A DNA stretch of 33,427 bases, taken from contig JAUHYR010000026.1 of NCBI GenBank assembly GCA_030426475.1, forward strand, positions 1-33,427. The letters run 5' to 3'. Source of the stretch: Bacteroidia bacterium (GTDB taxonomy: Bacteria > Bacteroidota > Bacteroidia > Flavobacteriales_E > Vicingaceae). A program made the position numbers and the translations under genes. Below, piece after piece: positions 1 through 33,427 of the stretch (positions are counted from its first letter, which is position 1; the number at the start of each line of letters is the position of its first letter). The notes below the pieces were generated by a model that worked only from the letters and a program-made list of their open reading frames with translations, was not told the DNA's origin and made no database searches.

Positions 1-1
1 T

Positions 2-781
2 AAATCGCAACGCTCAATACATGCTGTTTTAGGAAGTGATTATAATTTTAAAGCATGGGACAGACCATTTAAGTTTGTTACGGAAGCTTATTATAAATAC
101 ATGGATAACATTATTCCTTATGATATAGATAATGTCAGGATTAGATATTATGCAACTAATTCGGCTGTAGCGTACGCCACCGGAATTGATTTTAAATTGA
201 ATGGAGAATTAGTTAAAGATGTGGAAAGCTGGATTAATCTTTCATTTATGACTACTAGAGAAAACTTGATTGATGATGATTATTACGAATATTTAAATTC
301 TGATGGTGATACCATAATTCCCGGATACACATATAATAATGTGGCTGTAGATAGTTTTCATGTGGTTCCCGGTTATATTCCCAGACCAACAGATCAGAGA
401 GTTAATTTTAGTATGATGTTTCAGGATTACTTACCTAAGTTACCATCTCTTAAAATGCATTTGGTATTGTTTTTTGGTACCGGATTGCCTTTCGGGCAGC
501 CACAAAGTAAAAAGTATAGAAATGCTGCAAGAATATCTCCTTATCAACGAGTTGACTTGGGTTTTTCTTATTTGCTTAAAAAGCCTGACAAGAAAGTAAA
601 GGATAAAAATCCGCTAAAACATTTTGATAGCGTTTGGGCAAGTTTAGAAGTATTTAACTTGCTTCAAAACAACAATAAAATATCTTATTTGTGGGTAACG
701 GATGTTACCGGGAGAAGTTACGGAGTGCCTAACTTTTTAACTAACCGACAAATTAACTTTAAGCTTAGGTTTGATTTTTAG
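2..781 (+). CDS. TonB-dependent receptor, C-terminal part (partial)
   Basis: The reading frame is open from base 2, so this is the tail of a gene that begins outside the window. The visible 259 residues are alternating polar and aromatic strands (for example GSDYNFKAWDRPFKF and INFKLRFDF) and end in phenylalanine, the usual last residue of an outer-membrane beta-barrel. The stretch with YATGIDFKLNGEL and the late run KISYLWVTDVTGRSYGVP are typical of the last strands of Bacteroidota TonB-dependent receptors. Inferred role: energy-dependent uptake of an unknown ligand across the outer membrane. The plug and signal peptide are not visible, so the substrate cannot be named. It converges with the next gene, one base separating the two stops. 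Confidence 0.85.
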   Translation, partial: KSQRSIHAVLGSDYNFKAWDRPFKFVTEAYYKYMDNIIPYDIDNVRIRYYATNSAVAYATGIDFKLNGELVKDVESWINLSFMTTRENLIDDDYYEYLNSDGDTIIPGYTYNNVAVDSFHVVPGYIPRPTDQRVNFSMMFQDYLPKLPSLKMHLVLFFGTGLPFGQPQSKKYRNAARISPYQRVDLGFSYLLKKPDKKVKDKNPLKHFDSVWASLEVFNLLQNNNKISYLWVTDVTGRSYGVPNFLTNRQINFKLRFDF

Positions 782-782
782 T

Positions 783-1628
783 TTACCACTTTTTATAAAT
801 CCCTATATTTAAAGTAGCTAAATGGGCTACATAGTTTCCTGAAAATGCTCCGAAAGATGATATTGATAGACCATATTGCTTTTCACTTTCATAAATAAAT
901 TTGCCGCCCCAGGCAAAGTATTCTTGATTGTTCGGATATAATCCGGTTTGTTCTAATTCCGGTGTTTTTTTTGTGCCGTTAAAGGTAGATTCTTTGATGT
1001 CAATAACAGCCGCTAACCAAATTTTTGGTTTTATTTTATATCCGTATTCAGTGGTAATTTTTACTTCATCAGAATAGTTATGTGTTCTGTAAAAATAGCC
1101 TCCTTCTATATATAAATAGGATTTGTCGTTAATTGAACCACCATAATGTAACATTAGTCCAATGGCATTTGACATATATCCTGTAGATAATCCGTAATTT
1201 AAATTAGCGGAGGAAGTGTAAATTTCAGAATTGATGGAAATGCTGGTTAATGTTTTTTTCTCTCTAAGCTTATATTTTAAAGCTATTTTTTGATTTCCTG
1301 CAGCAAATAATGATTTGTTTACAGTGCTGTTTTTTACAGAGACATATTTTGTTGATGCAGTTCCAATAAATGCCAGTTTGTTAGTAATTCCGTATTCAAG
1401 ATAAGCATCAAAATTAAAGTCAATTACAGAATGGTTTAGGTTTAAATCTTTATTGTTTTTCAGAAACAACTTATTGTAAGTTCCTATTGGAATGGTGGGT
1501 TGCAATTGAAAATAACCACCTCCTTTTTTTGGAGTCCATGGTCCTCCTGCGTATATATTTGTAGCTAATAATACTAGAGATATTAAAAGATTTTTCTTCA
1601 ATGTTATATTCTGACACCAATTACGCAA
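783..1628 (-). CDS. Secreted, probably outer-membrane beta-barrel protein of unknown function
   Basis: Not recognised as a named family. About 270-281 residues, with a signal peptide (hydrophobic LLISLVLLATNIYA, then GGPW), followed by amphipathic strands rich in Tyr and Gly and a final tryptophan (GIYKKW), as expected for an outer-membrane barrel. The ATG at 1628 would overlap the upstream phosphatase gene by 25 bases. A TTG at 1601, just past that gene's stop, would give the more ordinary start MKKNLLISLV, so the real start may be there. Tight coupling to the TPR/SpoIIE phosphatase suggests co-transcription. A role as its partner is only inference. Confidence 0.7.
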   Translation of the reverse strand: MRNWCQNITLKKNLLISLVLLATNIYAGGPWTPKKGGGYFQLQPTIPIGTYNKLFLKNNKDLNLNHSVIDFNFDAYLEYGITNKLAFIGTASTKYVSVKNSTVNKSLFAAGNQKIALKYKLREKKTLTSISINSEIYTSSANLNYGLSTGYMSNAIGLMLHYGGSINDKSYLYIEGGYFYRTHNYSDEVKITTEYGYKIKPKIWLAAVIDIKESTFNGTKKTPELEQTGLYPNNQEYFAWGGKFIYESEKQYGLSISSFGAFSGNYVAHLATLNIGIYKKW

Positions 1629-3577
1629 ACATCATCTATTTGTTCTAGGCTTCCTTTCCATTTTTCAAATGTATTTGCAATGATTTCCTTCTGTTTTTTC
1701 ATAGGTTCATTTTGAATAGACAATAACAGTTCTTTAAAGTTAGCGCTTTTATATTTTTTCCCTTTTTTGCCACCAAACTGATCTACATATCCGTCAGAAA
1801 AAATATAAGCAGTATCTCCTTTTTCTAATTGAATGGTATGGGTTGTAAATAATTCCGGCTTTTCAATTACTCCAATAGGTTGTTTGTTAGGTTTGATTTC
1901 AATGACCTCATTTTTTCTAACAATCCAAAGCGGATTATTAGCTCCTGCCCACTTCATTTTCTTGGTTTTTTGGTTATATGCACATAATGATATATCCATT
2001 CCATCATTTACTTTGTTTTCGCTTTTTTCAAAGGTTTCAATAACCAGTTCTCTTACTTTATCTAAAATTTTTCCGGGTTCGGTAACTTCAAATTCTTTAA
2101 CGGTTCTATTTAAAGCGTTAGAGCATACAACACTTACAAGAGCACCGGGAACTCCATGTCCGGTACAATCTGCGGCAGCAAATAAAGTATAGTCGTTTAT
2201 ATTTTCCATCCAATAAAAATCACCGGCAATAATGTCTTTTGGTTGATAATAAACAAAGGATTCTGATAAATATTCTTTCACTAATTTTAATGGTGGTAAA
2301 ATAGCATCTTGTAATCGTTTTGCGTAATTAATAGAATCAAGTATTTCACTGTTTTTTGTTTCTACAATTAACTTTTGTGTAGATATTTCTTGATTTTTGT
2401 CTTCTAATATTTTGTTCTTTTTTCTGTTTTGGAATAAAAAGTATCCGATTAAAATGGCTATAATTAATACTAAAGTTCCACCTCCAATTAGTACGGAATT
2501 GTATAGCTTACTTTGTTTTAATTTTTGTTCTTGTTCAATTTTTTCATTTTCCAACTCTAGTATTTGGCGATTTTTTTTCTCGGTTTCATATTGACCTTCA
2601 ATTTCTGCTATTTTTTCAGCTCTATCTCTATTCAGTTGTTCTACTTTTAGTTGGGTATATTTTTTTTGATATTCAAAGGCATTTTTATAGTCATTATTCT
2701 TTGAGTATGCTTCGCTTGCAGCTTTATAGGCACTTATTAATCCATTATTTTCTTTTATTTCCTCACCAATTTCTACTGCTTTTAGTGCATATGTTAGCAT
2801 TTTCTTTTTATCAATGTTACTATATGAACTGGCTAAGTTTACATAGTTAAAAACCAGTGACCCTAAATCATCATTTGCTTTATGAATAGCTATTGCTTTG
2901 TTTAAGTATTCTATTGCTTTTTCATGTTTCCCTAATTTGTTATAGGTAGCGGATAGATTGTTTAAGGTGTTCGCATAGGAACTATTATTAGTTCTCATTT
3001 TTCCTATAAATAGTGATTTTTCAAAATAGACTACTGCGCTATCATACATTTCTTTATTGTAATAAATACCTCCTATATTATTAAATATAGTACCTATTAC
3101 ATCATAGTCATCTTTTAGACTTTCAATTTTTGTTACTTGATTATAGTATTCGATGGCTCTTTTTATATCATCCATGTAATAATAGCAAAGCCCAATAGAA
3201 TTTAGACAAGAGGCCAGTAGCTTATCTTCTTTTACTTGTCTGGCTCCTTTTTCGGCTTTTTGAAATGACTCTATTGCGTCTTTAAATACACCTTTTGCTA
3301 AAAATACGCCTCCTAGATTATGGTAGCCTGTTGCAACAGCATACTCATCTTTTTGTGCTTTGCCTCTTTCGATTAATAGTTGTGCAAAAAACTCAGAACT
3401 GTCTAAATTAAAGTTTCCGTATAATACCCCTAAATCTGATATTGCATTATTAATAATAGAATCGTTTTTAGAAGTTTGATAAATATTTAATATACTATCA
3501 ATCCTTTCTCTTACTTGGGAATAGGAAAATAATGGAATAAGGATAGTAATAATAAGTAGTTTTACTCTTATAGTCAT
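1604..3577 (-). CDS. TPR-containing SpoIIE/PP2C-type serine phosphatase, membrane anchored
   Basis: A 657-residue protein with a signal peptide (about 1-20), a block of TPR repeats (about 40-310; for example AIEYYNQVTKIE and AIEYLNKAIAIHKA), a Lys/Glu coiled coil (about 315-357), one membrane helix (about 360-383), a second short coiled coil and a C-terminal SpoIIE phosphatase domain (about 425-657). Metal-binding aspartates are present in GDFYW, ADCTGHGVPGAL, SDGYVDQFGG and IDDVCVIGV, so the enzyme looks active. The family removes phosphate from serine/threonine of regulatory proteins. Here the TPR part would face the periplasm and the phosphatase the cytoplasm. It follows rluD by about 33 bases and overlaps the next gene. 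The target is unknown; no anti-sigma or STAS gene lies nearby. Confidence 0.88.
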   Translation of the reverse strand: MTIRVKLLIITILIPLFSYSQVRERIDSILNIYQTSKNDSIINNAISDLGVLYGNFNLDSSEFFAQLLIERGKAQKDEYAVATGYHNLGGVFLAKGVFKDAIESFQKAEKGARQVKEDKLLASCLNSIGLCYYYMDDIKRAIEYYNQVTKIESLKDDYDVIGTIFNNIGGIYYNKEMYDSAVVYFEKSLFIGKMRTNNSSYANTLNNLSATYNKLGKHEKAIEYLNKAIAIHKANDDLGSLVFNYVNLASSYSNIDKKKMLTYALKAVEIGEEIKENNGLISAYKAASEAYSKNNDYKNAFEYQKKYTQLKVEQLNRDRAEKIAEIEGQYETEKKNRQILELENEKIEQEQKLKQSKLYNSVLIGGGTLVLIIAILIGYFLFQNRKKNKILEDKNQEISTQKLIVETKNSEILDSINYAKRLQDAILPPLKLVKEYLSESFVYYQPKDIIAGDFYWMENINDYTLFAAADCTGHGVPGALVSVVCSNALNRTVKEFEVTEPGKILDKVRELVIETFEKSENKVNDGMDISLCAYNQKTKKMKWAGANNPLWIVRKNEVIEIKPNKQPIGVIEKPELFTTHTIQLEKGDTAYIFSDGYVDQFGGKKGKKYKSANFKELLLSIQNEPMKKQKEIIANTFEKWKGSLEQIDDVCVIGVRI

Positions 3578-3610
3578 AGCCTAGCAAAAGTAAAAATATT
3601 TTAAACAGCC

Positions 3611-4648
3611 CTATCTGCTCTGTGAATAAACTTCCCATTTTTGAAGAAGTTGTTTCATGTCATCAGGTAGTTCAGAATTAAATTCTAAAAACTCACCAGT
3701 CTTTGGGTGTTTAAACCCTAATGTTTTTGCGTGAAGCGCATGACGTTGACAAATGTTAAAGCAGTTTTGTACAAACTGTTTATACTTTGTAAATGTTGTT
3801 CCTTTTACAATTCTGTTGCCGCCATACTCTGTGTCATTAAACAATGGGTGGCCGATATGTTTAAAATGCGCTCTTATTTGATGTGTTCTTCCGGTTTCTA
3901 ATTTACATTCTACATGTGTTATATAGCCGTATCTTCTGATTACTTTATAATGTGTAATAGATATTTTTCCTTTTTCTTCGTCATCATAAATCTGCATTAT
4001 TTTTCGGTCTTTCTGACTTCTGCCAATGTATCCTGTAATTGTTCCTTCGTCTTCTAAAACGTCTCCCCAAACAATTGCCTGGTAAGTTCGTTGGCTAGTT
4101 TTATTAAAAAACTGATTGGCTAAATGAGTTAGGGCTTCATCAGTTTTTGCTACTACCATTATACCGCTAGTGTTTTTGTCAAGCCTGTGAACTAAGCCGG
4201 GTCTTGGAAATGGTCCGTCTTGTTTAGGTAAGTTTTCAAAGTGATAAATTAATGCATTTACCAGTGTGCCCGTACAATTGCCAAATCCCGGATGAACTAC
4301 AAGTCCGGCTTCTTTATTTATAACAAGTACTTCATTGTCTTCATATAAAACATCAAGAGGAATATTTTCAGGAATTAACTCAACTTCTCTTGGAGGATAA
4401 GGAAGTACGATTGAAATTTCTTCACCGGGTTTTACTTTATAATTTGGTTTTACAATTTTTCCGTCAACTAAAATATTGCCTGATTTTGCGGCATTCTGAA
4501 TTCTGTTTCTGGAGGTGTTGGGAATTCTATCGATTAAGAACTTATCAATTCGTAGGAGTTCTTGCTTTTTATCAACCTTGTATTTATAATGTTCAAATAA
4601 CTCTTCTTCTTCAGAGTTCTCAATATCTTGGGAATTATCTTCTGACAT
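3611..4648 (-). CDS. rluD: RluA/RluD-family 23S rRNA pseudouridine synthase
   Basis: 345 residues: an acidic N-terminal leader, an S4 RNA-binding domain (about 31-83) and the pseudouridine synthase domain. The signature HRLDKNTSG contains the catalytic aspartate at about residue 157, and the later ETGRTHQIRAH motif is typical of the RluA family. The enzyme isomerises uridine to pseudouridine in RNA; RluD members act on 23S rRNA helix 69. The start overlaps the stop of the upstream T9SS-sorted protein gene by one base (TAATG), which suggests translational coupling. RluC-type specificity cannot be excluded from the sequence alone. Confidence 0.9.
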   Translation of the reverse strand: MSEDNSQDIENSEEEELFEHYKYKVDKKQELLRIDKFLIDRIPNTSRNRIQNAAKSGNILVDGKIVKPNYKVKPGEEISIVLPYPPREVELIPENIPLDVLYEDNEVLVINKEAGLVVHPGFGNCTGTLVNALIYHFENLPKQDGPFPRPGLVHRLDKNTSGIMVVAKTDEALTHLANQFFNKTSQRTYQAIVWGDVLEDEGTITGYIGRSQKDRKIMQIYDDEEKGKISITHYKVIRRYGYITHVECKLETGRTHQIRAHFKHIGHPLFNDTEYGGNRIVKGTTFTKYKQFVQNCFNICQRHALHAKTLGFKHPKTGEFLEFNSELPDDMKQLLQKWEVYSQSR

Positions 4649-6504
4649 TATTTTGCGATGATGAATTTCTTTGTTGTAGTAGCTGATTTATCGTCAAAAA
4701 CGGTAATTAAATAGATACCATTTTGAAGATGAGAAACATCAATTTGGTTGGTGAAGTTAGTTTCCAGAATTCTTTTTCCGCTTAAATCGGTAATAGCTAT
4801 TTTTTTATTGGGAGAAATAATTCCATTAATATTTAAAGTATTACTGGCAGGGTTTGGATAAACAGTAAAATTAATTTCCTGTATATTTTCTTCTTTAATA
4901 GTTACCGATGGATTTATTCCGTTTCTAAATTTTGGTCGCATTAAAAGTGAACCTTTGAAGCTAGTGTTGGTCCATGTTCCTGTAGCGTTATAATAAATGT
5001 TTGCTGAGTTGTCATTGTTGTAGTCAAAACCTACATTCATAGGAGCAGCAGTAATTTTTTCGTAGCCTATGTAAAACGAACCGGATACAATTACGGGAGA
5101 TGAAAATCTATATTCCACAAACTCGCCTAAGAAAGTATATATTGGATTTACAACTACTGCTTCTTGGTAAATAGGTGTATTCAAGTCATTACTCCATACT
5201 GTTAACTTTAATGAAGCACTGCTCATATTGTCTCTTAAAGGCGACCAATAAATATACATACCAGTTAAAGTATCTTGAATTTTAGAGCTAAATCTATAGG
5301 CCGCTTTAGCTCCAATGCCTTGTAATCCCCAGGCAACTTCAGCAGTTCCATCATCTCTGGAATAATAATCGCCAAAGACTTGATAGGTGATAAACGTGTC
5401 ATTTTTAGTATGAAAATCGAATTTTTGAGCTGAAGTTTTGTCAAGTGTAAAATAGTTTTGAATCATGAATCGATATGTCTTCCTGTTATTTGTAGGAAAA
5501 TAGAAATCATTAGCTGTAGGTCCGGGAGGAGTGGGTTTGTAAACTTCATTAATTACGTTTACACTATCATTAGGAGCAACCGTAAAAAACGGGTCTTGTC
5601 CAAAAACCGGTTGTTCTTCTATTTGTACTCCGGTACTATCATATACCTTGTATTTGTAATTAATAGCATATCCTGCACTGTTATCATAGTTATAAACTTT
5701 GGTACGGAGCAAATCAATCATATTATTTATAGTGTCTGCTTTATAATGCCACCAAGGCATTGATTTATAATCTTTGATAAAGCTATAGTCTCTATATTTA
5801 TGGGTAACATCTTTTTGTTTGGTGTCTCCTTTTGTTCTTCCCTGATTAAGATAGATGTAATCTACATGCCAATGATCAACATTTCCACATAAAGTGGCAT
5901 AGTTCTTAAACCGAAACTTAAATCCATCTTTCTGAAACATGGTGTCAACAAAAAGCATTACTTGTTTAAAATCGTGAACGGGTGCACCTTTTACCGACCA
6001 TTTCCAATGCCATTTATTTGTGGACGGATTATAAAACTCAAGAGTTAGAGAATCTTCGCTTTCGGGTTGATTGCCCAATCCTTGTGGCTGATACCAAAAG
6101 CTTATATAAACAGAATCTGTTAGTCCTGATAAAAAGAAAGGCTTTGAAGTCATGTAATCAGCAATACCCTTTGCTACCGGATTAGTAAAGTTATATGGAT
6201 ATCCGGTTGAATCTAGTCCGTCAAAAGTTGCTACACCGTAAGAATGCGGATTTTTTGCCATACTCGCATTCACATATACATTAATATCAGTCCATTTAGC
6301 GGGGTCAGGGAAGTAGTAATATTTTGTAAAATCTTCCATAAAAGGAACGGAGAGTGTGTCATTTCCTGCCTTTTGATTTTTTATGGCTTGAAATTCTTTA
6401 TGATAGCCAAACAAAGCTTTGTTGTAATCTAGGTCATAAATGGCTTCTTGGGCAATAAGAAAGCCGGATGCAAAAAGAAATAGTATAAAAAAGGTTTTTC
6501 TCAA
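4648..6504 (-). CDS. T9SS-secreted protein with type A C-terminal sorting domain
   Basis: 618 residues with an N-terminal signal peptide (FILFLFASGFLIAQ) and a C-terminal sorting domain (about 545-618). The latter shows the standard pattern: FTVYPNPASNTLNI, then KIAITDLSGKRIL, then LQNGIYLITV and a Lys-rich end. The body contains jelly-roll-like stretches (FFLSGLTDSVYISFWYQPQG, LTLEFYNPSTNKWHW) that suggest a carbohydrate- or surface-binding beta-sandwich, but I see no catalytic motif. Expected to cross the inner membrane by Sec and the outer membrane by T9SS, then be released or anchored at the surface. It lies 4 bases downstream of the PASTA gene. Function beyond secretion is unknown. Confidence 0.88.
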   Translation of the reverse strand: MRKTFFILFLFASGFLIAQEAIYDLDYNKALFGYHKEFQAIKNQKAGNDTLSVPFMEDFTKYYYFPDPAKWTDINVYVNASMAKNPHSYGVATFDGLDSTGYPYNFTNPVAKGIADYMTSKPFFLSGLTDSVYISFWYQPQGLGNQPESEDSLTLEFYNPSTNKWHWKWSVKGAPVHDFKQVMLFVDTMFQKDGFKFRFKNYATLCGNVDHWHVDYIYLNQGRTKGDTKQKDVTHKYRDYSFIKDYKSMPWWHYKADTINNMIDLLRTKVYNYDNSAGYAINYKYKVYDSTGVQIEEQPVFGQDPFFTVAPNDSVNVINEVYKPTPPGPTANDFYFPTNNRKTYRFMIQNYFTLDKTSAQKFDFHTKNDTFITYQVFGDYYSRDDGTAEVAWGLQGIGAKAAYRFSSKIQDTLTGMYIYWSPLRDNMSSASLKLTVWSNDLNTPIYQEAVVVNPIYTFLGEFVEYRFSSPVIVSGSFYIGYEKITAAPMNVGFDYNNDNSANIYYNATGTWTNTSFKGSLLMRPKFRNGINPSVTIKEENIQEINFTVYPNPASNTLNINGIISPNKKIAITDLSGKRILETNFTNQIDVSHLQNGIYLITVFDDKSATTTKKFIIAK

Positions 6505-6508
6505 TGTG

Positions 6509-7354
6509 TTATGGTTGTGAAGATTCTTGTAATGCTTTGTCTAACGAATCTTTTAACGATTTATTGAATTGAACTTTAGAAGTATCTTTAGTTAACCAAA
6601 TATTTACTACTCCACCCATGTTTAGAGCGTTGTAAGCCGAAGGATAAGGTATTTGTTTAAATATTTTTGCTGCTGCACTATCTTCAGAGGTAAAAACAGT
6701 TAATGAATCAAAACTGGCAGCGCCAACATTTAAACCTATATTTCCCAACGTTTGATTAGCCTCATCATAAGTCATATTAATTAAATAAGGAATGGCTACT
6801 AATTCACCTGTTTGTCCGGCTCCAACCATAATATTTACTGTTGTTCCAATTTTAATTGGAGTACCCGGTTCTATTTGTTTTCCGTTCACTTCCCAACCTA
6901 AAATATAACCGGCATATTCACTTGGTTTTGGAATTACTTTTCCCAGTTTTAGCCTGCTTCTGGTTATTTTGTCTATTGCTAATCTTTGTGAAAGGTCTTG
7001 TAAATTAGGTATTTTAACTGTTTCATCTCCTAAAGCATTAATTTTAATATAAATGGTTCTGTTGCTTTTTACTAAAGTGTTTGGCGCAGGATTTTGTTCT
7101 AAAATACTTCCTTTCGGTTCTTTGCTATTGTAAATAGAATCTGAAACAGCATATTTTAGCTCTTTGTCTTCTAAAAATGATTCAAGTTCTGATATGGTTA
7201 AGCCTGTTAGGTCAGGAACAGTTATTGTTTCTCCATGATTCGTAAAAACATCTAAATACTTGAATATTCCCCAGATTACTACTACTACAAATAAAGCCCC
7301 AAGCCCTAGGTTAACAAAAAATGACTTACTTTTTATAAACTGAATAAAACTCAT
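6509..7354 (-). CDS. PASTA-domain membrane protein
   Basis: 281 residues with one N-terminal membrane helix (about 15-31, LGALFVVVVIWGIFKYL) followed by three PASTA repeats (about 40-108, 112-180 and 184-260). The starts ITVPDLTGLTISEL, VKIPNLQDLSQRLA and VAIPYLINMTYDEA are typical. PASTA domains in other phyla sit on Ser/Thr kinases and class B penicillin-binding proteins and can bind peptidoglycan or muropeptides. This protein has no kinase or transpeptidase domain. It is divergent from the D-Ala-D-Ala ligase gene, and I recall this PASTA/Ddl/RluD neighbourhood recurring in Bacteroidota. A structural or sensory role at peptidoglycan is inferred. Confidence 0.88.
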   Translation of the reverse strand: MSFIQFIKSKSFFVNLGLGALFVVVVIWGIFKYLDVFTNHGETITVPDLTGLTISELESFLEDKELKYAVSDSIYNSKEPKGSILEQNPAPNTLVKSNRTIYIKINALGDETVKIPNLQDLSQRLAIDKITRSRLKLGKVIPKPSEYAGYILGWEVNGKQIEPGTPIKIGTTVNIMVGAGQTGELVAIPYLINMTYDEANQTLGNIGLNVGAASFDSLTVFTSEDSAAAKIFKQIPYPSAYNALNMGGVVNIWLTKDTSKVQFNKSLKDSLDKALQESSQP

Positions 7355-7452
7355 TCTTAAAATATGGAGGGTAAAGATAATAAAACCATTGGTGGTTTAT
7401 ATCTTGGTTAAAAAGTAATCTCTAAATTACCTAAAAGCCTAAAAATGTGTGT

Positions 7453-7460
7453 TATTTTTG
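7453..7460 (+). promoter_or_regulatory. Putative -7 promoter box for ddl (TATTTTTG)
   Basis: Exact match to the Bacteroidota -7 consensus TAnnTTTG, ending 17 bases before the ATG at 7478. It lies inside the longer possible reading frame that begins at 7445, which argues for the downstream start. No clear -33 TTTG is visible. Confidence 0.45.
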
Positions 7461-7477
7461 GTTTTCAAATTTCTTTA

Positions 7478-8461
7478 ATGAAAAGAATAGCAATAGTATA
7501 TGGTGGATATTCTCCTGAGGTGGTAATATCCAGAAAGAGTGCTCAAGTAGTGTTTAAACATATTGATAAATCTGTGTATGAGCCAATAATGGTAGGTATT
7601 GAGAAAGGTAGTTGGTACGCAGACATTAATGGTGCTAAAATTGAAATTGATAAGAATGATTTTTCATATTTTTTGGATGGACAAAAACTAACATTTGATT
7701 GTGCTTTTATTGCTATTCATGGAACACCGGGTGAAGATGGGAAGCTGGAAGCGTATTTTGATATGATAGGAATGCGATATACTACAGCAAATCCATTAGC
7801 ATTGGAGCTCACTTTTAACAAATACTTTTGTAATGCTTTTTTAAAACAACACGATATTCCTTCTGCAAAAAGTATTTTGTTATACAAAGGAAAAGAATAC
7901 TTTGACTCTAAAATAATTGAAGAGTTGGGTTTACCTTGCTTTGTTAAGCCGAATGATTCGGGTTCAAGTTTTGGTGTTACAAAAGTTAAGCAAATAGGAG
8001 AATTAAATACAGCAATTGAAAAGGCTTTTAAAGAAAGTAATCAAGTAATTATTGAAAGTTTTTTAAGTGGTACGGAAGTTTCTTGCGGTGTATTAGAGCT
8101 AAATGGAAAAATAACAGTTTTACCGGCTACTGAAATAGTAAGCGAAGGTGAATACTTTGATTTTGCTGCTAAATATGAAGGAAAGTCTCAGGAAATAACT
8201 CCCGCAAGAATTTCAAAAGAGGAAATGGAAGCTGTTCAAGGCTATACTAAAAAGGCCTTTGAGTTATTAAATTTAACAGGAATGGCTCGTATTGATTTTA
8301 TGATATGCAAGGGAAATCCTTTTGTTATAGAGGTAAATACGGTTCCTGGCTTATCTGAAGAAAGTATTTTGCCGCAACAATGCAAAGCGGTTGGTATGAG
8401 TTTGTCAGACTTATTTAACGGATTAATCAAGAACAGTTTTTATAATAAGTCTTTTCATTGA
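7478..8461 (+). CDS. ddl: D-alanine--D-alanine ligase
   Basis: 327 residues from the ATG at 7478; the frame opens at 7445, but the family start is MKRIAIVYGGYSPE. ATP-grasp enzyme joining two D-alanines for the peptidoglycan stem peptide in the cytoplasm. Visible motifs: the N-terminal glycine-rich YGGYSPE loop, AIHGTPGEDGKLEAYFD, the ATP-grasp stretch LPCFVKPNDSGSSFGV, IIESFLSGTEVSCGVLE, and the C-terminal metal site MARIDFM with VIEVNTVPGLSEESILPQQ. Length is slightly long compared with typical 300-330 residue Ddl enzymes but normal. It is expressed divergently from the PASTA gene and closed by a hairpin at 8466-8493. Confidence 0.95.
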   Translation: MKRIAIVYGGYSPEVVISRKSAQVVFKHIDKSVYEPIMVGIEKGSWYADINGAKIEIDKNDFSYFLDGQKLTFDCAFIAIHGTPGEDGKLEAYFDMIGMRYTTANPLALELTFNKYFCNAFLKQHDIPSAKSILLYKGKEYFDSKIIEELGLPCFVKPNDSGSSFGVTKVKQIGELNTAIEKAFKESNQVIIESFLSGTEVSCGVLELNGKITVLPATEIVSEGEYFDFAAKYEGKSQEITPARISKEEMEAVQGYTKKAFELLNLTGMARIDFMICKGNPFVIEVNTVPGLSEESILPQQCKAVGMSLSDLFNGLIKNSFYNKSFH

Positions 8462-8465
8462 TTAA

Positions 8466-8493
8466 AAGAGAGGTGGAAAAGCCCACCTCTCTT
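8466..8493. terminator. Bidirectional terminator hairpin between ddl and the lipoprotein gene
   Basis: Perfect 11-bp inverted repeat, AAGAGAGGTGG and CCACCTCTCTT, around a six-base loop (AAAAGC). It sits between two convergent stop codons. The T-tract is better in the minus direction (TTTTAATC) than in the plus direction. Confidence 0.8.
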
Positions 8494-8503
8494 AAAGAAT
8501 ATA

Positions 8504-8914
8504 TTATTTTACAGTGAGCGTTAAGCTTTGTTGTCTGTTAAATCCATCTTTGTTAGTGACTGTGAAAGTATATAAATGTTTGTTTCCAGATGTTGTGTCA
8601 CTCAAAGTGGTATTAAAATCATATTCAAACTCTTTATCTTCTAAATCCTGAGAGTAAACTGTACTGGCTGTGTAACCATTTACTGATTCTGAAATATTGA
8701 ATCGAATGATAGGATCTTTTTTATTGTCCGTTTCTGCTTTAATTCCAATTTTAACTGATGTGCCACTGTCTAATGTTTGATCTGAAGCAACATATCCAGG
8801 GTCTGTTTTAAAGTTAATAGTCATCTCTTCTCCGTCATCATCTTGCTTTTTACATGAAAATAATGAAAGAGCTGCTATGCTGATTATACATAAAGTTTTA
8901 ATTCTTGTTTTCAT
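8504..8914 (-). CDS. Small lipoprotein, probably Ig-like fold, paired with the TonB-dependent receptor
   Basis: 136 residues with a lipoprotein signal peptide (lipobox LFSC, lipidated Cys at residue 21) followed by KKQDDDGEE, a tail of the type often seen in surface-exposed Bacteroidota lipoproteins. The rest alternates short beta-strands, with FTVTNKDGFNRQQSLTLTVK at the end, compatible with an Ig-like or FN3-like sandwich. I do not recognise the family. Its start lies 17 bases inside the end of the receptor gene, so the two are surely co-transcribed. A role as an accessory ligand-capturing lipoprotein is inferred from that pairing. Confidence 0.75.
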   Translation of the reverse strand: MKTRIKTLCIISIAALSLFSCKKQDDDGEEMTINFKTDPGYVASDQTLDSGTSVKIGIKAETDNKKDPIIRFNISESVNGYTASTVYSQDLEDKEFEYDFNTTLSDTTSGNKHLYTFTVTNKDGFNRQQSLTLTVK

Positions 8915-11141
8915 TTTTACTTGATTTTAAGTTGTTTGAAAAATTAATTTTTAAATTAATTGAAATGTTTCTTCCCATATTTAATAAACCAAAGTTTTTA
9001 AACCTTGACATGTGGTCGTAGTACGCTTCGTTTAATAAATTATTTGCAGAAACATTAATAGAGTAATTTGTTTTCTTTCTTTTTAATGTAGCTCCAATAC
9101 CGGCATTTAATAGATTATATGAAGGAGTGGTATTTTCTTCGGAGTTTATAAGATTTTGTTCTAAAACAAAATCATTATTGATAAAACAGTACCATGATGA
9201 TTCACCGGATTTCCGGTTATACCTAATTTCCGGTTTTATTTTTTGAGCCGGCATATAAGGAAGGTATTCGCCATTATATAATCTTCCTATTAATTCAGAG
9301 TAGCTGGCTGAAACCTCAAACTCTTTAGAAGGTTTTATTTTGATAGTACTTTCGCTTCCGTATAGCTGAGCATCATATTGCTTAAATCGATAAATGGGGA
9401 AACCAAACCACTCTTCTGATGTAGGTTCAAGGTAAATATAACCGTTGAAATGATTGTAAAAACCTGATACACTAAATTCCAAAAATTTTCCAAAATGATA
9501 AATACTAATGTCTCCATTAATATTTTGTTCATTTTTCATATCAGGATCTCCAATTTCATAGGTATAAATTCCTTCATGCAAACCATTGGAAGAAAGTTCA
9601 GCAAGGTTAGGAGATCTAACTCCGGTGGATAGATTTACTTTAATATTCCATTTATCGTTAGGAAGGTAGCTTGTGCCCAACATTCCATTATAAAACGGAC
9701 GAATCTGCTCAAATGGCGATATGTCTTTTTCAGCAGAATTTACGGTTTTGGTTTCAAGTGTTTTTATATATCTTGTTCCAACACCTAAGCCGTATTCAAA
9801 TATAATTTTCTCTGATAAATGTTTGAGATAAGCTGAAACTGCAGATTCTGCTATCCAGGCATCAGGTACTATTTTTCGTTTCCCATAATTGGTGTTATTT
9901 TCAACACTACCATTATTAGCAACTACCAGAAAAAGTTTTTTCCCCAGTATTTTTTTCCACTTTAAAGCATATTGACCTGTTATTAAGTGCATGATTAAAC
10001 TTAATTCAGCTCCACCCTCATCTTCTGCTCTGAGGTTAGATTGAAAGCCGGCATTTAATTGCAATTTTGAGTTTCTCAGTTGGATATGATTGATAGAGGA
10101 TAGCATATTCAATAAAACAATATGATGTGGTCCTGACATTTCTCTACTCCATCTGGCATCTGGCTCAAAAAAGCTATTAAACCCTGCAAAAACAAACCCA
10201 AAATTATTGTATGAAAAGTGGTAATGGTTTTCTGATTTCCATTTCTTTCTTTGAAAACCATAAGTACTTTTTAAATAATAACCATTAAAGCGGCTATTTA
10301 GCACTCTATTATTATTGCCATCAGAGTAGTCTGCATGGTTGTCAGCAGCTACTCTCAATCTGTACCATTTCTTACCATAATTAGCTTTTGTAGCAAGTTG
10401 TATAGTGCCTCCTAAAGTGTTTGAGTGGGCTTTTACACTAGCTTCCGTCTCAGATGTGCCTTTTTTTGGTGGTGTTTCTTCTATAATGTTTATTACTCCA
10501 CCAATTGCATCCGTTCCGTATAGCATTGATAAAGGTCCTTTTATAACTTCTGCTCTAGATATTCCAATATCAGATAATCCAAGCCCATGTTCATCTTGCC
10601 ATTGCTGATTATCAAACCTTAAACCAGAAAAAAGCACTAATATTCTATTACCATATAATCCTCTGATTACAGGCTTTGATATACCTATTCCGGTACTAAG
10701 CTGGCTTACGCCAGGAACTCTGGAGAGAGCATCAGTAATGTTAAACGAACCTAGTTGTTCTATCTCTTTTAAATGCAACGGCTCAATATGAAGACTCGTT
10801 TGACGGCTGATATCATCTTGATATGATGAAACCACTACTTCATCAAGTAAGTTTTCTGACATCGAAAGTTGAATATTAAATCCGGTTTCTTTCAACTTTT
10901 CATAACTGGCTGTCAAAGCTTCATAGCCAAACAATCTAATATTAATAGAGTCAAGACCCTTGAATTCTGATATGTCTGCTTGTCCATTACTATTAGTAAC
11001 AACCAAAATCTTAGAGTCCGAACTTGAAATGGTTACCATTTCAAGTGGAATTCTTTCAGATTTGTCAGTAATTGTAATTACTTGAGAGTAGCCGTTTAAC
11101 AAAGTCCCCATACATAATAGCCAAGCTATTACTCTTATCAT
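8898..11141 (-). CDS. TonB-dependent outer-membrane receptor (ZnuD/metal-chelate-like)
   Basis: 747 residues: signal peptide (about 1-19), a carboxypeptidase-regulatory-like domain (about 20-95), a plug domain (about 115-225; FNITDALSRVPGVSQ, PVIRGLYGNRILVLFSG, EVIKGPLSMLYGTDAIGGVIN) and a 22-strand-type barrel. The near-terminal YLPYMPAQKIKPEIRY and the final NINLKINF-type strands are characteristic. The overall look, especially YLPYMPA and the DDxGHG-like QDEHGLGLSDIG, resembles zinc or heme/cobalamin receptors such as ZnuD; the ligand is not proven. After the last strand comes a charged 12-residue tail overlapping the lipoprotein gene. It follows a 177-residue membrane protein gene in one leftward unit. 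Confidence 0.9.
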   Translation of the reverse strand: MIRVIAWLLCMGTLLNGYSQVITITDKSERIPLEMVTISSSDSKILVVTNSNGQADISEFKGLDSINIRLFGYEALTASYEKLKETGFNIQLSMSENLLDEVVVSSYQDDISRQTSLHIEPLHLKEIEQLGSFNITDALSRVPGVSQLSTGIGISKPVIRGLYGNRILVLFSGLRFDNQQWQDEHGLGLSDIGISRAEVIKGPLSMLYGTDAIGGVINIIEETPPKKGTSETEASVKAHSNTLGGTIQLATKANYGKKWYRLRVAADNHADYSDGNNNRVLNSRFNGYYLKSTYGFQRKKWKSENHYHFSYNNFGFVFAGFNSFFEPDARWSREMSGPHHIVLLNMLSSINHIQLRNSKLQLNAGFQSNLRAEDEGGAELSLIMHLITGQYALKWKKILGKKLFLVVANNGSVENNTNYGKRKIVPDAWIAESAVSAYLKHLSEKIIFEYGLGVGTRYIKTLETKTVNSAEKDISPFEQIRPFYNGMLGTSYLPNDKWNIKVNLSTGVRSPNLAELSSNGLHEGIYTYEIGDPDMKNEQNINGDISIYHFGKFLEFSVSGFYNHFNGYIYLEPTSEEWFGFPIYRFKQYDAQLYGSESTIKIKPSKEFEVSASYSELIGRLYNGEYLPYMPAQKIKPEIRYNRKSGESSWYCFINNDFVLEQNLINSEENTTPSYNLLNAGIGATLKRKKTNYSINVSANNLLNEAYYDHMSRFKNFGLLNMGRNISINLKINFSNNLKSSKNENKN

Positions 11142-11200
11142 TTTTATTGTAATTAATGGGAAACGAAACCCTTTTACTTTTAAAGGGCTTATTGGCTAAT

Positions 11201-11734
11201 TTATAAAATGATATTGGGAGGTGGTGTGGGAGGAGAAGATGATAGCGATGAGTAATTAACAATGTAACTAAAGTTATTTTTAGCTATGAATTCTTCAGTA
11301 TAATTCTGTTCCTCATTTGTTTGATGGAAAAGTGATTTATAAAAATTTAAAAACCGTTGTTGGTTTTTCTTATTGTCAGGATTATTGTCTAGCATAAATG
11401 CTAAAATGCTTTTTAAGCGTTTTTCAAGCTTAGTTTCTTTATGGTCCCACCAACACCAAAAAGATATACTATCACCTTTAGTTTCTGTATCTACAATATC
11501 ATACATTTGGTTTCTAAATTCAAACTCTTTACCGTGTTTCCACTTTAGTTTGGTTTGAGATTCTTGTATTGAAAATTTTAGTAGGACTAAGTCACTTTTC
11601 TCTATACCCGCAATTATCTGGTGCTTAATTTCCTTTTTGAGAATAGATTTTTTATGCTGTACAATGAAATAAGCAGTTACAATTGGTAATGCTAAAGAGC
11701 AAAACAAAACTATGGCGGTAATTTTACCTTTCAA
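11201..11734 (-). CDS. Small membrane-anchored protein of unknown function with Pro-rich tail
   Basis: 177 residues. An N-terminal membrane helix (about 5-25) is followed by KKSILKKEIKHQI and a soluble part that starts with a beta-rich segment (VLLKFSIQESQTKLKWKHG, EFEFRNQMYDIVD) and a WCWWDHKE motif. It ends in an Ser/Pro-rich tail, SSSPPTPPPNIIL. I do not recognise a named domain. It is the first gene of a unit with the TonB-dependent receptor and lipoprotein (59-base gap), and proteins of this look occur next to metal-related receptors in Bacteroidota, so a link to uptake of a metal or metal chelate is a guess from context. Confidence 0.65.
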   Translation of the reverse strand: MKGKITAIVLFCSLALPIVTAYFIVQHKKSILKKEIKHQIIAGIEKSDLVLLKFSIQESQTKLKWKHGKEFEFRNQMYDIVDTETKGDSISFWCWWDHKETKLEKRLKSILAFMLDNNPDNKKNQQRFLNFYKSLFHQTNEEQNYTEEFIAKNNFSYIVNYSSLSSSPPTPPPNIIL

Positions 11735-11762
11735 TTTTTCTGTTTTAATTCTAAAACTATTA

Positions 11763-11770
11763 CAAAATTA
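11763..11770 (-). promoter_or_regulatory. Putative -7 promoter box for the receptor unit (TAATTTTG)
   Basis: Read on the minus strand, an exact TAnnTTTG match ending about 28 bases before the ATG at 11734. This would be the promoter of the three-gene receptor unit. No convincing -33 element. Confidence 0.45.
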
Positions 11771-11805
11771 CGCATTTTGTATTAATAGAAGATTGAATAA
11801 GTACT

Positions 11806-13062
11806 TTACCCAAATTTAATAGATTTTACAGGAGAGATTGTACTTATGATAAATGAAGGTATGAGTAAGATTAAAAAGCTCAATAAAACTGTACCGACAT
11901 TTATATAAAGAATCATTGTCCAATCAAATTTTACAGGTACAAATTCAATGTAGTAGCTTTCTGGATTAAGAGGAATTAGTTGAAATTGATACTGTAAAAA
12001 GCAGAGTAAAAGACCTGCTAAATTTCCATAAATTAAACCTTTTATAAGTAAATAGAGTGCATTGAAAATGAAAACCATTCTTATTTTTCTATTGGGTGTT
12101 CCTAATGCTTTTAAAATACCAATCATGTTTGTTCTTTCCAGTATAAGTATAAGTAGTGCTGAAATGATATTTATAGCAGCAACTACAAGCATTAAGATAA
12201 TGATAAATTGTACGTTATAGTCCAAAAGCCCTAACCAGTTAAAAATATCCGGGTAATTATCTACTATGGTTGTAGTGCTTAGGTTGTAACCTATTTCTGA
12301 GCTGTAAATAATTTCATCTAGCTGATATAAATCTGAAAAATCATTTATTAAAACTTCAAATCCGCTAATCAGGTTTTCATCCCAATTGTTTAACTTTTGA
12401 ATGATATTTAACTTGGTAAAAACTACCTTGCTATCAAAATTATTACCGCCCATACCTGAACTATAAATGCCGGAAATTTCAAACATTCTTTTAAGCTCAT
12501 TCCCTTGTTCATCCATATATACGGAAAGAATTTTATCTCCCGCTTTTAAACTTAGTTTATCTGCAATTACTTTAGATAAAATAATTGGGTATTCGGAAGA
12601 GCTATTTTTAAAAGTATTTCCTTCAATAATTTTACTTTCTAAAAAACTCCAATCAAAATCATCTCCAATGCCTTTAAAAAGTGCTCCCTGAATTCTTTCT
12701 TTTGTTTTTAAAATTCCCGGCTTTACCGCAAATTGTTGGATGTGTTTTACTCCATCTATATTAGTTATTGTTGAATAAAAATCTTGATTTTTGTCAATTG
12801 GTTTTGGTTCAATACTGTTTTGTGAATCAAAAGAAGTGATTTGAATGTGTGAGCCAAAGCCCACAATTTTGTTTTGAATTTCTGATTGAAAACCGTTTAC
12901 TATACAAACAGCAGCAATCATTATTGCAAGCCCTAAAGCAATAGCAGTAACCGAAATATTGATAATAGGTCTGGTATAAGAATCAATATTTTCTTTACTG
13001 GTGATAAGTTTTTTGCTTATAAAAAGGGCTAACTGCAAATTGGTTTTATTTTTGTGTACCAC
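11806..13062 (-). CDS. FtsX/LolC-type ABC transporter permease
   Basis: About 410-418 residues with the four-helix MacB/LolC layout: TM1 at about 30-55 (AIALGLAIMIAAVCIVNGF), a large periplasmic domain, then three helices at about 280-310, 328-355 and 380-410. The segment RTNMIGILKALGTPNRKIRMVF is the signature FtsX-like loop. LolC/E proteins extract lipoproteins from the inner membrane; other members handle peptides or antibiotics. No cognate ATPase gene is in the window. The open frame starts with GTG at 13062, but a promoter-like box overlaps that codon, so TTG at 13038 (MQLALFISKK) is a strong alternative. The gene is back to back with the NamZ gene, 17 bases apart. Confidence 0.88.
   Translation of the reverse strand: MVHKNKTNLQLALFISKKLITSKENIDSYTRPIINISVTAIALGLAIMIAAVCIVNGFQSEIQNKIVGFGSHIQITSFDSQNSIEPKPIDKNQDFYSTITNIDGVKHIQQFAVKPGILKTKERIQGALFKGIGDDFDWSFLESKIIEGNTFKNSSSEYPIILSKVIADKLSLKAGDKILSVYMDEQGNELKRMFEISGIYSSGMGGNNFDSKVVFTKLNIIQKLNNWDENLISGFEVLINDFSDLYQLDEIIYSSEIGYNLSTTTIVDNYPDIFNWLGLLDYNVQFIIILMLVVAAINIISALLILILERTNMIGILKALGTPNRKIRMVFIFNALYLLIKGLIYGNLAGLLLCFLQYQFQLIPLNPESYYIEFVPVKFDWTMILYINVGTVLLSFLILLIPSFIISTISPVKSIKFG
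13047..13054 (+). promoter_or_regulatory. Putative -7 promoter box for the NamZ-type gene (TATTTTTG)
   Basis: Exact TAnnTTTG match ending 25 bases before the ATG at 13080. It falls inside the first codons of the divergent FtsX-type gene, so the two genes' control regions overlap. Confidence 0.45.
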
Positions 13063-13069
13063 AAATGTA
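13062..13069 (-). promoter_or_regulatory. Putative -7 promoter box for the FtsX-type gene (TACATTTG)
   Basis: Exact TAnnTTTG match on the minus strand. It overlaps the GTG codon at 13062, so a transcript from here could not include that codon and would favour the TTG start at 13038. Confidence 0.4.
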
Positions 13070-13079
13070 AATAAAACGA

Positions 13080-14255
13080 ATGCTAAACATATTCACTAAA
13101 CCCATTTATCTACTTTTCTTTTTTTCTTTTACTACTAAAATAGTTTCTTCACAGGTTGTAGTGGGAGCGGAGCAAACTGAAAAATATCTACCACTATTAA
13201 AAGATAAAAGGGTTGGTGTTATTGCTAATCACACTGCTTTTATTAAGAACACCCATTTAGTGGATAGTCTTTTAAAATTAGGTGTGAATGTGGTAAAAGT
13301 ATATAGTCCGGAGCATGGTTTTAGAGGTACTGCAAATGCGGGAGAAAAGGTTAGTAATCAAAAAGATGAAGCTACCGGGTTACCCATTATTTCTTTGTAT
13401 GGAAAAAACAAAAAACCAACAGCGGAGCAAATTAAAGATGTTGACTTACTTATTTTTGATATACAAGATGTGGGTGTTAGGTTTTACACCTATATTTCAA
13501 CAATGACTTATTGTATGGAGGCTGCAGCGGAAGACAATAAGGAATTTATTGTTTTAGACAGACCGAATCCCAATGGACATTTTGTTGATGGGCCAATTTT
13601 AGAAAAAGAATATTCATCATTTATTGGATTACATGAAGTGCCCATTGCTCATGGCATGACAGTTGGAGAATACGCTCAAATGGTAAACGGAGAAGGCTGG
13701 TTGTCAAACGGAGTAAAATGTAAGCTTTCTGTAATATCATGTAATAAATACAATCACTCTACTAAATATAATTTGCCAATAAAGCCTTCTCCTAATTTGC
13801 CAAACATGTCCAGTGTTTATTTGTATCCATCGGTATGTCTTTTTGAAGGAACTGCTATTAGTGTGGGTAGAGGAACTGATAAACCATTTCAGGTAATTGG
13901 TCACCCAAGCTTAAAATCCGAAAAGTATTTATTTACTCCAAAGCCCAATGAAGGAGCAAAAGAACCAAAGTTAAACGGTAAAACCTGTTATGGCTTTGAC
14001 TTGAGTAATTTTGGAGAAGTGATTATGCCCGATTATGGAAAGATTTATTTATTTTGGTTAATTAACATATACAACGAGTTTCCTGATAAAGGCAACTTTT
14101 TTACTTCATCATTTAATTTGTTGGCCGGAAGTGATAAACTTAGACAGCAAATCATAAGCGGTAAAACTGAAGCTGAAATTCGTGATTCTTGGCAAGAAGG
14201 GTTGAATTCGTTTAAGCAGATAAGGAAAAAATATCTGTTATACGATGATTTCTAA
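13080..14255 (+). CDS. namZ: NamZ-type exo-beta-N-acetylmuramidase (DUF1343)
   Basis: 391 residues with an N-terminal signal peptide (YLLFFFSFTTKIVSSQ). It shows DUF1343/GH171 signatures: RVGVIANHTAF, VYSPEHGFRG (family catalytic Glu, here about residue 78), DIQDVGVRFYTYISTM, VLDRPNPNG and SVGRGTDKPFQ. Characterised family members release terminal N-acetylmuramic acid from peptidoglycan fragments. This suggests periplasmic turnover or recycling of wall material. The start is the first ATG, 25 bases beyond a promoter-like box. Neighbouring peptidoglycan genes (Ddl, PASTA) fit, but substrate specificity is inferred from the family. Confidence 0.9.
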   Translation: MLNIFTKPIYLLFFFSFTTKIVSSQVVVGAEQTEKYLPLLKDKRVGVIANHTAFIKNTHLVDSLLKLGVNVVKVYSPEHGFRGTANAGEKVSNQKDEATGLPIISLYGKNKKPTAEQIKDVDLLIFDIQDVGVRFYTYISTMTYCMEAAAEDNKEFIVLDRPNPNGHFVDGPILEKEYSSFIGLHEVPIAHGMTVGEYAQMVNGEGWLSNGVKCKLSVISCNKYNHSTKYNLPIKPSPNLPNMSSVYLYPSVCLFEGTAISVGRGTDKPFQVIGHPSLKSEKYLFTPKPNEGAKEPKLNGKTCYGFDLSNFGEVIMPDYGKIYLFWLINIYNEFPDKGNFFTSSFNLLAGSDKLRQQIISGKTEAEIRDSWQEGLNSFKQIRKKYLLYDDF

Positions 14256-14279
14256 CAAACTCTTTTTCAGCGTGTACTA

Positions 14280-14298
14280 TCTACACATAATGTGTAGA
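14280..14298. repeat. Short palindrome between the NamZ and nitroreductase genes
   Basis: TCTACACA and TGTGTAGA form an 8-bp inverted repeat around TAA. There is no following T-run, so it is not a convincing terminator; it could be an operator or a weak transcript-end structure. The rest of the 150-base gap shows no exact promoter box. Confidence 0.4.
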
Positions 14299-14406
14299 AC
14301 AGACTAACCAATTTCTTTATATTTATTATTCATAAATAGCTATTAATCAGTAATTTATTTTAATGGTATGATGTTTTCTGTTTTTTTAAGTAAAAACTTA
14401 CTAAAA

Positions 14407-15024
14407 ATGGAATTAGTTGAAACAAAAGAAGAAACAAAACTATTAACTAAAAAGCAGTTTGAAGAGTTGCAGGAAAAGAGATGGAGTCCCAGAACTTTTA
14501 AGGATGAAGAGATTTCTCACGATAAGATTCTTCAAATATTTGATGCGGGAAGAAAAGTCCCGTCAAGCTACAATGAGCAACCTTGGTATTTTTTACTATT
14601 ATCTAAAGATGATGAAAACTATCAAAAGTTATTTGGTTGTATGGTTGAATTTAATCAATCATGGGCAGGGAATGCGCACTATTTAGCGGTGTCTTTTGGT
14701 AAGAAATATTTTTCAAGAGATAAATCAGAAAAAAAACCAAACCGGCATTATATGCATGATGTGGGTGCATTTATGTATGGAGCTACATTAATGGCAACAA
14801 CAATGGATTTATATATCCATCAAATGGCTGGATTTTCACCGAAAAAGATAACAGAAAAATTTTCAATACCATCTGATTATGAGCCAATAAGCATGTTTGT
14901 AATTGGGGAATTAGGTGATGGTACTGATTTAACTCCTGAATTGACAGAAAAGGAAAGTCCTTACTCACCGAGAAAACCATTAAATGATTTCCTTTTTTCT
15001 AATGAATGGAAAAATCCTTTTTAA
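14407..15024 (+). CDS. Nitroreductase-family FMN-dependent oxidoreductase
   Basis: 205 residues from the ATG at 14407 (MELVETKEE); the frame extends upstream to 14368, but that part looks non-coding. Motifs of the nitroreductase fold: KRWSPRTFKDEEIS near the start, AGRKVPSSYNEQPWYFLLLS (FMN phosphate and ring contacts) and the hydrophobic dimer-core segment HDVGAFMYGATLMATTM. The family uses FMN and NAD(P)H to reduce nitro compounds, quinones or other small substrates in the cytoplasm. Followed after 21 bases by a small conserved protein gene, probably in one transcript. The natural substrate cannot be deduced. Confidence 0.9.
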   Translation: MELVETKEETKLLTKKQFEELQEKRWSPRTFKDEEISHDKILQIFDAGRKVPSSYNEQPWYFLLLSKDDENYQKLFGCMVEFNQSWAGNAHYLAVSFGKKYFSRDKSEKKPNRHYMHDVGAFMYGATLMATTMDLYIHQMAGFSPKKITEKFSIPSDYEPISMFVIGELGDGTDLTPELTEKESPYSPRKPLNDFLFSNEWKNPF

Positions 15025-15045
15025 TAATAATTTAAAACAAAAAAT

Positions 15046-15366
15046 ATGGAAACTAAGAATAATAGATATGCGACACTTACTGAAGCAACAGAAAAGTTAA
15101 AAGAAAGAGGATTTACTCATAACTTTGAAGTGGATAAAGAAGGTCATCTTAAGGATGAAGATGGAAATGTGTTTTTTGTAGCACAAGTTCAGTTGGAAGA
15201 GTTTCACCGGTTTGAAGGAATGACCGATCCCGGAGATACTTCTATTGTATATGCTTTAAAAACAGATTCCGGAGGTAAGGGAATTGTTATTGATGCTTAT
15301 GGAGCAGATGCCTCTAAACGTACAACCGATTTTTTAAATAAAATAGAACAACATCAGTATCAGTAG
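15046..15366 (+). CDS. Small conserved Bacteroidota protein of unknown function
   Basis: 106 residues, soluble, without signal peptide or membrane helix. The pattern LTEATEKLKERGFTHNF, VQLEEFHRFEGMTDPGDTS and VYALKTDSGGKGIVIDAYG matches short proteins I recall as common in Bacteroidota; some databases label them phosphoribosylpyrophosphate synthetase, but the protein is far too short to be that enzyme and shows no PRPP-binding loop. It lies between the nitroreductase and the mechanosensitive channel genes (gaps of 21 and 19 bases), suggesting a small stress-type operon. Function unknown. Confidence 0.75.
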   Translation: METKNNRYATLTEATEKLKERGFTHNFEVDKEGHLKDEDGNVFFVAQVQLEEFHRFEGMTDPGDTSIVYALKTDSGGKGIVIDAYGADASKRTTDFLNKIEQHQYQ

Positions 15367-15385
15367 ATATAGCTAGCTTTTTAAA

Positions 15386-16284
15386 ATGGAATTTATAAAT
15401 ACAGTTAGAGATAGGTTAATTGATTATTGGGAGTTGTTTTTAATGAGCATTCCCAAGATTGCTATAGCTATTTTAATTATTTGTGGATTTACTTTAATAG
15501 CTGTGTTTGTGGCTAAGATTTGGAAAGAAAGGCTATCTGGACAAAGTGTAGAAAACAAACTGGTTATAAACTATATTATTAAGCTAGTAAAGGTGCTGAT
15601 AATATTGTCGGGAATAATTTTAGGGCTTCATACCTTAGGTTTTAGTGGTATTGCCGGAGGATTGCTTGCCGGAGCAGGCGTTGGAGTTATTATATTAGGT
15701 TTTGCATTTAAAGAAATTGGTGAGAATTTTATAGCTGGTGTTATTTTAGTATTTGATAGGCCATTTAACATTGGTGATATTGTTACTATTAATGGTAATA
15801 TGGGTAAAGTGGTTAATCTTTTGTTTCGTTCGCTTCATATTAAAACATTAGACGGAAAGGATGTATATATACCCAATTCAAAGGACATTAATAGCGCGAA
15901 CTATATAATCATACACAAGATGGCTTTTTACGGCATGAGTTTATTATTGGTATTGATTATAACGATGATATTGAGCTTGCAAAAAAGGTAGCATTAATGG
16001 CTATTAACCAAAATCCGAAAGTTCTTAAAAATGAAAAATCACAAGTATTGGTAGATAGTTTTGGTACTAATTCGGTTAATTTAAAAGTATTGTTTTGGGT
16101 GTTAACAAAGGACTATAAGGTATCTGCAAATGCCATTAAAAGTGAGGTAATGAAAGATGTGAAAAATATGCTTCAGGCAAATGAAATTGGATTACCTGCC
16201 AATATTCAGGAAATAAAGATGTATAATAAAAAAGAGCCTATTTTAGTTAGGCTCTTTCAAGAGAATTCTTCTAAAAAAGAATAG
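15386..16284 (+). pseudogene. mscS: MscS-type mechanosensitive channel split by a two-base frameshift
   Basis: The first frame (15386-15991) encodes three membrane helices (about 20-42, 62-86 and 90-118), the pore-lining Gly/Ala helix AGGLLAGAGVGVIILGFAF and the start of the beta domain (FDRPFNIGDIVTING, DVYIPNSKDINSANY). It then runs into nonsense residues. The frame +2 bases on continues the family sequence exactly (NHTQDGFLRHEFIIGIDYND, LAKKVALMAINQNPKVL) to the stop at 16284, through 15997-16284. Removing one TA from TATATA at about 15902-15907 restores a normal 298-residue protein, which identifies the break. MscS channels release solutes on hypo-osmotic shock. Either the gene is newly broken, variable, or the read has an error. 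Confidence 0.9.
16231..16257 (-). terminator. Terminator of the leftward SPOR operon, inside the mscS 3' end
   Basis: Perfect 10-bp stem, AAAGAGCCTA and TAGGCTCTTT, with a seven-base loop. On the minus strand it is followed by CTTTTTTATTAT, a good U-tract, 30 bases after the stop of the small secreted-protein gene. It lies within mscS codons near the C-terminus. Confidence 0.8.
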
Positions 16285-16286
16285 AA

Positions 16287-16652
16287 TTATTTTATAGTTA
16301 CTTCAATGTTGTTTCCCGGTATAGCGTTTCCAACAGGGTCAATTAACAATACATTTTCAAAAGTAATTTTATCTCCGGCTTTTTTAGACTTTATACTTTT
16401 GATTACTTCGTCATTAAACTTAGCTAACTCTACTTCAATTTTTGTTTTACCATCGGAGTAAACAAAGCTTTGTAGCATATATGTTTTATCTGTTACAGAT
16501 AACTTACCTGCGTTTACTAAGTCATTTACGCTTAGTATTACCGTAGCATTGTTTTTTGTATCGTCTGTAATGTATGCTTTTACATCATTTGATGTTTGTG
16601 CAACTGCAACAGAAGAAATAATGATGCTTAAAATGAATAATATCTTTCTCAT
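16287..16652 (-). CDS. Small secreted protein resembling a GldM C-terminal domain
   Basis: 121 residues with a signal peptide (ILFILSIIISSVAVAQ). The mature part (about 100 residues) has the spacing of a GldM C-terminal repeat: VNDLVNAGKLSV, then YMLQSFVYSDG, then KSIKSKKAGDKITFENVLLI and DPVGNAIPG ending in a beta-strand. GldM is the periplasmic shaft of the type IX secretion and gliding motor, but this protein has no transmembrane anchor or the other three GldM domains. Similarity is pattern-based and not certain. It is the last gene of a leftward operon; start and upstream stop overlap (ATGA). Confidence 0.6.
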   Translation of the reverse strand: MRKILFILSIIISSVAVAQTSNDVKAYITDDTKNNATVILSVNDLVNAGKLSVTDKTYMLQSFVYSDGKTKIEVELAKFNDEVIKSIKSKKAGDKITFENVLLIDPVGNAIPGNNIEVTIK

Positions 16653-17188
16653 AGTTTTTTCGTTTTAGCAAACTTAAGCAAAAAAATGTAAATCATACAA
16701 GGAATTCCTACCCAAATTATTTCACTTTTTATAACCCTTAAACCCCATTTGCTCAAAAAGTTACTAACTCCAATTGGAGAAACTTGTATTGGTCGCCAGG
16801 GAAAAAAGTATCTGGAATTTTCAAAAGGAGCAAAAAAGGCAACTCCTTTTCCACCGGAAGTCATGGCATCTAGTATAGCGTGAGATATAGTGGCTAAAAA
16901 GAAGTACAGAAACAATAACCACCACTTTTTTGATGAAAACCTTACTTTACTATAAAAACACACATTAATAATTACAGCTAATAAAACAGCAAAAAATATG
17001 GAATGAGTAAAACCTCTGTGGCCAAATAAATGTTCGTAAGGAATTCCAAACTTAAAGGCTAAAACATCAGCATCTGGTAGAATGGAGCATATAATTCCCA
17101 ACAAAATAAACTTAGCGGAAGTAAATGTTTTGGAGTATGTTTTTCCAATAGCAAACGCAACAAGGGCATGTGAAAAAGCAGATGCCAA
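16649..17188 (-). CDS. YdjM/DUF457-type membrane-bound metal-dependent hydrolase
   Basis: 179 residues, four or five membrane segments. Metal-ligand-like motifs sit at membrane boundaries: SHALVAFAIG (His 7), SILPDADVLAF (Asp 39 and 41), LFGHRGFTHSIFF (His 57 and 62) and a later SHAILDAMTSGGKGV. These are the hallmark of the LexA-regulated YdjM/DUF457 family, whose substrate is not established. It follows the TPR-SPOR gene by two bases and overlaps the GldM-like gene by four, so it is clearly within the operon. Confidence 0.85.
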   Translation of the reverse strand: MASAFSHALVAFAIGKTYSKTFTSAKFILLGIICSILPDADVLAFKFGIPYEHLFGHRGFTHSIFFAVLLAVIINVCFYSKVRFSSKKWWLLFLYFFLATISHAILDAMTSGGKGVAFFAPFENSRYFFPWRPIQVSPIGVSNFLSKWGLRVIKSEIIWVGIPCMIYIFLLKFAKTKKL

Positions 17189-17190
17189 GA

Positions 17191-18354
17191 CTAATTTTTA
17201 TTATCTATTTTCTGATTAATAAGATAAATTTCAGCGTCTTTTAAACTAATTTTTCTGGTGTAATTGCACGCTACCACAAAAGCATCTTCAAAGCCTTTTG
17301 TTCTTACAGAATCCCTGTGAATAATGGCTTCTTCATAACTTGGAAAAGAGCCTGATGTGATGATAGTCTTTTTATTTTCTTGTATTTCTCTGATGTCTTT
17401 TAAGTTAAAATAGATTTCTCTTAGCGCATCATCGTTAAGCGATGTAAAACTTCCAATTTGTACTCTGTAATCCACTTTTCCATGAATGTTTTTATGGACG
17501 GATTCGTTATTTACAATCACTACTTCTTCTCCATAAAGTTTAGTTTGATTGATGTTTACAATAAAAGCATCACTAAATCCACTTCTTTGCACAATGTCCA
17601 GCACTCTGTCCGCTTGACTTTTAAAAGTGAATGAACCCACTACATATCTTATCATTCCGTTTTTATCCTGATAAGGAATTACGCTTTTAATTTCGTTAAA
17701 CGTATTCAACGGAAAGAATTTTGAGAATGCACCAATCTGTACACCATAAACAGGCGTATTGGTACTCAATTCACTTTTTTTAGTGATGATTTCATTTGCC
17801 TCTTCAGTTTCTACAATTTCTTCTTTTTTTACTTCTTCTTCAACAACAATTTCAGAGGCTTTTATTGGTTCTACTTTATTGTTGGTAATGCATCTGGCAG
17901 TTAATCTTTTTACATCTTCGGTATAAAAATCAAAACCATTGAAGTGAACTTTTAAAAAGTTTTCTTTAGCTGTCTGGGCTTCTTCACACATGTCATTTGC
18001 GACATAAGCCATGCATAAATAGTAATAAACATAAGTGGGAACGTCTTTTTCTTCCCATGATTTCGGGTCGTAATCTTTATTTATTTTATCGGTAACGCTG
18101 CTTAATAGATTGATGGCAGTATTTCCTGCCAATTTTTTTTCGGCATAGCAAACACCCATTAAATATTTTACGTTAGCGTTTTCCGGCTCCATTTTATTTA
18201 AAGCTGCCAAGTGTGGAATAGCTTTATCTAACTCATACTTTAGTAAGTGTGATTTCGCCTTTTCAAAAGTGGCTTTAAATTCTTCGTTTGCTGATAAGCT
18301 AATGCTAAATAAACTCAGAAGAATAATTGAAATTGTTTTTTTTAATAGAAACAT
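17191..18354 (-). CDS. TPR protein with two SPOR domains
   Basis: 387 residues. Signal peptide (about 1-22), TPR-like region (about 25-155), an acidic Glu/Lys linker (about 160-197), SPOR domain 1 (about 201-270; VYGVQIGAFSKFF, YVVGSFTFKSQADRVL) and SPOR domain 2 (about 294-366; DYRVQIGSFTSLNDDALRE, ITSGSFPSYEEAI). SPOR domains bind peptidoglycan glycan strands stripped of peptides, as at division sites. The TPR front end closely resembles that of the PD40-OmpA-like protein at 24022-26388 (shared (N/K)DYDP or NYDP followed by YYLG/YYLC motifs). Operon partner of the FAH gene upstream (9-base gap) and YdjM gene downstream. Confidence 0.88.
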   Translation of the reverse strand: MFLLKKTISIILLSLFSISLSANEEFKATFEKAKSHLLKYELDKAIPHLAALNKMEPENANVKYLMGVCYAEKKLAGNTAINLLSSVTDKINKDYDPKSWEEKDVPTYVYYYLCMAYVANDMCEEAQTAKENFLKVHFNGFDFYTEDVKRLTARCITNNKVEPIKASEIVVEEEVKKEEIVETEEANEIITKKSELSTNTPVYGVQIGAFSKFFPLNTFNEIKSVIPYQDKNGMIRYVVGSFTFKSQADRVLDIVQRSGFSDAFIVNINQTKLYGEEVVIVNNESVHKNIHGKVDYRVQIGSFTSLNDDALREIYFNLKDIREIQENKKTIITSGSFPSYEEAIIHRDSVRTKGFEDAFVVACNYTRKISLKDAEIYLINQKIDNKN

Positions 18355-18363
18355 AGTGGTTAG

Positions 18364-18975
18364 TTATTTTATATTAAATTTTAATAGGCTTTGGTTTTCT
18401 ATAAAGCATTCTAGTGTATCTCCAATACTTACAGCGCTCACTCCCGCAGGTGTTCCGGTAAAAATTAAGTCACCCATACGTAAGGTTACAAATTGCGAAA
18501 CATGGCTGATGATTTTAGAAAAATTAAAAATCATGTCTTTAGATTCGCCTTGCTGAACAGTGTTGTTGTTTACGGTTAAATGAAACTGAATATTTTCTTT
18601 GTTTTTGAGTGAATTAACAGGAATAAATTTACCTACCGGAGCAGAGTTGTCAAAAGCTTTGGCTTTTTCCCAGGGCAAGCCTTTTTTCTTTTGTTCTTGC
18701 TGAATATCTCTTGCCGTAAAGTCAATGCCTACCGATATTTCTGAATAATACTTGTGCGCAAATTCTTCCGCTATGTGTTTCCCTACTTTATTGATTTTGA
18801 TTACCAATTCTAATTCATGATGTAAATCTTTAGTGAAAGACGGATAAACAAACGGATGGCCAGTGTTTAATATAGCTGTATCTGGCTTTAAGAAAAACAC
18901 AGGTTCTGTAGGAACATTATTGTTTAATTCCTTAGCATGGTCGGCATAATTTCTACCAATGCAAATAATTTTCAT
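18364..18975 (-). CDS. Fumarylacetoacetate hydrolase (FAH) family protein
   Basis: 203 residues, the short single-domain FAH form. Visible: KIICIGRNYADHAKELNN at the start, EPVFFLKPDTAIL, the metal ligand stretch LHHELELVIKI with its Glu pair, then GIDFTARDIQ (Asp) and FTGTPAGVSAV near the end. Members hydrolyse C-C bonds in acylpyruvates or decarboxylate oxaloacetate, with Mg or Mn. The sequence looks complete and active; the actual substrate is not evident. First gene of the leftward operon with TPR-SPOR, YdjM and the GldM-like gene. No clear promoter box was found upstream, only the inverted repeat at 19005-19070. Confidence 0.9.
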   Translation of the reverse strand: MKIICIGRNYADHAKELNNNVPTEPVFFLKPDTAILNTGHPFVYPSFTKDLHHELELVIKINKVGKHIAEEFAHKYYSEISVGIDFTARDIQQEQKKKGLPWEKAKAFDNSAPVGKFIPVNSLKNKENIQFHLTVNNNTVQQGESKDMIFNFSKIISHVSQFVTLRMGDLIFTGTPAGVSAVSIGDTLECFIENQSLLKFNIK

Positions 18976-19004
18976 TTGTTTTTTTTATTGCTTTTTAACT
19001 GTCA

Positions 19005-19070
19005 AATGGAATGCTTATAATCAACCTAAACTAGCATGACTTAAACTATCTAGGTTATAAGCATTTCATT
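19005..19070. repeat. 16-bp imperfect inverted repeat in the gap upstream of the FAH gene
   Basis: AATGGAATGCTTATAA and TTATAAGCATTTCATT pair at 15 of 16 positions around 34 bases, with weaker pairing (AACCTA and TAGGTT) inside. There is no T-run on either side, so it does not look like a terminator. It sits in the largest gene-free gap of the window (18976-19153); nothing else was recognised there. Confidence 0.5.
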
Positions 19071-19153
19071 AAAAAAGCTTAAAATCTTTTACAAAGGTGA
19101 GGTATTAAGGAGCTAAATTATAAGTGAGAGTAGGGGAGTTATTAACGAAGTTA

Positions 19154-19474
19154 TTAATAAATAGTTTGAATATATTGGATTATAACTAGTAGGATAGTGC
19201 TAATCATTATAGGGATGTGACTTTTCGATTTTTTTGCGAAAATTAATAGAGATATTGTGTTTGCCAAGAACGCTAAAAACCAAATGAAATTATTTATTGA
19301 ATACAAGGATTTGGTAGAATAGTAGTAAGGTAAACTCTCTTTTCCGAAGGGGTATTCACTAATGTTTTCCATAATAGAAACGTTAAACCATTCATAAAAA
19401 TGGATAATTATGAAAAATAGATTTATTAAAAGCAGTAACAGAAAAACAATTGGTTTTAAAGAAAGCTTTGTCAT
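19154..19474 (-). CDS. Small integral membrane protein
   Basis: 106 residues with three predicted membrane helices (about 7-27, 58-78 and 83-102) and a short loop EYPFGKESLPYYYS between the first two. No family recognised. It lies three bases downstream of the exonuclease gene on the same strand, so probably the last gene of that unit. No catalytic or ligand-binding motif is seen. Confidence 0.6.
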   Translation of the reverse strand: MTKLSLKPIVFLLLLLINLFFIIIHFYEWFNVSIMENISEYPFGKESLPYYYSTKSLYSINNFIWFLAFLANTISLLIFAKKSKSHIPIMISTILLVIIQYIQTIY

Positions 19475-19477
19475 AAA

Positions 19478-20245
19478 CTACTTTCCAAATTCTCTCAATC
19501 GAATGGCGGTAAGTACTTTTTTGGTGTAAAGCGGGAAATCTCCGTTCATCATCCAACTGTAGTAAGAAGGGTCATTTTTTAATACTTCGGCTACGGTTTT
19601 TCCTTTGTGTTTACCAAAGTTAAATACTTCTTTTCCGTCTTTATTAAATACGATACGTCCCATTAAATCAGCAGAATCATGCATTTTAGAAAATTTTTCT
19701 AAATAATCTACACTGGGTTCAAGGTCATTATATTTTTCCAGCTGGGCTTCTAATACTTCATAGGTGGCTTTAATGTCAGCTTCAGCACTATGCGCATTTT
19801 CTAATGATTTATCGCAGTAAAACTTGTAAGCGGCAACCAGTGTGCGCTGCTCCATCTTGTGAAAAATGTTTTGTACATCTATAAATTTTCTGTTTTCAAA
19901 ATCAAAGTCTACTTCTACTCTTAAAAATTCTTCTACTAAAACAGGAATGTCAAATTTATTGGAGTTATAGCCCGCTAAATCACAATTTTTTAAGAAAACT
20001 AAAAGTTCGGGAGCTATTTGTTTAAAGGTAGGAGCATCTACAATATCTTTATCATAAATACCATGAATCTCAGATGATTCATTAGGTATAGGCATTTCAG
20101 GGTTTACTCTTTTGGTGTAAGTTTCTTTGGTGCCGTCCGGTAAAATTTTTAAGATGGAAATTTCTACTATTCTGTCTTTTGCGGTGTTAACTCCTGTTGT
20201 TTCTAGGTCAAAAAAGGCTAGGGGCTTGTTTAGTTTTAAATTCAT
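19478..20245 (-). CDS. DnaQ-like DEDDh 3'-5' exonuclease
   Basis: 255 residues. The Exo motifs are all present: FFDLETTG (Asp 13, Glu 15), AGYNSNKFDIPVL (Asp 99) and ENAHSAEADIKA (His 152, Asp 157). A C-terminal module at about 208-240 (FNFGKHKGKTVAEV, DPSYYSWMMNGDFP) resembles the small quaternary-structure module found in similar Bacteroidota exonucleases. Proofreading- or RNase T-like 3'-5' exonucleases of this type degrade single-stranded ends. The start overlaps the stop of the PD40 gene by one base (TAATG), so translation is likely coupled. Confidence 0.9.
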   Translation of the reverse strand: MNLKLNKPLAFFDLETTGVNTAKDRIVEISILKILPDGTKETYTKRVNPEMPIPNESSEIHGIYDKDIVDAPTFKQIAPELLVFLKNCDLAGYNSNKFDIPVLVEEFLRVEVDFDFENRKFIDVQNIFHKMEQRTLVAAYKFYCDKSLENAHSAEADIKATYEVLEAQLEKYNDLEPSVDYLEKFSKMHDSADLMGRIVFNKDGKEVFNFGKHKGKTVAEVLKNDPSYYSWMMNGDFPLYTKKVLTAIRLREFGK

Positions 20246-21777
20246 TAGTTAGGGCTAAGGTTAAAATCTTTCATGATAAAGTCTTGAAAATCACTTTTTC
20301 CGAGAATGGTTAATTCTCCTGCATAAGGTTTGTATCCGTCAACATCTATCAAAATCTGATATTTTCCGGGAGATAAAATCATTATAAAATCTCCTTTGTC
20401 ATTTGACTGGTAACTGCCGACTTCTTCTTGTGTGTTTAAATCTATTACAGAAATAAAGCCTATGCCAGCACCGGAGCCTGTGGCATTTTTTAGACTTGAT
20501 TTTACAACGGCTTTTCTGGTGTCTTTTTCTACATACCTAACTCTATAAATATCTTGATAACCATAAGAGTCTTCTCTCCAACGAGCAACGTAAGCGTAAT
20601 CTTCATTTGCGGTAAAACTTATGCTCATATTATCACCTGTTGAATTTAACGGATATCCTAAGTTCTCTGCCTGGCTCCATTCATTATATTCAGGATTCCA
20701 GGTAGATTTAAAGAGGTCATAACCTCCAATGCTATTGTGTCCTTGTGATGAAAAGTAAAGCGTTTGACCATCAACAGAAAGTACCGGAAAATCTTCTTCA
20801 AATTCAGTATTAATAGTTTCAGGAAGTTTTTGTGATAATCCCCATTTACCATTAGGTAATTTTCTTGTCATGTAAATGTCTTTGCTTCCTTTTTTATCCT
20901 TTCTGGCAAAGAAAAGTGTATTGCCATCGGGCGAAAGTGTTGCGGAGCTTTCAAAATCTTTTGAATTTACACTTTCTTCAAACTTTATTCTTTTATAGAA
21001 TTTCCCTTTTTTCCAATCGCAGTAATAGATGTCTCCGTATTCTGAAATATGGTCGATATAGACAAACATTTGTTGTCCGTCAGAGGTTAATCCTACACAT
21101 TGTTCATCTAGCGTAGTGTTTACCATACTACCGGCATTTTCAGGAACGCCAAACTGTCCTGATTGAACGGAGGAAATCCAAATGTCAGAAGAATAATATC
21201 CGTCAAACTCTATGGCGCTTCCTTTGTTATCTTTTCTTCTGGACGTGAATACAATCATTGATTCTGCTGAGTCTATAAATGGATTATATTCTGGGTAATT
21301 GCTGTTAATATTTGGGCCTAAGTTTTCAAATTCAACTTCTAATGGATTTTTTGTCAATTCTCTTGCATTTTTTACCCATGAGATGGAAAGTTCAATTTCA
21401 TCATCAAAGTTTCTTTTTGAGATGGACTTATATTTATTAAGTGCTTCTTCTGCTTTATCTAACATTAAAGCATGATGATAAGCTCTGCCTAGCCAATAAT
21501 GTGCATCAGAATTGTCCGGTTCAAGGTCAACAGCTTTTTCTAAATAAGGAATAGCTTTTTTTCTGTCCATTTCAATATGCATAATACTAAAACCTGCTCT
21601 ATATTGAAATAAAAAAACATCGGGTTGGCTTTTAACCAGTTTTGAATATAAATCTAAAGCAAAAGGGTAGTTGGTGTTTTTAAAATGCTCGTCAGCATCT
21701 GCAGGGTCTTGGGCAGATGTAACCTGAACAAAAAGTATTGTGAATATGAATAAAATGGTATGTTTAAAAAATCTCAT
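20245..21777 (-). CDS. TPR-PD40 propeller-CRD protein lacking the OmpA domain
   Basis: 510 residues: signal peptide (about 1-22, ending TSAQ), TPR part (about 25-125), about five WD40-like PD40 repeats (about 160-415; YPEYNPFIDSAESMIVFTSR, SATLSPDGNTLFFARKDKKG, PVLSVDGQTLYFSSQGHNSI), then a carboxypeptidase-regulatory-like domain to the end (SYQSNDKGDFIMILSPGKYQ). It has the front three domains of PorE-type T9SS/OmpA proteins but stops at the CRD. It starts a unit with the exonuclease and a small membrane protein. Function unknown; probably periplasmic protein-protein binding. Confidence 0.88.
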   Translation of the reverse strand: MRFFKHTILFIFTILFVQVTSAQDPADADEHFKNTNYPFALDLYSKLVKSQPDVFLFQYRAGFSIMHIEMDRKKAIPYLEKAVDLEPDNSDAHYWLGRAYHHALMLDKAEEALNKYKSISKRNFDDEIELSISWVKNARELTKNPLEVEFENLGPNINSNYPEYNPFIDSAESMIVFTSRRKDNKGSAIEFDGYYSSDIWISSVQSGQFGVPENAGSMVNTTLDEQCVGLTSDGQQMFVYIDHISEYGDIYYCDWKKGKFYKRIKFEESVNSKDFESSATLSPDGNTLFFARKDKKGSKDIYMTRKLPNGKWGLSQKLPETINTEFEEDFPVLSVDGQTLYFSSQGHNSIGGYDLFKSTWNPEYNEWSQAENLGYPLNSTGDNMSISFTANEDYAYVARWREDSYGYQDIYRVRYVEKDTRKAVVKSSLKNATGSGAGIGFISVIDLNTQEEVGSYQSNDKGDFIMILSPGKYQILIDVDGYKPYAGELTILGKSDFQDFIMKDFNLSPN

Positions 21778-21841
21778 GAATTGCCTATCGCCAAAAATTA
21801 TACCATTTGCGAATATAACTTAATTTTTTTGTGCTAAAAAC

Positions 21842-24034
21842 TTATAGCATACTTTTATTTATGATATTAATTTGAACCCTTCTGTTTTTACTTCTTCCTT
21901 CAGGATTATCCTCTCCGGAAGGTAAAGTATTTGGAGCGATGGGTTGGTCGGCACCGTCCCATTTAGTTGAAATTCTTTGGCTAATAATACCGTTTTTAAG
22001 TAAGTATTTTTGAGCAGATATTGCCCTGCTTTTCGATAGTTTATTATTATAAGGCTCGTCTCCTAATCCATCTGCATGACCTATCAATTCTACTTTTAAA
22101 TCAGGATATTTTTTTAGATATTTAATTACTAAGTCAAGTTCAGATATAGCAGAGTCTGTTAAAAAACTTTTATCGAAATGAAAATAAATGTTTTCGATGT
22201 TTGGATAGTCCATTGAAACATTCTCTCCGGCTAATTGAAGAGTGTCAATATTTGCAATATGCTTATGAGTTAAAATACCTTCATTATCAATTTCATTGTA
22301 AATAAAAGAGATGTTTTCCTGTTCTTCTTTTGATAGATTTGGAATGATAAGGTTTGAATCAATTTGGCTTTGCTTCGGAGTTTTAATAAGTGAATGGATG
22401 GTAGCAATTTCTCTGTATAGTTTTCCTGTTGATGATTTAATAGGCTTTAAAGTGATTAATTGAAATATCTCTGTTTGGTTAACTTCTTTAGGGATGTTAA
22501 ATTCAAGTTGATGAGATTCATAGCCTTCGGCATTTATTTCAATAAAGTAGTTTTGTCCGCTTTTTATTTCATCAACATGGTATCTGCCGTTTGATGGCGA
22601 AGTAACTAATGTTTCGGATTGATTATTACTTGATAACTTTAATGAAGTTCCAATTGGTTTACCGGTTTCGCTATCATAGATTAGGCCTTTTAAGGCTAAT
22701 AGTTTCGTTTCATCAGATTCTCCAAATTGATAGATGTCCATATCTCCAAGCCCCTTGGTTCTGTTTGAAGCTAAAAAGCCTGTATTTTCATCCTTTGTAG
22801 TAATAAAGAAAATATCATCTGCGGCTGAATTTATGGGTAAGCCTAAGTTTATCGGTTCTGAAAAGGAGTAGTTTTCACCAATCTCAACTTTAAACACATC
22901 ATAATTTCCAAAGGAATTGTGACCTCTTGAAGAAAAATAAAGCATTTTTCCGGCTTTTGAAATAAAGGGGGCATCTTCATCTTCTGAAGTATTTATTTTT
23001 TCTCCCAAATTTATGGGTTCGCTCCATTCTCCTTCACTGATTTTTTTACAGTAATAAATGTCTTTACCGCCATAGCCATTTTTTTTGTTGCTGCTAAAAT
23101 AAATGGTGTTGCCATCAGGGGAAATGGCAACACTGGGTACGTGAGTTTTCTTTTCATTAATTTGAAGAGGAAGTTTAACAGGAGTTGTCCATTTATCGTT
23201 TTCATATTTAGACTCCCACATTTGAGCGTCTTTATATAAATACAAGGTATTTCCGTCAGTAGAATACATTACTGCAGCATCATGAAATTTTGTATTTATA
23301 GATTCATAGATATATTTTTCTGCATTAGCCTTATCAATTAATGCCCATGTGTTATTTTGTTTTGTAGCTATGTAGATGTCTTCATAATATTTTGAGTCAT
23401 AAGAAATTTTTCCACCGGTACTTCCTTTTCTTCTTGATGTAAATAGTAGTATGTCAGATTCAGGTTTTTTAACCGGAGCATAATCAGCATATTCTGTATT
23501 AAGTGAAGTTATGTTTTCAATTTTAATATTGTTTTTTTCTTTTTGCTGAATTGCGTAGTTATTGTTGTCTATTATTCTATTTATTTCATTTTTTAATTGA
23601 TCGCCACCAGGCGTTGATGCTAGGTAGTTTTCAAACTTTTTTAAAGTGAGAATACTTTCATCAAATTGATGGTTGTAATGATAAAGTTTTCCTAAATAAT
23701 AAAATGTTTCGGGAATAGTGTCTTTTTCAAATTTGCTAAGCGATTTTTTAAATAAGACTATACCTTCTTCTCTGTTTTTCTGAGAGAAATAATAAGCTAA
23801 ACCAGCCTCAAAGTAATAAATAGCTTTATCAGGGTTTAGTTCAATTAATTCCTTATAATTTTCTTTAGACTTATCGTATTGTTCAGCGATTAATTGTTTT
23901 TTCGCTTTACGATAAATTTTCTTTTCATTTTGAGATTTCCCATTAATAAAACAGCATAAAAATAACAGGAAAAGGATAGCTCTGAAGCTATCCTTTAATA
24001 AATTAGTTGTTTTTTTTGATACTATTTGGCCCAA
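21842..24034 (-). CDS. TPR-PD40-CRD-OmpA protein (PorE-like)
   Basis: 730 residues. After a signal peptide (about 1-35): TPR (about 38-150), PD40 propeller (about 180-437; SPDGNTIYFSSNKKNGYGG, SKAGKMLYFSSRGHNSFG), CRD (about 445-530), then an OmpA domain (about 613-725) with the peptidoglycan-binding pattern GHADGLGDEPYNNKLSKSR, Asp 655 and Arg 670 intact. This is the architecture of PorE, the P. gingivalis protein tying the T9SS to the wall, but many paralogues exist, so the call is PorE-like. The start overlaps the preceding gene by 13 bases, and a hairpin at 23971-23996 falls in its first codons. Confidence 0.88.
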   Translation of the reverse strand: MGQIVSKKTTNLLKDSFRAILFLLFLCCFINGKSQNEKKIYRKAKKQLIAEQYDKSKENYKELIELNPDKAIYYFEAGLAYYFSQKNREEGIVLFKKSLSKFEKDTIPETFYYLGKLYHYNHQFDESILTLKKFENYLASTPGGDQLKNEINRIIDNNNYAIQQKEKNNIKIENITSLNTEYADYAPVKKPESDILLFTSRRKGSTGGKISYDSKYYEDIYIATKQNNTWALIDKANAEKYIYESINTKFHDAAVMYSTDGNTLYLYKDAQMWESKYENDKWTTPVKLPLQINEKKTHVPSVAISPDGNTIYFSSNKKNGYGGKDIYYCKKISEGEWSEPINLGEKINTSEDEDAPFISKAGKMLYFSSRGHNSFGNYDVFKVEIGENYSFSEPINLGLPINSAADDIFFITTKDENTGFLASNRTKGLGDMDIYQFGESDETKLLALKGLIYDSETGKPIGTSLKLSSNNQSETLVTSPSNGRYHVDEIKSGQNYFIEINAEGYESHQLEFNIPKEVNQTEIFQLITLKPIKSSTGKLYREIATIHSLIKTPKQSQIDSNLIIPNLSKEEQENISFIYNEIDNEGILTHKHIANIDTLQLAGENVSMDYPNIENIYFHFDKSFLTDSAISELDLVIKYLKKYPDLKVELIGHADGLGDEPYNNKLSKSRAISAQKYLLKNGIISQRISTKWDGADQPIAPNTLPSGEDNPEGRSKNRRVQINIINKSML
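23971..23996 (-). terminator. Terminator/attenuator-like hairpin at the start of the 730-residue PD40 gene
   Basis: Perfect 11-bp inverted repeat, AAAGGATAGCT and AGCTATCCTTT, with loop CTGA. On the minus strand it is followed by a pyrimidine-rich run (CCTGTTATTTTT), like an intrinsic terminator. It lies 26 bases past the stop of the upstream paralogue and inside the first 22 codons of the next. Confidence 0.6.
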
Positions 24035-26388
24035 ATCTTAACGTATTGGAATTTTTCATAAAGAAGCCTATTTTCTTTAAAGTCGTTTTTATAATCAGGA
24101 CCTTGAACCATACTATTTAATTTTCCAATTTGTATCTGTTCATCTTTTAAGCCTTTTGATTTAAGAGATTTAACAAAAAGGTCTTTGGCATCGTTTGCTC
24201 TTTTTGTTGCTAAATCTTTATTATTAGCGTAACTACTTGTAGGAACTTTTGACGCACTAGATTCTATCGTAATAGTAATTTTTCCTTTTGCTTTTACTAT
24301 AGCTTCACAGTCAGATAAAAACTTTTTAAATGATTCTTCAGAAGTTCTAATGCCTTTGGCATTATATTCATAGAATTTCTCATAATAGGCTTGACTAACA
24401 CTAACATTAGTATTTGTGTTATTATTAGTATTAGTATTGTTATTATTGTTTGTGTTATTTGCTGTCTGTTCGTCATTAACTATTACCGTAACCTTTGCAT
24501 TTGAGCATTTAGAAGGCTCATAAATGTCACATATTTCATACACAAACTCATCTGTACCCACAAAGTCAGTTTTAGGAGTGTAGCTAAAGTCTCCATCTTT
24601 TCCCATTGTAACACTTCCGTTAGCTGCTTTTGTTACTAACTTTGTATTTACATTCATGGCATCTCCATCAGGGTCTTTGTCGTTTTTAGCAACGTTACCA
24701 CCTACAGGAGCATTTTTCATTGTTATATATTGGTCAGCATTTGCAATAGGGGCATTATTGGTTTCTCCTTTCGGTCTAGTTCCAAAAATGATTGGTTTTA
24801 AATTAATTCCTCTGTCAATTTCTTGATATCCTGAACCTTCAGGCACATAAATATCTTCTTCATAACTGAATGGGTCAGACTCATATAAGAAGTGATAATC
24901 ACTGCCCGGAGGAATAATAATAGAGAATCGACCATCTTTCTTTCTAGGTTTATATATACCAACAGTTTCACCGGTATTGTTGTCAGTAACAACTATTCTT
25001 GCATTTTCAGGTAACTCATCATAACCAACTACTTCTATTCGTCCGACTAATAATGTTAAATCTTTTTCTTTTTGACCTGATAAGTCAAGCATGTATATAT
25101 CTTTTTCTCCAAAACCATCTTCTCTGAAAGCGGTGTAGTATGCTCTTTGCCCATCGGGTGTAGTGATAAAAAATACATCGTCATCTGTAGTGTTAATTGG
25201 ATAGCCTAAATTAATTGGTACTCCCCAAGTCTTTAAGTTATCATCCCACTCTGTGTAAAATATGTCAAAACCACCTATACTGTTAGGTCCATTTGAGCTA
25301 AAATACATGGTTTTTCCATCAGGATGCATAAATATTCCGTCTTCATCAAATTTGGTATTGATTGCATCTCCCATATTTTGTGCTAATGCCCATTGTCCGT
25401 TAGGTAGTTTTTTACAGAAGTAAATATCCATTCCGCCTTTTCCGCCTTTTCTATCACTTGTAAAATAAATGATGTTTCCATCTAATGAAATGTCAGCATG
25501 GGTTTCATACGAAGTTTCGTTTATGTTAGAACCAAGCTTAACCGGTGTAGACCAAATGTCTCCATCTAATGTACTCATGTATAGGTTTCCATCTCCATCA
25601 TCATCTTTATAAATAAATAGAGTTTGTCCGTCTTTAGATAAATTGATTGTTGCTTCGTGTCCTGATGTATTAAGGTTTGGAACCAGTTCCGGTTCTCCCC
25701 ATTCATTATTGTCTTCTTTATACGAAACATAAATATCTTCAAAGAACCCACCATCTCCGTCATCTTTGGTATAAAGATTCGAGCTATCATTTCTTAACCT
25801 TCTGGATGTAAAAAACAAAAGTCTTTCATCTACTGATATAACAGGAGAGTAGTCAGGGTATTCAGTATTTATTTTGCTACCTAAGTTAGTGGCAGTAATT
25901 TGTACAGGATTTTTAATAGCTTCCTTGGCATTATTACATTGAATTAATCTCATTTGAGCTTCATCATATAAATAATGTTTGTCTGTAATAGCTTCTAAAA
26001 ACTTATTATACTCAGCTATTGCTTCATCAATATTATTAGTTAAGTGATAGGCCCAGCCTAAATAATAATGAGCGTCCATTGGAGATTTTTTCTCATTATA
26101 AGAAAATGGGTCGTAATTTTTTGTTACTCCCTGAACTGCTTTTACTAAATAGTCTTTGGATAGTTTTTTTTGATTTGGAGAGTATAAGTAACAAATACCT
26201 ATCTTGTAATTAATGTTATAATTTTCCGGATTGTCTTTTGTTAAACTAAGCCATATTGGTAAAGCCTGAGAATGAAAATTCTCTTCCATTAACTGATTTG
26301 CTTCCGTAAAGCTTTTACGAAATGAATCTTGGGCAAATGAGGTAGCCACAATTATAATAGCACAGAATAACGAAAAGACTTTTTTCAT
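24022..26388 (-). CDS. TPR-PD40-CRD protein with cadherin-like and degenerate OmpA-like domains
   Basis: 788 residues from the ATG at 26388 (MKKVFSLFC); the frame runs back to 26502, but a promoter box at 26411-26418 supports the later start. Order: signal peptide (1-19), TPR (about 25-150), PD40 propeller (about 178-432), CRD-like domain (about 443-535), a cadherin-like Ig domain (about 545-637; PIANADQYITMKNAPVGGNV, DGDFSYTPKTDFVGTDEFVY), an Asn/Thr linker (about 641-662) and an OmpA-like end. In that end the usual GH(A/T)D aspartate is missing (IESSASKVP), although an LATKRA arginine remains. Likely periplasmic or outer-membrane associated; upstream partner of the 730-residue paralogue. 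Confidence 0.87.
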   Translation of the reverse strand: MKKVFSLFCAIIIVATSFAQDSFRKSFTEANQLMEENFHSQALPIWLSLTKDNPENYNINYKIGICYLYSPNQKKLSKDYLVKAVQGVTKNYDPFSYNEKKSPMDAHYYLGWAYHLTNNIDEAIAEYNKFLEAITDKHYLYDEAQMRLIQCNNAKEAIKNPVQITATNLGSKINTEYPDYSPVISVDERLLFFTSRRLRNDSSNLYTKDDGDGGFFEDIYVSYKEDNNEWGEPELVPNLNTSGHEATINLSKDGQTLFIYKDDDGDGNLYMSTLDGDIWSTPVKLGSNINETSYETHADISLDGNIIYFTSDRKGGKGGMDIYFCKKLPNGQWALAQNMGDAINTKFDEDGIFMHPDGKTMYFSSNGPNSIGGFDIFYTEWDDNLKTWGVPINLGYPINTTDDDVFFITTPDGQRAYYTAFREDGFGEKDIYMLDLSGQKEKDLTLLVGRIEVVGYDELPENARIVVTDNNTGETVGIYKPRKKDGRFSIIIPPGSDYHFLYESDPFSYEEDIYVPEGSGYQEIDRGINLKPIIFGTRPKGETNNAPIANADQYITMKNAPVGGNVAKNDKDPDGDAMNVNTKLVTKAANGSVTMGKDGDFSYTPKTDFVGTDEFVYEICDIYEPSKCSNAKVTVIVNDEQTANNTNNNNNTNTNNNTNTNVSVSQAYYEKFYEYNAKGIRTSEESFKKFLSDCEAIVKAKGKITITIESSASKVPTSSYANNKDLATKRANDAKDLFVKSLKSKGLKDEQIQIGKLNSMVQGPDYKNDFKENRLLYEKFQYVKIWAK
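24403..24468. repeat. AAT/AAC-rich trinucleotide tract coding an Asn/Thr linker
   Basis: Imperfect repeats on the plus strand of the form ATTATTAGTATTAGTATT code for alternating Asn and Thr on the minus strand (about 22 residues). Such tracts are flexible linkers and prone to slippage in whole codons. Confidence 0.75.
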
Positions 26389-26410
26389 GAGGTTTTTGTT
26401 ACAATTTCTA

Positions 26411-26418
26411 CAAATATA
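26411..26418 (-). promoter_or_regulatory. Putative -7 promoter box for the PD40 pair (TATATTTG)
   Basis: Exact TAnnTTTG match on the minus strand, ending 22 bases before the ATG at 26388. It supports that start over the longer frame. Confidence 0.5.
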
Positions 26419-26437
26419 TCTTTTTTCGATAAAATCG

Positions 26438-27790
26438 CTAGATTTCACGATTAATGTCCCAATTTTCAAGATATTCAGCAACCTTTTTAACAAAAGAACC
26501 ACCTAATGCTCCGTCAACAACTCTATGGTCGTATGCATGAGACAGAAACATCATATGTCTGATTCCTATTGTATCTCCGTAAGGGGTTTCAATAACAGCC
26601 GGTTTTTTTCTGATTGCTCCAACTGCCAAAATAGCAACTTGTGGTTGGTTAATAATAGGTGTTCCCATAACGTTACCAAATGTTCCAACATTGGTTACGG
26701 TATAAGTTCCTCCTTGAATTTCATCGGGTTGTAGTTTATTTGCTCGTGCTCTGTTGGCCAAATCATTTACGGATTTTGTTAATCCAATTAGGTTTTTTTG
26801 GTCTGCATCTTTTAATACAGGCACAATTAAGTTTCCACTTGGAAGAGCTGCAGCCATTCCTAGATTAATGTGTTTTCTTTTAATTATTTTGTCTCCGTCA
26901 ACAGATACGTTAACCATCGGGAAATCTTTAATTGCTTTTATAACGCATTCAAAAATTAGAGGTGTAAAGGTTAACTTTTCGTTTTCTCTTTCTGCAAACA
27001 CTTTTTTCATTTTGTTTCGCCACATTACTAAATTAGTAACATCAGCTTCTACATAAGATGTGACGTGAGGAGAAACATGCTTGGACATTACCATGTGGTC
27101 AGCAATAAGCTTTCTCATTCTGTCCATTTCAATAATTTCATCACCATCCATTAGTGTTACTTTAGGCGCTTGGTGAGAGGAAGCTGTAGCTTTTTGCGTT
27201 TGAGGAGTTGAAGATGTAGTTACCGAACTAGCACTGGAGGTTCCATTTTGGCTGGCGGTAACAGTTTTACCTTTGTTAGGAATATAAGCAAGAATATCTG
27301 ATTTTGTTACTCTTCCGTCTTTTCCTGTTCCTTCGATACTTTCCAATTCCTGAATAGAAATTCCTTCAGCTTTAGCAATACTTCTCACTAATGGTGAGTA
27401 GAATTTTCCGGATGATGAAACTCTCTCAATGTTTGTAGCTCCTTTCTGAATATCAACAACAGCAGTTGGTTGAGTTTCAGTTTTTTTGGAACTTACTTCG
27501 GCTTTAGCCGGAGAAGTTGTGGTTGGTTTTTCAGTATTTTCCGCTGCTGCTTCTGTTTCAATGATTGCAATTGCCTGCCCAACTTGAACAACATCACCTT
27601 CATTAAATAATTTTTTCTTTAAAACTCCTTCAGTGGTAGAAGGAATTTCTGAGTCTACTTTATCAGTTGCGATTTCTAGTACAGACTCTTCTGCATCAAT
27701 TTGCTCTCCTTCTTCTTTTAACCATTTAATAATGGTTGCCTCAGCAACACTCTCACCCATTTTGGGCATCATTAATTCTATCTCAGCCAT
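26438..27790 (-). CDS. 2-oxo acid dehydrogenase dihydrolipoamide acyltransferase (E2)
   Basis: 450 residues: a lipoyl domain (about 1-77; ATDKVDSE with the lipoylated Lys at about 44), a Thr/Ser/Ala linker, a peripheral-subunit-binding domain (about 131-166; YSPLVRSIAKAEGISIQEL, GKDGRVTKSDILAYI) and the catalytic domain (about 215-450; YDHRVVDGALGG, His 422 and Asp 426). The long linker and lone lipoyl domain match branched-chain (BkdB-type) or 2-oxoglutarate E2; neither E1 nor E3 is in the window, so the substrate is not settled. It has its own promoter-like box at 27817-27824. Confidence 0.92.
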   Translation of the reverse strand: MAEIELMMPKMGESVAEATIIKWLKEEGEQIDAEESVLEIATDKVDSEIPSTTEGVLKKKLFNEGDVVQVGQAIAIIETEAAAENTEKPTTTSPAKAEVSSKKTETQPTAVVDIQKGATNIERVSSSGKFYSPLVRSIAKAEGISIQELESIEGTGKDGRVTKSDILAYIPNKGKTVTASQNGTSSASSVTTSSTPQTQKATASSHQAPKVTLMDGDEIIEMDRMRKLIADHMVMSKHVSPHVTSYVEADVTNLVMWRNKMKKVFAERENEKLTFTPLIFECVIKAIKDFPMVNVSVDGDKIIKRKHINLGMAAALPSGNLIVPVLKDADQKNLIGLTKSVNDLANRARANKLQPDEIQGGTYTVTNVGTFGNVMGTPIINQPQVAILAVGAIRKKPAVIETPYGDTIGIRHMMFLSHAYDHRVVDGALGGSFVKKVAEYLENWDINREI

Positions 27791-27816
27791 TTATTTTATT
27801 GATTTTTGAACAGTTG

Positions 27817-27824
27817 CAAAAATA
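27817..27824 (-). promoter_or_regulatory. Putative -7 promoter box for the E2 gene (TATTTTTG)
   Basis: Exact TAnnTTTG match on the minus strand, ending 26 bases before the ATG at 27790. No clear -33 TTTG. Confidence 0.45.
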
Positions 27825-27880
27825 AATTAAAATATCTTTATTGCAATGTTTTTTTGCTGAAAGTGCGGTCTTTCAAATCC

Positions 27881-29464
27881 TTAAGAAATGGAGTGTTTTT
27901 CAACGGAATTACTTCCTATGATAAACTTGGTAGAGTAGGGGGCAATTTTATATTTAATTCCTTCAAACTTAATATCACTCATAAGCTCAATAATTTTTTT
28001 AAAATCTAACTCATGAGTACAAAATATAAGCTCTTCTATTTGATAAATTTGTATTAAGTCGATTAGCTGATATAGTTTTCCGGAATATTTATGTAAAACA
28101 TTTTCTGAGATTTCATTTTTTGGAAATATTGCTCTACAAACTTCAACATCTACTTTTGAGATTTTAAAATAGGATGAAATTTGTTCTACTTCTTCATTAT
28201 TTCCAATAATTGCAATTCTTTTCCTTTCTCTAAACTTAAGTTTATAAATTCCTGATATATGAAGTAGTAGTCTACTTATTGGGGTAATAAAAAATGAGAA
28301 TGCGATAAAGGAAATTATCATTAGTCTAGAAAATCTTAAATTTTCAGGTAGCAAGGCATAGAGCAAAAGTGTTAAAATGGCAGAGGTTGCAGAGGCTTTA
28401 ATTATATTAATTAATCTATTGGATTTACTATAATTTCCATAAATCCAGTAAATAAGTAACCAAAGAGCCGTAAAAATTGGGATGAATATGGTGTATACTT
28501 CATTTGGAAATCCTACATCATTCGAAAATTTAATTTTCTCATAATACTTGCATATACTAAATGTTCCGAGACCAATAAGTGTTAGGTCCAATAATGGTAG
28601 TGATATGCGAAGGAAAAAACGATTTAAAATGGCTATAAATGCTCTTAGGTAAATGGCAAAATAAATTAAACCAGAGTAAAGAGCCATATTTGTTTTTGAG
28701 AAATGTTTTTTTGCAAAAATGAGCATGGCGTTATAAAAAACAAATACATAATTAATACTGCTTTTTTTAGTACTTTCTCCTTTATAATGTATTATTTTAG
28801 TGTCACTGAAATAATAGTTTTTATACCCAGCTTTTATTATTCTATAAGATAAGTCAATATCTTCTCCATACATAAAAAATGTTTCGTCAAGAAGTCCTGT
28901 TTTGTCTAGAACAGATTTTCTAAGAAACATATATGCTCCTGATAAAATTTCAATTTCATGGTTTTTGTCTTCATCTAAGAAACCCATGTGGTACCTAGAA
29001 AATGTTTTGGATTTAGGGAAAAGTGATGATAAACCAAATATTTTATAAAATGCAACAAGCGGTGTTGGTAAACCTCTTTTAGACTCAGGAAGAAACCTAC
29101 CTTGCCCGTCTATCATCTTAACTCCAAGCCCGCCAACGTCAGTATGTTCATCCATAAAATTAATGCACTTTATGAAAGTATCTTCTTCAACAATGGTGTC
29201 AGGGTTTAAGAGTAAAATATATTCTCCCTGTGCTTTTTGAATAGCCTGATTATTTGCTTTCGAAAACCCTAGGTTTTCTTGATTTGCAATTAACTTTACT
29301 GAAGGAAACTTTTCTGCTACCATTTCCGCAGAATTGTCTGCAGATTTATTATCAACCACAAAAACTTCGCATGACACATTTTTTGTAGCCTTAATTACTG
29401 ATAGAAGGCAGTGCTCTAAAAAATGCCGAACATTATAGTTGACTATAATTATACTAAGCTTCAT
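27881..29464 (-). CDS. Glycosyltransferase family 2 fused to a membrane and Rossmann-like domain
   Basis: 527 residues. GT2 domain (about 1-230): KLSIIIVNYNVRHFLE, EVFVVDNKSADNS, LGFSKANNQAI and LLLNPDTIVEEDTF with the NPD metal-binding motif at about 87-89, plus FMYGEDIDLSYRII. Then about five membrane helices (about 245-405), and a C-terminal NAD-like domain (about 412-527; RIAIIGNNEEVEQISSY) resembling the CoA-binding part of polyprenyl sugar-phosphate transferases. Likely adds a sugar (for example rhamnose) to a lipid-linked glycan at the inner membrane. It follows recR by one base. Confidence 0.82.
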   Translation of the reverse strand: MKLSIIIVNYNVRHFLEHCLLSVIKATKNVSCEVFVVDNKSADNSAEMVAEKFPSVKLIANQENLGFSKANNQAIQKAQGEYILLLNPDTIVEEDTFIKCINFMDEHTDVGGLGVKMIDGQGRFLPESKRGLPTPLVAFYKIFGLSSLFPKSKTFSRYHMGFLDEDKNHEIEILSGAYMFLRKSVLDKTGLLDETFFMYGEDIDLSYRIIKAGYKNYYFSDTKIIHYKGESTKKSSINYVFVFYNAMLIFAKKHFSKTNMALYSGLIYFAIYLRAFIAILNRFFLRISLPLLDLTLIGLGTFSICKYYEKIKFSNDVGFPNEVYTIFIPIFTALWLLIYWIYGNYSKSNRLINIIKASATSAILTLLLYALLPENLRFSRLMIISFIAFSFFITPISRLLLHISGIYKLKFRERKRIAIIGNNEEVEQISSYFKISKVDVEVCRAIFPKNEISENVLHKYSGKLYQLIDLIQIYQIEELIFCTHELDFKKIIELMSDIKFEGIKYKIAPYSTKFIIGSNSVEKHSIS

Positions 29465-29465
29465 T

Positions 29466-30083
29466 TTATTTGCTTGATAGTTGATAAGGTACTCTGTTTA
29501 AAATTGATTTTCCTAGCGTTAACTCATCAGCATATTCTATTTCATCGCCAATTCCAATGCCTCTTGCAATAGTTGAAAAGTTAAGGTTAAAATCTTTTAA
29601 TTTTTTGTAAATGTAAAATGAAGTAGTATCTCCTTCAATGGTTGTGTTTAAGGCTAAAATTATTTCTTCAATGTTGTTGTTTTTAATACGTTCTATCAAT
29701 TCATTAATTTTTAAGTCTTCCGGTCCAATTCCGTCAATGGGAGATATTAAGCTTGATAAAACGTGATATGTTCCTTTGTATTGTGAAGTGTTTTCTATAG
29801 CAATTACATCTCTTATGTCTTCTACTACACAAATAATTTTTTGATTTCTATTGGGATTAGAGCATATTTCGCAAACATCACTATCTGAAAAATTATAACA
29901 ACTTTTACAATACTTAATTTCACCTATTTCTTTTACACTTTCAGCAAAATCTTCAATTTCTGATTTATCTTTTTTAATGAGGTGTAAAGCATATCTTAAG
30001 GCTGTTTTTTTTCCAACACCCGGCAATGAATGAAATTGTTCTGTTAGTTTTTTAAGTTGTTTGGAGGATAAGTGTTCTATCAT
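29466..30083 (-). CDS. recR: Recombination mediator protein RecR
   Basis: 205 residues, full length. Helix-hairpin-helix segment FHSLPGVGKKTALRYALHLI near the start, a four-cysteine zinc site (Cys 59, 62, 71 and 74), a Toprim domain (CVVEDIRDVIAIE) and the C-terminal conserved region (ARGIGIGDEIEYADELTL). RecR works with RecO (and RecF) to load RecA on SSB-covered single-stranded DNA. Probable first gene of a two-gene leftward unit with the glycosyltransferase; divergent from the symporter gene. Confidence 0.95.
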   Translation of the reverse strand: MIEHLSSKQLKKLTEQFHSLPGVGKKTALRYALHLIKKDKSEIEDFAESVKEIGEIKYCKSCYNFSDSDVCEICSNPNRNQKIICVVEDIRDVIAIENTSQYKGTYHVLSSLISPIDGIGPEDLKINELIERIKNNNIEEIILALNTTIEGDTTSFYIYKKLKDFNLNFSTIARGIGIGDEIEYADELTLGKSILNRVPYQLSSK

Positions 30084-30098
30084 AATCTAAAATCACAT

Positions 30099-30106
30099 CA
30101 AAATTA
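30099..30106 (-). promoter_or_regulatory. Putative -7 promoter box for recR (TAATTTTG)
   Basis: Exact TAnnTTTG match on the minus strand, ending 15 bases before the ATG at 30083, in a 55-base divergent intergenic region. Confidence 0.45.
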
Positions 30107-30138
30107 ATTTTATTTTTAAAACCTAAATTCTAAATGTT

Positions 30139-31590
30139 TTGAACCCATCTATAATAATAGGAGTTTTATTAGCCTATTTTTTTCTGCTTATTTTAATTTC
30201 TTATTTAACCTCAAAAGGAGCGGATGATAATGCCAGCTTTTTTGTGGGTGGTAATAAGTCGCCATGGTATGTGGTGGCATTTGGAATGATTGGTGCATCA
30301 TTGTCCGGAGTTACTTTTATTTCTGTTCCGGGATGGGTGGCTGATAGTCAGTTTGCTTACATGCAAGTGGTTTTAGGCTATCTGGTTGGTTATTTTGTTA
30401 TTGCGAATGTTCTTATGCCTATGTACTATAGGCTTAAACTTACATCAATATATACCTACTTAAATGATAGGTTAGGATTATATTCCTATAAAACAGGAGC
30501 TTTGTTTTTCTTACTGAGTCGTTCGTTAGGTTCGGCATTCAGACTTTTCTTGGTGGCAAAAGTTTTACAAATTGCTGTTTTTGATGAGTTAGGAGTTCCT
30601 TTTTTTGCGACTGTTTCCATTACTATTTTATTAATTTGGTTATATACTTTTAAAGGTGGTATTAAAACTATTGTTTGGACGGATACGCTTCAAACATTCT
30701 TTATGCTAGCAGCTGTTGGCACTACAATAGTTGTTATTTCAAATGATTTAAACTTAAGTTTTTCTGAACTGTTCAGTTTAGTTGATAAAAGCGAGTACTC
30801 ACAAATTTTCTTTTTTGATGATTTTAACTCCGGAAAACATTTTATTAAACAATTTATTGGAGGAATGTTTATAGCTATAGCTATGACGGGATTGGACCAG
30901 GATATGATGCAAAAGAACCTAAGTTGTAAGAATATTGGTGACGCTAAAAAAAACATGTATTCGTTTAGTGTCGTACTGATTTTTGTAAATTTCTTTTTTC
31001 TATTCTTGGGAGCCTTACTTTATATGTATTCAAAGTCGCTACAAATAGAAATACCTGACGGAGATAGCCTTTATCCAATTTTAGCCACAAAAGGCCATCT
31101 GGGTATTGTTTGCGGTATTTTGTTTATTGTCGGTTTGGTCGCTGCTGCTTATTCTAGCGCAGATAGCGCGCTTACAGCCCTTACAACATCAGTTTGTGTA
31201 GATTTTCTAGGAATTGATAAAAGAGACGCTAAAACCCAGACTTCTTTGAGAAAAAAAGTTCACCTTTTAGTTTCGTTGGGGCTTTTAATAATAATATTGG
31301 TTTTTAATGCTGTTAGTGAACAAAATGTAATTAAAACTGTACTGGATGTTGCAAGTTTTACTTACGGACCTTTACTTGGTTTATATGCCTTTGGTCTTTT
31401 TACTAAGTTAAAAGTAAAGGATATGTATGTGCCAATAGTATGTGTTTTAGCTCCGGCTATCTGTATTGCTCTTAAATTCTACTCTGAAGATTTGTTTGAC
31501 GGATATGTATTGAGCTTTGAAATTTTACCGCTAAATGGCTTGCTCACATTCTTTGGATTGTTATTGATAAAAGAAACAAAAATCAATTAA
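30139..31590 (+). CDS. Sodium:solute symporter (SSS family)
   Basis: 483 residues, about 13 membrane helices. The start is TTG at 30139 (MNPSIIIGVLL); the nearby ATG at 30134 is in another frame and stops at once. Conserved SSS features: SFFVGGNKSPWYVVAFGMIGASLSGVTFIS, VPGWVADSQFAYMQ in the sodium-site helix and ATKGHLGIVCGILFIVGLVAAAYSSADSALTAL, the highly conserved late helix. Family members co-transport Na+ with sugars, amino acids, sialic acid or proline. Substrate unknown; next to recR only by position. Confidence 0.9.
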   Translation: MNPSIIIGVLLAYFFLLILISYLTSKGADDNASFFVGGNKSPWYVVAFGMIGASLSGVTFISVPGWVADSQFAYMQVVLGYLVGYFVIANVLMPMYYRLKLTSIYTYLNDRLGLYSYKTGALFFLLSRSLGSAFRLFLVAKVLQIAVFDELGVPFFATVSITILLIWLYTFKGGIKTIVWTDTLQTFFMLAAVGTTIVVISNDLNLSFSELFSLVDKSEYSQIFFFDDFNSGKHFIKQFIGGMFIAIAMTGLDQDMMQKNLSCKNIGDAKKNMYSFSVVLIFVNFFFLFLGALLYMYSKSLQIEIPDGDSLYPILATKGHLGIVCGILFIVGLVAAAYSSADSALTALTTSVCVDFLGIDKRDAKTQTSLRKKVHLLVSLGLLIIILVFNAVSEQNVIKTVLDVASFTYGPLLGLYAFGLFTKLKVKDMYVPIVCVLAPAICIALKFYSEDLFDGYVLSFEILPLNGLLTFFGLLLIKETKIN

Positions 31591-31615
31591 TTTTTTACCA
31601 AACACTATAAATTTA

Positions 31616-31623
31616 TATTTTTG
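31616..31623 (+). promoter_or_regulatory. Putative -7 promoter box for the lipoprotein gene (TATTTTTG)
   Basis: Exact TAnnTTTG match ending 19 bases before the ATG at 31643, in the short AT-rich gap after the symporter gene. Confidence 0.45.
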
Positions 31624-31642
31624 TTCAACTTAACTGGAAAAC

Positions 31643-32539
31643 ATGATTAAAAAAACAACTCAAATTTCTATTGCTATAGCTAGCTGCTTTCTCCTTTTCT
31701 CTTGTGGAGGAGAACATACCACAGATGAAACTGTTGATGTTGATACTACTGCAACCAATGAGGTTATAGAACCTGAAGTAGAAACATTTTATCAAATCCC
31801 ATCTCCTGATGAAATGTTTGCTTTTATAAAGGAAAGTGGGCTTAAGTATAATGCCACTCTTCTTAATCCTGCAAATAATGCTGCTAATTATACTGACCCA
31901 ACGGTACAATCTGTTAATTTTGGTATTTATGCTGCTGATTTAGCATATACTGCATCTTTTGAAGAATATCAAAGTTCAATAAAATATTTTGGTGTGGTAA
32001 ATAAAATGGGAGATGATATAGGTATTTCTTCTGCATTCGATAAAGGAATGGTAGATAGAATACAAGGAAATTTAAATAATGCAGATTCATTAGTTACTAT
32101 TACTAACCAATCATATTACTCAATTATTTCATATCTTGAAGAAAGTGAAAGAGGTAAAACACTTGGTTTAATGGCAATGGGTGGCTGGATTGAAAGCATG
32201 TATATTGTGACTCAATCTGTTGCTAATTTTGATGAGGCTAATCCTGCCGTTGAAAGATTGGCAGACCAAAAGTTGACGTATGAAAATTTATTAGAGTATT
32301 TATCTCAGCATGAGGCTGATAGTGGTGTTGCTACTGCTTTAAGTCAGTTGGAAAAGCTAACAGCTGTATTCAATAATATTAAAGAGACAGAAGTTGAGGC
32401 AGAAAAACCAGCCGGGGGAAAAATGACATTGGGTTCTAAAAATACAGTTACAAAAAGAACATTTACTAAAGAACATTTTGAAGAACTAAAGAAAGTTGTT
32501 AATTCAATAAGAAGCAGTTACGTTACTGTTGCTTCATAA
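31643..32539 (+). CDS. Lipoprotein of unknown function
   Basis: 298 residues. Lipoprotein signal peptide (lipobox LFSC, lipidated Cys at residue 21), an acidic Thr-rich linker (EHTTDETVDVDTTATNEV), then a helical body with VNFGIYAADLAYTASFEEYQS, SIISYLEESERGKTLGLMAMGG and a Lys-rich region before the end. I do not recognise the family. It probably starts a two-gene unit with the 170-residue secreted protein, whose start follows its stop by 11 bases. No catalytic motif is visible. Confidence 0.75.
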   Translation: MIKKTTQISIAIASCFLLFSCGGEHTTDETVDVDTTATNEVIEPEVETFYQIPSPDEMFAFIKESGLKYNATLLNPANNAANYTDPTVQSVNFGIYAADLAYTASFEEYQSSIKYFGVVNKMGDDIGISSAFDKGMVDRIQGNLNNADSLVTITNQSYYSIISYLEESERGKTLGLMAMGGWIESMYIVTQSVANFDEANPAVERLADQKLTYENLLEYLSQHEADSGVATALSQLEKLTAVFNNIKETEVEAEKPAGGKMTLGSKNTVTKRTFTKEHFEELKKVVNSIRSSYVTVAS

Positions 32540-32550
32540 AAACTAGGGTT

Positions 32551-33063
32551 ATGATTAAAAAAATTGTTTTATCATTTATATTTTTTGCAGGGGTGTTGTT
32601 TGCTAATGCTCAGTACTGCAATACATTTCATAAAAAGTTTTGTCAACCGGCAGGAAACGAATTATTTCAATATAATGCTCAATCAAAAAGTGCATTATTT
32701 GCAATAGGAAAAACCTCTGAGCTGAACATTATTGTTTATGGCGGACAAGACTATAGAATTTCTCTTTGCACAGACAAAAACTTGGGAGAAAGAGTAGAAT
32801 TTAAAATTTATGAGGAAGATAAATCTTCTAAAAAGAGAGATTTATTATATGACAACTCTAAAGATGATTATACCTCTGAAATTGAATTCAGCAATGATTA
32901 TACAAGAAGGTTAATTATTGAAGTAACTGTTCCTGACGGTTCTTCAGCAGGCAAAGGAAACTCTGTGAAAGATGGTGGAAAAGGTAAATCTTTACAAGGA
33001 AGTGATATGGGATGTTTAGGAGTATTGGTAGAACACATGTCAACACCAAAACAAGGATTTTAG
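32551..33063 (+). CDS. Small secreted protein of unknown function
   Basis: 170 residues. A signal peptide (IVLSFIFFAGVLFANAQ) followed by YCNTFHKKFCQPAGN, a pair of cysteines, then a beta-rich middle (LNIIVYGGQDYRISLCTDKN, RLIIEVTVPDG) and a Lys/Gly-rich loop (SAGKGNSVKDGGKGK) before the end. No family recognised. It is coupled to the lipoprotein gene upstream and followed by a strong terminator, so the two make a unit. Confidence 0.75.
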   Translation: MIKKIVLSFIFFAGVLFANAQYCNTFHKKFCQPAGNELFQYNAQSKSALFAIGKTSELNIIVYGGQDYRISLCTDKNLGERVEFKIYEEDKSSKKRDLLYDNSKDDYTSEIEFSNDYTRRLIIEVTVPDGSSAGKGNSVKDGGKGKSLQGSDMGCLGVLVEHMSTPKQGF

Positions 33064-33087
33064 AATTTTATAATAACTAATATTTAT

Positions 33088-33109
33088 GCCCTGCTTGCAG
33101 GGCTTTTTT
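33088..33109 (+). terminator. Rho-independent terminator after the secreted-protein gene
   Basis: GCCCTG, loop CTTG, CAGGGC, then TTTTTTA: a GC-rich six-base stem with a closing tetraloop and a T-tract, 25 bases past the stop. Confidence 0.9.
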
Positions 33110-33117
33110 ATTTTAAG

Positions 33118-33427
33118 ATGGACTATGTTTCTTTAAAGGATGAGGTTTTATTGCCTTCCAAAAAAATAGTAATTACTACGCATCAATCTCCTGATGGTGA
33201 TGCCATAGGTTCTTCCTTAGGTTTATATCATATACTTAAATCCAGAGAGTTTAACAACGTTAATGTTATTGTGCCTGATGAATTTCCCTCTTTTTTAAGC
33301 TGGATGAAGGATAGTGATAAAATTATTCAATTTGATAAGACTACTTCCATTGCTAAAGAATTAATTTCAGAAGCTGATATCATTTTTAGTTTAGATTATA
33401 ATGCTCTTAGAAGAGTTGGAGAAATGG
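33118..33427 (+). CDS. nrnA: DHH-family phosphoesterase, NrnA-like, N-terminal part (partial)
   Basis: The ATG at 33118 opens a frame of 103 codons cut by the window edge. The N-terminal DHH signature is present: VITTHQSPDGDAIGSSLGLYHIL, with the metal-binding Asp/His pattern, then INVIVPDEFPSFLSWMKD and a second Asp in SLDYNALRRVGEM. NrnA cleaves nano-RNAs and removes the 3' phosphate from pAp in the cytoplasm. The second half (DHHA1) is not visible, so another DHH enzyme is possible. Confidence 0.85.
   Translation, partial: MDYVSLKDEVLLPSKKIVITTHQSPDGDAIGSSLGLYHILKSREFNNVNVIVPDEFPSFLSWMKDSDKIIQFDKTTSIAKELISEADIIFSLDYNALRRVGEM

Follow-up and report, generated by a model that had tools for sequence, protein, structure and literature searches.

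A probable ordinary frame break in an MscS-family channel gene of a Bacteroidia bacterium

The window analysed here is the whole stretch of 33,427 nucleotides of contig JAUHYR010000026.1, from a Bacteroidia bacterium of the Vicingaceae. On its plus strand, at 15386-16284, we found an MscS-family gene that begins in one reading frame and finishes in another (Table 1), and no continuous reading frame runs through it. The first open reading frame (the N frame) shows homology to relatives over residues 1-169, ending at base 15892, and its final 32 residues are out of frame. The second frame (the C frame) overlaps the first from 15895 to 15991 with a shift of -1 (or +2), and its earliest in-frame ATG, GTG or TTG codon is at 15997. 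As given, the sequence carries an inactivating lesion, the frame change at 15893-15900.

Table 1. Features of the split MscS-family gene in the window
Feature	Position	Strand	Remarks
N-frame ORF	15386..15991	+	201 aa; ATG 15386; stop TAG 15989-15991
C frame	15895..16284	+	129 open codons after stop 15892-15894; terminal stop 16282-16284; PF21082
Preferred site of the frame change (AGCGCGAA)	15893..15900	+	net two bases longer than relatives
TATATA run named in the first-pass annotation	15902..15907	+	C-frame homology already covers this run

In Pfam, the N frame matches PF00924 (beta domain) with 63.1 bits (cut-off 20.2, profile positions 4-64 of 68), and the C frame matches PF21082 (C-terminal domain) with 51.2 bits (cut-off 21, positions 2-87 of 88). 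Both scores exceed their cut-offs, and the split gene belongs to the MscS family by descent. The conserved TM helix PF05552 reached 19.5 bits, below its cut-off of 22. For comparison with relatives we used the best 80 of at least 521 encoding places confirmed in a scan of genome contigs, and both gene parts lie in one open frame in 79 of these 80. Against a profile built from these 79 unbroken sequences, the N frame scores 209.6 bits at positions 9-175 and the C frame 138.3 bits at positions 177-303. Since both match adjoining parts of one profile, the two frames are not a product of chance. The first-pass annotation had likewise read them jointly as one MscS protein. It had also given the second half the whole C-terminal beta domain; this half does carry PF21082, but nearly all of PF00924 falls in the first half.

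The strongest matches among the best 80 of at least 521 relatives are all MscS-family channels of Bacteroidota. They come from Bernardetia sp. MAG-102 (L027; identity 60% in the N half and 60% in the C half), an uncultured Flavobacteriales (L028; 55% and 59%) and Crocinitomix catalasitica ATCC 23190 (L026; 54% and 54%). All three have the same domains as the window gene, but hold them in a single frame where the window has two. These matches point to a source of the window within the Bacteroidota, probably in the Flavobacteriales. At an E-value of 1e-25, a class-level search of 395 genomes gave 18 matches outside the own genome and a family-level search of 46 genomes gave four; all of them sit in open frames, of 266-326 aa and 283-301 aa respectively, and two genomes occur in both match lists. 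The genomes listed for the family comparison included no other member of the genus to which the window belongs. Since only 5 of the 46 family genomes, the own genome included, contain an orthologue at this threshold, the gene looks accessory. A family search with the C half alone gave matches in 12 of 46 genomes, own included. Three of the 11 matches outside the own genome contain one stop, which is probably the natural end of the gene with the match running on past it.

The one remaining relative of the 80, from Ulvibacterium marinum CCMM003 (L092), belongs to the same gene family and is also broken in the same region. Its break sits at a run of eight T (6522-6529), about 25-35 bases further down than the break in the window. 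A run of seven T is present in this region in nine of the 79 intact relatives among the best 80 of at least 521, and eight T in none.

The first-pass annotation had attributed the break to one extra TA in the TATATA run and noted that deleting one TA restores the frame. The arithmetic does join the frames, but the evidence places the change upstream of the run. N-frame homology ends at residue 169, corresponding to profile position 175, and C-frame homology runs from base 15898, corresponding to profile position 177. The spacing between the PNx and NxT/S motifs at the junction is eight residues in 79 of 79 intact relatives (of the best 80 of at least 521), so that the window, with 29 bases against 27 in these relatives, is net two bases longer.

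Switch points between the frames were scored in profile bits and in BLOSUM bits against three sets of relatives: all 79, the top 3 and the top 10. For the full set, C-frame starts at 15895, 15898 and 15901 gave -11.4, -11.9 and -11.1 profile bits, and placements in the TA run gave -16.9. The top 3 and top 10 relatives put the best C-frame start at 15895 or 15898. The margin of the best placement over the TA run is moderate, at 5.8 (all 79), 4.8 (top 3) and 7.2 (top 10) profile bits, or about 2-3 bits in BLOSUM terms. One of the main reasons favouring the upstream placement is junction column 7, which suits the C frame: the relatives have V (68), L (9), I (1) or A (1), and the window reads L in the C frame and N in the N frame. 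A blastn alignment with L027 opened a single two-base gap at 15894-15895. The alignment with L028 spread several gaps across the junction, again net two bases, and pointed to no single place. In blastn, TATAATCATAC, which includes the end of the TA run, is common to the window, L027 and L028.

Slippage in the TA run was rejected as the place of the change, the C frame already being the better match upstream of the run in both the switch scoring and the L027 alignment. Neither TATATA nor ATATAT occurs in the 27 junction bases of any of the 79 intact relatives among the best 80 of at least 521. TATATA occurs 23 times in the window, so its presence near the break means little. Judged from these alignments, the location in the TA run is probably wrong.

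Every switch placement scored below zero on the profile of all 79 relatives, and the junction therefore fits poorly wherever the switch is put. The window residues K-D, after PNS and just upstream of the break, match relatives poorly; at junction column 2, V, I or L stands in 79 of 79 intact relatives and D in the window. Given this poor fit, more than a single two-base change may have taken place. Reasoning by hand, we arrived at an alternative in which one base may have been lost and one extra codon gained upstream, in place of two extra bases.

The short dinucleotide repeats at this site, GCGCG at the break and TATATA just downstream, raise the idea of phase variation, in which slippage in a TA or GC run would toggle the channel on and off. 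However, both repeats are very short, the window holds 30 TA-type runs of 6-8 bases and two GCGCG, and neither motif is found in the junction of the 79 intact relatives (of the best 80 of at least 521). There is no long simple repeat at the break beyond these two. Neither of the two papers listed by a literature search on phase variation and frameshifting of MscS has these terms in its title or abstract. We consider phase variation very improbable. Programmed ribosomal frameshifting, which would join the N and C frames during translation, would be compatible with the -1 (or +2) shift and the overlap of the frames, but the N frame contains no strict X_XXY_YYZ heptamer, and late slippage within the overlap would swap out conserved residues. 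Moreover, the break is not common to relatives, 79 of the best 80 of at least 521 having one frame and the remaining one being broken elsewhere. We give this explanation practically no credence.

We also compared the two halves for signs of decay. The pN/pS values of the window against L026, L027 and L028 were 0.40, 0.36 and 0.46 for the N half and 0.40, 0.34 and 0.44 for the C half, and those among the three relatives themselves were 0.21-0.50 and 0.19-0.42; with synonymous sites already close to saturation (pS 0.62-0.77), this comparison rules out only long decay. At columns conserved in at least 95% of sequences, the window keeps all 10 in the C half and 27 of 31 (0.871) in the N half, where the lowest of 79 relatives keeps 0.903. 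At the 90% columns it keeps 31/36 (N) and 18/20 (C), and at the 80% columns 38/49 and 26/32, within the range of the relatives. The four losses at near-invariant N-half columns are mild changes (D57N, F63Y, L86F, D110E), and the shortfall could reflect divergence or some decay. The earlier statement that the halves are otherwise undamaged thus holds for the C half and for pN/pS values like those of relatives, but not fully for the N half, which falls below all 79 at its near-invariant positions. As there is little sign of further decay, the break is either recent or not real.

The second of these options is that the draft genome has a wrong base count here and that the organism itself carries an unbroken gene. 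This would fit a draft assembly of 139 contigs, the scant sign of decay in either half and the intact gene in 79 of the best 80 of at least 521 relatives. Sequencing errors are commonest in homopolymers. The break, however, lies outside homopolymers, the longest in the gene being three A6 runs located elsewhere. Three domain families in the same genome gave 0/31, 0/19 and 0/22 matches with an internal stop or complementary pieces in two frames, in a test that is small and insensitive, includes partial matches and would miss the window's own break. Among 25 other proteins of the window, 19 have a Pfam match, and none is split between frames. We regard an assembly or consensus error as a serious possibility, short of an even chance.

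In another reading, the N-frame product would work by itself, as a short channel lacking the C-terminal domain. In the PDB, MscS-family chains of 171-174 residues (9bgt, 9bgq, 9bgu, 9sed, 9sdg, 9sdb) match the N half; they may be natural short forms or constructs. According to PMC11262690, microsporidian MscS2 retains only TMH3 and the beta domain. The beta domain is kept and the C-terminal part reduced both there and in the N product of the window. However, MscS2 has also lost membrane helices and is an established short form, whereas in the window the C-terminal part is present and conserved in the other frame.

PMC11262690 also reports that E. coli MscS stays active without the beta-barrel, but is not inserted into the membrane when both cytoplasmic domains, the beta-barrel and the alpha/beta domain, are missing. 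An MscS without residues 266-286 still protects cells, as stated in PMC4440785. Loss of function is therefore expected for the N-frame product, from which the C-terminal domain is missing altogether. This product also bears 32 residues of unrelated sequence. The conservation of the C frame, close to that in relatives, points to a recent break. A working short channel is very unlikely. There is likewise just a slim chance that the lineage alternates between full-length and short versions of an MscS-type channel, or gets by on the 201-residue form functioning as a channel.

We judge, with moderate confidence, that this is an ordinary MscS gene whose frame was recently lost by a small change near 15893-15900 that added two bases net, and we lean weakly towards such a real change over an assembly error. 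The first-pass annotation had proposed a recent break or a sequencing error and rightly ranked phase variation last, and the evidence allows the first two. In the proposed course of events, the small change broke an otherwise ordinary channel gene and would truly be present in the cells that were sequenced, or in a fraction of that population. The N-frame product would retain the membrane portion and almost the entire beta domain and, lacking the C-terminal domain, would not be expected to form a working channel. The C part, with no start codon close to where it begins, should not yield one either. The genome contains seven genes bearing PF00924, including the split gene, and the other six lie in frames of 298-423 aa. 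These six further matches make the loss plausible, and other MscS-family genes in the genome would let it be tolerated.

If the break is real, one more accessory osmotic valve has been lost in a genome that keeps several. The split gene is probably an ordinary frame break in a common pressure-relief channel gene. For annotation, it should be marked as disrupted, and the idea of TA slippage should be dropped. Comparison of both frames with relatives can shift a supposed slippage site off a neighbouring repeat.

As to a viral origin, a protein scan of viral contigs, which finds close relatives only, returned no relative. We also compared ten neighbouring genes with 85 loci at an E-value of 1e-5, with at most about 1.5 kb of flank at five of these loci. 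Three genes had any match: the 106-aa gene in L055 and L092, a nitroreductase in L089 and the gene at 20245-21777 in L084. Since only three of ten neighbours match anywhere in the 85 loci, there is no shared neighbourhood. The 106-aa gene (15046-15366) lies just upstream of the split gene and matches neither Pfam nor NCBIfam; its homologues are found near the MscS gene in two of the 85 loci (L055 at 5164-5442, L092 at 3844-3587).

Elsewhere in the window, the single Pfam match of a 618-aa protein encoded at 4648-6504 is a C-terminal Por_Secre_tail sorting domain. On the minus strand, at 20245-26502, three consecutive genes have matches to PD40 propeller repeats and TPR; one of them has an OmpA domain, and bacterial Ig/cadherin-like domains are found in one.
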